Assembly: GCF_023516435.1 (NCBI RefSeq)
Contig: NZ_CP097332.1
Coordinates: 1,674,001-1,738,000, forward strand
Source of the DNA: Jatrophihabitans telluris
GTDB lineage: Bacteria; Actinomycetota; Actinomycetes; Mycobacteriales; Jatrophihabitantaceae
DNA length: 64,000 bases
Direction: 5' to 3'
In this document: in pieces, positions 1-64,000 of the stretch
Layout: every line of letters begins with the position of its first letter
Position numbering within the stretch: the first letter of the stretch is position 1
Position numbers and translations under genes: made by a program
Notes under the pieces: generated by a model
Database searches by the model: none
Seen by the model: the letters and a program-made list of their open reading frames with translations, nothing else
What the model was told of the DNA's origin: nothing

Positions 1-633
1 GCGGCGAATCTGCATCCCACGACGGGCACCGTGGCCATCTTCGGCGAGCGTCTGGGCGCCGTCGACGTGTTCGAGTTGCGCCCGCGGATCGGCCTGTCCT
101 CGGCGGCCCTCGCCCAGCGGATTCCCGGGTCGGAGCTCGTGTCGGACGTGGTCGTGTCGGCCGGCTACTCGGTGCTCGGCCGGTGGCGGGAGGCCTACGG
201 CCGCCTCGATGTGCGACGGGCCAAGGCGCTGCTGGAACGCTTCGGCGTCGGCGGCATGGCCGACCGGACCTACGGCACTCTCAGCGAAGGCGAACGCAAG
301 CGCGTGCAGATCGCACGGGCGATGATGACCGACCCTGAACTGCTGCTGCTGGACGAGCCGGCGGCGGGCATGGATCTGGGCGGCCGGGAGGATCTGCTGC
401 GCCGGCTCTCGCACCTGGCCGCGGACGCGCTCGCACCGGCGATCGTGCTGGTCACGCACCACGTCGAGGAGATTCCGGTTGGCTTCACCCACGCCATGCT
501 GTTGCGCGACGGGCGCATCGTCGCCCAGGGGCTGACCAGCTCGGTGCTGACTTCGGAGCACCTCAGCGAGACCTTCGGTCTGCCGCTCAGGATCGAGCGG
601 GATGCGGGCCGATTCTTCGCGCGCGCGGTCTGA
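1..633 (+). CDS. ABC transporter ATP-binding protein, 3' part
   Basis: The reading frame is open from base 1, so the start and the Walker A loop lie outside the window. What remains contains the ABC signature LSEGERKR, the Walker B/D-loop stretch LLLLDEPAAGMD and the H-loop in VTHHVEEI. It should be a cytoplasmic nucleotide-binding subunit that energises a membrane partner not seen here. By position it matches the Rv3041c-type ATPase located upstream of echA17 in mycobacteria (recalled synteny). The substrate is unknown. The C-terminus is complete and ends 221 bases before the crotonase gene. Confidence 0.9.
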   Translation, partial: AANLHPTTGTVAIFGERLGAVDVFELRPRIGLSSAALAQRIPGSELVSDVVVSAGYSVLGRWREAYGRLDVRRAKALLERFGVGGMADRTYGTLSEGERKRVQIARAMMTDPELLLLDEPAAGMDLGGREDLLRRLSHLAADALAPAIVLVTHHVEEIPVGFTHAMLLRDGRIVAQGLTSSVLTSEHLSETFGLPLRIERDAGRFFARAV

Positions 634-703
634 GCGCGTCCTCTGATGGCGCCGGCAAGCTCCGGCCGGCCGCGCTGGACGTACCCGCCCATCTCGTCGG
701 TAA

Positions 704-709
704 TAGGCT
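704..709 (+). promoter_or_regulatory. -10 element TAGGCT, leaderless type
   Basis: TAGGCT lies 8 bases before a GTG at 718. This is the same geometry seen before many genes in this window. It would drive a leaderless mRNA for the small ORF at 718-858 and then the crotonase gene. Confidence 0.45.
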
Positions 710-717
710 CGGCACTG

Positions 718-858
718 GTGCTCGCTGCCGCGGACAGCGCAGCCGCCGGCACTGCGGTCACTCCGACCACCACCCCAACGAACACCCCGACCACCACCCC
801 AACGAACACCCCGAGCATCACCCCAGTCTTCAGCCGAGCAGCAGGGAGAGCAGCGTGA
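718..858 (+). CDS. Small Thr/Pro-rich leaderless ORF, coupled to the crotonase gene
   Basis: A possible 46-residue protein starting with GTG 8 bases after TAGGCT. It begins MLAAADSAAAGTAV and continues with repeated PTTTPTNT units. There is no Shine-Dalgarno sequence, as expected for a leaderless mRNA. Its stop overlaps the start of the next gene in the four bases GTGA (855-858), which suggests translational coupling. No homologue is recognised. The peptide could be a regulatory uORF rather than a functional protein, or chance. A longer version from ATG 646 is less likely because it has neither an RBS nor a promoter at the right distance. Confidence 0.4.
   Translation: MLAAADSAAAGTAVTPTTTPTNTPTTTPTNTPSITPVFSRAAGRAA
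763..810 (+). repeat. 24-bp tandem repeat, two copies plus a decayed third
   Basis: Two exact 24-bp copies, 763-786 and 787-810, beginning CCGACCACCACCCCAACG, are followed by a degenerate partial copy. The period is a multiple of three and lies in frame with the small ORF, where it encodes PTTTPTNT. Confidence 0.85.
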
Positions 859-1634
859 GCGAACTCGTGCGGTGCGAGGTCGACGGAGCCGTCGCGACGA
901 TCAGGGTCGACCGGCCGCCGGTCAACGCCCTCAACGTCGAACTGCAGGACGGCCTTCGCGCGGCAGCAGCCGAATGTACGGCCCGCGACGACATCCGCGC
1001 CGTGGTGCTCTACGGCGGTGAGAAGGTCTTCGTGGCCGGCGCGGACGTGAAGGAATTTCACGTGATGTCGGCCCAGGACATGCAGCGTCGGGGCGCTGCG
1101 CTGACCGACTCGCTGGACGCGATCGCCCAGATCCCGAAGCCGGTAATCGCCGCGGTCACCGGCTATGCCCTCGGTGGCGGATGCGAGCTCGCCCTGACGG
1201 CGGACTTCCGGATCAGCGCCGACACCGCGAAGTGGGGTCAGCCGGAAATTCTGTTGGGGCTGATTCCCGGCGCCGGCGGCACCCAGCGCCTGCCTCGGCT
1301 GATCGGCCCGGCGAAGGCGAAGGACCTCATCTATACCGGGCGTTTCGTCGACGCCGCGGAGGCACTCGCCATAGGTCTGGTCGACGCCGTCGTCGAGGCC
1401 GACCAGGTCTACCCCACCGCGCTGGCCATGGCGCGCAAGTTCGCCGCCGGCCCCGCGCTGGCGTTGCGCGCGGCCAAAGCTGCGATCGACAACGGTCTGG
1501 ACCTCGATCTGGCCAACGGCCTCCGGCTGGAGGCGCACCTGTTCGCCGGCATCTTCGCCACGGAGGACAAGCAGCGGGGGATCGCCTCCTTCATCGCCAA
1601 CGGGCCCGGCAAGGCCGACTTCGTCGGGAACTGA
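855..1634 (+). CDS. Enoyl-CoA hydratase/isomerase (crotonase family)
   Basis: A 259-residue crotonase, full length for the family. The CoA/oxyanion segments FVAGADVKEF and GYALGGGCELAL are present. So are the two glutamates used for hydration in rat enoyl-CoA hydratase (GGGCE, about residue 111, and QPE, about residue 131), so a true hydratase in fatty-acid or branched acyl-CoA degradation is plausible. The GTG start has GGGAGAG seven bases upstream and overlaps the stop of the small ORF. The methyltransferase gene follows after 4 bases, which implies an operon. It is positionally equivalent to echA17 (Rv3039c); the exact substrate is unknown. Confidence 0.93.
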   Translation: MSELVRCEVDGAVATIRVDRPPVNALNVELQDGLRAAAAECTARDDIRAVVLYGGEKVFVAGADVKEFHVMSAQDMQRRGAALTDSLDAIAQIPKPVIAAVTGYALGGGCELALTADFRISADTAKWGQPEILLGLIPGAGGTQRLPRLIGPAKAKDLIYTGRFVDAAEALAIGLVDAVVEADQVYPTALAMARKFAAGPALALRAAKAAIDNGLDLDLANGLRLEAHLFAGIFATEDKQRGIASFIANGPGKADFVGN

Positions 1635-1638
1635 GCCG

Positions 1639-2682
1639 ATGCCGACCGACACCCCTGCCGCACCGACAAGCGCGGCCAACCCCCACGCCAGCGCCGAACA
1701 GGTCGAAGCGGCCTGGAAGGACTCCAAGCTGGCCAACGTCCTCTATCACGACTGGGAGGCCGCAACCTACGACGAGAAATGGTCCATCAGCTTCGACCAG
1801 CGCTGCATCGACTACGCCCGCGATCGCTTCAGCCATGTCGCCGGGGTCGAGAACTGGCCCTACCCGCGTGCGCTCGAACTGGGCTGCGGAACCGGCTTCT
1901 TCCTGCTCAACCTCAAGCTGGCCGGCGTGCTCGAGGAGGGCCACGTCACCGACCTGAGTCCCGGCATGGTGGAGGTCGCGGTACGCAACGGCGCCGGCCT
2001 CGGCTTCGACATCGACGGCCGCGTCGCCGACGCCGAATCGCTGCCCTATCCCGACGACAGCTTCGACCTCGTCGTCGGGCACGCCGTCCTGCATCACATT
2101 CCCGATGTCGAGCTCGCGCTGCGGGAGGTGGTGCGGGTACTCAAGCCAGGAGGGCGCTTCGTCTTCGCCGGCGAGCCGACCCGATTCGGCGACTTCGTCG
2201 CCCGGCGACTGTCGCGTCTGACCTGGTGGGCGACGACGCGCGCCACCCGTCTGCCGGCACTACACGACTGGTCCCGTCCGAAGTCCGAGCTGGACGCCTC
2301 CTCCAGGGCAGCGGCGCTGGAGGCGGTGGTGGACCTGCACACCTTCGATCCGCCTCGGTTGCGGGCGATGGCCCATTCGGCCGGAGCGATCGAGGTGTCG
2401 ACGAAGACCGACGAGTTGACCGCGGCCTGGTTCGGTTGGCCGGTTCGCACCTTCGAGGCGGCCGTTCCACGCGACAGACTCGGCTTCGGCTGGGCCAGGT
2501 TCGCCTTCGGCACCTGGAAGCGGCTGCATGCACTCGATTCGACACTGCTCAGCCGGGTCGTACCGGCCGGTCTGTTCTACAACGTCGAGATCACCGGGGT
2601 GAAGCCGTCGCCGCCGGCCGGCTCGCCGAGCCTGTCCGGTACCCCGGTCGCCCTTGCCCGTACGCCTGGGGGTACGGAGTGA
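1639..2682 (+). CDS. Class I SAM-dependent methyltransferase
   Basis: A 347-residue protein with the SAM-binding motif LELGCGTG at about residues 79-86 and post-motif segments DLVVGHAVLHHIPD and VLKPGGRFVFAGEP, typical of the UbiE/Methyltransf_11 fold. A long C-terminal part of about 150 residues has no recognised motif. The substrate is not evident. It corresponds by position to Rv3038c/Rv3037c next to echA17. The stop overlaps the GTG of the HAD gene (GTGA), so the two are probably translationally coupled. Confidence 0.88.
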   Translation: MPTDTPAAPTSAANPHASAEQVEAAWKDSKLANVLYHDWEAATYDEKWSISFDQRCIDYARDRFSHVAGVENWPYPRALELGCGTGFFLLNLKLAGVLEEGHVTDLSPGMVEVAVRNGAGLGFDIDGRVADAESLPYPDDSFDLVVGHAVLHHIPDVELALREVVRVLKPGGRFVFAGEPTRFGDFVARRLSRLTWWATTRATRLPALHDWSRPKSELDASSRAAALEAVVDLHTFDPPRLRAMAHSAGAIEVSTKTDELTAAWFGWPVRTFEAAVPRDRLGFGWARFAFGTWKRLHALDSTLLSRVVPAGLFYNVEITGVKPSPPAGSPSLSGTPVALARTPGGTE

Positions 2683-3383
2683 TCGACCCCGCGCCGTTCG
2701 ACGCCGCGCCGTTCGACCCCGCGCCGTTCGACACCGCGCTGTTCGACACCGTGTTGTTCGACTTGGACGGGACCTTGAGCGACTCCGCGCCGGGGATCCT
2801 CGGCTGCCTGCGCCAGGCCTTCGATGAACTCGGGGTGCCCTGGCCGGATGAAGCGGTTGCCCGGTCGCTGCTCGGCCCCCCGTTCTGGCACACTCTGCCG
2901 CCCCTGGTGGGAGCGGACCGCACCGAGCGGGCCATCGAGATCTACCGCGAGCACTACGTCGTCGGTGGCGGGATGTTCCAGACCCGCGCCTACGACGGTG
3001 TCGCGCCGTTGCTGCAGTCCTTGCGATCGCAGTCCGTGCGGCTCGCGGTTGCGACCAGCAAGCCCGAGATCCACGCGGGCACCATCGTGGAACATCTGGG
3101 ATTTTCCGAGCACTTCGACTTCGTGTGCGGCGACACGCTGGACGGAGCACGCGACTCCAAGGCACTGGTCATCGCTGAAGCGCTGAACCGGATGGGCGAT
3201 CCGCCCGCCGGCACCGTGCTGATGGTCGGTGACCGCAGCCACGACGTCCTGGGGGCGGCCGCCAACGGGCTGCACTCTGTCGGCGTGCTCTGGGGCTACG
3301 GCAGCGCCACGGAGTTGCACAACGCGGGCGCGGCCGCGGTGATCGAGCGCCCGGCTCAGCTGAACGAGCTGTTGCGACCTTGA
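2679..3383 (+). CDS. HAD-superfamily phosphatase (Gph/PGP-like) with a repeat-built N-terminus
   Basis: Motif I is VLFDLDGTLSD, motif II lies in VATSKPE, a lysine is in RDSKALV, and motif IV is VGDRSHDVLGA. These make it a cytoplasmic haloacid-dehalogenase-type hydrolase of the phosphoglycolate phosphatase/PpaX group. Translation can start at GTG 2679, overlapping the previous stop, and gives 234 residues. The first ~24 residues are then five 5-residue units (APFD-like) that copy the motif-I strand. A second start, GTG 2751, would give a canonical HAD beginning exactly at the strand. The next gene begins inside the stop (TTGA). Confidence 0.85.
   Translation: MIDPAPFDAAPFDPAPFDTALFDTVLFDLDGTLSDSAPGILGCLRQAFDELGVPWPDEAVARSLLGPPFWHTLPPLVGADRTERAIEIYREHYVVGGGMFQTRAYDGVAPLLQSLRSQSVRLAVATSKPEIHAGTIVEHLGFSEHFDFVCGDTLDGARDSKALVIAEALNRMGDPPAGTVLMVGDRSHDVLGAAANGLHSVGVLWGYGSATELHNAGAAAVIERPAQLNELLRP
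2685..2759 (+). repeat. Five 15-bp tandem repeats running into HAD motif I
   Basis: Units at 2685, 2700, 2715, 2730 and 2745, each of the form GAC-NCC-GYG-YYG-TTC, encode D-x-A-P/L-F. The last unit is the real motif-I beta strand (DTVLF) just before DLDGT. The series therefore looks like tandem duplication of that strand's coding DNA. Confidence 0.9.
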
Positions 3384-4147
3384 TCGTCTCGGCCTGGCGG
3401 GCTCGTTCCCGCGATCCTCACCGGGCGCGTTTCATCACGGCCGACTCGGTGCGCTGGATCGCTCGCCACCGAGCCTGGACGCCGTGGTACCTGCTGCGGT
3501 ACTGGCGCTTCCTGCGCTTCAAGCTGGCCAATCCCCACGTCGTCACCGAGGGGTTCGTCTTCCTCGGCCGCGATGTGGAGCTCTACGCTCGGCCGGGCTA
3601 CGGGCGGCTGGTACTCGGCCGCTGGGTGCACCTGGGCGACGGGACGTCGCTGCGGTGTCACGAGGGGACGCTGCGGGTGGGGGACAAGGCGGTCTTCGGC
3701 CGCAACGACGTGGTGAACTGTTACCTGGATATCGAGATCGGCGCGGCCAGCATCATCGCCGACCTGGTCTACATCGTCGATTTCGACCACGTTTTCTCCG
3801 ACATCACCAGGCCGATCAAGGATCAGGGGATCAGCAAGGCGCCGGTAGGCATCGGGGCCGACGTGTGGCTGGGAACCAAGGTGAGCGTGCTGAGGGGGAC
3901 GGTGATCGGCCCGGGGTCGGTGGTCGCGGCCAACGCTGTGGTTTCCCGCGATGTGCCTGAGTTCTCCATCGTGGCGGGGGTGCCGGCCCGGGTCATCGGG
4001 GACCGCCGGAGCGTGCACGCCGAGAAGCACACCACTCGTGCCGCGCTTGCGGACATGGCCGATAGACTCGCCGCCGAACCACCTACGCCGGCAACCGGAC
4101 CGCCGGTCGAACCGTCCGGCCCCGTGGGGGAGGACCGAACCCGATGA
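3380..4147 (+). CDS. Left-handed beta-helix (hexapeptide) acyltransferase
   Basis: A 255-residue protein. Residues ~60-215 carry the imperfect hexapeptide repeats of the LbetaH fold ([38 protein letters not shown]) and end in the usual [12 protein letters not shown] cap. The family is MaoC/NodL/WcaJ-type O-acetyltransferases. The arginine-rich N-terminus has a [15 protein letters not shown] amphipathic or membrane-associating stretch. TTG 3380 is chosen because it overlaps the HAD stop by four bases. By position it matches Rv3034c, an acetyltransferase linked to methylglucose lipopolysaccharide; the role here is inferred. It overlaps the next gene by ATGA. Confidence 0.85.
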
Positions 4148-5250
4148 GAGACATCGAGCGGACCAGTCCGTCCGCCAGGGCCTGGTCAGACGAGGCCATC
4201 CGGCGCGTCGAGGCGGACGCGAACCGCTCCGCGGACACCCATCTGATCCGGTTCGAATTGCCTACGGACTGGGGAATCGACCTGTATTTCAAGGACGAAT
4301 CGACGCACCCGACCGGCTCGCTCAAGCACCGGCTCGCCCGGTCGTTGTTCCTTTACGCCGTGGCCAACGGCTGGCTCAAGGAGGGCATGCCGGTCATCGA
4401 GGCCTCCTCTGGTTCCACTGCGGTCAGCGAGGCCTACTTCGCGCGGTTGCTCGACCTGCCCTTCGTCGCGGTCATGCCGCGCACGACGTCGGCGAACAAG
4501 ATCGCTCTGATCGAGCGCCAGGGCGGGCGCTGCCATCTCGTGTCCGATGCCACGATGGTCTACGCCGAGGCGGCCCGGCTGGCCGAGGAATCCGGTGGCC
4601 ACTACATCGACCAGTTCACCTACGCCGAACGCGCCACCGACTGGCGAGGGAACAACAACATCGCCGAATCCATCCTGGCGCAGCTACGCCTGGAACCACA
4701 TCCGGTGCCGAGCTGGGTCGTGGTCGGCGCCGGCACGGGCGGGACATCGGCGACCATCGGCCGCTACATCCGATACCGGCGCCTGGCCACCCGTCTGTGC
4801 GTGGTCGACGTGGAGAACTCGGCGTTCATGCCCGGCTGGCAGGCCAACAGCGACCGGGTCGTGACCGGAGTCGGTTCGCGCATCGAGGGAATCGGCCGTC
4901 CCCGGGTCGAACCCAGCTTCATCGGCGACGTCGTCGACCGGATGATCGGCGTTTCCGACGCTGCTTCCATCGCGGCGATGCGTTACCTGCAAGCACCGCT
5001 CGGGCGCCGGGTCGGGGCATCCACCGGAACGAACTTCGTGGGGGCGTTGGCCGTTGCGGCGGGCATGCGTGAGCGCGGCGAACGAGGCAGCATCGTGACG
5101 CTCATCTGTGACGGCGGAGAGCGCTATGCCGACACCTACTACTCCGCCGAATGGCTGTCCTCGCAGGGCCTGGATCCAGAGCCGCATCGCCGACACATCG
5201 AGGCCGTCCTCGCCGGTCAGCCCTGGCCGGAGACCAGCGTTTCCCGGTAG
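4144..5250 (+). CDS. PLP-dependent cysteine-synthase-fold enzyme (Cds1-like desulfhydrase)
   Basis: A 368-residue fold-type II PLP enzyme. The PLP lysine lies in [13 protein letters not shown] (about K61), the substrate loop is [15 protein letters not shown], and the phosphate-binding glycine loop is [15 protein letters not shown]. The opening [13 protein letters not shown] and [14 protein letters not shown] resemble the actinobacterial Cds1/Rv3684 group (cysteine desulfhydrase releasing H2S) more than CysK or CysM. That assignment is from memory and not searched. ATG 4144 overlaps the acyltransferase stop. The 3' end overlaps the convergent glycosyltransferase gene by 34 bases. Confidence 0.82.
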
Positions 5251-6398
5251 AGCGTCTCGGTGCGCGCAGCGACCTCGCTCCAGCTGTAGTCGGCCCGGGC
5301 GGCCTCCCGAGCACGACCCGCCATCCGGGCCGATACGGCGGCTTCGCCCAGCAGCCGCGAGACGGCTTCGGCGATGGCGTCCGGGCTTTCCGGCCGGAAG
5401 ACCCGGCCGCTGACGCCGTCCTGCACGAGTTCGGCCAGGCCACCCACCGCGGCGACGGCAACCGGAGCGCCGGCGGCCTGAGCTTCCAGGCAGACCAGCC
5501 CGAACGGTTCGTACAGCGACGGGACCACCACCGCGTCCACCGCGTGGAACAGGTCCCTGAGCCTGACGTCGTCCACGTGCCCGAGCCACTCGACGCGCTC
5601 GCTCACTCCGTAGCGCCGCGCGCGGTCCTGCTGCGCGGCCAGCTGAGGTCCCGTCCCCGCCACCGCCAATCCGATGTCCGGGTACGTCCGGGCCAGCGCG
5701 GGCAGGGCTTTGATCAATTCCTGCAGGCCCTTCTCATGCACCAGGCGGCCGGCGAAGGCGATCAGGGGACGGCGCCCGGCCGCGGGAGCGGGTCCGTCCG
5801 CGTCCTGCCGGGCCCACCAATCGGCGTGGATCCCGTTGCCGATCACGCGCACCCGATCGTGCGGACCGAAGATCTGCAGAGCCTGGTCCCTCGCGAAGCG
5901 GGAGCAGAGGACGACGGCGTCGGACCGGGCGTAGAGCCACGCCTCCAGCGAGTGAATGGCCAGTTGCAGCGGTTGTCCCAGCCACCCCTGCTGGCGGCCG
6001 AACTCGGTCGCGTGCAGGGTGCTGATCAGCCGCGCCCCCGCGACGGCTGACAAGGTGCTCGCGGTCTGAGCCACGAGCCAGTCGTGGGCATGGACCAGCT
6101 CAGGACGCCAGCCCGTGGCCAGCAGCGCCAGACCGGCCCGGCTCAGGGAATGCTCGAAGGCCTGCGCCCAGGCCAGGACGGACTCGGTGGCGAAGTCGAT
6201 CGCGAGACCGTCGGCGGCAGCCCGGATCACCCGGACGCCGTCGATCGTCTCGTCCTGGGTTCGTGGCGCCGAGCCACGGGTCAGCACGATGACCTCGTGG
6301 CCGCGAGCGGCCAGGGCGGGGGCCAGCGCCGCGACATGACGACCCAAGCCGCCGACCACAACCGGCGGGTACTCCCAGGAGACGATCAGCACCCGCAT
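5217..6398 (-). CDS. GT4-family glycosyltransferase (Rv3032-like alpha-1,4-glucosyltransferase)
   Basis: A 393-residue GT-B enzyme. The N-terminal nucleotide-fold opening is [18 protein letters not shown], as in glycogen synthase/GT4 proteins, and the donor-site E-x7-E motif lies in [18 protein letters not shown] and [10 protein letters not shown] are also typical. The start is the ATG at 6398, because the reading frame upstream has no family sequence. The neighbours are a GH57 branching enzyme and a methyltransferase on the same strand. This matches Rv3030-Rv3032, the set for methylglucose polysaccharide/glucan synthesis in mycobacteria, so an ADP- or UDP-glucose donor is likely. Confidence 0.88.
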
Positions 6399-6476
6399 GG
6401 AAGACGATCGTGCCGTACTCCAGTAAGGTCCGCCCGGACGGGCAGCGACAGCGTTCACCTCTCGGCGGGAGCGAGC

Positions 6477-7046
6477 ATGACCAGTAAGGCGGCTGCGTCG
6501 CGTCGCCTGGTGGCCGGGATCGTGGCGCTGCTCGTGGCGCTGGTCCTGCTTGCCGGGGCTCGGCTGATGAGCAACGCACAGCTGCATGCCTACGACCGGG
6601 GCGCTACTCCGCAGGGCACCTACCGGTTGACCGCGGGCAAGACCTACCAGCTGTCCGCGGCGCAATCGGTGGGCACTCTGACCGCTGAGGGCGTCCTGGG
6701 CACCGGTCTGGACCTCAACTGCGTCGCCCGCGCCGCCTCCGGTGCGCAGAACCAGTTGCCGATCGAGTCCACGAAGGACGACGCCCGCAATCTGCACCTG
6801 TTCGCCACGTTCCGGGCCGCGGACTCCGGCCGTTTCCACATCGCGTGCAACGGGCTGGATCAAGTGTTCGTCGATGACGCCGACGACGCGGCGCGGGACT
6901 ACAGCGGTCTGCTCACGGTGCTGGCGAGCGTGCTCGGCGCCATCGGCGTCGCGCTGGTGTTCTCCGGTGGCTATCGACTGAGCGAGCCCGGTTCGGACCG
7001 TGACGAGGACGCCTCAGAACGTGCGCGCGTCGAGACGGCCGAATAG
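6477..7046 (+). CDS. Small two-TM membrane protein, unknown function
   Basis: A 189-residue protein from ATG 6477. There is a hydrophobic N-terminal segment at about residues 10-28 (LVAGIVALLVALVLLAGA) and a second at about 143-163 (LLTVLASVLGAIGVALVFSGG). Between them lies an extracytoplasmic-looking domain of about 110 residues with two cysteines (LNCVAR and IACNGL) that could form a disulfide. The tail is acidic. No family is recognised. It diverges from the glycosyltransferase and ends tail-to-tail with GH57, overlapping it by 33 bases. Its location suggests a link with envelope glycan synthesis, but nothing in the sequence proves it. Confidence 0.7.
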   Translation: MTSKAAASRRLVAGIVALLVALVLLAGARLMSNAQLHAYDRGATPQGTYRLTAGKTYQLSAAQSVGTLTAEGVLGTGLDLNCVARAASGAQNQLPIESTKDDARNLHLFATFRAADSGRFHIACNGLDQVFVDDADDAARDYSGLLTVLASVLGAIGVALVFSGGYRLSEPGSDRDEDASERARVETAE

Positions 7047-8516
7047 CCCGTCGCGTTGGCGCTGCCGCGCCGCCTCGGCGACCGCGGCCCTGTCGTCGGC
7101 ACGTTCGCTGAGATCGGCCAGCCCGAAGAAGTCATCGGCGTGCCGCTCGGCCCGCTCGCGCGCATAGCCGGCCGCGGCGTCGCGGGTGATCATGAACGCC
7201 CAGTCGCTGGAGGAAAGCAGGAGCGCCTGCCGGGCCAGCTGGTCCAGCACCGGGTCTCGGCTCGGCCGTTCGCCCCGCCGGTCCAGCAGCTCGAACAATC
7301 TGTTCTGCACCGAGGATGAGGTTTCGAGCAGATCGGCGACAGCATCGTTGTCCCAGACGCGCCAGTCCTGACCTGCTCCCCAGGACGACGGGGCCAGGTG
7401 CACCCGGCGACTCACCAGTCCGGCGTCGCGCGCGCCGGCCAGCGTCCGAAGTTCGACGCCGGATTCGGGCAGCAACCGCAACACGGCTGAGAGGAACTCC
7501 GGACCCTCGTACCACCAGTGGCCGAACAGTTCGGTATCGAAGGCGGCGACGACGAGCGGTTCGTGGCCGTCCTGCTGCGGGTCCTTCGCCAGTTCCTGCA
7601 ACCGCTGCTGGACGGCGCGGACGAACCGCAGTGCGTCGCGCTCGGCCGCGGCGGCGGCGGCGGCGGGGTCCCAGCGGGCCTTGTCGGGCCCGGAGACCTC
7701 CAGGCCGGTGACCCGAGCCGGCCGGAATCCGCTGTCATGGTCAAAGGTGTGGAAGTCCCGGTAGGCCGCTCCGGCGGGATAGCCGTCGCGAGCCGACCAG
7801 ATCCGGTACGACAGGTCGCGGTCCCGCGCGAAGCAGACCACGTCGGAATCACCCACGAAGGCACCCCGACCCGTCCGGCCGTCCAGCGCCGGCCCGTCGA
7901 CCAGGAAGTGCTGAACGCCGGCCTGTGCGTAGAGCGCCTCCAACCCCGGGGCGTACCCACATTCCGGCGCCCAGATCCCGGCGGGTCGGTGTCCCAGTCG
8001 CAGGGCGGTGTCGGCGAGGCCAGTGCCCAGCTGGGCCTGAGCGAACCGCTCGCTCAGCAGAGGTTGGAACGGATGGGTCGCCGGGCCGCCCAGCAACTCG
8101 ATCGTCCCGGCCGCGATCAAGGGACGCAGCACGCTCGACAGCCCGCCGGTCAGCCAGCGTGCCTCCAGATCGGACAGGCATTGCGTCGCTGCGGCTCGCT
8201 CATGCGTGGCCAAGCGGTCGAAGCCGGGTCGTTGAGCCAGTTCCTCGGCGCGCAGTTGCCAACGACCGGCCCAGGAATGCAACTCGCGCAGGCAGTAGGG
8301 GTCGTCGAGCATCGCCGCCAGAACCGGAGTGATGCCGATCGTCGCCACTTGCGAATAGCCCTGTTCGGCAAGCGATTCCAGCATCGTGACCACCCGGCGC
8401 CATGATCCGGTGAAGGCCTGGTGCAGCCACTCTTCGCCGACCGGCCAGCTACCGTGGTGAGCCACCCAGGGCAGGTGGGTATGCAGGACCAGGCAGAAAC
8501 TGCCCAGCCGTCTCAC
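7014..8516 (-). CDS. GH57 1,4-alpha-glucan branching enzyme
   Basis: A 500-residue protein of the GH57 family. The first conserved region is LVLHTHLPW (residues 10-17). The nucleophile region is GIWAPECGY with Glu185, and the acid/base region is AAFDTELFGHWW with Asp327. These match the residues used by Thermococcus TK1436-type branching enzymes, and the length fits. It should introduce alpha-1,6 branches in an alpha-1,4-glucan in the cytoplasm. The GTG start overlaps the stop of the upstream methyltransferase (GTGA). It is equivalent to Rv3031 and presumably works on the product of the adjacent GT4. Confidence 0.92.
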   Translation of the reverse strand: MRRLGSFCLVLHTHLPWVAHHGSWPVGEEWLHQAFTGSWRRVVTMLESLAEQGYSQVATIGITPVLAAMLDDPYCLRELHSWAGRWQLRAEELAQRPGFDRLATHERAAATQCLSDLEARWLTGGLSSVLRPLIAAGTIELLGGPATHPFQPLLSERFAQAQLGTGLADTALRLGHRPAGIWAPECGYAPGLEALYAQAGVQHFLVDGPALDGRTGRGAFVGDSDVVCFARDRDLSYRIWSARDGYPAGAAYRDFHTFDHDSGFRPARVTGLEVSGPDKARWDPAAAAAAAERDALRFVRAVQQRLQELAKDPQQDGHEPLVVAAFDTELFGHWWYEGPEFLSAVLRLLPESGVELRTLAGARDAGLVSRRVHLAPSSWGAGQDWRVWDNDAVADLLETSSSVQNRLFELLDRRGERPSRDPVLDQLARQALLLSSSDWAFMITRDAAAGYARERAERHADDFFGLADLSERADDRAAVAEAARQRQRDGLFGRLDARTF

Positions 8517-9253
8517 CGGCGGCGCGCGATCAGCAGCAGGTCCAGGCAGTCATCGGCGGCCGGATCGTGGAACTCGAAATCGTCGGTGGCGACGGAGGCG
8601 ACGTCGCTGCGAAGGTCGGCGTCCCAGTGGCCCGGGTCCACCGCCAGTTGAGCATCGGCGAGGGAGCCGCCCCAGCGGGCATCGAGCTCTCGCAACCGCT
8701 CTCGCGCGACGAGACCGGCCAGCTGGAGAACCTGCAGGCCGGCGTGCTCGATCAGTCCGCGCAGCTCGTGGGCGACGAACTCGTGAGTGTGAAAGGGATT
8801 CCTCGGCCGGGCGCGGTCGGGGGAGAAGGTCAACCGGTTGGGTGTGGACAGGATCAGCGAGCCGCCTGGCCGCAACACGCGAGCACATTCGCTCACGAAT
8901 TGGGGATGGTCCCAGACATGCTCGATCACCTGCAGGCAGACCAGTGTGTCGGTCGAGGCAGTTCGGACGGGCAGCGCGGCGAGGTTGCCCTGCACAGCGA
9001 GCAGCTGGGGGTAGCGCCGGTGCAGATGCCCGATCGCCGCGCGGTCGTAGTCCAGGGCCACGGTCTGCTGACCGGACCGGCTGAGCTGGGCGGCGCCGTA
9101 ACCCTCACCGGCCCCGACCTCCAGCACCACCGGACCGGTGACCTCGGCGCGCACATACCGGTAGGCGGCCTCGTGCCGGCGAAACCAGTAGTTCTCCGCC
9201 GGCACCTCCGGGACGGTGCGTTCGCCCGTCAGCGCCAGTGGCTGGGCCGTCAT
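8513..9253 (-). CDS. SAM-dependent methyltransferase (Rv3030-like)
   Basis: A 246-residue class I methyltransferase with motif I VLEVGAGEG (about residues 43-51), LDYDRAAIGHL as the ribose-binding strand, and VCLQVIEHVWD and VLRPGGSLILSTPN. It is first in the operon methyltransferase-GH57. The Rv3030 counterpart is proposed to methylate sugars of the methylglucose polysaccharide; that role is inferred from synteny. The start is ATG 9253 without a clear Shine-Dalgarno sequence. A TAGGGT further upstream on the same strand could be its -10. Confidence 0.85.
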   Translation of the reverse strand: MTAQPLALTGERTVPEVPAENYWFRRHEAAYRYVRAEVTGPVVLEVGAGEGYGAAQLSRSGQQTVALDYDRAAIGHLHRRYPQLLAVQGNLAALPVRTASTDTLVCLQVIEHVWDHPQFVSECARVLRPGGSLILSTPNRLTFSPDRARPRNPFHTHEFVAHELRGLIEHAGLQVLQLAGLVARERLRELDARWGGSLADAQLAVDPGHWDADLRSDVASVATDDFEFHDPAADDCLDLLLIARRR

Positions 9254-9458
9254 CGCCGGACCGAGCCCTGTTCGCCGTTGCTCACCCTCGCCGTCCTCTC
9301 ATCGTGACTGGGAACACCCTAGGGGTACCGGGCGACTATTGCTACTCACCGGTAACATCGGCAATATCGCACTAGCGCGCCAACCGCGCGATTGTCCAGC
9401 GTGACGAATGCGGCCTCTGGACACCAGGGCCCGACGAACAGTGAGGATCGAGAGCCGG

Positions 9459-10238
9459 ATGAACATCGTCGTCTTGATGAAGCAGGTGCCCGACACCTAC
9501 GCCGAGCGCAGATTGAGTCCTTCGGACAACACCCTCGACCGCGCCGGCGTGGACGCCGTGATCAACGAGATCGACGAATACGCCATCGAGGAGGGGCTGC
9601 TGCTCAAGGAAGCCCACGGCGGCGAGGTGACCATCCTGACGATGGGTCCCGACCGCGCCACCGAGTCGATCCGCAAGGCGTTGTCGATGGGTGCGGACAA
9701 GGGCGTCCACGTCGTCGATGAAGCGTTGCACGGCTCCTGCGCGATCACCACCGCCAAGGTCCTGGCCAAGGCCCTGGGCACCCTGGAGTACGACCTGGTC
9801 ATCGCCGGCTCGGAGGCCACCGACTCCCGGCTCTCGGTCGTGCCGGCCCTGCTCAGCGAAGCGCTGGGCGTACCCCAGCTCTCCGGCGCCCGCAAGGTGA
9901 CGGTCGACGGTTCCGACATCACCATCGAGCGAGCCACCGAGACCGGCTTCGCCCGCGTTCAGGCCAGTGGACCGGCCGTCGTCAGCGTGGTCGAGAAGAT
10001 CAACGAGCCGCGCTATCCCTCGTTCAAGGGGATCATGGCAGCCAAGTCCAAGCCGGTTCAGCAGCTGTCGCTGTCGGATCTGGGCATCGGTGCCGACGAG
10101 GTCGGCCTGGCTGCCTCCACCACGACCGTGCAGTCCTTCGAACAAGCCCCGCCGCGGGCTGCGGGCACCGTGGTCAAGGACGAGGGCAACGGCGGCTCGG
10201 CGATCGCGGAGTACCTGGCGAGCAAGAAGCTCATCTAG
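9459..10238 (+). CDS. etfB: Electron transfer flavoprotein beta subunit
   Basis: A 259-residue protein starting MNIVVLMKQVPDTYAE, the diagnostic EtfB N-terminus. The AMP-binding/family signature is visible in LVIAGSEATD and VVEKINEPRYPSFKGIMAAKSK. It heterodimerises with EtfA to pass electrons from acyl-CoA dehydrogenases to the membrane quinone pool. ATG 9459 is used because upstream in-frame sequence lacks homology. The preceding 205-bp gap carries the promoter region. etfA follows after 108 bases. Equivalent to Rv3029c (fixA). Confidence 0.95.
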   Translation: MNIVVLMKQVPDTYAERRLSPSDNTLDRAGVDAVINEIDEYAIEEGLLLKEAHGGEVTILTMGPDRATESIRKALSMGADKGVHVVDEALHGSCAITTAKVLAKALGTLEYDLVIAGSEATDSRLSVVPALLSEALGVPQLSGARKVTVDGSDITIERATETGFARVQASGPAVVSVVEKINEPRYPSFKGIMAAKSKPVQQLSLSDLGIGADEVGLAASTTTVQSFEQAPPRAAGTVVKDEGNGGSAIAEYLASKKLI

Positions 10239-10346
10239 CTCTGCGCGACTCACCGCCCGCGAAGCACCACTCGCGCCGCGAGCGCGCACCGCAGGCCCGG
10301 CCTGCCCCCGACCTCCAGACAGACTTTTCAGATAAGGGAAAATCTC

Positions 10347-11306
10347 ATGGCTGAAGTACTGGTCCTCGTCGACTCGGCGAACGGCACCGTCAAGAAGTCC
10401 ACCCTCGAACTGCTGACCGCGGCCCGCTCTCTCGGTGAGCCGTCCGCGGTGGTCCTCGGTGCGCCCGGAACGGCCGCCGCGCTTAAGGCCACGCTGGCCG
10501 AATACGGCGCCGCGAAGGTCTATGTCGCCGAGAGCGAGGACGTCGACGCTTACCTTGTCGCCCCCAAGGCCGAGCTGCTCGCCCAGATCGCCGCTCAGGC
10601 TGGTCCGGCCGCGATCCTGGTGTCCTCGAGCCCCGAGAACAAGGAAATCGCCGCCCGGACGGCCTTCAAGCTCGATTCCGGTTTCCTGGCCGATGCGGTC
10701 GAACTCGGTGAGGGTGGCAGCGCGAAGCAGTCCATATTCGGAGGCTCGGTGACGGTCACCTCGGTCGTCGCCAAGGGCATCCCGGTGATCAGCCTGCGGG
10801 CCAACTCGGTGTCGGCCGCCGCCTCGCCCGCAGCTGCCGAGGAGGTCGCCGTCGACGTCGCGATCTCCGACGTGGCCAAGGGTGCGAAGGTGCTCGAGTG
10901 GGTGGAGGAGGCCAAGGGTTCGCGTCCCTCGCTGCAGGATGCCTCGGTCATCGTCTCCGGTGGTCGTGGCGTCGGCTCGGCCGAGAACTTCAAGATCGTC
11001 GAAGAGGTGGCCGACTCGATCGGCGCCGCCGTCGGCGCATCGCGAGCCGCCACCGACGCCGGCTGGGTCCCGCACACCATGCAGGTCGGTCAGACCGGCG
11101 TGACCGTGGCTCCTCAGCTCTACATCGCGCTCGGCATCTCCGGCGCCATCCAGCACCGGGCGGGCATGCAGACGTCCAAGACCATCGTCGCGGTGAACAA
11201 GGACCCAGAGGCGCCGATCTTCGAACTGGCCGATTTCGGCGTCGTCGGTGACCTGTTCGCCGTGGCTCCTCAGTTGGCGGAGGAAGTCACCAAGCGCAAG
11301 GGCTGA
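10347..11306 (+). CDS. etfA: Electron transfer flavoprotein alpha subunit
   Basis: A 319-residue EtfA. The N-terminal domain starts [13 protein letters not shown]. The C-terminal FAD domain carries the family signature in [40 protein letters not shown] and the [21 protein letters not shown] stretch that contacts FAD. It is the cytoplasmic partner of EtfB. AAGGGA lies 8 bases before the ATG. The gap to etfB holds no hairpin, so the pair is probably co-transcribed. Equivalent to Rv3028c (fixB). Confidence 0.96.
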
Positions 11307-11370
11307 TCCACGCGCACCGGCCGAGCGCGGCGGCGTCCCGAACTGGTTTAGTGGTGAGATAACGAGCGGA

Positions 11371-11376
11371 TAGACT
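11371..11376 (+). promoter_or_regulatory. -10 element TAGACT, leaderless type
   Basis: TAGACT lies exactly 8 bases before the GTG start of the MFS gene, so the RNA should begin at or next to the start codon. No Shine-Dalgarno sequence precedes that GTG. Confidence 0.65.
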
Positions 11377-11384
11377 GCTCGATT

Positions 11385-12893
11385 GTGTCCAGGTTGTTAA
11401 CGCGGTTCCTTCCGCGGCGGTCTTCGGCCCCGCGCGGAGGTCCGCGTGAGGAGCCGGTGGCACCCTCCATCCTCTCGCCCGAGGCACGGCTGACCACCCT
11501 CGGCATCATCATCCTGATGACGATCATCGCCTTCGAGGCGATGGCCGTCGCGACGGCGCTGCCGACCGCCGCGCGGAGCCTGCACGGTCTGGCCGCCTAC
11601 GGATGGTCGTTCACCGGCTTCCTGGTCGCGAGCGTGGTCGGCATGGTCGCGTCCGGGATGCGCTCGGACCGCAACGGCCCACGGTCGCCCCTGCTCGTCG
11701 GACTCGGCCTGTTCGTGGTCGGTCTGCTGGTGGCCTCAGCCGCCGGGGCGATGTGGGTACTCGTCGCGGCCCGGGTCGTCCAGGGTCTGTCCACCGGCCT
11801 GCTCATCACCGCGATGTACGTGGTCATCGGCGAGGTGTACGACGATCTGGTGCGGCCCCGGATGTTCGCCGCCCTCGCCAGCGCTTGGGTTGTGCCCGGG
11901 CTGGTGGGCCCGATCGTGGCCGGCTGGGTCACCCAGCACCTGTCCTGGCGCTGGGTGTTCGGTGGACTGGCGCCCTTCGTCGTCCTCGGCGGACTCATGA
12001 TGGTGCCCTCGCTGCGCCAGCTCCGCGCCCACCCGGCTCGGACTCAGGTGGCCGACTCGGCCCGGTTGGGGTATGCGGTCCTCGCGGCGGCCGGCATCGC
12101 GGGTGTCGCGAACCTCGGACAGAGCCAGACGCCGCTGAGCTGGGCCCTGGGCGTGGCCGGCGCGGTGGCGATGGTGCTCGGTTTGCGGCGCCTGCTGCCG
12201 CGTGGCACCTTCACACTGTCGCGCGGGGTACCGGCTGCGGTGGGCTACCGCGGGGTCCTGGCGGGCACCTTCTTCGGCATGGAGGCGGTGGTACCGCTCA
12301 CGCTGACGGTCCAGCACCACTACTCGGCCACCATGTCCGGCCTCCCGCTGATGTTCACCGCGGTGACCTGGGCGGTGGGCTCGCAGATCCAGGGACGTCT
12401 GGACAGCCGCTGGCGTCCAGCGCTGCTGCGCGCCGGACTGCTGCTGTTCGCCGTTGCCGGTGCCGGCATGACGTTGGTCGCACTGCGGATCGCTCCGGGG
12501 TGGGGCGCGTTCCTGGCCTGGCCGACCGCCGGGCTCGGGGCGGGCTTCGGGCTGACCAGCGCGTCGGTGGCCCTGCTCGACTTCACCACCGATGCCCAGC
12601 GCGGGTCGGACTCGTCCTCCCTGCAGTTGGCGGACTCGTCGGCCAGCGCCCTGTGCACGGCCTTCGGAGGGGCCCTGGTCGCCGCGGCCGCCCACGGCAG
12701 GATCAGCTACGGCCACGGTCTGGGGGCGATCTTCGTGGTCATGTCCGTGCTCGGGTTGAGCGCCATCGGCCGGACGACGGCGTTGCGTCCGCCGAACCGG
12801 ACGGCAATGCTTCCGGGCAGTTCCGACGATCGCAGGGACGCCGCCGTGACGGGGATAGCCGTCGAGGTGGGCCCACCGGTTTCCGCGCCGTAA
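11385..12893 (+). CDS. MFS transporter (drug exporter type)
   Basis: A 502-residue integral membrane protein with about 12-14 hydrophobic segments. The motif-A region [16 protein letters not shown] follows TM2, and [11 protein letters not shown] after TM1 is typical of the DHA2/Bmr-like exporters. A basic cytoplasmic N-terminus of about 35 residues precedes TM1, and the tail after ~465 is hydrophilic. The substrate is unknown. It is probably transcribed from its own leaderless promoter. Its TAA stop forms part of the -10 of the next gene. Confidence 0.85.
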
Positions 12894-12896
12894 ACT
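12891..12896 (+). promoter_or_regulatory. -10 element TAAACT for the cysteine desulfurase gene
   Basis: TAAACT overlaps the TAA stop of the MFS gene and lies 8 bases before ATG 12905. This geometry favours ATG 12905 over GTG 12902 as the start and implies leaderless translation. Confidence 0.6.
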
Positions 12897-12904
12897 TGTC
12901 CGTG

Positions 12905-14161
12905 ATGGTGTACCTGGATCACGCGGCGACAACGCCCATGCTGCCCGAGGTCATCGCCGCGATGGCCGAGGCGATGGCTACCACCGGCAACCCCTCGTCC
13001 CTGCATACCTCGGGTCGACGGGGTCGCCGGGTCGTCGAGGAATCTCGTGAGCGCCTGGCCGCCGCCCTGCAGGCCCGTCCCTCGGAAGTCATCTTCACCT
13101 CCGGCGGTACCGAGGCCGACAACCTGGCCGTGAAGGGCATCTACCTCGCCCGCCGCAACAGCGACCCGCGCCGCCGCCGGATTCTGGCCTCGTCGGTGGA
13201 ACATCACGCCGTCCTGGACGCGGCACTGTGGCTGGCGGCCAACGAGGGCGCCGAGGTCGAACTGCTGCCGGTCGACACTGTGGGAACGGTCCGTCCGCAG
13301 ACGCTACGGGAGGCGATCGATCGCGACCCGGACTCCGTCGCCCTTGTCAGCGTGATGTGGGCCAACAACGAGGTCGGCACCGTTCAGCCGATCCGCGAAC
13401 TGGCCGACATCGCGCATCGCCACGGGATTCCCTTCCACTCCGACGCGGTCCAGGCGGTCAGCGTGCTGCCGGTGTCCTTCGCCGACTCCGGCGTCGACGC
13501 TCTCTCGGTCACCGGGCACAAGCTCGGCGGGCCCTACGGGTGCGGGGCGTTGCTGCTCAAACGGGACGTCAGCTGTGTGCCTCTGCTGCACGGCGGTGGT
13601 CAGGAGCGCGATGTGCGATCCGGCACCTTGGACACGCCGGGTGTCCTCGGCCTGTCGCTGGCCGCCGAAATCGCGGTGGCGCACCGGGCGGACACCGCCC
13701 AGCGTTTGAACTCCCTGCGCTCGAGACTGATCGACGGGATCCAGGCCGCGGTCGAGGGCGTCGGGCTCAACGGGGACCCGGTCAACCGTCTCCCCGGCAA
13801 CGCCCACCTCAGTTTCCCCGGCTGCGAAGGCGACTCGCTGCTGATGTTGCTCGATGCTCGCGGGATCGAATGTTCTACCGGCTCGGCGTGCTCGGCCGGT
13901 GTGGCGCAGCCCTCGCACGTCCTGCTGGCAATGGGGGCCGACGAGGCCACCGCGCGCGGCTCGCTGCGCCTGAGTCTCGGGCACACCTCCACCGAGGCCG
14001 ACGTCGAGGAGTTGCTCGCCGTCATCGGACCGGTGACCGAGCGCGCCCGTCGTGCCGGTATGGCCTCCACCGGCATGGCTTCCACCGGTATGACTGCGAC
14101 CGGGACGGCCGCGACCCACGAGGCCGACAACCGCCGGGTTCCGGCAACGGGGCGGGTGTGA
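12905..14161 (+). CDS. iscS: Cysteine desulfurase (IscS/NifS family)
   Basis: A 418-residue PLP enzyme. The opening is [12 protein letters not shown], the PLP lysine lies in [12 protein letters not shown] and the persulfide-forming cysteine in STGSACSAG. It takes sulfur from cysteine to feed MnmA, encoded next, for tRNA 2-thiouridine, and possibly Fe-S assembly. Equivalent to Rv3025c. The C-terminus is odd: four 15-bp repeats encode GMAST-like units after the last family helix, making the protein about 30 residues longer than usual. The stop overlaps mnmA (TGATG). Confidence 0.94.
14057..14116 (+). repeat. Four 15-bp tandem repeats in the 3' end of the desulfurase gene
   Basis: Units at 14057, 14072, 14087 and 14102 encode [15 protein letters not shown] and GTAAT. 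The first two differ only at synonymous positions. They lie beyond the conserved catalytic fold. Confidence 0.9.
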
Positions 14162-15258
14162 TGAAGGTTCTGGCCGCGATGAGCGGGGGAGTGGACTCCG
14201 CGGTAGCAGCGGCGCGGGCCGTCGACGCGGGCTGGGACGTCACCGGGGTGCACCTGGCGTTGTCGCGTCAGCCCGAAACGCTGCGCACCGGATCGCGTGG
14301 GTGCTGTTCGGTGGAGGACTCCCACGACGCCCGCCGCGCCGCCGACGTGCTGGAAATCCCCTTCTACGTATGGGATTTCGCCGATCGGTTCGCCGAGGAC
14401 GTCATCGACGACTTCGTCGCGGAGTACCAGGCCGGCCACACGCCCAACCCGTGCCTGAGGTGCAACGAGAAGATCAAGTTCGCCGCCCTGCTCGACCGGG
14501 CCCTCGCACTGGGCTTCGATGCGGTGGTGACCGGTCATCACGCGCGGCTGAGCGCGGGTCGGCTGTCCCGCTCGGTCGACACGGCCAAGGACCAGTCCTA
14601 CGTCCTGGCCGTGCTGCGGCCCGAACAGCTCGCGCACGCCGTCTTCCCTCTCGGCGAGTCGACCAAGCACCAGGTGCGCGCCGAAGCCGCCGCCCGTGGC
14701 CTGTCGGTTGCCGACAAGCCCGACAGCCATGACATCTGCTTCATCGCCGACGGCGACACTCAGGGATTCCTGCGCGGAAAACTCGGTGAGCAGCCCGGCG
14801 CGATCGTGGACTCCGACGGGGCGGTGCTCGGATCGCACGACGGCGCTTTCGGTTTCACCGTCGGCCAGCGCAAGGGCCTCAACCTGACCGTGCCGGCGCC
14901 GTCCGGCCAGCCGCGGTACGTGTTGTCCATTCAGCCCAAGACGAACACCGTGGTAGTCGGTGCCAAAACCGACCTGCGGGTCGACCGGATCGAGTGCGGA
15001 TCACCGGTGTGGACCCTCGACGAGCGCACCGAGCCGTTCACCTGCTCAGTGCAGCTGCGAGCGCACGGGATGGTGTCGCCGGCCCGCATCACCCTCGGTG
15101 CCAACGGCGAGATCATCGCCGATCTGCTCGAACCCCAGCACGGAGTCGCTTCCGGCCAGGCCTTGGTGATGTACGACGGCGATGACGTGATCGGTTCGGC
15201 CACCATCCGCCTCACGCACGGTGCGGCCGTCGACCGCCGCGTTGACGCGATGCCGTGA
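14161..15258 (+). CDS. mnmA: tRNA-specific 2-thiouridylase MnmA
   Basis: A 365-residue protein with the PP-loop [12 protein letters not shown] for ATP. The catalytic cysteine is in [14 protein letters not shown] and the partner cysteine in [15 protein letters not shown] and VGQRKGL are also conserved. It thiolates U34 of tRNA-Lys/Glu/Gln using sulfur relayed from the desulfurase encoded just upstream. ATG 14161 shares a base with the previous stop; GTG 14158 is an alternative one codon earlier. The stop overlaps the next GTG. Equivalent to Rv3024c (trmU). Confidence 0.97.
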
Positions 15259-16277
15259 GCGAGCCCGCAAGACGCTTCCCGTGGGCGCCGGGGGTCAGCA
15301 CCGGACTGGGCTCGCTGCCCGGAAGCGATGTGGTCGAGGCCGTCTCGTTCGTGCTCGACACCGTCCCCGAGTTCGCCTACCTGCCTGAGCTGCCCGCGCG
15401 CGGACTCGGAGCCGACATGATCGGCCGGACCGCGTCTCTGCTCGTGGAGTTGCCGATGGAATGGCAGCCCCATGGTTGGACGGTCACCGGCGCCGCCGGT
15501 CAGGACCTTCGGCGCGCCCGGGACTTCCTGCACCGGGATCTGGACGCGATTACCGAACACGGTGCCGGCCTGGACGTCCTCAAGGTCCAGGTGACCGGGC
15601 CGGTGACGCTCGCTGCCAACGCGGAACTGCCCAATCTGCACAAGGTTCTGTCCGACCACGGTGCGTTCCGAGACCTGTCGGAGTCACTTGCCGAAGGAGT
15701 CCGATTGCACCTGGCCGAGCTGGCCTCGCGGCTGCCCGGCACCGCTCTGGTGCTGCAACTGGACGAACCGTCGTTGCCGGCCGCGTTGTCCGGGTCGGTG
15801 CCGACCCCCTCGGGCTACGGGACCGTGCGCTCGATTTCGCGATCGGTCGCGGGCCCGGCGCTGCAGCGGGTGCTCGCCGGCGCGTCGCCGGGGTCCCGGA
15901 CGGTGCACTGCTGCGCCGCGGACGTGCCTTTCGATCTGCTCGTCAGCAGCGGCGCCGACGCGGTCGCGATCGATTTCGCGCTGTTGAACAAGGCCAATCT
16001 GGATTCGGTGGGTGAAATCGTCGACGCCGGCACCTCCCTGTGGCTGGGGGTGGTCCCGAGTTCTGATGCAGAGCTGTCCTTCGCCGCGGCTCGCGAGCGC
16101 GTGTTCGGACTGTGGCGGCGACTCGGCTTCGACGACGCCCTGCTGGCCGGCACGGTCGTCCCCACTCCAGCCTGCGGACTCGCCGGTGCGTCCCCGGGCT
16201 ACGCCCGGCGCGCGACCAAACTCCTTCGCGACGTCGGCCGGTCGTTGCTGGACGGGGCTGAGCCCAGCCGGAGCTGA
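15255..16277 (+). CDS. Cobalamin-independent methionine synthase-like protein (MetE C-domain fold)
   Basis: A 340-residue protein resembling the catalytic half of MetE/UROD-fold proteins. [17 protein letters not shown] opens the barrel, [10 protein letters not shown] is the conserved Asp-Glu-Pro strand, and HCCAAD and TPACGLAG supply His and Cys in the positions that bind zinc in MetE. It is too short for full MetE and lacks the N-terminal folate domain, so the reaction is uncertain. A role in methyl or thiol transfer beside mnmA is possible. Equivalent to Rv3015c. The start overlaps mnmA in GTGA. Confidence 0.75.
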
Positions 16278-16299
16278 CGCTGGGCCGCGGCCCGCCCGC

Positions 16300-18363
16300 T
16301 CATCCGATCGTGGCGTGGCCCAGCTCATCGATAACCACGGAGAGCTCGCGGCCGGCGAACCGGATGCCCCGCACTGCAAATGCCCCTTCCTCACTGGTCG
16401 GGTGCAGTTGGGGGCCCGAGCCGTCGGCGGCCAGCCGCAGTCCGAGCCGGGCCACGATCCCCGCGCCGACTGCGGCGGCGGCCCAGGCTTGAGGTCGGCA
16501 CGCCGCGGGGTAGGCGGCCGGGCGGGGGTGCCGGCTTCGATCGTCGCCGCTGTAGAGCTCCGGTAGGCGGTAGTCGAATCGTTCGGCGGCGGCGAGCAAG
16601 CCGTCCATGAGCGTGGCCGCCTGTTCGCCGAAACCCTCAAGGCTCAGCCCGCGGACCGCCAAGGCGGTGTCGTGCGCCCAGACCGAGCCGCAGTGGTAGG
16701 ACAGCGGGAAGTACCCACCGGCATCGCTGGACATGGTCCGCAGGCCGAATCCACTGTTGAGCTCGGGCGAAACCAGCAACGCGGCGATCGCAGCCGACTC
16801 GTCCGGATCGAGGATGCCGGTTCCCAGCAGGTGCGCGATGTTGCTGGTCAGGGAGTCGACTGCTTTTTTCTCCCCGTCGAGGGCAAGTGCCGGGTAGCGA
16901 CGCCGGCCGTCGAAGACCCAGAACCGTTCACGAAAGCGGGTACGCAAAGCGTCGGCCCACGCCAGCCAGTGCTCGGACCCGTCCTGGCCGAAGGCGGCGA
17001 GCAGTTCCGCGCCGTGCCGAGCGGCTTCGTGGGCGTAGCCCTGGACCTCGCAGAGCGCGACCGGTCCCTGGGCGATCCGGCCGTCGGCGAAGCGGACCGA
17101 GTCGCCGGAATCCTTCCATCCCTGATTGGACAGTCCCCGGCCGGACTCGTCGAGGTATTCGAGGAATCCGTCGCCGTCAGGGTCGGCATGGCATTCCAGC
17201 CATCCCAGGGCCGCCTGCAACGACGGGATGAGATCGGCCACCTCGGCCTCGGGCATGCCCCACTTCCAGGCGTCATAGAGCAGGCAGATCCACAGCGGCG
17301 TGGCGTCGACGGTTCCGTAGTACAGCGGCGGGAGGTACATCGATGTCGCCGAGCCGGACACGCCATCGTGTTCGGTAGCCGTAGCGCGCAGTTCATGGGG
17401 GATCTTGCCGGGCTGTTCGGCCGAGACCGGGTCGACCTTGGTGCCTTGCAGCGCGGCCAGCGTGCGCAGCGTACCGGCGGCGAGTTCGGTGCCCAACGGC
17501 AACATCAGCCGCGCGGCGATGAGGGAATCGCGTCCGAACAACGTGAAGAACCACGGCGATCCGGCCGCGAGGAAGACGTCCCGGGGCTGCTCGGGCCGGG
17601 TCAGGGTCAGGGCGCGCAGATCGGCCAGTGAGCGCTGGACCCACGGCGCCCAGCGCGAGTCGGCGGCGCTGACCTCCACGCCGTTCCAGAACTCGGTCGA
17701 CGCCGGCTGGACCACGGTCGCCTCGACCTCGGCGTGCAGTTCCCAGCTCAGGCTCAGCGACTCGCCGGCCTGCAGTTCGACGGGCCATTCCAGTTGTGCC
17801 GATCCGTCGCTGTGCAGGACGTGCCGGGCCTGGTGGCCGCGAATCCGAACGTGGGCTCCGGAACCGTCCGCGGTCAGACCGCCGTCCTGATCCAGTTCGC
17901 CCCTATCCGGCAAAGCGAACGGGACAAGTGCGGTTCGGTGACCGGACTTGATGTCCTCGACGGTGGCGAAGTCGGTAGCCACCGCGAGTACGAGGACCGT
18001 CGACACCGCACGGTCGTGAGCGGTCACGTGCAGGGTCTCGCTCATCACGCCCGGGCGGATGCGCCGGATGCGGTCGATGCGGACTGCTGGGTCGGGCGTC
18101 GGCCCGGGCAGGGCCCGTGCGACGGCCGAGGCCCGCAGCTCCGTCGCCGAGACCAGACCCGCGCCGACGCCGATCGGGCGCTCGCCGGCCACGGTGATCC
18201 TCGCGCAGGAAAGCACCCGCACGTCGGAGTGCACCACGCCCTGAGCACCACCGCGTTCGATCTGACCGTCAGCCTCCGACAGCGCCACCGTAGGCGCGGC
18301 GAGGACGGTGACGAGCTCGTGCAGCCACGGCTGACGAAGCGGGTGTCGCACAGGTTCGGCCAT
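16300..18363 (-). CDS. Glycogen debranching-type enzyme (amylo-alpha-1,6-glucosidase-like)
   Basis: A 687-residue protein. The N-terminal ~270 residues form a beta-rich domain (VVHSDVRVLSCARITVAGERP) of the GDE_N_bis type. The C-terminal part is an (alpha/alpha)6 barrel with FTLFGRDSLIAARLMLPLG, GLSNQGWKDSGDS and SYHCGSVWAHDTALAVRG, as in MGH/GDE_C glycosidases. No signal peptide is seen, so it is probably cytoplasmic. ATG 18363 is preferred to TTG 18375 because GGGA lies upstream at a usable distance. It diverges from a LacI regulator and a sugar ABC operon, so it may degrade the imported oligosaccharide or stored glucan. Confidence 0.82.
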   Translation of the reverse strand: MAEPVRHPLRQPWLHELVTVLAAPTVALSEADGQIERGGAQGVVHSDVRVLSCARITVAGERPIGVGAGLVSATELRASAVARALPGPTPDPAVRIDRIRRIRPGVMSETLHVTAHDRAVSTVLVLAVATDFATVEDIKSGHRTALVPFALPDRGELDQDGGLTADGSGAHVRIRGHQARHVLHSDGSAQLEWPVELQAGESLSLSWELHAEVEATVVQPASTEFWNGVEVSAADSRWAPWVQRSLADLRALTLTRPEQPRDVFLAAGSPWFFTLFGRDSLIAARLMLPLGTELAAGTLRTLAALQGTKVDPVSAEQPGKIPHELRATATEHDGVSGSATSMYLPPLYYGTVDATPLWICLLYDAWKWGMPEAEVADLIPSLQAALGWLECHADPDGDGFLEYLDESGRGLSNQGWKDSGDSVRFADGRIAQGPVALCEVQGYAHEAARHGAELLAAFGQDGSEHWLAWADALRTRFRERFWVFDGRRRYPALALDGEKKAVDSLTSNIAHLLGTGILDPDESAAIAALLVSPELNSGFGLRTMSSDAGGYFPLSYHCGSVWAHDTALAVRGLSLEGFGEQAATLMDGLLAAAERFDYRLPELYSGDDRSRHPRPAAYPAACRPQAWAAAAVGAGIVARLGLRLAADGSGPQLHPTSEEGAFAVRGIRFAGRELSVVIDELGHATIG

Positions 18364-18515
18364 GGTGGATCCCAATCAGATCGACAGCTCGACGCCGCAG
18401 CTAGGCATAGTTACCGAATACGGCACTGCGGACTGTATCGCCCGATATCCGGACTCGTAATGGTTCCAATTCGCGCAAAATGCTTGACAGGCGGCGGTGC
18501 ACGAGTGACTCTAGC

Positions 18516-18530
18516 AACGATTTGATCGTT
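18516..18530. promoter_or_regulatory. Candidate LacI operator, AACGAT-TTG-ATCGTT
   Basis: A perfect inverted repeat with 6-bp arms and a 3-base centre, placed where transcription from the TTGACA promoter would start. It is the only compact dyad seen in this gap and the regulator is encoded next door. The centre is not the usual CG-type LacI half-site junction, so the assignment is tentative. Confidence 0.4.
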
Positions 18531-18622
18531 CAAACCAGCAAATGCGTGACCTTCCGGCAATAGCCGCGAAACGAACGTATGACCGGCCCGCGGGTCGCTG
18601 GCTCGCTGGCTTGCTGGCCGCA

Positions 18623-18690
18623 CGACCTACCCGTCTTGCCCGACCCGCACGATTTGCCCAACCCGCACCACTTGCCCGACCGCTGATGCC
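18623..18690 (+). repeat. 18-bp tandem repeat before the LacI gene
   Basis: Imperfect copies at 18623, 18641 and 18659 (pattern CGACCCGCACNNNTTGCC) and a shortened fourth copy at 18677. The period is a multiple of three. Confidence 0.8.
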
Positions 18691-18726
18691 CGACTGCTCC
18701 TCGACGTTGGCGAGGGCGACGACCGT

Positions 18727-18733
18727 GAGGAGG
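18727..18733 (+). promoter_or_regulatory. Strong Shine-Dalgarno GAGGAGG deciding a CTG start
   Basis: GAGGAGGT ends 8 bases before CTG 18743. No ATG, GTG or TTG lies in frame between the upstream stop (18734-18736) and ATG 18788, which would remove half of the helix-turn-helix. Confidence 0.7.
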
Positions 18734-18742
18734 TGACCGGAC

Positions 18743-19762
18743 CTGAACACGCACTCCTCCCGCCCCACGCTGGAAAGCGTCGCGCGGATGGCCGCCGTCT
18801 CGCGCCAGACCGTCTCCAACGCGGTGAACTCCCCGCACCTGGTTCGCGCCGACACGCTCGAACGCGTCCGAGCGGTCATCGCACAGGTCGGATACCGGCC
18901 TCACCGCGCCGCGCGAACCCTGCGCACGCGCCGTTCCCATCTACTCGCGGTTCCGCTGCAGCCGCCCACCGACACCATCGGCGGCAGCGTGCTCGACCAG
19001 TTCCTGCACTCGCTGACCGTGCACGCACAGGCTCAGGACAACCGAGTGCTCCTGTTCGCCGCCGAGGACGATGACCGCGAGATCGCGCTGTACGACGAAC
19101 TGCTCGACGACCACGACGTGGACGCCTTCGTCCTGACCGGCACTCATCGCAACGACCGCCGCACCGAATGGCTGGCCGGACGAGGCGCGGTGTTCGTGAC
19201 CTTCGGACGTCCCTGGGGCGCCGATGCCCACCACGGTTGGGTCGACGTCGACGGTGCCGCCGGAACGTTCGCGGCCACCATGGACCTCATCGAGCGGGGC
19301 CACCGGCGGCTGGCATTCCTGGGCTGGCCGGACGGGTCGGGGGTCGGCGACGATCGACGGTTCGGTTTTGATCGCGCCTGCGCGCAAGCCGGAATCTCGA
19401 TCACCGGGTGGCGGCTCAGTGTCGTCAACGAGCTCGCTGCGGGCCGGGCAGCCGGCGCGCAACTGCTCGATGCCGACGAACCTCCGACGGCGATCGTCTG
19501 CGTCTCTGACACCCTCGCGCTCGGGGTCTGGACCGAACTGACCGCTCGCCGGCTGCAACCAGGCCGGGACGTGGCCGTGGTCGGCTTCGACGACACGCCG
19601 ACCGCCGCGGTGATCGGTCTGTCCAGCGTGGCTCAACCGCTCAACGAGGCCGCGATGGCGTGCCTGCGCATGCTCACCGACGTGCTCAGTGACCCGGCCG
19701 ACGGCCCTCCCGACCCTGTCCTGCTCGAACCTCGCCTCACCTCACGAGCGAGTAGCGGATGA
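18743..19762 (+). CDS. LacI-family transcriptional regulator, CTG start
   Basis: A 339-residue protein. The N-terminal helix-turn-helix is TLESVARMAAVSRQTVSNAV, and the hinge region VGYRPHRAARTLRTRRS precedes a periplasmic-binding-protein-like effector domain (AVPLQPPTD to VVGFDDTPTAAVIGLSSVAQP). ATG 18788 would start inside the first DNA-binding helix. CTG 18743 restores it and has an ideal Shine-Dalgarno sequence. It presumably represses the adjacent sugar ABC operon and perhaps the divergent debranching gene until a sugar binds. The gene for the binding protein follows after 58 bases. Confidence 0.88.
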   Translation: MNTHSSRPTLESVARMAAVSRQTVSNAVNSPHLVRADTLERVRAVIAQVGYRPHRAARTLRTRRSHLLAVPLQPPTDTIGGSVLDQFLHSLTVHAQAQDNRVLLFAAEDDDREIALYDELLDDHDVDAFVLTGTHRNDRRTEWLAGRGAVFVTFGRPWGADAHHGWVDVDGAAGTFAATMDLIERGHRRLAFLGWPDGSGVGDDRRFGFDRACAQAGISITGWRLSVVNELAAGRAAGAQLLDADEPPTAIVCVSDTLALGVWTELTARRLQPGRDVAVVGFDDTPTAAVIGLSSVAQPLNEAAMACLRMLTDVLSDPADGPPDPVLLEPRLTSRASSG

Positions 19763-19820
19763 GGGTCCTACCCGTTTCCCCCGGCGTCCAGCCGCGATCA
19801 CCCACCACCGGAAGGACATC

Positions 19821-21089
19821 ATGAAGATCGGAAAACTGACCCTGGCGACCACCGTCGCCGCTGCTGGGTTGCTGGCCTTGTCAGCATGCAGTAGCAGTAA
19901 GGGCTTCTCCGGAAGTAACAACGCCAGCGGCTCCAACAGCGCGGGTACCACGGGCACCGGACCGATCAGCGTGCTCATCGGATCCTCCGGTAGCGCTGAG
20001 ACCGCCGCGGTCAAGGCCGCCGCGGCCGCCTTCACCACCAAGACCGGTGTGAAGGTCACGGTCACGCCCGCGCAGAACCTGACCCAGCAGCTGAGTCAGG
20101 GGATGGCAGCCAACACTCCGCCGGACGTCTTCTACCTGGACACGTCCTCGTTCCAGAACTACGCCAAGACCGGCGCCCTGTACGCCTACGGCGACCAGGT
20201 CAGCAACCCGGGGGACTTCTTCCCGGCGCTGAAATCGTCCTTCACCTACAACAACAAGTTCTACTGCGCGCCCAAGGACTGGTCCACGCTCGGCCTGGTC
20301 GTCAACACCGATGACTGGACCAAGGCCGGCCTGACCGATGCCGACGTCCCCAAGACCTGGGACCAGTTGGCCACCGTCGCCAAGAAGCTCACCACCGGCG
20401 GGCAGGTCGGTCTCACGCTGGATCCGACCCATTCCGGTATCGATGAGTTCCTGCTGCAGAACGGCGGAACCCTCATCTCCGACGACAAGAAGTCGGCGAC
20501 CTTCGACAACGACAAGAACGTCCAGGCGCTGACCTACGTCAAGAAGCTGCTCACCGATGGCGTCGCGAAGTACCCGTCCGCACTCGGCGCCGGCTGGAAC
20601 GGCGAGGCGTTCGGCAAGAACAAGGCGGCCATGACCGTCGTCGGAAACTGGATCGACGGCGCCATGAAGAGCGACTACCCGAGCGTGAAGTACAAGGTCT
20701 TCGAGTTGCCGGCCGGACCGACCGGAACCAAGGCGACCAACTCCTTCACCAACTGCTGGGCGATCCCCACGGCGAGCAAGAACCAGGCCAACGCGGTAAA
20801 GCTGGTCGACTTCCTGACCTCGGCCGATCAGCAGATGAGCTTTGCCAATGCCTTCGGTGTGATGCCCTCGCGTCAGTCCGCCAAGGACCAGTGGACGGCG
20901 AAGTTCCCCAACGACACGGCCTTCCTGTCCCAGGCCGCCGATGCGCATCCGGATCTCGCTCTTGCCGGCGGTTCGCAGGCGATCGCCGACTTCGACGCCA
21001 AGCTGGCGCAGCTGGCCAGCACGGATCCCAAGACCATCCTGTCCGCGGTCCAGAAGAACATCACCTCGGTGATCCAACAGAACGGCTGA
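19821..21089 (+). CDS. Sugar ABC transporter substrate-binding lipoprotein (MalE/UgpB-like)
   Basis: A 422-residue family 1 solute-binding protein. The signal peptide of 22 residues ends in the lipobox LSAC (Cys23), followed by a Ser/Asn/Gly linker, so it is a membrane-anchored exported lipoprotein. Family features include NTPPDVFYLD, WSTLGLVVNTDDWTKAGL and the C-terminal region SFTNCWAIPTASKN. It should bind an oligosaccharide, possibly a maltodextrin given the neighbouring debranching enzyme. ATG 19821 has GAAGGA 8 bases upstream. It is followed by a strong hairpin before the permease genes. Confidence 0.92.
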   Translation: MKIGKLTLATTVAAAGLLALSACSSSKGFSGSNNASGSNSAGTTGTGPISVLIGSSGSAETAAVKAAAAAFTTKTGVKVTVTPAQNLTQQLSQGMAANTPPDVFYLDTSSFQNYAKTGALYAYGDQVSNPGDFFPALKSSFTYNNKFYCAPKDWSTLGLVVNTDDWTKAGLTDADVPKTWDQLATVAKKLTTGGQVGLTLDPTHSGIDEFLLQNGGTLISDDKKSATFDNDKNVQALTYVKKLLTDGVAKYPSALGAGWNGEAFGKNKAAMTVVGNWIDGAMKSDYPSVKYKVFELPAGPTGTKATNSFTNCWAIPTASKNQANAVKLVDFLTSADQQMSFANAFGVMPSRQSAKDQWTAKFPNDTAFLSQAADAHPDLALAGGSQAIADFDAKLAQLASTDPKTILSAVQKNITSVIQQNG

Positions 21090-21142
21090 TCGGCCCCCCA
21101 GGTCCTGACGCGCACATCCTTGGCGCGTCAGGGCAAACCAGC

Positions 21143-21179
21143 CGGTGGCGGTTCCCTCGACCGCCGGGAACCGCCACCG
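21143..21179 (+). other. Intra-operon hairpin between binding-protein and permease genes
   Basis: Perfect 14-bp inverted repeat: CGGTGGCGGTTCCC at 21143-21156 and its complement at 21166-21179, with a 9-base loop and no T-tract. Such a structure can protect the 3' end of the abundant binding-protein mRNA and reduce permease expression, as the palindromic elements between E. coli malE and malF do. The function here is inferred. Confidence 0.8.
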
Positions 21180-21207
21180 CTGCCGTTCACCACGAAGGAG
21201 ACCTGCC

Positions 21208-22368
21208 GTGAGCGCGACCGAACAGGCCTTGGGCCAAGCCGATTCGCTGAGCACCGCCTCGAGCGGCCGGCAGCGCCGCCGGACCTCCGGGCCGGGCATC
21301 CGCGGCCGAGAGGCGCCGGCCGGCTGGCTCTTCACCGCCCCGGTGATCGTGCTGATCGTGCTGTTCCTGGTGGTACCGATCCTGATGGCGCTGTGGGTCA
21401 GCTTCAGTAACTGGACCGGCATCGGCAGCCCGTTCGGTTCATCGGTCAAGTTCGTCGGCCTGAAGAACTATCGCTTCCTGCTCTCCGAGGACGGCTTGTC
21501 CCGGCAGAGCATGATGGAAAGCCTTCGCAACAACTTCTACTACGTTCTGTTCGTCGTACCGATCCAGACCGCGCTGTCGCTGCTGCTGGCGGTGATCGTC
21601 AACCGACGTCGTCTGGCCAGCCGAGGATTCTTCCGTACCGCCTTCTACTTTCCCTCGGTCACGTCCTCGGTTGCGATCGTCATCGTGTTCCTGTTCCTGT
21701 TCGGCGGCAGCGGGGTGGTCAACGCGCTGCTGGCCAAGTTCGGGGCCACCGGACCGGACTGGCTCAACCAGACCGACGGCCTGTTCCACATCGGCCTGGC
21801 CAAGCTCGGGGTCCACAATCCCCCCGGTTTCCTCATCCATCACGCCTTGCTCGGACAGTCCTGGTGGGAGTGGCTGGCCGGACCGAGCGCGGCGATGACC
21901 GTGCTGATCGTGCTGGCCGTCTGGACCACCTCGGGCACCTTCATGCTGATGTTCCTGGCGGCGCTGCAGAACGTCTCGGCCGATGTGGAGGAAGCCGCAA
22001 TCGTCGACGGTGCCACCGGATGGCAGCGGTTCTGGAAGGTCACGCTGCCGATGCTGAGGCCGACGCTCTTCCTCGTTCTGACCCTCGGTCTCATCAGCAC
22101 CTGGCAGACGTTCGACGCGCAGTACATCATCGCCAACAACAACCCGTCGATCGTCACACCTGCCTATCTGTCCTACCAGGTCTCCTTCGTCAACCGGCAG
22201 TGGGGACAAGGTGCGGCGATCTCCTTCATCCTGTTCTTCATCATCATCGCGTTCGCGGCGTTCCAGCGCTGGGTGTTGCGTGACCGGGACGAGATCCGTG
22301 ATCGTCGCCGGGCGCGCGAGCAGGAACGCCAGACCCGTAAGCGCCACCAGGGAAAGGCAGCAGCGTGA
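21208..22368 (+). CDS. Sugar ABC transporter permease (MalF-like)
   Basis: A 386-residue membrane protein with six or more TM segments. TM1 is in WLFTAPVIVLIVLFLVVPIL, and the EAA loop DVEEAAIVDGATGWQRFW is the site that contacts the ATPase. AAGGAG ends 7 bases before GTG 21208, which decides the start over an upstream GTG at 21145. The basic C-terminal tail (RRRAREQERQ) is cytoplasmic. Its stop overlaps the start of the second permease (GTGA). Codons and spacing indicate one operon with the binding protein. Confidence 0.92.
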   Translation: MSATEQALGQADSLSTASSGRQRRRTSGPGIRGREAPAGWLFTAPVIVLIVLFLVVPILMALWVSFSNWTGIGSPFGSSVKFVGLKNYRFLLSEDGLSRQSMMESLRNNFYYVLFVVPIQTALSLLLAVIVNRRRLASRGFFRTAFYFPSVTSSVAIVIVFLFLFGGSGVVNALLAKFGATGPDWLNQTDGLFHIGLAKLGVHNPPGFLIHHALLGQSWWEWLAGPSAAMTVLIVLAVWTTSGTFMLMFLAALQNVSADVEEAAIVDGATGWQRFWKVTLPMLRPTLFLVLTLGLISTWQTFDAQYIIANNNPSIVTPAYLSYQVSFVNRQWGQGAAISFILFFIIIAFAAFQRWVLRDRDEIRDRRRAREQERQTRKRHQGKAAA

Positions 22369-23261
22369 GCACGACAACCCGCACGCCCGAGTCCCAGCAG
22401 GATCAGGCTCGCCCGCCGCGGCCCTACCGGGTGGGGCAGTCCCGTCCGCTGGCCAGATTCGGCCTGTACACGGCAGTGATCCTGCTGGCCCTGCTGTACA
22501 TCTACCCGTTCCTGATCGAGCTCGGCACGGCGTTCAAGACCGATCCGGACGCCAGCAACCACCCGTTGAACCCGATCCCGACGACCTGGACCACCAACGC
22601 CTTCCATCAGCTCGCCCAGCAGGACTTCAGCCGGTGGTTCGCCAACTCGGCGATCGTGGCCATCTCGGTCACGATCGGGCGCGTGTTCTTCGACTCGTTG
22701 GCCGGATATGCCCTTGCGCGCCTGCGGTTCTTCGGTCGCAGTGCGCTGTTCGCCGCGATCGTAGCCGTGATGGCGGTCCCGAGCGTCGTGCTGCTGATCC
22801 CCAAGTTCCTGGTGCTCAATCAGATCGGCATCTACAACACCTACACGGGCATGATCGTGCCGCTGATCACCGATGCCGCCGGCGTCTTCATCATGAGGCA
22901 GTTCTTCGAATCGGTGCCGGTGAGTATCGAGGAGGCCGCCCACATCGACGGGGCGGGCACGTTCCGTACCTTCTGGTCGGTCGTGTTGCCGATGGCCCGA
23001 CCGGCCCTGATCACCCTCACCATCCTGTCCTTCCAGGGTTCGTGGAACGAGCTGGGCCACTTCGTGGTCTCGCGGTCGAGTCCTTCGCTGAACACCCTCA
23101 CCACCGGGGTGGCGACCCTGGTGAGCGGCGGCCTGGGCAAGACGAACCAGTACCCGCTCAAGCTTGCGGCCGCCCTGCTGATGACCATCCCGGTCGCCCT
23201 GCTGTTCTTCGTGTTCCAGCGCTACATCATGCGAAGCTCGGAGGGCGCGGTGAAGGAGTGA
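22365..23261 (+). CDS. Sugar ABC transporter permease (MalG-like)
   Basis: A 298-residue membrane protein with six TM segments, beginning with FGLYTAVILLALLYIYPFL after a Pro/Arg-rich cytoplasmic N-terminus. The EAA loop SIEEAAHIDGAGTFRTFW is intact. It pairs with the preceding permease. No ATPase gene follows, so this importer probably uses a shared MsiK-type ATPase encoded elsewhere, a common actinobacterial arrangement. The end of the operon is not marked by a clear terminator in the 137-bp gap before ligA. Confidence 0.92.
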   Translation: MSTTTRTPESQQDQARPPRPYRVGQSRPLARFGLYTAVILLALLYIYPFLIELGTAFKTDPDASNHPLNPIPTTWTTNAFHQLAQQDFSRWFANSAIVAISVTIGRVFFDSLAGYALARLRFFGRSALFAAIVAVMAVPSVVLLIPKFLVLNQIGIYNTYTGMIVPLITDAAGVFIMRQFFESVPVSIEEAAHIDGAGTFRTFWSVVLPMARPALITLTILSFQGSWNELGHFVVSRSSPSLNTLTTGVATLVSGGLGKTNQYPLKLAAALLMTIPVALLFFVFQRYIMRSSEGAVKE

Positions 23262-23377
23262 CGGCCGATCACCCACCACAGCGGCCGAACCACGAGTTCG
23301 TCCGGACCGCCTCCGGTGCCGTGGCCGAGATCGACGGCAGCCCCGTCACCGCCCATCGCTGCCCAGTCGTGTCGTAG

Positions 23378-25540
<2,163 letters not shown>

Positions 25541-25586
25541 CCGGCGCGCCCGCCCGCGCCCGCCGGCCGCGACGTGCGCGTGCGGG

Positions 25587-26240
25587 TCAGGGATTGAGGA
25601 CGGTCGCCGCGATCGAGGCCAGGTGGGACATCCGGATGATCTCGCTCGCCAGCCAGCGCAGGGCCGGCCTTCCGACCAGGATCGCGTCGCTGCCGAGCGG
25701 GACGACCGCCAGCTCGGTTCCCAGATTCGCCCAGTCACCCGGCGCCCAACTCGCTTCGGCGTCCAGCGGTCGAGGTGGGGAGGCGGGCCACCACGGGGTG
25801 GGCAGGCTCTCGATTTCCGGCGCCGCTGTACTACGTGCCAACACCGTCGCCGGCTGCCCGTCGGTTTCCGGTGCCTGCAGGATCAACGCCCACCCGGAAC
25901 GGAACAGCCGGCAGACTCCGTCGGCCAGGATCGTGGCCGCGTCGTCCCGGTTCACCGCGAGCTTTTCCAGCAGTTCCAGCTCACGGAACGGGTCGATCGT
26001 CCCCGCGTACGGCCTGATCGATTCAACCCGTACCCCCGGGACGCTGGACGCGGCGGTCACCAGGCTGTCGGCCAGCTTGTCCACGGGCAGTTCGACGACC
26101 AGATCGTCGGTTGCGTGCCCTGGGGTGCGCTCAACGATGTCGACGGACAGGATGTCCGCACCGGCGTGACCCAGGGCGGTCGCGACCGCGCCCAGGGCGC
26201 CGGGGCGGTCGGGCAGGACGACTCGGATCAGATAGGACAC
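25587..26240 (-). CDS. ACT-domain protein (Rv3013-like)
   Basis: A 217-residue protein whose N-terminal 75 residues form an ACT domain ([21 protein letters not shown]...[11 protein letters not shown]), normally an amino-acid-binding module. The rest ([24 protein letters not shown] and a C-terminal ~110 residues) is conserved in actinobacteria but has no known activity. GTG 26240 is chosen because the domain starts there. GACAAT lies 6 bases upstream on the same strand, suggesting a leaderless mRNA. It sits between ligA and gatC as in M. tuberculosis. Confidence 0.78.
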
Positions 26241-26352
26241 CGGGCGATTGTCCCAACCCGATGTATCTCTGCTGTTACCCGGTGTCACCGACACGCTTGC
26301 CGGGGTGCCGAGCCGGACCCCCCGGTGGCCGACCCCGGCCTGCGCAGACCCC

Positions 26353-26358
26353 TAGACT
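26353..26358 (+). promoter_or_regulatory. -10 element TAGACT for gatCAB, leaderless type
   Basis: TAGACT lies 8 bases before GTG 26367, the first codon of gatC. No Shine-Dalgarno sequence is present. Confidence 0.65.
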
Positions 26359-26366
26359 CAGACCCT

Positions 26367-26678
26367 GTGTCTGACGATCGTCCTTCCCTGACCCGAGACG
26401 AGGTCGCGCACCTGGCGAAGTTGGCCAGGCTGGCTGTGACCGATGACGAACTCGACCTTTTCGCCGGCCAACTCGACGTCATCCTGTCCGCGGTAGCGCG
26501 CATCGGCGACGTCGCGGCGGCCGACATCCCACCGACCTCGCACGCGGTCCCGCTGGAGAATGTGTTCCGGCAGGACGTGACCAGACCCTCGTTGCCTCGC
26601 GAGGATGTACTGGCCGGCGCGCCGGCGGTCGAGGACGACCGCTTCCGGGTCCCGCAGATCCTGGGCGAAGAGGAGTAG
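26367..26678 (+). CDS. gatC: Aspartyl/glutamyl-tRNA amidotransferase subunit C
   Basis: A 103-residue Gat[34 protein letters not shown] is replaced in this account by its key elements, namely the paired helices around HLAKLARL and the C-terminal [18 protein letters not shown] belt that wraps GatA and GatB. It stabilises the amidotransferase that converts Glu-tRNA-Gln to Gln-tRNA-Gln. It is first gene of gatCAB; gatA begins 6 bases after its stop. Confidence 0.94.
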
Positions 26679-26684
26679 GACCGG

Positions 26685-28205
26685 ATGAACCTGCATGAAC
26701 TGTCGGCGGCCGATACCGCGGCCGCCATCGCGGACGGCACAGCCAGCGCCGTCGAGGTTGCTCAGGCGCACCTGGACCGGATCTCGGCGACCGACGGGCA
26801 AGTCAAGGCCTTCCTGCACGTCGACGCCGAGGGCGCGCTGGCGGCGGCGCAGGCCGTCGACGAACGCCGAAAGGCGGGCGAGGCACTCGGTCCGCTGGCC
26901 GGCGTTCCGCTGGCCATGAAGGACGTCGTCGTCACCAAGGGCGTGCCCACGACGTCCGGGTCGAAGATCTTGCAGGGTTGGGTGCCTCCCTACGACGCCA
27001 CCGTCACTCGCAAGGTCCGCGAGGCCGGCATCGTCATGCTCGGCAAGACCAACATGGACGAGTTCGCGATGGGTTCCTCGACCGAGAACTCCGCCTACTT
27101 CCCGACCTCTAACCCCTGGGATCTGTCCCGCGTGCCCGGCGGATCCTCCGGAGGTTCCTCCGCCGCGGTCGCGGCCTTGCAGGCACCGCTGTCGATCGGC
27201 ACCGACACGGGGGGATCGATCCGACAGCCCGCCGCGGTCACCGGCATCGTCGGCCACAAGCCGACCTACGGCGCAGTCAGCCGGTTCGGACTGATCGCGT
27301 TCTCCTCGTCCCTGGACCAGGCCGGTCCGTTCGGCCGGACGGTCCTCGACACCGCCCTGCTGCACGAGGTGATCGCCGGCTACGACGAATGTGACTCGAC
27401 CTCGATCCCTACCCCGGGTCCCGACGTCGTCTCCGCGGCCCGGCTCGGTGCGCAGGGCGACCTCAGCGGCGTCCGGGTCGGTGTGGTGCGCGAGCTGACC
27501 GGTGCCGGCGGCGGCTACCAGGACGGCGTGCTCGCCTCGTTCCGCTCCGCGGTCGACACCCTCGCCTCCCTCGGTGCGGAGATCGTCGAGGTCAGCTGCC
27601 CCAACTTCGACTATGCCCTCGCGGCCTACTACCTCATCGCGCCGAGCGAGTGCTCCTCCAACCTCGCCCGGTTCGACTCGGTGCGCTACGGCCTGCGGGT
27701 CGGCGACGACGGCACCCGCTCCCTGGAGGAGGTCATGTCGCTGACCCGCGAAGCCGGCTTCGGGCCGGAGGTCAAGCGACGCATCATGATCGGGACCTAC
27801 GCCCTGTCCTCGGGCTACTACGACGCGTACTACGGCCAGGCGCAGAAGGTGCGCACCCTGATCGCCCGCGACTTCGCCGACGCGTTCACCGCCGCTGATG
27901 TGCTGGTCTCGCCGACCTCGCCGTTCGTCGCGTTCGGCATCGGTGAGCGGGTCGCCGACCCGATGGCGATGTACGTCAACGACCTGTGCACCCTGCCCGC
28001 CTCGCTGGCCGGCATTCCCGCCATGTCGGTTCCCAGCGGGCTGTCCGACGAGACCGGCCCGGCTCTGCCGGTCGGATTGCAGATCATGGCGCCGGCGATG
28101 GCCGACGACCGCTGTTACCGGGTCGGCGCCGCGTTCGAGGCGGCCTACAACGCGGCCCACGGGCCGATCCTGTCGAAGATCCCGGTTCTGGGAGGGGCGG
28201 CCTGA
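26685..28205 (+). CDS. gatA: Aspartyl/glutamyl-tRNA amidotransferase subunit A
   Basis: A 506-residue amidase-signature enzyme. The Ser-cisSer-Lys triad is visible: Lys in LAMKDVVV, cis-Ser in [14 protein letters not shown] and the nucleophile Ser in [12 protein letters not shown]. It hydrolyses glutamine and delivers ammonia to GatB. It lies between gatC and gatB with a one-base overlap to gatB. No pfkA lies between gatA and gatB, unlike in M. tuberculosis. Confidence 0.97.
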
Positions 28206-29698
28206 TGGCGCTGCGCTACGAAGACGTCCTCGCTCGCTACAACCCGGTAATCGGGCTGGAGACCCACGTCGAGCTCGGTACCGCATCGAAGATGTTCTGC
28301 GGCTGCTCCACCGTCTTCGGCGCGGAGCCGAACACCCATACCTGCGCGGTCTGCCTGGGACTTCCCGGCGCATTGCCGGTGGCCAATGCCAAGGCGATCG
28401 AGTACACGATCAAGATCGGCCTGGCGCTCAACTGTTCCATCGCGTCCTGGTGCCGGTTCGCACGCAAGAACTACTTCTATCCCGACATGCCGAAGAACTT
28501 CCAGACATCGCAGTACGACGAGCCGCTCTGCTTCGAGGGCTACCTGGACGTCGACGTCGAGGGCCGGACGTACCGGGTGGGCATCGAGCGTGTCCATCTC
28601 GAGGAAGACACCGGCAAGAACACCCACGTAGGTGGGGCAACGGGGCGTATCCACGGCGCGGAGTACTCCCTCGTCGACTACAACCGGGCCGGGATCCCGC
28701 TGGTCGAGATCGTCACCAAGCCCGTTGAGGGAACCGGGCCGCTGGCGCCCGAGGTGGCCAAGGCCTACGTCACCGAGCTGCGCGACATCCTGCGCACGTT
28801 GGGCGTGTCCGATGTGCGGATGGAGCAGGGAAGTCTGCGCTGTGACGTCAACACTTCGCTCTCGCCGGTCGATTCGACGGAGTGGGGCACCAGGAGCGAG
28901 ACCAAGAACGTGAACTCGCTACGCAGTGTCGAGCGCGCGGTCCGCTCGGAGATGCTGCGGCAGGCCGAACGGCTCGACGCCGGGCAGCGGATCAAGCAGG
29001 AGACGCGCCACTTCCAGGAGACCACGGGCGACACCCGCTCGGGACGAAGCAAGGAGGAGGCGACCGACTACCGGTACTTCCCCGAGCCCGACCTCGTGCC
29101 GATCGCTCCCGCCGCCGACTGGGTCGCCGAGATCAAGGCCTCATTGCCGGAGCTGCCCGCCGCCCGCCGGGCCCGACTGCAGTCCGAGCTGGGCTTCACC
29201 CAGGCCGAGCTGGCGCAGATGACCAACGCCGGAGTCGTCGCGGCGATCGCCGACACCGTCGCTGCGGGGGCGCCGGCAGCGGAGGCGCGGAACTGGTGGA
29301 TGGGCTATCTGGCCCAGCAGGCCAACGCGTCGGACACCGAGGCCAGCGCGCTGCCCATCACCGCGGCGCAGGTGGCGCGGGTGATCGAGCTCGTGGCGGC
29401 CGGCACGCTGTCCACCGCGCTGGCTCGTCAAGCCGTCGACGCGGTACTCGAAACCGGTGAGGACGTCGACGCCGCCGTCGCCAGCCGAGGACTGGCCGTC
29501 GTCTCCGACACCTCGGCCTTGACCGACGCGGCGCGGGCGGCAATCGCTGCCAATCCGGACGTGGCCGACAAGGTGCGAGCCGGCAAGGTGGCCGCCGTCG
29601 GTGCGCTGGTGGGCGCGGTCATGAAGGCCACCCGGGGCCAGGCTGACGCCGCCGCGGTCCGGGCGATCCTGCTCGCCGAGCTCGGGGTCGCGGAGTAA
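28205..29698 (+). CDS. gatB: Aspartyl/glutamyl-tRNA amidotransferase subunit B
   Basis: A 497-residue GatB. The N-terminal cradle includes [22 protein letters not shown], with the zinc-site cysteines there and in [11 protein letters not shown]. The kinase-like core has [14 protein letters not shown] and [12 protein letters not shown], and the C-terminal helical/YqeY tail binds tRNA. It phosphorylates and amidates mischarged Glu-tRNA-Gln. It starts at ATG 28205 inside the gatA stop (TGATG). With the single GltX at 47.5 kb it forms the indirect Gln-tRNA route. Confidence 0.97.
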
Positions 29699-29811
29699 CT
29701 GCCGGTGCTCGGCCCGCGCGCCCGGCCACGGGTTGGGTGCCTCGGCGCGGGTCACGGTCTGGTTCAGGATCGCGACCATAGGCTGTCGGTGAGGCGTGGT
29801 AGATAGTCGGC

Positions 29812-30273
29812 ATGGCTTCGTGGAACCAGATAGAGCACGAGTGTGCCGACTTCGCTGCCGCCGTTCGCGCGCGATTCGGCTCCGGCACCAACAAGACCAT
29901 CGCCACCCTGCGCAAGGACGGCTCACCCCGCATAAGCGGCATCGAGCTGAGCTTCGAGCCGGGTCGTATAACCGTCGGAATGATGGCGGGCTCGCTGAAG
30001 TTGGCCGACGTCCGTCGGGACCCGCGAGTCGCGGTTCACTCACCGACGCTGGAACCGCCGGTAGGTCAGCCCGCCGCGTGGGTGGGCGAGGCCAAGCTGG
30101 CCGGACGACTCGTGGCCACCGAAGCGCCCAGGGACACGCCGTTCCCTGACGCGGGTTTCTTCGTCCTCGACGTCACCGAAGCGGTGCACGTCCGGGTCGA
30201 TCCGACGGCCTCGTTCCTGCTCATCGAGTCCTGGAACCCGCAGCGGGGCTACCGGATCATCGAGCGCGCGTGA
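29812..30273 (+). CDS. PPOX-class (split-barrel) flavin/F420-binding protein
   Basis: A 153-residue protein with the pyridoxamine-5'-phosphate-oxidase-like split barrel: TIATLRKDGSPRISGIELSFE, then MAGSLKLADVRRDPRVAVH, the strand-loop that binds the cofactor phosphate. Many actinobacterial members use F420 or FMN, and an F420 biosynthesis gene (cofC) is in this window, but the cofactor cannot be told from sequence. TAGGCT at 29779-29784 could be its -10, giving a leader of about 20 bases. It is a single gene between gatB and a convergent lipoprotein gene. Confidence 0.8.
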   Translation: MASWNQIEHECADFAAAVRARFGSGTNKTIATLRKDGSPRISGIELSFEPGRITVGMMAGSLKLADVRRDPRVAVHSPTLEPPVGQPAAWVGEAKLAGRLVATEAPRDTPFPDAGFFVLDVTEAVHVRVDPTASFLLIESWNPQRGYRIIERA

Positions 30274-30302
30274 ACCGACCGGCGTCGCTCATCTCGTTGC
30301 GT

Positions 30303-31553
30303 TCATACCGGGGAGCTGCCGCCCCCGTCGGCGATCGAGACACGGATGACGCGGTCGTCGGTGGCGATCGGCCGGCCGAGACCGTCACGGTTGGTGGTGG
30401 TGATCCAGAAGGCGCCGTCCGCGCCGGCGATGACGGTGCGCAGGCGGCCGTACTTTTTCGTGAGGGTCGCGGTGAAGTCGGCGGCGGAGGTAGTGGCCGA
30501 CAGTGTCGCCGACACCAGCGACATGCCGGTCGACGTCGCCACGACGATCCGGTCCTGGACCAGCGCGCATCCGCCCGCGCCGGCGAACTTGGGCGGCAGC
30601 GACGTCGCGGCCGCGGACTGGTAGTTCGTCCCTGCATGAAGGATGTTCACCCGGTCGGTGTTGCCGGCACTCACGACCGCGCGCATCCCGCTCTGGTGGT
30701 CGACGCACAGTCCGTCGACGGTGCTGAAGCCGGAGGCGTAGACGAGTGATTTCGGGTCCGGGTTGTTGGGCGCCGGCTGCCCGAGATCGGTCGTGCGCAG
30801 AACCTTGCCGGCCAAGCTTGCGGGGTCGGCGGCCAGCGCGGGCCGGCCGGCGTCCGACGTCCCGATCAGCAGCGCGCCCGTCGCGTCGAAGGCGATCCGC
30901 CCGGCGTTGTGCGTGCTTCCGCGGGGGATGCCGGTCAGCACCGGTGTCGGAGTCCCGCCGACGCTGAAGTGCAGGACCCGATTGTCGGAGCCGGTCGTCA
31001 CATAGGCGTAAACCAGGCCGTCCTCGGCGAAGCTGGGGGACAGGGCCAGATCGAGCAGACCGCCGCCGCCGACGGTGCTCAGGCCGGCGATCGTCTGGAC
31101 GAGCGTCACGGGCTGTCCGGCCTGAGGCTGGACCCGCAGGATGCGGCCGGTGGTCCGTTCACCGACCAGTGCGGTGCCGTCGGGAAGGACCGCGATGCCC
31201 GTGGGCTGGTTCAGCTTGGTCGCGACCACGGCCGGATCGACCGCGGAGGACGGGCTGGTCGAGGGGTTACCGGGTGACTGGCCGCCCGTCGCCGGCGCCG
31301 ACGGCTGAACGCCGGTGCCCGACGGCGACGAGGGTGACGGCGCGGGCAGGGCGTTGCCGGGCACCTGGGGCTGGGGCTCGGCGTTGGCCTGGAAGTCCGG
31401 CTGGGGCACCCAGGTCGGCGCGGCATTGGCGCCGCCGCCTGCGCAACCGCTCAACGCGAGGCAGATGCCGACGACGGTAGCGGTGATACCGGCCGCGGAC
31501 ATCGCCGGGCGGCGGGCGGGCGGGATCAGCGGCACCGCCCCAGTCTGCCCCAT
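30303..31553 (-). CDS. Sorbosone/glucose-dehydrogenase-like lipoprotein (LppZ-like)
   Basis: A 416-residue protein. A twin-Arg n-region (PPARRPAMSAAG) and hydrophobic core end in lipobox LSGC, then comes a ~70-residue Pro/Ser/Thr linker. The beta-propeller begins LNQPTGIAVLPDG and includes LLDLALSPSF and HNAGRIAFDATGALLIGTSDAG, as in the GSDH/PQQ sugar dehydrogenase family. It should be anchored on the outer face of the membrane. ATG 31553 (GAGG just upstream) is preferred to ATG 31502, which would leave too short an n-region. Equivalent by position to LppZ (Rv3006). Catalysis and PQQ use are unproven. Confidence 0.82.
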   Translation of the reverse strand: MGQTGAVPLIPPARRPAMSAAGITATVVGICLALSGCAGGGANAAPTWVPQPDFQANAEPQPQVPGNALPAPSPSSPSGTGVQPSAPATGGQSPGNPSTSPSSAVDPAVVATKLNQPTGIAVLPDGTALVGERTTGRILRVQPQAGQPVTLVQTIAGLSTVGGGGLLDLALSPSFAEDGLVYAYVTTGSDNRVLHFSVGGTPTPVLTGIPRGSTHNAGRIAFDATGALLIGTSDAGRPALAADPASLAGKVLRTTDLGQPAPNNPDPKSLVYASGFSTVDGLCVDHQSGMRAVVSAGNTDRVNILHAGTNYQSAAATSLPPKFAGAGGCALVQDRIVVATSTGMSLVSATLSATTSAADFTATLTKKYGRLRTVIAGADGAFWITTTNRDGLGRPIATDDRVIRVSIADGGGSSPV

Positions 31554-31672
31554 CGACCTCGGTACCAGCGGTGAACCCGTGCTGGACCCGGAGCCGGCGG
31601 CGGCGCCTACCCGCGCCGAGTAGCCCTGGCGGCACAGCGCACCCGCGCCGCGTGCGCTGCCCGGGCGGCGAC

Positions 31673-31678
31673 TAGGTT
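31673..31678 (+). promoter_or_regulatory. -10 element TAGGTT, leaderless type
   Basis: TAGGTT lies 7 bases before the GTG 31686 of the dehydrogenase gene, with no Shine-Dalgarno sequence. Confidence 0.6.
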
Positions 31679-31685
31679 TGTCGTC

Positions 31686-32615
31686 GTGATTTCGATCTGC
31701 CTGCCGTCCTCGACCCTGCTGGACCGGATCGACGCGGTGTCGCCGTCCCTCGGTCTGCGCGAGCGCACGGTGCTCTGGGACGCGGAGGAGCCCTCCGGCG
31801 ACCTGGCCGAGGTCCGGTTCTGGGTCCCGGCCTTCCTGCACGCGAACCCGGAGGCCGCTGCACGCGCGGTCGCGGCGATGCCGGAGCTGCAGGTCGTACA
31901 GACCCAGAGTGCGGGCGTGGACAACTTCATCGGGGTGGTTCGGCCGCCGGTTCAGCTGTGCGATGCGCGCGGGGTGCACGGCTCGTCCACCTCGGAGTGG
32001 GCGTTGACCGCGATCTTGTCCGTGTTGCGGGAATTCCCGCGGTTCGAACGCGCCCAGCACGAGCGTCGCTGGGACTACGCCGTGACCGACGAGCTCGCCG
32101 GCAAGTCCGTGCTCATCGTCGGCGCCGGAGACGTCGGGCGCCAGCTGGAGCGACGTCTGCGCGCGTGCGAGGCCAATCCGGTGCTCGTGGCCCGGACCGC
32201 GCGCGACGACGTTCGAGGCCTGGAGGAGCTTGCCGACCTGCTGCCGAGCGCGGACGTGGTGGTGCTGATCGTCCCCAAGACATCGCAGACGGTCGGCATG
32301 GTCGACGCCGCCTTCCTGGCCCGGATGCGCGACGGTGCCCTGCTCGTCAACGCTGCGCGGGGGCCGGTCGTCGTCACCGACGCGCTGGTGGCCGAGCTCG
32401 AGTCCGGCCGCTTACGTGCTGCCGTGGACGTCACCGATCCGGAGCCGCTGCCGGCCTCGCACCCGCTGTGGAGCGCGCCGAACCTGCTACTCACCCCGCA
32501 CGTGGGCGGCTCGGTGCTCGGCTTCGGCAACCGCGTCGCGGCCCTGGTGGCCGAGCAGATCCGTCGCTTCGACGCCGGTGAGCCGCTGGAGAATGTGGTC
32601 ACGGGCGAGTACTGA
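31686..32615 (+). CDS. D-isomer-specific 2-hydroxyacid dehydrogenase
   Basis: A 309-residue NAD(P)-dependent dehydrogenase. The Rossmann motif is VLIVGAGDVGRQLERRL. The substrate-binding region is QTQSAGVDNF, the catalytic Arg lies in VNAARGPVVVTDAL, Glu in DVTDPEPLPASHPLW and His in LTPHVGGS. It reduces a 2-keto acid or oxidises the corresponding D-hydroxy acid in the cytoplasm. The substrate is not evident; its closeness to branched-chain ketoacid genes is suggestive only. It is expressed from its own leaderless promoter. Confidence 0.9.
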   Translation: MISICLPSSTLLDRIDAVSPSLGLRERTVLWDAEEPSGDLAEVRFWVPAFLHANPEAAARAVAAMPELQVVQTQSAGVDNFIGVVRPPVQLCDARGVHGSSTSEWALTAILSVLREFPRFERAQHERRWDYAVTDELAGKSVLIVGAGDVGRQLERRLRACEANPVLVARTARDDVRGLEELADLLPSADVVVLIVPKTSQTVGMVDAAFLARMRDGALLVNAARGPVVVTDALVAELESGRLRAAVDVTDPEPLPASHPLWSAPNLLLTPHVGGSVLGFGNRVAALVAEQIRRFDAGEPLENVVTGEY

Positions 32616-32641
32616 CCCGAGCCCCTGGTCGTTCACCCTGC

Positions 32642-33016
32642 TCACGCCCGCGGGTCGGGAATTCGACCGGCGCTGGCGCGGACGAGCGGATCGAGTTTGG
32701 TGCTGCGAATGCAAGGTAAACGCAGTTGCGTGCCGCCTTGCTCGACCGCGTAGACCGCGCCGGACTCGGTGAGATTGAGCCCTCGCAACGACTCCCACGC
32801 GACCAGCTCGGACCCGAAGACGGCGCGGGCGGTCAGCCCGGCGGCGTCGACGATGGTGGCGGTGCGGGCCAGGTACAGCGCGGCTCCGAGCGGGACGAGA
32901 TAGACCGCGGCTTGCAGCGGGCCGCGCACGATCGCCGTGCAGCACAAAGCCACGAACGCCACGATCAGGTAGGCCGAACGGGGATGCTTGATCACGGTCC
33001 TCGGGGCCTGGTCCAT
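32642..33016 (-). CDS. PH-domain membrane protein (Cfp6-like)
   Basis: A 124-residue protein with two hydrophobic segments (YLIVAFVALCCTAIV and AAVYLVPLGAALYLA) followed by a short bacterial PH-like domain (TATIVDAAGLTARAVFGSELVAWESLRGL). This is the architecture of mycobacterial Cfp6 (Rv3004), which lies next to ilvB. The function is unknown. ATG 33016 is selected because TAGGCT lies 7 bases upstream (leaderless). The 143-bp gap to ilvD therefore holds two divergent leaderless promoters. Confidence 0.78.
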   Translation of the reverse strand: MDQAPRTVIKHPRSAYLIVAFVALCCTAIVRGPLQAAVYLVPLGAALYLARTATIVDAAGLTARAVFGSELVAWESLRGLNLTESGAVYAVEQGGTQLRLPCIRSTKLDPLVRASAGRIPDPRA

Positions 33017-33023
33017 GCCCGAC

Positions 33024-33029
33024 AGCCTA
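33024..33029 (-). promoter_or_regulatory. -10 element TAGGCT for the PH-domain gene
   Basis: On the minus strand TAGGCT lies 7 bases before ATG 33016. Confidence 0.6.
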
Positions 33030-33147
33030 GGGTCCGCCGGAATGAGACCTGCGTTACCAGTCGGGTTCGTGGTCGCCGGCCCGTCGGGTGTGACCGTGAT
33101 CGGCCTGCTGTCGGTCAGGCCTACGTCGGGGCCGCCGGTGGCCGACG

Positions 33148-33153
33148 TAGGCT
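33148..33153 (+). promoter_or_regulatory. -10 element TAGGCT for ilvD
   Basis: TAGGCT lies 6 bases before GTG 33160, the ilvD start. No Shine-Dalgarno sequence is present. Confidence 0.6.
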
Positions 33154-33159
33154 TTCCCC

Positions 33160-34896
33160 GTGACCGAGAATGCCGCCGAGAACCACGAGCCTGCACAGTC
33201 CACCGAGGTCAAGACCGAGCCGCGTACGCACCGGAAACCGCATTCGCATGCGGTGACCGACGGCATCGAACGCGCCGCCGCCCGGGGCATGTTGCGCGCG
33301 GTCGGGATGGGCGACGACGACTGGCGAAAGCCGCAGGTCGGGGTCGCCTCGTCGTGGAACGAGATCACCCCGTGCAACCTCTCGCTCGACCGGCTCGCCA
33401 AGAAGGCCAAGATCGGCGTTCGCGGCGCCGACGGTTTCCCGATGGAGTTCGGCACGATCTCGGTCTCGGACGGCATCTCGATGGGGCATGAGGGCATGCA
33501 CTACTCGTTGGTGTCGCGCGAGATCATCGCCGACTCGGTGGAAACCGTGTTCCGGGCCGAACGCCTCGACGGCGGCGTCCTGCTCGCCGGGTGCGACAAG
33601 TCGCTGCCCGGCATGCTCATGGCTGCTGCCCGCCTGGACGTCGCCGCGGTCTTCCTGTACGCGGGATCGACCCTTCCCGGCCGGCTGCACGGCAACGACG
33701 TGACGATCATCGACGCCTTCGAAGGCGTCGGCGCCTGCCTGGCCGGCAAGATCACGCGTGCCGAACTGGACGAGATCGAGAAGGCCATCTGTCCGGGCGA
33801 GGGGGCCTGCGGCGGTATGTACACCGCCAACACGATGGCCTCGGCCGCCGAGGCGCTGGGCATGTCGCTGACCGGTTCAGCCGCGCCGCCGGCCCCCGAC
33901 GCACGCCGCGACGCCTATGCCGAACGCTCCGGCGAGGCCGTGGTGCACCTGATCGACGCCGGGATCACGGCCCGCCAGATCATGACCATGGATGCCTTCG
34001 AGAACGCCATCACCCTGGTGATGGCGTTGGGCGGATCCACCAACGCGGTGCTCCATCTGCTCGCCATCGCTCGGGAGGCCGGGGTGAACCTGACACTGGC
34101 CGACTTCAACCGGATCGGCGACAAGGTTCCGCACCTGGCCGACATGAAGCCGTTCGGACGATTCGTGATGACCGACATCGACCGGATCGGCGGTATCCCG
34201 GTGGTCATGAAGGCCCTGCTCGACGAGGGCCTACTGCACGGCGACGCCCTCACCGTGACCGGCAAGACGCTCGCGGAGAATCTGGCCGGCGTCGCGCCGC
34301 CCAAGCCGGACGGCGAGGTCATTCGCACGATGGACCGACCCATCCACCGCACCGGGGGACTGACGATCCTGCACGGTTCGCTGGCCCCCGAAGGCGCCGT
34401 GGTCAAGACCGCCGGTTTCGATGCCGAGGTCTTCGACGGCACGGCCCGCGTCTTCGACCGGGAACAGGCGGCCATGGACGCGGTGGCCGAAGGCAGCTTG
34501 AAGGCCGGTGACGTCGTCGTCATCCGCTACGAGGGTCCCAAGGGTGGTCCGGGGATGCGGGAGATGCTGGCCATCACCGGGGCCATCAAGGGCGCCGGAC
34601 TCGGCAAGGACGTCCTGCTTCTGACCGATGGCCGCTTCTCCGGCGGAACCACCGGACTGTGCATCGGTCACGTGGCCCCGGAAGCCACGGTGGGCGGCCC
34701 GATCGCCTTCGTCCAGGACGGTGACCGCATCGTGGTGGACGTCGCCAACCGCACCCTCGAACTCGACGTCGAGGGCGAGGAACTCGAACGCCGGCGGGCG
34801 GGCTGGGAGCCGATCGCTCCCAAGATCACGACCGGAGTGTTGGGCAAGTACACCAAGCTCGTTCAATCGGCCGCGGTCGGAGCCGTCTGCATCTGA
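33160..34896 (+). CDS. ilvD: Dihydroxy-acid dehydratase
   Basis: A 578-residue IlvD/Edd-family enzyme. The Fe-S and substrate regions are [32 protein letters not shown] and [16 protein letters not shown], supplying the cluster cysteines. [19 protein letters not shown] is the C-terminal active-site serine region. It dehydrates dihydroxyisovalerate and dihydroxymethylvalerate, the last common step to valine and isoleucine. It is monocistronic, with a long hairpin after it. The other branched-chain genes lie 3 kb downstream. Confidence 0.97.
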
Positions 34897-34989
34897 GATC
34901 GTCGCCCCTACCGTCGTGCGGGCGGTGCGCCGGCCGTGGACGTCGGCTCGGGGGCGGATGCACGGCGCTGACGAAACAAGAGCTGATGA

Positions 34990-35037
34990 CAACAAGAAGG
35001 CCCGCCTCCGACAGTGTCGGGGCGGGCCTTCTTGTTG
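34990..35037. terminator. Bidirectional terminator between ilvD and the CAP gene
   Basis: Perfect 17-bp inverted repeat (CAACAAGAAGGCCCGCC at 34990-35006, complement 35021-35037). The loop itself pairs (CCGACA/TGTCGG). It serves the convergent ilvD and CAP-protein genes; the CAP stop is only 8 bases from it. Confidence 0.85.
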
Positions 35038-35045
35038 CTGTCTGG

Positions 35046-35633
35046 TCAGGACTTGGCGAAATCCTCGGTCAGCCAGAGCTTGTGGTGCGCGGCATCGATG
35101 ACGACCGAGATGCCGACCGACTTGGCCGTGCGAGACAAGATGTTCTTGCGGTGCCCGTCGTTGGGCGCCTTCTCACCGAGCATGGCCTTCTCGATGGACA
35201 GGGCGCCGCTGCTGTTGAGCGCGGACGTCCAGCCGATGTTCTCGGCGACGAACTGCCAATGCACGCCCTGGGCGCTGACTCGGCTGCCCAGGTTCTTCTC
35301 GCCGCTGAGCTGGTGGGACAGCGTGTTGGTACGCGCCATCGTCTGGTTGTGCTTGTGAGCACTGAGCTGCAGCGCGGGACTCCAACGCAGGGCCGGCAGG
35401 TGCCTGGCCGCGCGGGCGGCGTTGAGCGCGTTGAAGACCGTGCCGCACACGGTGGCCTTCTTCTTCGCGGCCGGCACTGCCTTGGCAGCGCTGGCCGGGG
35501 CCACCGCCAGGTGAACCGCTGCGGGGGCAACCCGAGTCGGTACGACGCCAGCCGTCGCGGGGGCCGCCAACGCGATGCCCGTAACGGTCACGGCGCCGGC
35601 CAGGATGATTGCGGAGAGTGATCGGATTCGCAC
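35046..35633 (-). CDS. Secreted CAP-domain (SCP-like) protein
   Basis: A 195-residue protein. A Sec signal peptide of about 30 residues (RIRSLSAIILAGAVTVTGIALAAPATAG) is followed by an Ala/Val-rich linker ending in KKK. The CAP domain then runs from VFNALNAARAARHLPALRWS through HNQTMARTNTLSH to NDGHRKNILSR. In bacteria such domains are secreted and of mostly unknown activity. GTG 35633 is chosen because the signal peptide begins there; CAGTAT lies 7 bases upstream on this strand, so it may be leaderless. A 363-bp, lower-G+C control region lies upstream. Confidence 0.85.
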   Translation of the reverse strand: MRIRSLSAIILAGAVTVTGIALAAPATAGVVPTRVAPAAVHLAVAPASAAKAVPAAKKKATVCGTVFNALNAARAARHLPALRWSPALQLSAHKHNQTMARTNTLSHQLSGEKNLGSRVSAQGVHWQFVAENIGWTSALNSSGALSIEKAMLGEKAPNDGHRKNILSRTAKSVGISVVIDAAHHKLWLTEDFAKS

Positions 35634-35996
35634 GGGGGAGATACTGCCATAACTGCCTGTAAACACAGTGTGACGTACAGTAAATTTAACAATCGAAGCG
35701 TGTCCTGACAGGCGATTCCAAGGCCAATGTTCTAGTGGGATCACTCTGTTAACCGTTTAAATCGGGCTAAGCTGGACAGAACCCGAGCTCTATACAGCCG
35801 TTCGTCCATGATTCATCGAATCTTCGAGCCACCTTGCACGGGCCTCACAGATGTAACCCAGGGATGAGAGCGATCTTTCACCCGCCTATATCGACTACTC
35901 AGCGCGATCGCAACCCTCTCGTGATCACGGGACGATAACGGAGATGGTTGCTCTCTGCGATCAGATGATGGGGTGGAGCGGGTCCGGGTCCGCGAC
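35634..35996. other. 363-bp gap upstream of the CAP gene
   Basis: Clearly lower in G+C than its surroundings, with AT-rich blocks (TTAACCGTTTAAAT, TAAATTTAAC) and several TATA-like hexamers on the minus strand. CACAGTGTG (35664-35672) and GTGATCAC (35921-35928) are short dyads. No ORF of note and no recognisable riboswitch core were seen. Confidence 0.5.
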
Positions 35997-37376
35997 TCAG
36001 CGGGGGGTGCGGCGCGCGAGTACCTCGGCCACGGCAACGGCTGCTCGGGCGCCGGAGGCCAACGCGCCCTGCAGGCTGGCGGTGTCGCGGTGATCGCCGG
36101 CGACGAACAGTGAGTCCGAAAGCTGAACGGCTTGGCGCAGCTGCAAGGGAGCGGGAAACCGGGGCAGCGCCCGATCGATCACATCGGCCCGGACGAGCTG
36201 CCAACGGCCGGGATCAACCCCTGCTATCCGGCCCGCATGGACGCGCGCTCGAAGTTCGTCCTCGGCCGACCCCATCGCCCCCAGTGTCGTCGCGGCCAGC
36301 AATGCGCGACCGTCCGGGGAATAGGCCGGCGCGACCGCCGACAGCACCGCCGCGTTGACCACGGGTCCGCGGCGGTCAGCGTCGAGGTGCAGGTAGCGGG
36401 AGGCCGGGTTGATCCTGAAGTCGTCAGCGGCGTACCAGTACGTGGTCAGGGGGCGCATCGCGACCACCGGCAGGCCCGTGAACTCGCTGGCCCGCACCGG
36501 GTCGGTGGCGACTACCACCGCGCGGGCCCGGACGAGCCGCGCAGCGGTTCGGACGGCACTGCCCTCGATCGCGACCACCTCCTCGGACAGCGACACGGTG
36601 CCCGGATGCAGGGAGCGGGCCAGGGCGTCGGGCAATTGCTGCATCCCCCAGGCCGGGACCGCCGGGGTACCGCGGACGAAGGAGCGAATGAGCAGTGACA
36701 CGAAGTGGGCCGAACTCTCGCCGTCGTCCTCGCCCAGCACCCCGGCCAGAAACGGCTCGAGCACTCCCGCTCGCAGGGGTCCGGACAGGCCCGCGGCATC
36801 GAGGGCCTCCCGGTAGGGGCGGTCGGGGTCGGCGAGCAGGCGCTCGACCGGCAAGTACGCGCACCGCGCGGCCCACGCGGCCAGGCGCAGCTTTGCCAGC
36901 GGGGAGCCGAGTGGGGCGGAAATCGCACCGATCAATGCTCTCGGTTCACGCCGCGGGTCACTCAACACGACATGCCCGTCTCCGGTCGCGACGCGCACCC
37001 CGGGGCGGAAGGACTGCAGCTGGAGGTGATCCAGGTCCAGCAGGCCGCGCCGGTTCAGGGCGACCAGGCGAGGGTAGGACGGGTTGATCAGCTGGAACCC
37101 GCGATCGAGCCGGAAACCGTCGACCACGTCGGTCCGCACGCGGCCGCCGACCCGACCGGCCGCCTCGATGACCGTGACGTCCAGACCGCGTTCCTGCAGC
37201 TCGAGCGCGGCGGACAGTCCGGCCATGCCGGCGCCGATCACCACAACGTCGGTGTCGGCGGTATCGGCGGTGTGGGCGGTGTGGGCGGTGGGGGCGGTGG
37301 GGGCGGTGGGGGCGGTGGGGGCGGTGGGGGCGGATCCGCTGGGCTGGTCCGGGCTCGCGGGTTGGCCACTGGTCAT
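35997..37376 (-). CDS. FAD-dependent amine oxidase/phytoene-desaturase-like oxidoreductase
   Basis: A 459-residue flavoprotein. The dinucleotide motif VVVIGAGMAGLSAALEL is followed by VIEAAGRVGGRVRTD, as in flavin amine oxidases and protoporphyrinogen oxidase relatives. The C-terminal FAD signature is DSLFVAGDHRDTASLQGALASG. The substrate is unknown. The first ~50 residues are unusual: nine 9-bp repeats encode APT/AHT/ADT triplets that run straight into the FAD-binding strand. TAGAGT lies 6 bases before the ATG, so the mRNA is probably leaderless. Confidence 0.85.
   Translation of the reverse strand: MTSGQPASPDQPSGSAPTAPTAPTAPTAPTAHTAHTADTADTDVVVIGAGMAGLSAALELQERGLDVTVIEAAGRVGGRVRTDVVDGFRLDRGFQLINPSYPRLVALNRRGLLDLDHLQLQSFRPGVRVATGDGHVVLSDPRREPRALIGAISAPLGSPLAKLRLAAWAARCAYLPVERLLADPDRPYREALDAAGLSGPLRAGVLEPFLAGVLGEDDGESSAHFVSLLIRSFVRGTPAVPAWGMQQLPDALARSLHPGTVSLSEEVVAIEGSAVRTAARLVRARAVVVATDPVRASEFTGLPVVAMRPLTTYWYAADDFRINPASRYLHLDADRRGPVVNAAVLSAVAPAYSPDGRALLAATTLGAMGSAEDELRARVHAGRIAGVDPGRWQLVRADVIDRALPRFPAPLQLRQAVQLSDSLFVAGDHRDTASLQGALASGARAAVAVAEVLARRTPR
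37251..37331 (-). repeat. Nine 9-bp tandem repeats at the start of the amine-oxidase gene
   Basis: On the coding strand the units read GCC-CCC-ACC (five), GCC-CAC-ACC (two), GCC-GAT-ACC and GCC-GAC-ACC. The first five are identical, a sign of recent slippage. The last unit abuts the codons for DVVVIGAG. Confidence 0.93.
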
Positions 37377-37382
37377 GGGTGC

Positions 37383-37388
37383 ACTCTA
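37383..37388 (-). promoter_or_regulatory. -10 element TAGAGT for the amine-oxidase gene
   Basis: On the minus strand TAGAGT lies 6 bases before ATG 37376. Confidence 0.6.
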
Positions 37389-37489
37389 TGGATCGCGCGG
37401 CCCATCGCGCGGGCGGCAACCTATGCAGGCGTCCTCTCACATACTGAGATGACTGTCCCGGCTTGTTGAATGGCGCGGAATCGAGGGTG

Positions 37490-37495
37490 TACTGT
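37490..37495 (+). promoter_or_regulatory. -10 element TACTGT of the ilvB leader
   Basis: TACTGT ends 7 bases before GTG 37503, so the attenuator RNA should begin at the leader peptide start codon. Confidence 0.6.
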
Positions 37496-37502
37496 CTGAC
37501 CT

Positions 37503-37529
37503 GTGCAGCGTCTCGTACTCATCGACTAG
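37503..37529 (+). CDS. ilvB leader peptide MQRLVLID
   Basis: An eight-codon ORF, GTG-CAG-CGT-CTC-GTA-CTC-ATC-GAC-TAG, with four consecutive branched-chain codons (Leu-Val-Leu-Ile). It has no Shine-Dalgarno sequence, and TACTGT at leaderless distance. Stalling on these codons when charged Leu, Val or Ile tRNA is scarce would control the downstream attenuator of ilvB-ilvN-ilvC. Confidence 0.8.
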
Positions 37530-37559
37530 CGCGTCGTCTTTCTCACCAAGACGTCGCGC
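37529..37559 (+). promoter_or_regulatory. Leader hairpin starting at the stop codon of the ilvB leader peptide
   Basis: GCGCGTCGTCTT (37529-37540) pairs with AAGACGTCGCGC (37548-37559): 11 pairs with one T-T mismatch and a 7-base loop. It begins in the TAG of the leader peptide, so a ribosome at the stop would block it. It is the likely pause or anti-terminator component. Confidence 0.7.
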
Positions 37560-37561
37560 CA

Positions 37562-37592
37562 ACCCTTCGTGCCAAGGCACGAGGGGTTTTTT
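37562..37592 (+). terminator. ilvB attenuator terminator
   Basis: ACCCTTCGTGCC / GGCACGAGGGGT, a 12-bp stem with one G-U pair, followed by six T residues (37587-37592). It is an intrinsic terminator 98 bases before ilvB. Confidence 0.88.
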
Positions 37593-37690
37593 GTTGGAAT
37601 TTTCCCTGCTGGGGGCTTCTGACACCAGGCGAGCGATCGCGAACTCCGCACGCACCACAGCCCACACTCGTCGAGAAAGGTTCGAGGGCA

Positions 37691-39484
37691 ATGACTGAGC
37701 AGGCCCCTGAAGCAGCAACCGGAGCCAAGTCACTGGTTCGATCGCTCGAAGAGGTGGGCGCCGAGGTGGTATTCGGTATCCCGGGCGGAGCGATCCTGCC
37801 CGCCTACGACCCGCTGTATGACTCCACAAGAGTCCGCCACATCCTCGTCCGCCACGAGCAGGGCGCAGGACACGCAGCAGAGGGATATGCCCAAGCCACG
37901 GGCAAGGTCGGGGTGTGCATGGCGACCTCCGGCCCGGGAGCCACCAACCTTGTCACCCCGATCGCCGACGCGTTTCTCGACTCGGTGCCGATCGTGGCCA
38001 TCACCGGCCAGGTTCCCTATCCGATGATCGGCACGGATGCGTTCCAAGAGGCTGACATCTCCGGCATCACCCTGCCGATCACCAAGCACAACTTCCTCGT
38101 CCAGCATCCGGAAGAGATCCCGCAGACGATCGCCGAGGCCTTCCACCTGGCCATCAGCGGACGTCCCGGGCCCGTTCTGGTCGACATTCCCAAGGACGTG
38201 CTGCAGGCTCAGACGACATTCTCCTGGCCGCCGACCATCGATCTGCCGGGGTACCGGCCGGTGCTCAAGCCGCACGGCAAGCAGATCCGCGAAGCCGCCA
38301 AGCTCATGGCTGCCGCGCATCGGCCCGTCCTCTACATCGGCGGCGGGGTGCTCAAGGCCCACGCGACGTCCGAACTGAAGCGCCTGGCCGAGCTGACCGG
38401 GATCCCCGTCGTCACGACCCTGATGGCGCGTGGGGCGTTCCCCGATTCACACCGCCAGCACTTGGGAATGCCCGGCATGCACGGCACGGTCGCGGCGGTC
38501 ACCGCACTGCAGAAGGCCGACCTGCTCATCGCCATCGGCACCCGGTTCGACGACCGCGTCACCGGCCGGCTCGACTCCTTCGCCCCCCACGCAACGGTCA
38601 TCCACGCCGACATCGACCCGGCCGAGATCGGTAAGAACCGGACGGCGGAGGTCCCGATCGTCGGCGACGCGCGCGAGGTCATCACCGACCTGATCCCGGC
38701 CATCGAGGCCGAGTACGCCGCGGGCAACCGCTATGACCTCACCGGCTGGTGGCGCCAGGCCGACGGCTGGCGGCGCACCTACCCGCTTGGCTACGAGGAA
38801 CCGGCGGACGGAGCCCTGGCACCGCAGTACGTGATCGAGCGCCTGGGCAAGATCGCCGGTCCGGAAACGATCTTCACCTCCGGTGTCGGCCAGCATCAGA
38901 TGTGGGCGGCCCAGTTCATCTCCTACGAGAATCCCTACACGTGGCTCAACTCCGGCGGCGCGGGAACGATGGGTTATTCCGTGCCCGCTGCCATGGGCGC
39001 CAAGGTCGGTGCGCCGGACAAGCTGGTGTGGGCGATCGACGGTGACGGCTGCTTCCAGATGACCAACCAGGAGCTGGCGACGTGCGCGATCGAGGGAATC
39101 CCCATCAAGGTCGCGGTGATCAACAACGGCAACCTCGGCATGGTCCGGCAGTGGCAGACCCTGTTCTACGACCAGCGGTACAGCCAGACCGAACTGGGCA
39201 CCCATTCGCGCCCGGACTCGGCGAGCCTGACCGGTGCGCGCCCGCGAATCCCGGATTTCGTCAAGCTCGCCGATGCCCTGGGCTGTGTGGGGCTGCGGTG
39301 CGAGAGCCGCGACGACGTCGACGCCGTGATCGAGAAAGCGATGTCGATCAACGATCAGCCCGTGGTGGTCGACTTCACCGTCGGCAAGGACGCGATGGTC
39401 TGGCCGATGGTGGCCGCCGGAACGTCCAACGATCAGATCCTGGCTGCCCGCGACGTCCGGCCGAACTTCGATGACGCCGAATAG
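37691..39484 (+). CDS. ilvB: Acetolactate synthase large subunit
   Basis: A 597-residue ThDP enzyme. [18 protein letters not shown] opens the PYR domain, with the cofactor-activating Glu in [14 protein letters not shown]. The ThDP/Mg motif is [16 protein letters not shown]...[13 protein letters not shown]. It condenses pyruvate with pyruvate or 2-ketobutyrate, the first common step to Val/Leu/Ile. Transcription is controlled by the leader attenuator. The usual partner ilvN is displaced by one gene. Confidence 0.97.
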
Positions 39485-39529
39485 GCCGAGCGAGCCGAGC
39501 CGACCCGCTGCGACCGTGGGGCCACGGCG

Positions 39530-40282
39530 ATGAGTGAGCTGACCCGGATCGGCCTGCTCGGCGGCATGAGCTGGGAATCCACCACGTCCTACTACCGGTT
39601 GCTGAACCAATTCGTGTCCGCCGAGGTCGGGGGCCACGCCAGTGCGCCGGTGACGATCTGGTCGGCGGACTTCGCCGAGATCGAGCGCCTGCAACGCGCG
39701 GGTGACTGGGACGCGCAGGGCAGGATCCTGCACAACGCCGCGTTGTCGCTGCAGCAGTCCGGGGTCGAGCTGATCGCGCTCGCGACCAACACGCTGCATC
39801 TGGTGGCAGATCAGATCACGGCGGGGTTGTCGGTGCCGTTCCTGGATCTGATCGACCTGGTGGGGCAGGCCGCAGCCGCGGCCGGTCACACGCGCGTCGG
39901 TCTGCTGGCCACGGCGTACACGATGAACAGTGATCTCTACCGATCTCGGCTGCAACGCTACGGCGTCGAGGTGATCGTGCCCGACGAGGACGATCGTGAA
40001 CTGGTGCACTCGGTGATCTACGGGCAACTCGTGCACGGCATCGTCGATCCCGGGTCGAAGGCCGACTACCTCGCGGTCGTGAGCCGGCTGGCCGACTCGG
40101 GCGCTCAGGCCGTCGTGCTGGGCTGTACCGAGATCGCCCTGCTGATCAGTGACGGCGACGCAACCGTCCCGCTGATCGACACGACCCGCCTGCATTGCCA
40201 GGCGCTGAGCGACATCATCATCAACGGAGTGCACGACGGCGCCGACTCGGCCCGGCGTGAAGAAGGAGCGATCTCAGCATGA
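39530..40282 (+). CDS. Asp/Glu-racemase-family protein (YgeA-like) lacking one catalytic Cys
   Basis: A 250-residue protein closely resembling YgeA-type broad amino acid racemases: IGLLGGMSWESTTSYYRLLN, then the C-terminal VLGCTEIALL with its cysteine. In YgeA the other catalytic cysteine lies in the segment CTNTMH. Here the codons give LATNTLH, with alanine at that position (GCG, unambiguous). Two-base racemisation should therefore be impaired; a one-sided reaction, a lyase/isomerase role or a binding role are alternatives. It sits between ilvB and ilvN and overlaps ilvN in ATGA, so it is co-expressed with acetolactate synthase. Confidence 0.83.
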   Translation: MSELTRIGLLGGMSWESTTSYYRLLNQFVSAEVGGHASAPVTIWSADFAEIERLQRAGDWDAQGRILHNAALSLQQSGVELIALATNTLHLVADQITAGLSVPFLDLIDLVGQAAAAAGHTRVGLLATAYTMNSDLYRSRLQRYGVEVIVPDEDDRELVHSVIYGQLVHGIVDPGSKADYLAVVSRLADSGAQAVVLGCTEIALLISDGDATVPLIDTTRLHCQALSDIIINGVHDGADSARREEGAISA

Positions 40283-40803
40283 GCCGGCATACCTTGTCCG
40301 TCCTGGTGGAGAACAAGCCAGGCGTCCTGGCCCGGGTCTCGGGGCTGTTCTCCCGGCGTGGGTTCAACATCGAGTCACTCGCGGTCGGGCCGACCGAGCA
40401 CCCGGAAATCTCCCGGATCACGATCGTCGTCGCCGTCGAGGGCAACGCGTTGGAGCAGGTGACCAAGCAGCTCAACAAACTGATCAACGTGCTCAAGATC
40501 GTCGAGCTCGAATCGGGCAACGCGGTGCAGCGCGAGCTGTTGCTGGTCAAGGTCCGCGCCGACGAGAACACCCGCCGGGGAGTCGTGGAGACCGCCGAGC
40601 TGTTCAAGGCCAAAGTCATCGACGTGGGGCCGGAGGCCCTGACGCTGGAGATCGTCGGGCCGCCTGCCAAACTCGAAGCGGCCCTGAAGATGCTCGAGCC
40701 GTACGGCATCCGCGAGATGGTGCAGTCGGGCATGGTCGCCCTCGGGCGCGGGCCGCGATCGATGACCCAGGCCGCGCTGCGCAGCGTGGAGCGCTCCGCC
40801 TGA
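40279..40803 (+). CDS. ilvN: Acetolactate synthase small (regulatory) subunit
   Basis: A 174-residue IlvN. The N-terminal ACT domain is HTLSVLVENKPGVLARVSGLFSRRGFNIESLAVG, given here as its start HTLSVLVENKPGVLARV and its end RRGFNIESLAVG. The second domain (RELLLVKVRADENTR) activates IlvB. It confers valine feedback inhibition. The ATG overlaps the racemase-like gene stop. A 119-bp gap with a hairpin separates it from ilvC. Confidence 0.96.
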   Translation: MSRHTLSVLVENKPGVLARVSGLFSRRGFNIESLAVGPTEHPEISRITIVVAVEGNALEQVTKQLNKLINVLKIVELESGNAVQRELLLVKVRADENTRRGVVETAELFKAKVIDVGPEALTLEIVGPPAKLEAALKMLEPYGIREMVQSGMVALGRGPRSMTQAALRSVERSA

Positions 40804-40868
40804 CAACGACGTTCCCCGACCGCGGTCGACCGACCGGTCACGGACCAGGGACGCAAGAGCACGGGTAA

Positions 40869-41954
<1,086 letters not shown>

Positions 41955-41966
41955 CCTCCGGCTGTC

Positions 41967-42003
41967 AACGGCCGGCCTCGGACTGCGCTCGGGGCCGGCC
42001 GTT
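41967..42003 (+). terminator. Terminator after ilvC
   Basis: AACGGCCGGCC / GGCCGGCCGTT, 11 perfect pairs extended by C-G and T-G pairs, followed by CTTCAATTT. It separates the ilvBNC unit from leuB. Confidence 0.75.
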
Positions 42004-42074
42004 CTTCAATTTCCCGCGTCTCGTCTGTTGAGACGCGACGGTCGTCAGCTGGGACGGCGGCCCAGGCCATGCGA

Positions 42075-42080
42075 TACCCT
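42075..42080 (+). promoter_or_regulatory. -10 element TACCCT for leuB, leaderless type
   Basis: TACCCT lies 6 bases before ATG 42087. This selects 42087 over the in-frame ATG 42069, which would place the start upstream of the -10. Confidence 0.6.
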
Positions 42081-42086
42081 CGCCCC

Positions 42087-43103
42087 ATGAAGCTTGCAGT
42101 CATCCCTGGCGATGGAATCGGCGTCGAAGTCACCGAAGCGGCCCTGACCGTCCTGGACGCGGTCGTGCCCGGCGTGGACAAGACCAGCTACGACCTCGGT
42201 GCCCGGCTCTACAACCGCACCGGCGAGCTGCTGCCCGACAGCGTGCTGGCCGAACTGCGGGGCCAGGACGCCATTCTGCTGGGCGCCATCGGCGATCCGT
42301 CCGTCCCGTCAGGTGTCCTGGAACGTGGCCTGTTGCTGCGGCTGCGTTTCGAGCTGGACCATTACGTCAATCTGCGTCCCACCAAGCTCTTTCCCGGCGT
42401 GCCCACCCCCCTCGCCGGGAACCCGGCCATCGACTTCGTGGTGTACCGCGAGGGCACGGAAGGGCCCTACGCCGGCAACGGCGGCGTCCTGCGCAAGAAC
42501 ACCAAGCAGGAGATCGCCACCGAGGTCAGCGTGAACACTGCCTTCGGCGTCGAGCGGGTCGTTCGGGCCGCCTTCGACGGTGCGATGAAGCGGAAGCGCA
42601 AGCACCTGACGTTGGTCCACAAGAACAACGTCCTGGTCCACGCCGGCGACCTCTGGTTCCGCACCGTCAACGAGGTGGCCGCGGAGTACCCCGAGGTCAC
42701 GCTGGCCTACAACCACGTTGATGCGGCCACGATCTACCTGGTCACCGATCCGGGCCGCTACGACGTGATCGTCACAGACAACCTGTTCGGCGATATCCTC
42801 ACCGACCTCGCCGGCGCCGTCGCGGGCGGCATCGGTCTGGCCGCCAGCGGAAACGTCAACCCCTCGCGGACCACCCCGTCGATGTTCGAGCCGGTACACG
42901 GCAGCGCCCCCGACATCGCCGGTCAGCAGAAGGCCGACCCGACCGCGGCGGTGCTGTCGGTCGCGATGATGCTCGATCACCTCGGCCTCACCGAGGAAGC
43001 GGCGCGGATCGAGCGCGCGGTCGGCGAGGATCTGCTGAGTCGCAGCGGACCTTCTCCTACGATGGCGATCGGCGAACGCCTGGCCAAGGCCGCATCGAGC
43101 TGA
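42087..43103 (+). CDS. leuB: 3-isopropylmalate dehydrogenase
   Basis: A 338-residue beta-decarboxylating dehydrogenase. [15 protein letters not shown] opens the NAD fold. Substrate arginines lie in [12 protein letters not shown], the catalytic Tyr/Lys lie in [11 protein letters not shown] and HKNNVL, and the metal aspartates in [14 protein letters not shown]. It acts in leucine synthesis and on 3-methylmalate in the citramalate route started by CimA, encoded next. The short actinobacterial form is expected at about 336-340 residues. Confidence 0.95.
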
Positions 43104-43170
43104 ACGGCCGCAGTCGGGCCGGGCGATTCTCATGGGTGCGTCCGGCCCGCCGGTATGCCACACTGTCCAG

Positions 43171-43203
43171 GTGCGTTCCGTTGTCGTCATCATTATCAGT
43201 TAG
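43171..43203 (+). CDS. cimA leader peptide MRSVVVIIIS
   Basis: A ten-codon ORF: GTG-CGT-TCC then three Val and three Ile codons, AGT and TAG. CACACT, a weak -10, ends 6 bases before the GTG. The run of Val/Ile codons and absence of Leu codons suggests control by isoleucine/valine supply, which fits citramalate synthase rather than isopropylmalate synthase. Confidence 0.82.
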   Translation: MRSVVVIIIS

Positions 43204-43233
43204 CGCGTCGGCCCGAGCATTTCTCCGACGCGC
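43203..43233 (+). promoter_or_regulatory. Leader hairpin at the stop codon of the cimA leader peptide
   Basis: GCGCGTCGG (43203-43211) pairs perfectly with CCGACGCGC (43225-43233). As in the ilvB leader it begins in the TAG of the leader ORF, and the ten bases TAGCGCGTCG are identical in both leaders. Confidence 0.75.
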
Positions 43234-43262
43234 AGACCTCCCACATCGTGGGGGGTCTTTTG
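43234..43262 (+). terminator. cimA attenuator terminator
   Basis: AGACCTCCCAC / GTGGGGGGTCT, an 11-bp stem with one G-U pair and a 3-base loop, followed by TTTGTTTTG. It lies directly after the leader hairpin and 94 bases before cimA. Confidence 0.87.
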
Positions 43263-43355
43263 TTTTGTCCAGCAAGTTCATCCCGTCCATCCCGTTCAGT
43301 CAGCTCGCCCCCGTCACCGGCAGCGTTGCACCGCCGCGGCAGTAAGGAAACGACC

Positions 43356-44939
43356 GTGCTCACCGACGATTTCCACGTTTTCGACACCACTCTGCGCGAC
43401 GGCGCCCAACGCGAAGGCATCAGCTACTCCGTCGGCGACAAGCTGGCGGTGGCCCGGCTGCTGGACACCCTCGGAGTGGGCTTCATCGAGGGCGGGTGGC
43501 CCGGTGCCGTGCCCAAGGACACCGAGTTCTTCGCCCGCGCCGCCGACGGCGAACTCAAGCTCGAGCACGCCACCCTCGTTGCGTTCGGCTCGACGCGCAA
43601 GGCCGGCGTCGGCGTCGCCGTCGACGCGCAGGTGCGCGCCCTGCTCGACAGCCGCGCCTCGGTCGTGACCCTGGTCGCCAAGTCCGACGTCTGGCACGTC
43701 GAGCGCGCCCTGCGCACCTCGCTGGAGGAGAACCTGGCGATGGTGAGCGACACCGTGTCGTTCCTGGTGGGGGAGGGACGCCGAGTCTTCCTCGACTGTG
43801 AGCACTTCTTCGACGGCTACGCCCACGATCGTGATTACGGGGTGCGGGTGCTGGAGGCGGCCCAGGAGGCGGGCGCCGACGTCGGCGTTCTGTGCGACAC
43901 CAACGGGGGAATGCTTCCGATGGGGATCGCCGAGATCGTCGCCGAGGTCCGCTCCCGAGTCGGCATCCGATTGGGGATCCACACCCAGGACGACACCGGC
44001 TGCGCCGTGGCCAACACGCTCGCCGCGGTCTCAGCCGGCGTGACCCACGTGCAGGGCACGGCCAACGGTTACGGCGAGCGCGCGGGCAACGCCAATATCT
44101 TCTCCGTGATCGGGGGCCTGGTGTTCAAGATGGGGCTGGACGTGCTGCCCGCCGGGACGATCGGTGAGTCGCAGCGCGTCGCCCATGCCATTGCCGAGAT
44201 CGCCAACCTCGCGCCGGACACGCACGCACCGTATGTGGGTAGTTCTGCCTTTGCCCACAAGGCGGGCCTGCATGCCTCGGCGATCAAGATGGGACCTGAG
44301 CTCTACAACCACATGAGCCCGGAGCTGGTCGGCAACAGCCAGAAGATCCTGATCACCGAGATGGCCGGTCGAGCATCCGTGGAGCTCAAGTCGGCCGAGT
44401 TGGGCGTCGATGTGACCGGCCGTCCCGAAGTCGTGTCCTCGGTGGTGGAGCGGGTGAAGGAGCGGGAGGCCGGCGGGTGGTCCTACGAGGCTGCCGATGC
44501 CTCCTTCGAGCTGCTGGTGCGCGACGAGTTGGCCGGCGGATCGTTCTCGGCGCCCTTCGAGCTGGAGTCCTACCGAGCCATCGTCGACCGTCGCGAGGAC
44601 GGCACCGTGGTCACCGAGGCGACCGTGAAGGTGCACGCCGACGGCCGGCGAGTCATTTCCACCGCAGAGGGCAATGGTCCGGTCAACGCGCTGGACCGGG
44701 CGCTGCGGCAGGCGCTGGGTGACGTCTACCCGCGCCTGGCCGAGTTCGAGCTGACCGACTTCAAGGTTCGGATCCTGCCCGGAAAACACGGGACCGACGC
44801 GGTGACGCGGGTGCTCATCGAGACCGCCGACGCGGCCGGGGACTGGACGACCGTCGGAGTTCATCCCAACATCATCGAGGCTTCCTGGCTCGCGCTGGCC
44901 GACGCGGTCCGCTTCGGCCTCCTGCCCCCGAGCGCCTGA
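43356..44939 (+). CDS. cimA: (R)-citramalate synthase
   Basis: A 527-residue HMGL-like/DRE-TIM enzyme. FDTTLRDGAQREG carries the metal-binding Asp and catalytic Arg, FIEGGWPGAVPKD is the CimA-type variant of this region, and HTQDDTGCAVANT provides metal histidines. The C-terminal LeuA-dimer regulatory domain binds the feedback inhibitor. It condenses pyruvate and acetyl-CoA to citramalate, leading through LeuCD and LeuB to 2-ketobutyrate and isoleucine. AAGGAA precedes GTG 43356 by 6 bases. The Val/Ile leader attenuator supports this role over LeuA. Confidence 0.93.
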   Translation: MLTDDFHVFDTTLRDGAQREGISYSVGDKLAVARLLDTLGVGFIEGGWPGAVPKDTEFFARAADGELKLEHATLVAFGSTRKAGVGVAVDAQVRALLDSRASVVTLVAKSDVWHVERALRTSLEENLAMVSDTVSFLVGEGRRVFLDCEHFFDGYAHDRDYGVRVLEAAQEAGADVGVLCDTNGGMLPMGIAEIVAEVRSRVGIRLGIHTQDDTGCAVANTLAAVSAGVTHVQGTANGYGERAGNANIFSVIGGLVFKMGLDVLPAGTIGESQRVAHAIAEIANLAPDTHAPYVGSSAFAHKAGLHASAIKMGPELYNHMSPELVGNSQKILITEMAGRASVELKSAELGVDVTGRPEVVSSVVERVKEREAGGWSYEAADASFELLVRDELAGGSFSAPFELESYRAIVDRREDGTVVTEATVKVHADGRRVISTAEGNGPVNALDRALRQALGDVYPRLAEFELTDFKVRILPGKHGTDAVTRVLIETADAAGDWTTVGVHPNIIEASWLALADAVRFGLLPPSA

Positions 44940-44966
44940 CCGCCCGGTCCGTCCGTCCCTTCCCCT

Positions 44967-45014
44967 GCCGGTCTCTTTCCCCCGCCGGTCTCTTTCCTCT
45001 GCCGGTCTCTTTCC
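44967..45014 (+). repeat. 17-bp tandem repeat, three copies
   Basis: Core GCCGGTCTCTTTCC at 44967, 44984 and 45001, period 17. The array ends exactly where the first REP-like palindrome starts. Confidence 0.9.
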
Positions 45015-45083
45015 GCGAATGGGCAGTTCAGCGCCGAATGGGCAGGTGTAACCGCCCATTCGCTGCCGAACCGCCCATTCGCG
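45014..45083. repeat. REP-like double palindrome upstream of the nuclease-like gene
   Basis: A nested inverted repeat centred at 45048.5. GAATGGGC occurs at 45017-45024 and 45036-45043, and its complement GCCCATTC at 45054-45061 and 45073-45080. The outer arms CGCGAATGGGC/GCCCATTCGCG pair perfectly, and the intervening ~11 bases pair with a few mismatches. It would fold into a ~70-base hairpin. A sister copy lies downstream at 46158-46223. Confidence 0.92.
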
Positions 45084-45124
45084 GTGGTGGAAGGGGCGCC
45101 GGGACGGGTTATCGGATAGGGATA

Positions 45125-45141
45125 TTCGAACTCTGTTCGAA
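45125..45141. promoter_or_regulatory. SOS-box-like dyad TTCGAAC-TCT-GTTCGAA
   Basis: A perfect 7-bp inverted repeat with a 3-base centre, 73 bases before the likely start of the nuclease-like gene. The half-sites TCGAAC and GTTCGA are those of the actinobacterial LexA box, but the spacer is one base shorter than the usual four, so LexA binding is uncertain. Confidence 0.5.
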
Positions 45142-45214
45142 GCCGTCAGTTCGGTCGTCCACAGACTGGCCGAACGGTGGGCGCGGCTCCCTCGCGGGCG
45201 GGCACGGTGGGCGG

Positions 45215-46081
45215 GTGCAATCCCGACCCGTGCCCGACAACCCGCGCGTCCGCCTCGCTCGGGGTTGCTACACCGACCGGGCAGACTTCGATCTCCGGGC
45301 CAGGTGCGCCCAGCTGCTGGAGATCAACCCTCCGGAGACGGTTGTTTCTGGCCTGGCTGCGGCGGCCCTGCACGGTCTGTGGCTTCCCGACTCAGTCGTA
45401 CAACCCGAATTCGCCACCGTGACGACGGGGAAAGCGTCTGATCACATGACGCGGTCTCGGCGCCCGGAGTTGCGGACGCACAGAAATGAGATCCGCCGCG
45501 CTGATGTGACGGTGCTCGACGGACTCCCCGTAACGACGCTTGCCCGGTCCTGGTGGGCCCTGGGTGCGGTGCTGCGGTTGGCCGATCTCGTCGCTGCCGG
45601 TGACTGTGCGCTGCGGCTGGGCGTGACCATCGACGCGTTGGACGAGCAACGGCGACTGTGGCGAGGGCGCCGGGGAAACCGGACAGTCGCGGCGGCGCTT
45701 CCGCTGTTGGACCAACGTTCGCGATCGCGTCCCGAGACACACCTCCGGGTAATCGTCCGACTGGGCGGCTTGGACTGTTTCGATGTGAACACGCCCATCA
45801 GCAACTCCGACGGCGAGTGGCTCGCCGAGCCAGACCTGTCCTGCGAACAGGCTCGCGTTGCCCTGGAATATCAAGGTAGCGATCATGCCGAGCTGAGCCG
45901 GATGCGCAGGGACATCACCCGAGCCACGGATCTGCGCCGGGCCGGTTGGATGCTGCTGAACTACGGTCCGGCTGAGGTGTTCGGGCGGCCGGAGCAGATT
46001 GCTCCCGAGCTGCGACATCTGGTTCAGCGCCGCGCGCCACAGGTTCGGCTCAAGCGACCGGTCAGCAACCGACTCCACTAA
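45215..46081 (+). CDS. PD-(D/E)XK/DUF559-like protein (AbiEi-type N-region)
   Basis: A 288-residue protein with GTG 45215 (GTG 45230 also possible). The N-terminal part, with RARCAQLLEINPPETVVSGLAAAALHGL, resembles AbiEi/wHTH-type modules; key pieces are ETVVSGLAAAALHG. The C-terminal ~115 residues look like a Vsr/DUF559 nuclease: helix SRPETHLRVIV (E174), EPDL (D207), then VALEYQGSDH (E218, Q220) and RRDITRATDLRRAGWMLL. Third codon positions are less G/C-biased than in neighbours, consistent with acquisition or fast evolution. It is framed on both sides by REP-like palindromes and tandem repeats. Nuclease activity is inferred, not shown. Confidence 0.72.
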   Translation: MQSRPVPDNPRVRLARGCYTDRADFDLRARCAQLLEINPPETVVSGLAAAALHGLWLPDSVVQPEFATVTTGKASDHMTRSRRPELRTHRNEIRRADVTVLDGLPVTTLARSWWALGAVLRLADLVAAGDCALRLGVTIDALDEQRRLWRGRRGNRTVAAALPLLDQRSRSRPETHLRVIVRLGGLDCFDVNTPISNSDGEWLAEPDLSCEQARVALEYQGSDHAELSRMRRDITRATDLRRAGWMLLNYGPAEVFGRPEQIAPELRHLVQRRAPQVRLKRPVSNRLH

Positions 46082-46110
46082 CCGTGTCCCGCGTCGGTGC
46101 CCCGCGAATG

Positions 46111-46157
46111 GTGTCCCGCGTCGATGTTCCGCGTCGATGTTCAGCGTCGATGTTCCC
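46111..46157 (+). repeat. 13-bp tandem repeat downstream of the nuclease-like gene
   Basis: GTTCCGCGTCGAT-like units at 46126 and 46139, preceded by a 15-base variant (46111) and followed by a partial copy. It ends at the second REP-like palindrome, mirroring the array upstream. Confidence 0.85.
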
Positions 46158-46223
46158 CGACTGGGCAGTTCGGCAGCGAATGGGCAGCTACGGGTGCCCA
46201 TTCGCGACCGAACTGCCCATTCG
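46158..46223. repeat. REP-like double palindrome downstream of the nuclease-like gene
   Basis: Centred at 46190.5 with the same 19-base period as the upstream copy: GACTGGGC 46159-46166, GAATGGGC 46178-46185, complements 46196-46203 and 46215-46222. CAGTTCGG pairs with CCGAACTG in the spacer. The middle segments and loops differ from the upstream copy, so the two are diverged members of one family. Confidence 0.92.
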
Positions 46224-46331
46224 CGCCAACAACCCGGGCGGCGCAAAGGGACCCGGGGCGCGCGAAGAAAGCCGGGCGTGCGAGGGACCTGGAGTGTGAG
46301 GGACCGGGGAGGAGGAGGACGAGGAAGTGGG

Positions 46332-46712
46332 TCAGGCGCGAGGGAGGGCTTTGACGGCACAGTCATCCACGCCGCAGCTACCGCACGAGCCCCCGCAAGC
46401 ACCACCAGGCACCGCGGCGGAAATCGCTGCATCCACTCGCGCCTCGTCCCGGGCGGCCTCCAGCGCCGCCAGATCCTGCACAGCTGATCGCCACAGCCCG
46501 ATCACGATGCCCAGCAGGACCACGGCCACGGCAAGTACCAGGATGCCTACGGCGGTGAAAAGTGCCCCGCGGCCGCTGACCAGCGGCAACGATCCGACTA
46601 CCAACAATCCCAGAGCCGGCGCCGCCAGCACGCCGGCCAGTCGCCGACGTGAGGACGGCGGTACGGCACGCAGGTCGGTCACCGCCTCAGTATCCGCCGC
46701 CCCGGACCGCAT
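46332..46712 (-). CDS. Small two-TM membrane protein with Cys-rich tail
   Basis: A 126-residue protein. Two adjacent TM segments (LAGVLAAPALGLLVVGSL and TAVGILVLAVAVVLLGIVIGL) are followed by a helical stretch rich in Ala/Glu/Asp and a C-terminal cluster CGGSCGSCGVDDC (spacing C-x3-C-x2-C-x4-C). That cluster could bind a metal or a cluster. No family is recognised. ATG 46712 lies only 24 bases from the divergent GTG of the FAH-family gene, so the promoters must overlap. Confidence 0.65.
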   Translation of the reverse strand: MRSGAADTEAVTDLRAVPPSSRRRLAGVLAAPALGLLVVGSLPLVSGRGALFTAVGILVLAVAVVLLGIVIGLWRSAVQDLAALEAARDEARVDAAISAAVPGGACGGSCGSCGVDDCAVKALPRA

Positions 46713-46723
46713 CGGGGCACCGG

Positions 46724-46729
46724 TAGCCT
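46724..46729 (+). promoter_or_regulatory. -10 element TAGCCT for the FAH-gltX unit
   Basis: TAGCCT lies 7 bases before GTG 46737, within the 24-bp divergent gap. Confidence 0.6.
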
Positions 46730-46736
46730 CATCGAC

Positions 46737-47519
46737 GTGCGTATTGCCAGATTCGTTTCTCAAGCCGGTATCTCCTGGGGCGTCGTGGAGGGTCCGGCCG
46801 ACGCCGGCCCGGACGGGCTGACCCTTGCCGCGATCAAGGACCATCCGATGGGCCCGATCGAGTTCACCGGCGATCGTTATGCCCTGTCCGACGTTCGCCT
46901 CCTAGCGCCGATCCTGCCCAGCAAGGTGATCGGCGTCGGACGCAACTACGCCAAGCACGCGGCCGAAATGGGCAATGAGGTCCCCGAGCGTCCGCTGATC
47001 TTTCTCAAGCCGTCGACATCCGTGATCGGGACGAACGATGTGATCCGGCTTCCCGTCGACTCCGACCGGGTCGAGCACGAGGCCGAACTGGCCCTGGTTA
47101 TCGGCCGGGTCGCCAAGGACGTCCCACGTGAGAAGGCTGCGGAGGTCATTTTCGGCTACACCTGCGCCAACGACGTGACCGCTCGGGATCAGCAGCGCGA
47201 CGACGGTCAGTTCACCCGGGCGAAGGGCCACGACTCGTTCTGCCCGATCGGTCCCTGGATCGAGACCCGTTTCGACCCGTCGGCGGTCCGCGTGCGGGCC
47301 CTGGTCAACGGGCAGGTCCGTCAGGACGGGACGACCGCCGACATGGTCTTCGACATCGCCACCCTCGTCTCCTTCATGTCCCACGTCATGACCCTGGTAC
47401 CCGGCGACGTCATCCTGACCGGAACTCCCGACGGCGTAGGACCGATCCTCGACGGAGACCGGGTGACGATCTCCATCGACGGGATCGGCGAGCTCACCAA
47501 TCAGGTTCGGAGAAAGTGA
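46737..47519 (+). CDS. Fumarylacetoacetate hydrolase-family protein
   Basis: A 260-residue FAH-fold enzyme. [16 protein letters not shown] leads into the core and metal ligands lie in [11 protein letters not shown] and [26 protein letters not shown] closes the site. Members act as acylpyruvases, hydratases or decarboxylases, and the substrate cannot be told. Equivalent to Rv2993c, which also precedes gltX. GTG start, leaderless. The stop overlaps gltX in TGATG. Confidence 0.9.
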
Positions 47520-49057
47520 TGAGTGCCCAGCCTGCGGCCGAGGCCGCCGTGGACCGTCCGGTTCGCGTCCGTTTCTGCCCGTCGCCGACCGGCAATCCGC
47601 ACGTTGGGATGGCCCGCACCGCCCTGTTCAACTGGGCCTACGCCCGTCACACCGGCGGAACGTTCGTCTTCCGAATCGAGGACACCGACGCCGCGCGCGA
47701 TTCCGAGCAGTCCTACGTGCAGCTGGTGGATTCCCTGCACTGGCTGGGCATGAGCTGGGACGAGGGCCCTGGTATCGGCGGCCCCCACGCCCCGTACCGG
47801 CAGAGCGAGCGGCGCGACATCTATGCCGAGGTCGTGGCCAAGCTCCAGCAGGGTGGCCACCTGTACGAGGACTTCTCCACGCCGGAGGAGGTCGAGGCCC
47901 GGCACCGGGCCGCGGGACGTGACCCCAAACTCGGCTACGACAACTTCGATCGGACGCTGTCCGACGAGCAGCGCGCAGCGATGCGTGCTGAGGGCCGCGA
48001 GCCGGTGCTGCGGCTCCGGATGCCCGAGCATGACCTCACCTGGACGGACCTGGTGCGCGGAGAGGTGAGCTTCGCGAAAGGCACGGTCCCGGACTTCGTC
48101 GTCGTGCGCAAGAACGGCGACTTCCTCTACACCCTCGTGAATCCGGTCGACGACGCCCTGATGCGAATCACCCATGTGTTGCGCGGTGAGGATCTGCTGC
48201 CCTCGACGCCGCGCCAGATCGCGCTTTACGAGGCGCTGATCGATGTGGGCGTCACCGATTTCATACCCGAGTTCGGTCATCTGCCCTACGTGATGGGCGA
48301 AGGCAACAAGAAGCTGTCCAAGCGCGATCCGGAGTCCAATCTGCTCGGCTACCGCGAATCCGGCTACGTACCCGAAGGCCTGGTCAACTATCTCGCTCTG
48401 CTCGGCTGGGCGATCGCCGACGACCACGACGTATTCTCGCCCGCCGAGCTGGTCGCCGCGTTCGACATCCGCAACGTCAAGGCGAATCCCGCCCGGTTCG
48501 ACCCGAAAAAGTGCGAGGTGATCAACGCCACGCACATCCGCCAGCTCGGGACGGAAGATTTTCAGCAGCGTTTGCTGGACTTCCTGAGCGCGAAGGGCGT
48601 CATCGCCGACGACCCGACGCCCCGCCAGCGAGAGCTCGTCGCCGGTGCCGCGCCGCTGGTGCAGGAACGGATCCAGACCCTGGGTGAGGCCGTGGACATG
48701 CTCGCGTTCCTGTTCGTCTCCGAGGAGGGGTTCGTGCGCGAGGAGAAGGCGGTGGCCAAGAACCTGGGCGATGCGGGGCGAGCGGTGCTCAACGCCTCAC
48801 TGCCGGTCCTGCAGGCGTTGCCCGAGTGGACAACGCCGGCGATCGAGGCTGCGCTGCGAGCGGAGCTGCTGGACCGTCTGGAGCTCAAACCCCGGCTCGC
48901 CTTCGGTCCGTTGCGGGTCGCGATTACGGGTAGGCAGGTGTCGCCGCCCCTGTTCGAGTCCATGGAACTGCTCGGCCAGGACGTCAGCGTGAGCCGGATC
49001 GCGAGTGCCCTGGCGCTGGCCGGCGCCGGCTCGACCTCGGGCGAGGACTCCGGCTGA
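47519..49057 (+). CDS. gltX: Glutamyl-tRNA synthetase
   Basis: A 512-residue class Ib synthetase. The HIGH-type motif lies in [21 protein letters not shown] (key part SPTGNPHVG), FRIEDTD is the amino-acid pocket, and the KMSKS-type loop is [11 protein letters not shown]. The C-terminal anticodon domain is all-helical. It presumably charges both tRNA-Glu and tRNA-Gln because GatCAB is present; both tRNAs are encoded directly downstream. ATG 47519 is taken over GTG 47516. Confidence 0.96.
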
Positions 49058-49183
49058 GGGCACGGGCCAGATCTTGGCCGAGAACTGGGCGGACGACGCC
49101 ACGCCGAAGCCGATTTCGGGATGCGGGGATTCGTCCGGTAGAGTTACCGCTCGGCCCGGTCGGCGATCCCGGACGGGTTGTAG

Positions 49184-49255
49184 TGGGGTATGGGGTAATT
49201 GGCAGCCCAACTGATTCTGGTTCAGTTAGTCTAGGTTCGAGTCCTGGTACCCCAG
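49184..49255 (+). tRNA. tRNA-Gln (anticodon CUG)
   Basis: Acceptor arms TGGGGTA / TACCCCA, anticodon stem ACTGA/TCAGT with loop TTCTGGT (anticodon CTG at 49217-49219), and T arm CTAGG-TTCGAGT-CCTGG. CCA is not encoded. TAGAGT at 49139-49144 is a plausible -10, giving a 5' leader of about 30 bases. Confidence 0.93.
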
Positions 49256-49288
49256 CGCAGAAGTACGGTCACTGCACGCAAGACCTAG

Positions 49289-49361
49289 GGCCCCGTCGTC
49301 TAGCGGCCTAGGACGCCGCCCTCTCACGGCGGTAGCGAGGGTTCGAATCCCTTCGGGGCTA
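49289..49361 (+). tRNA. tRNA-Glu (anticodon CUC)
   Basis: Acceptor arms GGCCCCG / CGGGGCT (first pair G-U), D arm GTCTAGCGGCCTAGGAC, anticodon stem CCGCC/GGCGG with loop CTCTCAC (anticodon CTC at 49323-49325), and T arm GAGGG-TTCGAAT-CCCTT. No encoded CCA. It is probably co-transcribed with tRNA-Gln. Confidence 0.94.
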
Positions 49362-49369
49362 CACGCATG

Positions 49370-49400
49370 ACGGCCCCCGGTTCAGCCGGGGGCCGTTTTT
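49370..49400 (+). terminator. Terminator of the tRNA operon
   Basis: ACGGCCCCCGG / CCGGGGGCCGT, 11 perfect pairs with loop TTCAG, followed by five T residues. Confidence 0.9.
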
Positions 49401-49482
49401 CTATGTCCGCACCGTCGATCGAGCGTGACGCCGAGGCGGTTGGCCCTGGTCGCCGGACCCACCGCGCCACCGAAAGCGGCGG

Positions 49483-50187
49483 CTAGCTGAGCGCGGCTTG
49501 CAGGCGTTGAGCCGCCGCGGTCAGGATCGGCGCGAAACGTTGCCCGGGACTGCGCCCAAGCCGCTCGATGGGCCCGGAGACCGAGATGGCCGCCACCAGC
49601 CGCCGGTTGGCTCCGAAGACCGGGGCCGACACCGACGCGACCCCGACCTCCCGTTGACCGATGGACTGGGCCCAACCCCGCCGCCGCACGTCACCCAGCG
49701 TGCGCTCGGTGAACTCGGCGTTCTGCAACAGGGTTGCGATCGTTTCCGGTGACTCCCAGGCGAGCAGGACCTGGGCGCCGGACCCAGCGGTCAACGGCAA
49801 TCGCGCCCCCAGGGGAACGGTGGTGCGCAGACCGGTAGCCCGCTCGGCGGCGGCGATGCAGACGCGTTCGCGGCCGTCGCGCCGGTACAGCTGGGTGCTC
49901 TCACCAGCGGTGTCGCGAACCCAGCTCAGGATCTCGCCGGCATGCTCGAGTAACGGGTCGGAGGCGTGGGCGGCAAGCTCGCCGAGCCGCGGGCCGGGAA
50001 CGAAGCGCCCGTCGGCGTCGCGGGTGAGCAGCCGGTGCACCTCCAGGGCGACGGCGAGCCGGTGCGCGGTGGCGCGAGGAATGTCGGTGCGCTCGACCAG
50101 ATCGGACAGGGCGGCCGGCGCTTCGGCGACCGCCTGCAGGATTGCCACGGTCTTGTCGATTACGCCGATGCCGCTATGCTGTCCCAT
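49483..50187 (-). CDS. IclR-family transcriptional regulator next to leuCD
   Basis: A 234-residue IclR protein. The winged HTH is in VIDKTVAILQAV..ALSDLVERTDIPRATAHRLAVAL. The effector domain has RRDGRERVCIAAAE, LPLTAGSGAQVLLA and GVASVSAPVFG. Divergent from leuC and equivalent to Rv2989, it is likely a regulator of leuCD; orthologues in actinobacteria control leucine (and sometimes tryptophan) genes. TAGTAT lies 6 bases before the ATG (leaderless), and this -10 overlaps that of leuC. Confidence 0.92.
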   Translation of the reverse strand: MGQHSGIGVIDKTVAILQAVAEAPAALSDLVERTDIPRATAHRLAVALEVHRLLTRDADGRFVPGPRLGELAAHASDPLLEHAGEILSWVRDTAGESTQLYRRDGRERVCIAAAERATGLRTTVPLGARLPLTAGSGAQVLLAWESPETIATLLQNAEFTERTLGDVRRRGWAQSIGQREVGVASVSAPVFGANRRLVAAISVSGPIERLGRSPGQRFAPILTAAAQRLQAALS

Positions 50188-50213
50188 AAGACGATACTAG
50201 AGTCCCAGATACT
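50188..50213. promoter_or_regulatory. Overlapping divergent promoters and repeat for IclR/leuC
   Basis: On the minus strand TAGTAT (50194-50199) serves iclR. On the plus strand TAGAGT (50198-50203) can serve leuC, so the two -10 elements share two bases. GATACT occurs twice, at 50193 and 50208, 15 bases apart, a candidate IclR-type operator. Binding here would block both genes. Confidence 0.5.
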
Positions 50214-50270
50214 GAGAAGCAAACGTGAAGCGGCACGGGTCCATGCTCGTGCGGAGGGAGAGTGATCGCC

Positions 50271-51671
50271 GTGGGCAACACCCTGGCCGAGAAGTTGTGG
50301 GACAGCCATCTGGTGCGCAGCGCCGCCGGCGAGCCGGACCTGCTCTACATCGACATGCACCTCATTCACGAGGTCACCAGCCCCCAAGCGTTCGACGGCC
50401 TACGTTTGACCGGCCGTCCGCTGCGACGACCGGATCTCACGCTGGCGACCGAGGACCACAACGTCCCCACGGTCGACATCTTCAAGCCCATCGCCGATCC
50501 GGTCAGCCGCACCCAGGTCGAGACACTGCGCCGCAATTGCCAGGAATTCGGCGTCACGCTTTACCCCATGGGCGACGCCGAGCAGGGCATCGTGCACGTC
50601 ATCGGCCCGCAGCTCGGTATCACCCAGCCCGGAATGACGATGGTCTGCGGAGACTCCCACACGTCCACGCACGGTGCCTTCGGTGCGCTGGCCTTCGGAA
50701 TCGGGACCAGCCAGGTCGAGCACGTCATGGCGACGCAGACCCTTCCGATGGACCGACCCAAGACGATGGCGGTCACCGTCAACGGAAAACTCCCCGACGG
50801 GGTCACGCCCAAGGACGTCATCCTCGCCGTCATCGCCAAGACCGGTACGGGCGGCGGCCAGGGCTACATGGTCGAGTACCGCGGCAACGTCTTCGCGGAG
50901 ATGTCGATGGAAGGCCGTATGACGGTCTGCAACATGAGTATCGAGTGGGGTGCGCGGGCCGGCATGATCGCCCCCGACGAGACCACGTTCGCGTACCTGC
51001 AGGGGCGCCCGCATGCGCCCACAGGAGCCGACTGGGATGCGGCGCTGGACTACTGGAGATCGCTTCGTACCGATGACGACGCCGAGTTCGACGCCGAAGT
51101 GACGCTCGATGCGTCCGAGATCACCCCGTTCGTCACGTGGGGAACCAACCCCGGGCAGGGTGCTCCGCTGTCCTCGACGGTGCCCGACCCGGCGACGTTC
51201 GCCGACGAGTCCGACCGGGTCACGGCCGAGAAAGCCCTGGCCTACATGGGTCTGACCCCCGGCACTCCGCTGCGCGAGATCGCCGTGGACACCGTCTTCG
51301 TCGGCTCCTGCACCAACGGACGAATCGAGGATCTGCGCGCGGCAGCCGAGGTCATCCGGGGGCGAAGGGTTGCCGACAGCGTCCGAATGCTCGTCGTACC
51401 AGGCTCGATGAAGGTCAAGGCGCAGGCCGAGGCTGAGGGCCTGGACGCCGTCTTCACCGACGCCGGGGCCGAATGGCGCCAAGCCGGCTGCTCGATGTGC
51501 CTGGGGATGAATCCCGATCAGCTCGCTCCCGGTGAGCGCAGCGCGTCGACGTCCAACCGCAACTTCGAAGGCCGTCAGGGCAAGGGTGGACGTACCCATC
51601 TGGTGTCTCCGCTGGTCGCGGCCGCGACCGCCGTGACCGGGCGCCTGTCCAGCCCGGCCGATCTCGGCTGA
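50271..51671 (+). CDS. leuC: 3-isopropylmalate dehydratase large subunit
   Basis: A 466-residue aconitase-family protein. [12 protein letters not shown] opens it, and [27 protein letters not shown] carries the first cluster cysteine (key part [10 protein letters not shown]). [14 protein letters not shown] and [12 protein letters not shown] hold the others. It isomerises isopropylmalate in leucine synthesis and citramalate in the CimA route. GTG 50271 is preferred to GTG 50262 because family members begin M-G-x-TLAEK and GGGAG sits about 10 bases upstream. Confidence 0.96.
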
Positions 51672-51702
51672 CCACCGCCCACACAGAAAGGAGTTCACGC
51701 AC

Positions 51703-52299
51703 ATGGAGAAGTTCACCGTGCACACCGGCCGGGCCGTCCCACTGCGGCGCAGCAACGTCGACACCGACCAGATCATCCCGGCGGTCTACCTCAAACGCGT
51801 CACCCGGACAGGCTTCGAGGACGCGTTGTTCCAAGCCTGGCGAGCCAACGAGCCCGACTTCGTCCTGAACCAGGATCGCTTTGCCGGCGCGAGCATCCTG
51901 GTCGCCGGGCCTGACTTCGGCACCGGATCCTCGCGCGAGCACGCGGTGTGGGCGCTGATGGACTACGGCTTCCGGGTGGTCATCTCGCCGCGCTTCGCCG
52001 ACATCTTCAGGGGGAACTCGCTCAAGGCCGGGCTGCTGACTGTGACGCTGCCGGAGAAGATCGTGCAGCGGCTGCTCGATGACATCTCCGACGATCCGAG
52101 CGTCACGGTCACCGTGGACCTGACCGAGCGGATAGTCCGCTGGGATGGGGAGGTCCATGACTTCGAACTCGACGACTACACGCGGTGGCGGCTGATGGAG
52201 GGATTTGACGACATCGGGCTCACACTGCGGCACCCCGAAGCCATCGATCGCTACGAGTCCACGCGTAAACCGTGGCTTCCGAGCCTCGCGACACGCTGA
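51703..52299 (+). CDS. leuD: 3-isopropylmalate dehydratase small subunit
   Basis: A 198-residue Leu[32 protein letters not shown], represented here by [13 protein letters not shown], then [17 protein letters not shown] (swivelling domain, substrate-binding GSSR) and [11 protein letters not shown]. It is the partner of LeuC. AAAGGAG lies 9 bases before the ATG, with a 31-bp gap from leuC. A T8 tract and a terminator follow. Confidence 0.96.
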
Positions 52300-52309
52300 A
52301 GTCGCAAAA

Positions 52310-52374
52310 TTTTTTTTCGGCCCACGCCCCGGGTCAGCGGATCCTGCCGATCCAGCTGTCCCGGGCGTGGGTTT
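52310..52374 (+). terminator. leuD terminator region with T8 tract
   Basis: Eight T residues (52310-52317) lie just after leuD. The stem CCCACGCCCCGGG (52321-52333) / CCCGGGCGTGGG (52360-52371) has one bulged C and a long loop, followed by TTTCT. Confidence 0.65.
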
Positions 52375-52666
52375 CTCGCTTCCGGGAGCTTGGGACCAGC
52401 GCCGTCGGCCGAACCCGCAACGCCGCTGTTCGGCGCCCCGATCGGCTGCCCGCACGTTCGTTTACGCCTAGTTAATAAGGCTATTCGTGATCGATGAATT
52501 GGTCTTCGCCCCGCCGGTGAGAATGCGGCGGGTGTGTTGTCTTCCCATTCGGCCGAGTGAATTCGTGGCTTCACCCATGGCCCATCCGAGCCCGGCAATT
52601 CTGCGAGAAGGGACTGGGTCGAGGCCGAAATCGCGGACAAAGTCCTTGCGACACAAGCGGATTTGT
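52375..52666. other. Non-coding stretch between leuD terminator and hupB promoter
   Basis: About 290 bases, moderately AT-richer than average around 52451-52490 (TTTACGCCTAGTTAATAAGG). It may hold an upstream hupB promoter. No convincing gene was seen on either strand. Confidence 0.4.
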
Positions 52667-52695
52667 TTGTTTCTCGGGCGTTTTCCCTTTACCGT
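52667..52695 (+). promoter_or_regulatory. hupB promoter: TTGTTT-17-TACCGT
   Basis: -35 TTGTTT at 52667-52672 and -10 TACCGT at 52690-52695 are separated by 17 bases. Predicted transcription starts at about 52702, next to a 5' hairpin. Confidence 0.55.
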
Positions 52696-52704
52696 TCGCC
52701 TGAA

Positions 52705-52725
52705 GGTCAGCCATGGTGGCTGACC
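52705..52725 (+). promoter_or_regulatory. 5'-terminal hairpin of the hupB mRNA
   Basis: GGTCAGCCA-TGG-TGGCTGACC, nine perfect pairs with a 3-base loop, starting about three bases from the predicted +1 and 9 bases before the Shine-Dalgarno GGGAGGA. It could stabilise the mRNA, regulate initiation, or be a DNA operator. Confidence 0.7.
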
Positions 52726-52743
52726 AGCGTCCTGGGAGGACAC

Positions 52744-53343
52744 GTGAACAAGGCTCAGTTCATTGAGGCGCTGGCTGCTCGCCTCGGCTCGGACAAGAAG
52801 TCAGCGGCCACTGCGCTCGATGCAGTGCTCGACGAGATCTACTCCGTCGTCGTCAAGGGCGAGAAGTTGGCGCTCACCGGTTTCGGCTCCTTCGAGAAGC
52901 GCGATCGCGCAGCGCGCATCGCTCGCAACCCGGCAACGGGTGCCAGCGTTCGCGTGAAGAAGACCTCGGTTCCCGCCTTCCGCGCGGGTGCGGAGTTCAA
53001 GGCGATCATCAGTGGCGCCAAGAAGATTGCCAAGGCCCCGGCCAAGAAGGCCGCACCGGCCAAGAAGGCCGCTCCGGCCGCCAAGGCTCCGGCCAAGAAG
53101 GCCGCGCCGGCCGCGAAGGCTCCGGCTCGCAAGGTTGCCGCCAAGGCTCCGGCCAAGAAGGCCGCGGCGGCCGCGAAGGCTCCGGCTCGCAAGGTTGCCG
53201 CCAAGGCTCCGGCCAAGAAGGTTGCCGCCAAGGCTCCCGCCAAGAAGGTTGCCGCCAAGGCTCCCGCGAAGAAGGTTGCCGTCAAGGCTCCGGCCAAGAA
53301 GGCTCCCGCCAAGAAGGCGCCGGCGAAGAAGACCGCGCGCTAG
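52744..53343 (+). CDS. hupB: Nucleoid protein HU with Lys/Ala/Pro-rich tail
   Basis: A 199-residue protein. Residues 1-90 are a normal HU fold ([36 protein letters not shown] with the DNA-intercalating Pro). Residues ~97-199 are histone-H1-like [15 protein letters not shown] repeats, as in mycobacterial HupB. It compacts DNA. The tail DNA holds a near-exact 60-bp tandem duplication (53101-53160 and 53161-53220) and shorter VAAKAPAKK units. GTG 52744 follows GGGAGGA. Confidence 0.95.
53031..53336 (+). repeat. Repetitive 3' half of hupB
   Basis: In-frame repeats of AAG-rich units: a 60-bp duplication (53101-53160, 53161-53220, differing at about one base) followed by ~27-bp units encoding VAAKAPAKK. 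The copy number is likely to vary between strains. Confidence 0.9.
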
Positions 53344-53366
53344 TTTCGCCTGAACCACAAGCACTG

Positions 53367-53396
53367 AGCCCCGCCGAGTGCATCGGCGGGGCTTTG
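53367..53396 (+). terminator. hupB terminator
   Basis: AGCCCCGCCGA / TCGGCGGGGCT, 11 perfect pairs with a 5-base loop and a short T-tract (TTTGTG). Confidence 0.82.
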
Positions 53397-53461
53397 TGCT
53401 GTGTGCGCCGTGATGAGTCGCCTGCTGCGCTGGGTCGGCAAGGGGGACGAATCGGTGCTGA

Positions 53462-54346
53462 TCAGCGGCCCGGGTGCGGGTAGTAGTCGGCCGAGACGAG
53501 CGCGTCGTCGACGAGGGAAAGCACCCAGATCGATCCTTTGCGGCAGGGGGGATCGGTATCGGCCAGGCCGAGGTCGGACAACAGCGCGGGAATAGCCGCG
53601 CCCTGACTGCAGATCAGGGTCGCGGTGTTAGCGCGCGACAGGTCGGCAACTCGCCGAAGACCCGGATCGGGGTCGGACAGGTAGGCCTCGTCGGAGAATT
53701 CCGGCGCCGCGTCGACGAGCAGCCCCAGCGCGTGCGCGACCGGCTCGACGGTCTGTTCGCACCGGACCCGGTCAGCGGACAGGATCCGCTGAGGCGCGAA
53801 CGCTGACAAGACCGCGACCGCGTCGCGAGCCTGACGTCGCCCGATCTTGTCCAGGGGCCGTTGCCGGTCGTCGCCGGAATACTGCGAGCGCTTGCCCGCC
53901 TTGGCGTGCCGCATCAACACCACGGTGCGTGCGTGCAACGGCGCGGCGACGAAATCGGCCAGCACCGTCCGGTCGAGGGCGTAGGTCAACAGGTCGTTCG
54001 CCTCGGCCACCGGCAGCCAAAGCAGCCGATCCACCTCGCGACTCGGTGTGTGTTCGCCGCTGACGTAATGCATCGCCCAGTAGGTCACCCGCTTCGAGGA
54101 ATCCTGCAACGAATACTCGGTTCGGGTGAGGCGACGCCCGGTCGCGACCAGGGCGCCGGTCTCCTCGTACACCTCGCGCACCGCCGCGGCCAGCGGGTGT
54201 TCGTCGCGCTGGAGCTTGCCCTTGGGCAGAGTCCAGTCGTCGTAACGCGGGCGGTGCACGAGCGCGATCCGGGGATCAGCCGGGTTGCCGCGCCAGACCA
54301 CCCCACCGGCCGCGGTTTGCGCGGGCGGTCGTGACGGGCCGCTCAC
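53462..54346 (-). CDS. mutT1: Nudix hydrolase fused to histidine phosphatase (MutT1-like)
   Basis: A 294-residue two-domain protein. The N-terminal Nudix domain has the box [20 protein letters not shown] (G-x5-E-x7-REVxEE). The C-terminal histidine-phosphatase domain begins at the RHG-type motif VLMRHAKAG. This is the architecture of mycobacterial MutT1 (Rv2985), which removes phosphates from 8-oxo-GTP/dGTP and diadenosine polyphosphates. The GTG start overlaps the ppk1 stop (GTGA), so it is co-transcribed with polyphosphate kinase. Confidence 0.92.
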
Positions 54347-56481
54347 TCGCTGCGTGAGGCCAGCTGTGAAAGCAGAACCTCCTGGTAATCCACCGCCTTG
54401 CTTCCGCCGGCGCGGATCCAGCGGCCGTCACCCTGCAATTCCCAGGATGCGGTGTCCGGTGCGAAGGCCATGTCGAGAGTCTCGCGCAACTGGTCGGTGT
54501 TCGGGCCGGTCACCTGGGCCAGCACCTCGACGCGGCGATCGAGGTTGCGGTGCATCATGTCCGCCGAGCCGATCCAGTACTCGGGGTCGCCGTCGTTGGC
54601 GAAGTAGAAGACCCGCGAGTGCTCCAGGAAGCGACCGAGGATCGAACGGACGGAGATGTTGTCGCTGAGACCGGGAACCTGAGCCTTGATCGTGCAGAAC
54701 GTGCGAACCATCAGTTGGACGTTCACTCCGGCAGCCGAGGCGCGGTACAGGGCGTCGATGAGCGCCTCGTCGACGAGATGGTTGGTCTTGATCTGGATGT
54801 GGGCGGGCCGGCCTTGCTTGGCGTGGATGATCTCGCGCTCGACCCGTTCCAGCAGACCGGACCGCAGCCGGTGCGGAGCCACCAGCAGCGTCCGGTAATC
54901 GGTCTGGCGGGAGTAGCCGGTGAGCACGTTGAACAGATCGGTCAGGTCCGAACAGATTCGCTCGTCCGCGGTGAACAGGCCGAAGTCCTCGTACAAACGG
55001 GCCGTCTTGGGGTGGTAGTTGCCGGTGCCGATGTGGGCGTAGCGGCGCAGCGAGCCGCCCTCCTGCCGGACGACCAGGGAGGTCTTGCAGTGCGTCTTCA
55101 AGCCGACCAGCCCGTACACCACGTGGCAGCCCGCACGCTCCAGCGCCCGGGCCCACTTGATGTTGGCCTGTTCGTCGAAGCGAGCCTTGATCTCGACCAG
55201 CACCACGACCTGCTTGCCCGCCTCGGCCGCATCGACCAGGGCGTCGACGATGGGAGAGTCGCCCGAGGTTCGGTAGAGGGTCTGCTTGATCGCGAGCACG
55301 TTCGGGTCGGCCGCTGCCTGCTCGATGAACCGTTGAACACTCGTGGCAAAGGACTCATACGGGTGGTGAACCAGCACATCGCCCTCACGCAGCGTGGCGA
55401 ACACCGACTTGGGCGTCTCGCCCTCGGCGAAGCGGGGATGGGTCGCGGGCACGAACGGGCGCTCTTTGAGAGCCGGACGGTCGACGTCGTAGACCTGCCA
55501 CAGCGCGGTCAGGTCGAGCAGCCCGGGCAACTGCAGAACGTCCTCGGGCTGGACGTCGATCTCACTGACCAGCAGGGCCAGCACGGCCGAGTCGATGTCC
55601 TCGCCCACCTCCAGCCGAACCGGCGGCCCGAACCGGCGCCGCACCAGTTCGCGTTCCAGCGCCTGGAGCAGATCTTCGTCGCGGTCCTCGTCCACCTCGA
55701 AATCGGTATTGCGGGTAACCCGGAACAGGTGGTGCTCGACGACCTCCATGCCGGGGAACAAAGCGCTCAGGTGGGCCGCGATGAGGTCCTCGATCGGCAG
55801 GTACTGCGACAGGTCGACGCTCTGGGTGACGACCACGAAGCGGCGAACGTTGTTGGGGACCTTGATGCGGGCGAAACGGTCGACGTCCGATCCGGGGTCG
55901 CGAACGAGCACCGCGAGGTTCAGAGACAGGCCCGAGATATAGGGAAAAGGGTGAGCCGGGTCCACGGCCAGCGGGGTCAGAACGGGGAAGATCTTCGCGT
56001 GGAAGTATTCGCTCAGCTCCTTCTGCTGCGCAGTGGTCAGATCGCGCCACCGAATGATCTTGATCCCTTCGGCCGCCAGGGCCGGTTCGATGTCGGTGAG
56101 GAAGCAGCGTGCGTGACGGACCGACAATTCCTTGCTGCGGTCGGCGACGAGGGCCAGCCGCTCGCGAGGTGACAGCCCGTCACTGGAGCGCACCGCCAAA
56201 CCCATCTCCTGGCGGCGCTTGAGCCCGGCGACCCGGACCATGTAGAACTCGTCGAGGTTGCTGGCGAAGATGGAGAGGAACTTCATCCGCTCCAGCAACG
56301 GCTGCCGCCGGTCCTCGGCCAGGGCCAGGACGCGCGCGTTGAAGTCCAGCCAGGACATCTCGCGGTTGGCGTAACGGTTGTCCGGCAGCGCCACCTCGTC
56401 GGCCGGCGCGCTGCGGTCGGGTCCGGGGGCGGACGCGGAGTCGGCGGTGTCGGTCGCGGTGTCGGTCATGGCAGACATCAT
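54343..56481 (-). CDS. ppk1: Polyphosphate kinase 1
   Basis: About 712 residues. The N domain has [16 protein letters not shown] and [18 protein letters not shown]. The catalytic region contains [14 protein letters not shown], the autophosphorylated His region [17 protein letters not shown], and [18 protein letters not shown]. It makes polyphosphate from ATP. Start choice is open among ATG 56481, 56478 and 56469, none with a strong Shine-Dalgarno sequence; cofC ends 7 bases upstream, so coupled translation is likely. Downstream partner mutT1 overlaps it. Equivalent to Rv2984. Confidence 0.95.
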
Positions 56482-56488
56482 GCCCCGC

Positions 56489-57124
56489 TCAGATGAACGG
56501 GTGTAGCAGGGCGAGCACCTCAGCGGTGTGCGGTCCGACGCCCAGGCGCAGGCACGCCTGCAGGTCCGCTTCGGTGTCCGCATCGGCGCGGGCGGCATCA
56601 GGTGCACGCAAGGGGACGTGCCCCGATCGCAGGTGAGCCGCAGCCGAGTTCGTTCCGAACTCTGGCTCTAGGCCGGCCCCGGCACCGGCCGTGAGCATCG
56701 TGGTGCCGGTCGCCTGCCGGTCGGCGACGAAACCGCGTTCGTTGTGCGCGGCCTCGGCGAGCACCGCCAACAGCGAAACGCTGTTCAGGCACGGCAGGTC
56801 CGCCACCATCGCGAGTTGGCCATCGCCGGGAGCGGCCCGCCGCCAATGCTGCGCTGCGGCGCTGAGCGCGCCGTTGAGGCCCGTTCCGGGGTCGGGGAAG
56901 AGCTCGATCCCGACGGGCAGATCCTCGATCGCCCTCGACGTGCTGATCACGACGACGCCGGCGATGATGCCCGGCTGCGCGGCCCGGGCCGCCAACGCCG
57001 CGGCGATGGTGTCGGCCTGCATGGCTCGCACCAGCCGTTCGTGCTGATCGGGGCGGGTGACGCCTTCCAGTCGCGTCTTGCCGACGGCATGCGGGCGTAC
57101 CGGGATCAGGATTCGCCAGGCCAC
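56489..57124 (-). CDS. cofC: Phosphoenolpyruvate/2-phospho-L-lactate guanylyltransferase (F420 biosynthesis)
   Basis: A 211-residue CofC/Fbi[18 protein letters not shown] is the nucleotide-binding entry loop, MVADLPCLN the metal-binding Asp region, and [13 protein letters not shown] and [10 protein letters not shown] are family signatures. It activates PEP or phospholactate with GTP for coenzyme F420 synthesis. GTG 57124 is the only usable start near the family N-terminus (VAWRILIPV); CAGCAT lies 8 bases upstream, leaderless type. First gene of cofC-ppk1-mutT1, as in Rv2983-Rv2985. Confidence 0.92.
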
Positions 57125-57212
57125 GAACGACGATGCTGCCACGGCCCAGCGCTGGCCGTTGACCGACCACGAGCCGGCCACCGGTCGCGGTACTGCTGCC
57201 CGCGGCGATCGG

Positions 57213-57229
57213 GGTGGCAGACTGCCACC
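57213..57229. promoter_or_regulatory. 17-bp palindrome GGTGGCAG-A-CTGCCACC
   Basis: A perfect 8-bp inverted repeat around one base, 36 bases before the plsC start and in the divergent gap from cofC. It is a candidate operator. Confidence 0.5.
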
Positions 57230-57265
57230 ACGGGCGGGGCCGAGCCGTCCGACAGGAGGAGCACG

Positions 57266-58030
57266 GTGTTCAAGCGCATGTCGGAGAAGCCGGGTCCCTA
57301 CCTGAGGTTCTGCGTCATCGTGTTCTACCCGCTGATCAGCCTCGCGTGGCGTCGCCGATGGATCGGAAGCGACCGGATCCCGCGGCGCGGACCGGCGATC
57401 CTGGCCATCAACCACATCTCCTACGCCGACCCGTTCGTGATCGCCCGGCTGCTGTGGGACATCGGCCGGCTGCCTCGGTTCCTGGCCAAGTCCACGATCT
57501 TCCACGTGCCGGTCATCGGACGAGTGGTGGCCAACGCCGGCCAGATCCCGGTCTACCGTGGGACGGCGGACGCGGCCGCGGCCCTGCAGGGTGCGGTCCA
57601 GGCGTTGGAGCGCGGGGAGATCGTCCTGATCTATCCCGAGGGGACGGTCACCCGCGATCCGGATTTCTGGCCGATGCAGGCCAAGTCCGGCACCGCTCGG
57701 CTCGCTCTGCTGGCCCCGGACGTCCCGGTGATCCCCGTGGGCCAGTGGGGATCCCAGGAGTTCCTCGACTTCTACGCCCGCCGGTTCCGGCCATTGCCCC
57801 GCAAGACGGTGACCGTGGCCGTCGGGGCACCGCTGGACCTGAGCAGGTATCGCGGACGGCCACCCACCGCGGCGCTGCTGCACGAGATGACCGACGAGAT
57901 CATGGGCGCCGTCACCGCGCAGGTGGCCGTGATCAGGGGACAGAACCCGCCCGCCGTTGCCTACCCGTCCCCGTGGGTGGGCTCGGCGGAGCAGGGCATG
58001 GACCGGCAGTCGCGAGGGGAGAGCGCATGA
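57266..58030 (+). CDS. plsC: 1-acyl-sn-glycerol-3-phosphate acyltransferase
   Basis: A 254-residue PlsC-like enzyme. The catalytic HX4D motif is in [10 protein letters not shown], the glycerophosphate motif is YPEGTVTRD, and [19 protein letters not shown] is the third block. The hydrophobic N-terminus ([14 protein letters not shown]) attaches it to the membrane. It makes phosphatidic acid, and gpsA, whose product supplies glycerol-3-phosphate, is encoded immediately after (ATGA overlap). AGGAGGA precedes GTG 57266 by 5 bases. Confidence 0.93.
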
Positions 58031-59022
58031 GGGCCGCCGTTCTGGGAGCGGGCAACTGGGGCACGGCCTTCGCCAAGGTGCTGACCGACGCCGGAACGGA
58101 GACGGTCCTGTGGGCCCGGCGCCCCGAACTGGCCGAGGCGGTGAACCAGCGCCACTGCAATCCTGACTACTTGGAAGGCATCGAGCTGCCCGGTGCGCTG
58201 CGCGCGACCACCGACCCGACCGAAGCGATGTCGGGCGCGGACCTCGTGGTCTTCGCGATCCCGTCGCAGACACTGCGCGAGAACCTGGGCGGCTGGGCCG
58301 GTCAGTTGCCGCCGCAGGCGAGTCTGGTCAGCCTGATGAAAGGCATCGAGCTGGGCACGGTCATGCGGATGAGCGAGGTCATCTCGCAGGTCGCCAAGGC
58401 CCTTCCCGAGCGGGTCGCGGTCGTTTCGGGTCCGAACCTCGCGCGTGAGATCGCGATGCAGCAGCCCACCGCGACCACCGTCGCGTGCACCGACCTGGCC
58501 CGCGCGGAGTCGGTTCAACAGGCCTGCAGCACGGGATACTTCCGGCCCTACACGAACACCGACGTCATCGGCACCGAACTGGGTGGCGCCGTCAAGAACG
58601 TCATCGCACTTGCCTGCGGCATGGCGGTCGGCATGGGCTTCGGTGACAACACGGTCGCCTCCCTGATCACCCGGGGCCTGGCCGAGACCGCCCGGCTGGG
58701 CAGCGCACTGGGCGCCGACCCGCTCACGTTCGCCGGCCTGGCCGGGTTGGGCGACCTCGTCGCGACCTGCGCGTCCCCGCTGTCGCGAAACCGCACCTTC
58801 GGCCATCGGCTCGGACGCGGAGAGACCCTCGAACAGGCCCAGCAGGCCACCCACGGCCAGATCGCCGAAGGGGTGAAGTCGTGCCGCTCGATTCTGGATC
58901 TGGCCGATCGACACGGCGTGGACGTGCCGATCGTTCGTGAGGTTTCGGCTGTGTGCGCCGGTGAGTCGGACCCGCGGACCGCCGTCCGCGCGTTGATGAG
59001 TCGGTCCATCAAGAGCGAATGA
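58027..59022 (+). CDS. gpsA: NAD(P)-dependent glycerol-3-phosphate dehydrogenase
   Basis: A 331-residue GpsA. The Rossmann loop is [16 protein letters not shown], with [12 protein letters not shown], the catalytic Lys in [13 protein letters not shown], and [18 protein letters not shown]. It reduces dihydroxyacetone phosphate to glycerol-3-phosphate for phospholipids. It overlaps plsC by four bases. Equivalent to gpdA2 (Rv2982c). Confidence 0.96.
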
Positions 59023-59030
59023 GCATCGGC

Positions 59031-59036
59031 TAGCGT
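59031..59036 (+). promoter_or_regulatory. -10 element TAGCGT for ddl, leaderless type
   Basis: TAGCGT lies 8 bases before GTG 59045, just after the gpsA stop. Confidence 0.55.
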
Positions 59037-59044
59037 GTGCGTTC

Positions 59045-60124
59045 GTGGCAGACCGCATCCGAATCGCGCTCGTGTACGGCGGCCGAAGTAGCGAACACCC
59101 GATCTCGGTGGTCAGCGCAGGCAGCGTCTTGTCGGCCATGGATCCCGATCGCTACGACATCGTCACCATCGGCATCACCCGCGAGGGGCGGTGGATCGCC
59201 ACCCACGTCGACCCGGCGTCGTTGCGCATCGCGGGCCGCCAGCTTCCCTCGGTCTCGGCCGCGGCCGACGATCAGGCACCGCAATCGCTGCGCGCCGGCC
59301 GTCCGGACGTCTTCCAGGCCGGCTCCGCGCTCGCGGCGCTCGACGGCGTCGATGTCGTTTTCCCCCTGCTGCACGGGGCTTTTGGCGAGGACGGCACGAT
59401 CCAGGGGATGCTGGAGATGGCGGGAATCCGCTACGTCGGATCGGGCGTGCTGGCCAGCGCGGCGGGCATGGACAAGGCGTTCACCAAGACCGTGCTGACC
59501 GCGGCCGGGTTGGACGTCGGCCGATACCGGGTGCTGCACCGCTCGCAGCCGCGGCCCGGCGCGGCCGATCTCGCCGACCTCGGACTGCCGCTGTTCGTCA
59601 AACCTGCCCGGGCCGGCTCGAGCGTCGGAATATCGAAGGTGCGCTCCTATGACGAGTTGCCCGATGCCCTCGAGCTGGCCTTCAGCCACGACAGCAAAGT
59701 CCTGATCGAGGCTGCGGTCATCGGGCGCGAACTGGAATGCGGCGTGCTGCAGGACGCCGACGGCCGGGTTTCGGCGTCCCTGCCGGCCGAGATCCGGCTG
59801 CACGCCGACTTCGACTGGTACAGCTTCGAGGCCAAATACCTCGATGACGCTTCCGATTTCGACATTCCGGCCCAGCTGTCCGACGCCGACCTTGCTCGGG
59901 TCCGTGCCGCCGCCGTGACCGCTTTCACCGCGCTGGAGTGCCGTGGACTGGCGCGGGTGGACTTCTTCCTGACCGAGGACGGCACGCTGACCGTCAACGA
60001 GATCAACACAATGCCGGGATTCACCCCGATCTCGATGTACCCGAAGATGTGGGCGGAAACCGGCGTGGGTTATGCCGAACTGATTGACCGCCTGATCGCG
60101 ACGGCCCTGTCCGACGAACTCTGA
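59045..60124 (+). CDS. ddl: D-alanine--D-alanine ligase
   Basis: A 359-residue ATP-grasp enzyme. VYGGRSSEHPISVVSA begins the N domain, HGAFGEDGTIQGMLE is the D-Ala site region, FVKPARAGSSVGISKV the ATP loop, and VNEINTMPGFTPISMYPKMW the Mg-binding end. It makes the D-Ala-D-Ala unit of peptidoglycan. It has its own leaderless promoter after gpsA. Equivalent to ddlA (Rv2981c). Confidence 0.96.
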   Translation: MADRIRIALVYGGRSSEHPISVVSAGSVLSAMDPDRYDIVTIGITREGRWIATHVDPASLRIAGRQLPSVSAAADDQAPQSLRAGRPDVFQAGSALAALDGVDVVFPLLHGAFGEDGTIQGMLEMAGIRYVGSGVLASAAGMDKAFTKTVLTAAGLDVGRYRVLHRSQPRPGAADLADLGLPLFVKPARAGSSVGISKVRSYDELPDALELAFSHDSKVLIEAAVIGRELECGVLQDADGRVSASLPAEIRLHADFDWYSFEAKYLDDASDFDIPAQLSDADLARVRAAAVTAFTALECRGLARVDFFLTEDGTLTVNEINTMPGFTPISMYPKMWAETGVGYAELIDRLIATALSDEL

Positions 60125-60152
60125 GCGCGCAACTGATCCGCTGCGCCGCGGC

Positions 60153-60728
60153 TCAGCCGCCGCAGATGGGCAGCTTCGTAGTGGTGGGCCGTCCGGATGC
60201 GTCGGCGGCGGTGCAGCGTTGGGGCAGGGCCGCGACGGCGGTGGACAGGTCGGACAGCGGCTGGGTCTGTGAGCTTGGAACGGTGACCTCCAGGTACACC
60301 GACCGGTCGACGGCGGTGAAGATGACCTGATCCTTCTGCGGTTCGGGTTGCCAGATGATCCCGTTGACGTCGATCAGTTGGGCGGCCTGGCCCGTGCCGA
60401 ACACGGCCGGCCGGCTCACACCGCACCGGAACACGATCGCGGGATTGCCCCAGGCCGCAACGTAGGAGGAATCGGTCGCCGTCTTTCGCGGGTTGAGGCC
60501 GCCGAGTTGAACGGGAAGCTTCTCGAAGACGCTCAGACAGGCTTTTGCCGTCGCGGCGTTCGGGCTCGGGGGTGCGGCAACGGTCACCGCCGCCGCGGGA
60601 TTGCCGGCCTGACCTGGCGTGCTTGGTTTACCGCCCTTGCCCGCGGTGAAGACGAAGGCGAGCACGACGGTCAGGGGGAGGGCTAGCGCGCTGGCGATCA
60701 GGGCGGCGCGGCGCTGGCTGGCGTCGAT
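60153..60728 (-). CDS. DUF3515-type membrane-anchored protein, probable ATC start
   Basis: A 191-residue protein if it starts at ATC 60728. That start gives MDASQRR, then a complete membrane anchor (AALIASALALPLTVVLAFVFTA) and an exported domain (CLSVFEKLPVQLGGL...ICGG) with several cysteines. GAGGAA lies 9 bases before the ATC. The first canonical start in frame, GTG 60665, would cut the anchor in two, and the frame upstream contains no ATG, GTG or TTG before its stop. It resembles the DUF3515 protein found between ddl and thiL in actinobacteria (Rv2980). Function unknown. Confidence 0.72.
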   Translation of the reverse strand: MDASQRRAALIASALALPLTVVLAFVFTAGKGGKPSTPGQAGNPAAAVTVAAPPSPNAATAKACLSVFEKLPVQLGGLNPRKTATDSSYVAAWGNPAIVFRCGVSRPAVFGTGQAAQLIDVNGIIWQPEPQKDQVIFTAVDRSVYLEVTVPSSQTQPLSDLSTAVAALPQRCTAADASGRPTTTKLPICGG

Positions 60729-60834
60729 GACGGGAAATTCCTCGGGGGTGGTCGGTTGGTGCCGTGCGGAGTGCAGCGGAAGTGCCGGTACGCCGACGGC
60801 GTCGGCTTGCAGCGGTTAGCAGGCCATCTGCAGG

Positions 60835-61107
60835 CTACAGGTGGACGACCGGGCAGGTCAGCGTCCGCGTGATGCCGTTGACGCCCTGCACCCGAGCCAC
60901 CACCAGACGCCCCAGCTCGTCGACATTGCTGGCCTGGGCCCGCACGATGACGTCATAGGGACCGGTGACATCCTCGGCGAGGGTCACGCCGGCCAGCTGG
61001 GAGATCTCGGCGGCGACCGAAGCCGCCTTGCCGACCTCGGTCTGAATCAGGATGTAGGCGTGGACGGTGCTTCCGTCCGAGGGAAAAGCCGAAACAGCCT
61101 CGGTCAC
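60835..61107 (-). CDS. Lrp/AsnC-type ligand-binding domain protein
   Basis: About 90 residues forming only the RAM/AsnC effector domain (HAYILIQTEVGKAASVAAEI...VTGPYDVIVRAQASNVDELGRLV), with no DNA-binding helix-turn-helix. Such stand-alone domains bind amino acids and oligomerise; the role is unknown. GTG 61107 is chosen because AAAGGA lies 6 bases upstream; ATG 61128 is a longer alternative. TAGGTT at 61147-61152 on this strand could be the -10. Confidence 0.82.
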   Translation of the reverse strand: MTEAVSAFPSDGSTVHAYILIQTEVGKAASVAAEISQLAGVTLAEDVTGPYDVIVRAQASNVDELGRLVVARVQGVNGITRTLTCPVVHL

Positions 61108-61248
61108 GGGTCGTCCTTTCGTCGTCATTGGCGTCGGGGCTACTAGAACCTAGCGCAGACCGGTAACGGCGGCATGTGAAGATGCTTGGGTTGGTCGTGT
61201 AGGTCACGCCGGGCCACGACCTCGGTCGTGCCCGCGGCAACGAGTACT

Positions 61249-61253
61249 GGAGG
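61249..61253 (+). promoter_or_regulatory. Shine-Dalgarno GGAGG before a non-canonical thiL start
   Basis: GGAGG ends 9 bases before ATT 61263. In this frame no ATG, GTG or TTG occurs between the upstream stop (61200-61202) and GTG 61356, which lies beyond the first conserved ThiL block. Confidence 0.6.
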
Positions 61254-61262
61254 CGGGTCACC

Positions 61263-62216
61263 ATTCCTGAGGCGAGGACGATTGGCGAGCTGGGGGAGTT
61301 CGGGCTGATCCGGCGTATCACCGCCGGCCTCAGCCGGATCGAGAGCCCGACCACGGTGCTCGGCCCCGGCGACGACGCGGCCGTGATCAGCGCGCCCGAC
61401 GGACGAGTGGTCGCCTCGACCGACCTTCTGCTGGAACACCGGCATTTTCGCCGCGACTGGTCGACGGCCAACGACATCGGCCACAAGGCCGCGGCTCGCA
61501 ACTTCGCCGACATCGCCGCCATGGGTGCGCAGCCGACGTCCTTGCTGGTCGGGCTGGCTGCGCCAGCGGAGACCGAACTCAGCTGGGTGGACGGGCTGGT
61601 CGCCGGCTTCGCCGAGGAGTGTGCCGAGGTGGGCGCTCAGGTCGTCGGCGGTGACATCTCGGCATCGGCGGAGATCCTGCTGTCGGTGACGGCGCTGGGC
61701 GACCTGGCGGGACGAGCGCCGGTCACGCTGTCCGGTGCGCGGGCGGGCCAGGTGGTGGCCGTCACCGGTCTGCTCGGCTGGGCAGCAGCGGGTTTTGCTG
61801 TGCTCTCGCGCGGCTTCCGCTCACCGGTGCAGGTCGTCAACGCGCACCGGCGTCCCCAGCCGCCCTACGCCGAAGGGATTCGCGCGGCCGAGGCCGGCGC
61901 CACGTCGATGACCGACATCTCCGATGGTCTTATCGCCGACCTCGGCCACATCGCCGCCGGTAGCGGCGTGCGGATCGACTTGCGGGCGGACGCGTTGGCC
62001 GCGCCGGCCAAGCTGCGCGATGTCGCGTCAGCACTGAACGTCGATCCGATGAGCTGGGTGCTTGGCGGCGGCGACGACTACGGTCTGGTCGCGACGTTCC
62101 CCACCTTCGCGGCCACGCCCGCCGGCTGGACCGTTATCGGCATGGTCAGCGAGGGCGAGGGAGTCCGTGTCGACGGGCTGCGTTACGCCGACGGCGGCCA
62201 CGAGCACTTTCGCTGA
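61263..62216 (+). CDS. thiL: Thiamine-monophosphate kinase, probable ATT start
   Basis: About 317 residues from ATT 61263. The conserved N-terminal block ELGEFGLIRRI is followed by VLGPGDDAAVI (Mg/ATP aspartates), STDLLLEHRHFRRDWSTANDIGHKA and MTDISDGLIADLGHI. It phosphorylates thiamine phosphate to the pyrophosphate. GTG 61356 would lose the GEF..I block present even in short E. coli ThiL. CTG 61290, directly before GEF, is a second non-canonical option. It is convergent with rpmB. Confidence 0.87.
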   Translation: MPEARTIGELGEFGLIRRITAGLSRIESPTTVLGPGDDAAVISAPDGRVVASTDLLLEHRHFRRDWSTANDIGHKAAARNFADIAAMGAQPTSLLVGLAAPAETELSWVDGLVAGFAEECAEVGAQVVGGDISASAEILLSVTALGDLAGRAPVTLSGARAGQVVAVTGLLGWAAAGFAVLSRGFRSPVQVVNAHRRPQPPYAEGIRAAEAGATSMTDISDGLIADLGHIAAGSGVRIDLRADALAAPAKLRDVASALNVDPMSWVLGGGDDYGLVATFPTFAATPAGWTVIGMVSEGEGVRVDGLRYADGGHEHFR

Positions 62217-62235
62217 TCCGCCGACCCCGCAACGA

Positions 62236-62273
62236 CGACGAGGCCGGATCCCAGATGGGATCCGGCCTCGTCG
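62236..62273. terminator. Bidirectional terminator between thiL and rpmB
   Basis: A perfect 17-bp inverted repeat (left arm 62236-62252, right arm 62257-62273) with loop AGAT, between convergent genes. Confidence 0.85.
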
Positions 62274-62288
62274 GCAGGTATTCAGGTC

Positions 62289-62480
62289 TTAGGCGCGGGT
62301 GACCTTGCCGGCCTTGAGGCACGAGGTGCAGACGGTGATGCGGCGACGGGTACCCGGGGCAACAAGCGCACGGACGGTCTGCACGTTCGGGTTCCAACGA
62401 CGGTGGGTGCGCCGGTGGGAGTGCGAGACGGACATGCCGAAGCCGGGCCCCTTGCCGCAGACGTCGCAGTGGCTGGCCAC
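62289..62480 (-). CDS. rpmB: Ribosomal protein bL28 (zinc-binding form)
   Basis: A 63-residue bL28: HCDVCGKGPGFGMSVSHSHRR and VCTSCLKAGKV, with two CxxC pairs for zinc, i.e. the C+ paralogue. GTG 62480 has AGGAGG 5 bases upstream. It lies in the large subunit near the E site. It diverges from the DAK2 gene as Rv2975A does from its neighbours in mycobacteria. Confidence 0.95.
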   Translation of the reverse strand: MASHCDVCGKGPGFGMSVSHSHRRTHRRWNPNVQTVRALVAPGTRRRITVCTSCLKAGKVTRA

Positions 62481-62629
62481 AATGGCCTCCTAAATTCTTC
62501 TCGAGTGTTCGTTCACGTGCGCTGGTGCTCGGGACGGGACATGCGCTGAGCGCTGCCACCCGGGCAACCGCACCAGTGTAGCCAGGGGCGTGGTCGCGAT
62601 CAAAACCGGCACCGGACCGGCCATCACAG

Positions 62630-62656
62630 TATGGTGGCGCCCAACCCTGAAGGAGG
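62630..62656 (+). promoter_or_regulatory. -10 TATGGT and Shine-Dalgarno AAGGAGG for the DAK2 gene
   Basis: TATGGT at 62630-62635 would start RNA near 62643. AAGGAGG at 62650-62656 ends 9 bases before ATG 62666. Confidence 0.55.
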
Positions 62657-62665
62657 CCGCCCCGC

Positions 62666-64000
62666 ATGCTCGCCCAGCTCGACGCTTCGGCGGTGCGGCG
62701 GTGGTGCAGCGCGGCTGACCGGGCCATGACCGCGCGGCAGGCCGAGATCGACGACCTCAACGTCTTCCCCATTCCGGACGGCGACACCGGCACCAACCTC
62801 AGCCTGACCCTGCACAGCGCGGCGGCGGCGGTCGACACCGATCGCTCGGCGACCCCCGGGTCCGTGCTGGCCGCGATGGCTCGCGGCGCCGTGATGGGTG
62901 CCCGCGGTAACTCCGGGGTCATCGTTTCCCAGATCTTGCAGGCGATGGCCGACAGCTTTGGCGCAGCTGCGGCCGAAATCGGTGGCGCCGACGTGGGTCG
63001 AGCCCTGACCGCGGCGGCCGATGCCGCCGATGCCGCGGTAGCCGATCCCGTCGAGGGCACCATCCTGTCCGTCATCCGCGCCGCCGCTCAGGGCGCTACC
63101 ACAGCGGAGGGCGATCTGGCCGACACGGTGCGCGGCTGTCAGCAGGCCGCCGCCCAGGCGCTGGCCCGTACCCCTGAGCAGCTGCCCGTGCTGGCTCAAG
63201 CAGGTGTGGTCGACGCCGGCGGGCAAGGGCTGCTCGTCCTTTTGGACGCACTCGCCGGGGTGGTGCTCGGCAGTCGCGACGAGACGTCCGCCGCGTCCGA
63301 GGGCGATACCCGTGCCGACAGCCCCGCGCGCCGCCTCCGACCGGACGTCGCGGACCCCAGCTCGAGCGAGGTTCACCGCGAGGCAGGCAGTCCCGAGTAC
63401 GCCTACGAGGTGCAGTACCTGCTGTACGGGTCCGATCCGGCCGCCACAAGGCTGAAGGATCAGCTCGTCGAACTGGGCGACTCCGTCGTCGTGGTCGGCG
63501 CCGGCAGCCCGGAAGGCTCCGCCGGCCGGGTGTTCAATGTCCACGTCCACGTCAACGACGTCGGGGCGGCGATCGAGGCGGGCATCGAGGCCGGCCGCCC
63601 GCACCGGATCACGGTGGTCCGCTTCGCCGACCAGATCGCAGCCCAGCTGGCCGCGTCCGCTCAGGCCGCTGAGCGCACGGGGGTGGCCGTGCTCGCGGTC
63701 GCCCCCGGCCCCGGCCTGGCGGAGGTCTTCCACGCGGAGGGTGTGTACGTCGTCGACGGCGGCCCGACGCAGAACCCGTCGACGGCCGAGGTACTGGAGG
63801 CGATCCAGTCCACCGGTGCGGCCCGGGTTGTCGTCCTGCCCAACGCCTCGGCCGTGGGCGCCGTGGCCGACCTGGCCGCCGAGCGGGCGCGCGCCGACGG
63901 TATAGAGGTAGCGGTTGTCCCCACCAAGTCGCCCGTACAAGGACTGGCGGCGGTGGCCGTGCACGACCCGCGGCGGCGCTTCGCCGACGACGTGATCGCG
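62666..64000 (+). CDS. DAK2-domain protein (FakA-like), 5' part
   Basis: An open frame of 445 codons from ATG 62666 to the last base, with no stop. The DAK2/DhaL domain is clear: DLNVFPIPDGDTGTNLSLTL (metal-binding Asp cluster, shown as PDGDTGTN), GARGNSGVIVSQIL and VDAGGQGLLVLLDALAG. A middle domain begins YAYEVQYLLYG, and the DegV-like-partner C-domain with VVVLPNASAV is partly present. FakA proteins phosphorylate fatty acids bound to FakB. In M. tuberculosis this locus is split (Rv2974c/Rv2975c); here the gene is intact as far as seen. Confidence 0.9.
   Translation, partial: MLAQLDASAVRRWCSAADRAMTARQAEIDDLNVFPIPDGDTGTNLSLTLHSAAAAVDTDRSATPGSVLAAMARGAVMGARGNSGVIVSQILQAMADSFGAAAAEIGGADVGRALTAAADAADAAVADPVEGTILSVIRAAAQGATTAEGDLADTVRGCQQAAAQALARTPEQLPVLAQAGVVDAGGQGLLVLLDALAGVVLGSRDETSAASEGDTRADSPARRLRPDVADPSSSEVHREAGSPEYAYEVQYLLYGSDPAATRLKDQLVELGDSVVVVGAGSPEGSAGRVFNVHVHVNDVGAAIEAGIEAGRPHRITVVRFADQIAAQLAASAQAAERTGVAVLAVAPGPGLAEVFHAEGVYVVDGGPTQNPSTAEVLEAIQSTGAARVVVLPNASAVGAVADLAAERARADGIEVAVVPTKSPVQGLAAVAVHDPRRRFADDVIA

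Follow-up and report, generated by a model that had tools for sequence, protein, structure and literature searches.

A Vsr-like nuclease gene of Jatrophihabitans telluris and its relatives framed by dispersed cognate palindromes

Why should a single nuclease-like gene lie between two copies of the same nested palindrome? This question is raised by a locus between cimA and the FAH gene of J. telluris, located in the window analyzed here (the whole stretch of DNA, 64,000 nucleotides). A previous sequence-only reading had likened its layout to that of RAYT genes framed by REP sequences, with a PD-(D/E)XK-type protein replacing the Y1 transposase.

Layout of the locus and its protein

The locus comprises the following features, in window coordinates.

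44940 to 46331, no strand: cassette-bearing interval, from cimA to a convergent small ORF
44960 to 45014, no strand: 17-bp x3 tandem array, abutting the left palindrome
45015 to 45082, no strand: palindrome framing the gene on the left, 68 bp; its four cores, two forward and two reverse, are spaced 19/20/19
45215 to 46081, plus strand: AbiEi-like + DUF559/Vsr-like (EDxHD) nuclease gene, 288 aa, GTG start
45332 to 45649, plus strand: AbiEi-like part, residues ~40 to 145, presumed DNA-binding or antitoxin-derived region, structural match to Rv2827c
45833 to 46012, plus strand: DUF559 match, residues 207 to 266; in the nuclease part as a whole, E174, D207, and E218 are the conserved acidic positions
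46084 to 46156, no strand: 13-bp tandem arrays, abutting the right palindrome
46157 to 46224, no strand: right framing palindrome, same 68-bp family as the left one

Each framing palindrome consists of four 10-bp GCGAATGGGC cores at positions +1 and +20 and, in reverse, +40 and +59 (orientation +,+,-,-), the outermost left core of the right palindrome being degraded (CCGACTGGGC). When aligned, the two copies (45011-45083 and 46153-46225) are 79% identical, and their arms are complementary over 31 nt at 87% and over 29 nt at 90%, respectively. The 11-mer GCGAATGGGCA, with at most one mismatch, matched nine times in the window, seven times within the two palindromes, for a chance expectation of 1.6 matches in the whole window. 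The left palindrome scored an E value of 1.9e-16 with covariance model R2, a model built partly from that very copy. The two nested, homologous palindromes with units shared at a 19-base spacing that had been described from the letters were indeed present, each 68 bp long, as were the short tandem arrays said to precede each of them (17 bp x3 and 13 bp x3, the latter spanning 46112-46159). A 347-aa ORF starting at ATG 45038 was discarded as an artefact of mechanical ORF calling, because the palindrome core GAATGGGC itself provides an ATG.

The DUF559/Vsr-like C terminus claimed for the 288-residue product was confirmed by a match to PF04480 (DUF559) of 21.8 bits, above the Pfam cut-off of 20.6. 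The AlphaFold model (pLDDT 87, pTM 0.85) displays the nuclease fold that had been proposed as a check, and the protein is thus predicted to have a DUF559/Vsr-like (EDxHD) nuclease fold with a conserved acidic site. The suggested E174/D207/E218/Q220 site held in part: across 18 homologues, E174 and D207 are invariant and E218 is almost always E or D, but position 220 varies between Q, N, E, and D. In a search of PDB structures, every match was weak on its own, the best one (E value of 0.006) being to a mitoribosomal protein. Next came the AbiEi-type Rv2827c, while the C-terminal part matched the homing endonuclease I-Bth0305I and the endonuclease-like NGO0050; structures 3r3p and 3hrl were among the top matches. 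Profile searches retrieved NGO0050 (4.7e-6) and I-Bth0305I (0.015), and DUF559, Vsr, and homing endonucleases predominated among the viral models matched. All 18 homologues (18/18) matched AbiEi models of PADLOC.

AbiEi of Streptococcus and Rv2827c of Mycobacterium tuberculosis bind inverted repeats, Rv2827c two sets of them (PMC7319586), and by analogy a palindrome may therefore be a natural ligand of the AbiEi-like part. VsrA of Caulobacter, a DUF559 protein, has been linked to DNA damage (PMC12907096), which would be consistent with nuclease activity in the DUF559 fold.

The gene had also been described as less G/C-biased in its codon use than its neighbors, and the GC content at third codon positions bore this out (0.75 versus 0.83 to 0.87 in leuB, cimA, FAH, and gltX). 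The neighbors of the nuclease gene are cimA, a small ORF, and FAH, and no DUF1814 (AbiEii) toxin gene was found beside it. The small ORF (170 aa, 46332-46844, minus strand, convergent to cimA) has a cysteine-rich C terminus, GGACGGSCGSCGVDDC, and seems to be conserved in sequence among the congeners read.

Dispersal of the palindromes and generality of the framing

The palindrome is not confined to the window locus. In the 4.19-Mb genome we counted 20 full copies at ~16 places, using a covariance model made from 19 of those copies, with each copy reported on both strands. Every one of them is 68 bp long. Genome-wide, the GCGAATGGGC core pattern matched 82 times on both strands, versus 5 times for the reversed control pattern. 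The ~16 sites were mostly intergenic, as the sequence-only reading had proposed to verify, and no copy lay inside a well-supported coding sequence; most copies were found within ~140 bp of the 3' end of some gene. Insertion into pre-existing terminator hairpins was rejected: for the 16 copies tested, complementarity between the flanks of one copy did not exceed that between flanks of different copies (P = 0.78). Within 150 bp of the palindromes, the density of tandem arrays was ~9 times that found elsewhere (6.0 versus 0.67 per kb), a raw ratio uncorrected for intergenic position and overlapping calls. A scan of viral contigs for the window palindrome found nothing.

The same genome encodes two further paralogues with palindromes of their own. 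Framing alone is no proof of a cassette, since identical palindromes, of the family framing the paralogue at 3866 kb, also flank a zinc alcohol dehydrogenase-like gene (L233:1339-1402 and 2498-2561, at 81.8 to 83.1 kb of the genome). Elsewhere, two window-type palindromes 2.7 kb apart bracket apparent ABC-transporter genes (L052:3929-6740, 3599.9 to 3602.7 kb), and four follow each other in tandem, with a period of ~177 to 187 bp, downstream of a flagellar-hook-like gene (L053:4938-5600, 3672.9 to 3673.6 kb). A further repeat family, GTTGAGGTTGCCCTTGTTG / AACAAGGGCAACGTCAACG, forms palindromes and 32-bp tandem arrays beside window-type palindromes (L039:7180-7223, L040:7817-7870, L038:4749-4834, and L044:5304-5401).

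Homologues in other genera were framed by palindromes of other sequence. In 40 Actinomycetes genomes, each represented by its best or a high-ranking profile match (a nonrandom sample including 3 genomes already analyzed), a matching pair of palindromes lay within 500 bp of 14 of the 40 homologous genes but of none of the 708 control positions taken from these loci. Counting any palindrome within that distance, 26/40 genes and 33/708 controls had at least one, and palindrome density was 0.96 per kb for the homologues versus 0.045 per kb for the controls. Among 103 distinct loci with full flanks, a count that includes the discovery loci and used a slightly lower hairpin threshold, 38 had paired palindromes, 38 had single or unmatched ones, and 27 had none within 500 bp. 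In other classes of the phylum, a pair accompanied 2/23 genes and at least one palindrome 8/23. The family is common: of the 148 Actinomycetes genomes sampled, 118 encode such proteins, often in many copies, and the only domain described by the matching library models is DUF559 or the AbiEi antitoxin. A scan of genome contigs for close relatives gave six loci. In Jatrophihabitans sp. RYN_133 (G018), the gene lies between two of ~29 copies of its palindrome.

The idea that the pairs are always direct repeats was ruled out by 7 inverted pairs, next to 15 direct and 19 ambiguous ones. Palindrome length is fixed within each family, at 61, 68, or 72 bp, and the outer cores are near-invariant, which suggests recognition by an oligomer of fixed geometry. 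In the 68-bp family, we found no RNA-type covariation beyond column composition; core sequences are conserved as such and pairing between the spacers is no better than chance, a pattern that favors duplex recognition or recent spread over hairpin selection. In the TTGATC[A/T]TGGAG families, the inner arms covary (0.77 versus 0.46 when shuffled), a value obtained on two mixed subfamilies that is not proof of structural selection but would fit a hairpin or cruciform.

Pairing of protein and palindrome at polymorphic sites

When 19 framing palindromes were searched jointly, all 18 genomes (18/18) carried dispersed copies of their own framing palindrome, the copy counts being lower bounds (at least the numbers found). 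Among the matches listed, cross-matches occurred only between two species of one genus. Over 41 framed loci, protein identity correlated with palindrome similarity (Pearson, 0.68; 0/5000 permutations), palindrome similarity being 0.17 for protein identities below 40%, 0.35 for those of 50 to 70%, and 0.65 above 70%. The rank correlation computed over every protein pair was weak (Spearman, 0.11), because under 40% protein identity the similarity of the palindromes does not rise above noise. The nuclease gene is thus associated with its cognate palindrome.

In the eight sequenced congeners, palindrome and protein of the window type were both missing at the thresholds used; these genomes do hold more distant members of the protein family. 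Abundance of the palindrome in genomes lacking the protein had been named as an observation that would speak against a link between the two. The palindrome was not abundant in these gene-less congeners, but G016 and G021, of another genus, each harbor ~10 related palindromes (core CGAGTGGTCAC or similar), and the window-type gene was not found in their assemblies, which are 89% and 82% complete.

We then compared orthologous loci between cimA and FAH, considering congeners with both genes close together on one contig. The distance was mostly ~430 to 600 bp, versus 1798 bp in the window genome, and cimA was separated from the convergent small ORF by roughly 75 to 230 bp in the congeners read, all without the cassette. 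The comparison that had been proposed as a check thus showed clean presence or absence of the cassette. At this same site, congeners G004 and G006 (L187 and L202) carry a different four-core palindrome (GAGTTACGCGTAAC...). Likewise, the rplA, corA, and pck palindromes of the window genome were missing from the corresponding sites in the congeners examined.

Similar polymorphism was seen in another genus, that of G108. G153 and G191 cleanly lack a 95-bp palindrome of G108 at the orthologous place, where G094 has a different one, and at a second palindrome site of this genus G173 and G163 have none. Within G108, two copies of the unit are homologous solely across palindrome-gene-palindrome. At an orthologous site, G108 and G094 carry the cassette in opposite orientations, the cassette being 83% identical and the flanks 90 to 93%. 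Orthologous intergenic DNA was too divergent to define a target-site duplication, and no base-exact empty target was found. An apparent recombination breakpoint at one G108 palindrome turned out to be an IS110-family insertion. This 1349-bp element (L253:9494-10842, G108:C1, by the nuclease unit at 2680473) begins precisely where a framing palindrome ends, and the orthologous site in L254 lacks it. IS110 elements are known to target REPs.

Relation to known systems and possible mechanism

REPtrons combine REP palindromes with an HUH tyrosine transposase and a GTAG tag (PMC3733652, PMC8266576). Like REPtron/RAYT (TnpA-REP) loci, the system described here has dispersed palindromes of its own kind on both sides of the enzyme gene, with many solitary intergenic copies and a palindrome type that varies with the enzyme. 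However, the REPtron enzyme is an HUH Y1 protein, whereas the present one combines AbiEi and EDxHD parts of an unrelated fold; its palindromes measure 60 to 72 bp instead of 20 to 40, and, unlike in REPtrons, paralogues are often numerous within one genome. No HUH/Y1 or catalytic tyrosine domain was detected in 18 members with Pfam, NCBIfam, and PADLOC, the models matched being DUF559, MTES_1575, and AbiEi, and no GTAG was seen at palindrome ends in the copies read from the window genome and other framed loci. The system works like a REPtron but is not one, since enzyme and tag differ, although layout and dispersal are common to both. The proposed RAYT/REP-like layout, in which a PD-(D/E)XK-type protein stands in for the Y1 transposase, is supported, and the three findings named in advance as speaking against it (a palindrome restricted to this locus, its abundance without the protein, and a protein model lacking a nuclease fold) were not made.

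Vsr-like (EDxHD) homing endonucleases of the I-Bth0305I type share the nuclease fold and possibly homing at a symmetric target. They differ in being intron-borne, while the gene studied here is free-standing between two whole copies of the target, encodes an additional AbiEi-like region, and has a target dispersed as a repeat family. With AbiE type IV toxin-antitoxin systems (AbiEi/Rv2827c), whose AbiEi proteins bind inverted repeats, the window protein has the AbiEi-like part in common, but it carries a C-terminal nuclease fusion, has no adjacent AbiEii/DUF1814 toxin gene, and its repeats lie on both sides and are dispersed. The 13E12 / DUF222-HNH repeat genes are abundant multicopy nuclease genes of actinobacteria. 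Although multicopy in the same genomes, DUF222-HNH control genes from overlapping genomes had no framing palindrome at any of 30 loci (0/30). In the open-access literature, we found no description that links DUF559 to palindromes or repeats, to AbiEi, or to homing.

A possible role of the nuclease in mobilizing or processing the palindromes gains support from their co-divergence with the protein, their dispersal, and the polymorphism of their sites. We propose, with a probability of about 70%, that the locus is a unit of a widespread actinobacterial system of nuclease and cognate palindrome, a REPtron-like or homing-like selfish element. Acting as a dimer or a higher oligomer, the protein would use its AbiEi-like part to bind half-sites of its own palindrome, and the Vsr-like part would nick or cut at the bound palindrome. 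Repair or strand transfer could then copy the palindrome to new intergenic places and occasionally the whole palindrome-gene-palindrome unit, with the solitary scattered palindromes representing non-autonomous elements. The broader proposition stands at about even odds: that palindromic mobile repeats throughout the phylum are each driven by their own AbiEi-Vsr nuclease, with no known transposase, the fixed-length palindrome being recognized, perhaps as a cruciform or single-stranded hairpin, and copied by an undescribed route.

Alternatively, other machinery could spread the palindromes, and the nuclease gene could be a homing endonuclease that targets them and hence lies between copies. The likeness of the nuclease part to I-Bth0305I is in line with this, as are the palindromes of G016 and G021 without a window-type gene. 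The opposite orientation of the G108 and G094 cassettes, together with their lower identity than the flanks, is also what independent entry into a symmetric target would give, but recombination between palindromes would likewise invert the cassette. We nevertheless consider homing alone unlikely, given that the palindromes co-diverge with the protein, that each of several paralogues within a single genome is accompanied by a palindrome of its own, and that the eight congeners lack both gene and palindrome.

Two other explanations appear less probable still. The AbiEi-like protein might be a transcription factor with the palindromes as operators and the dispersed copies as its regulon, the nuclease being secondary; AbiEi and Rv2827c do autoregulate through inverted repeats (PMC7319586). 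Yet most copies in the window genome sit near the 3' ends of genes, one copy also lies downstream of the nuclease gene itself, no DUF1814 toxin gene adjoins it, and the nuclease residues E174 and D207 are invariant, which makes a regulon very improbable. RAYT systems do spread palindromes (PMC3733652, PMC8266576), so that an unrelated Y1/RAYT or IS transposase might mobilize them in trans, with the DUF559 genes as passengers. This we regard as the least probable reading: framing was not seen around DUF222-HNH genes, another abundant nuclease family, the palindromes co-diverge with the DUF559 protein, and the duplicated G108 unit holds the nuclease gene only.

If the pairing proves functional, the nuclease-palindrome system would give DUF559/AbiEi-like family proteins a substrate and account for a large number of actinobacterial intergenic palindromes, and the REPtron lifestyle would have arisen independently with an unrelated enzyme. 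Since each framed protein comes with a predicted DNA target and natural non-cognate controls in the same genome, the pairing is directly testable. Overall, the framed genes found across actinobacteria, each with its own palindrome, point to an undescribed self-spreading DNA repeat with a dedicated nuclease.
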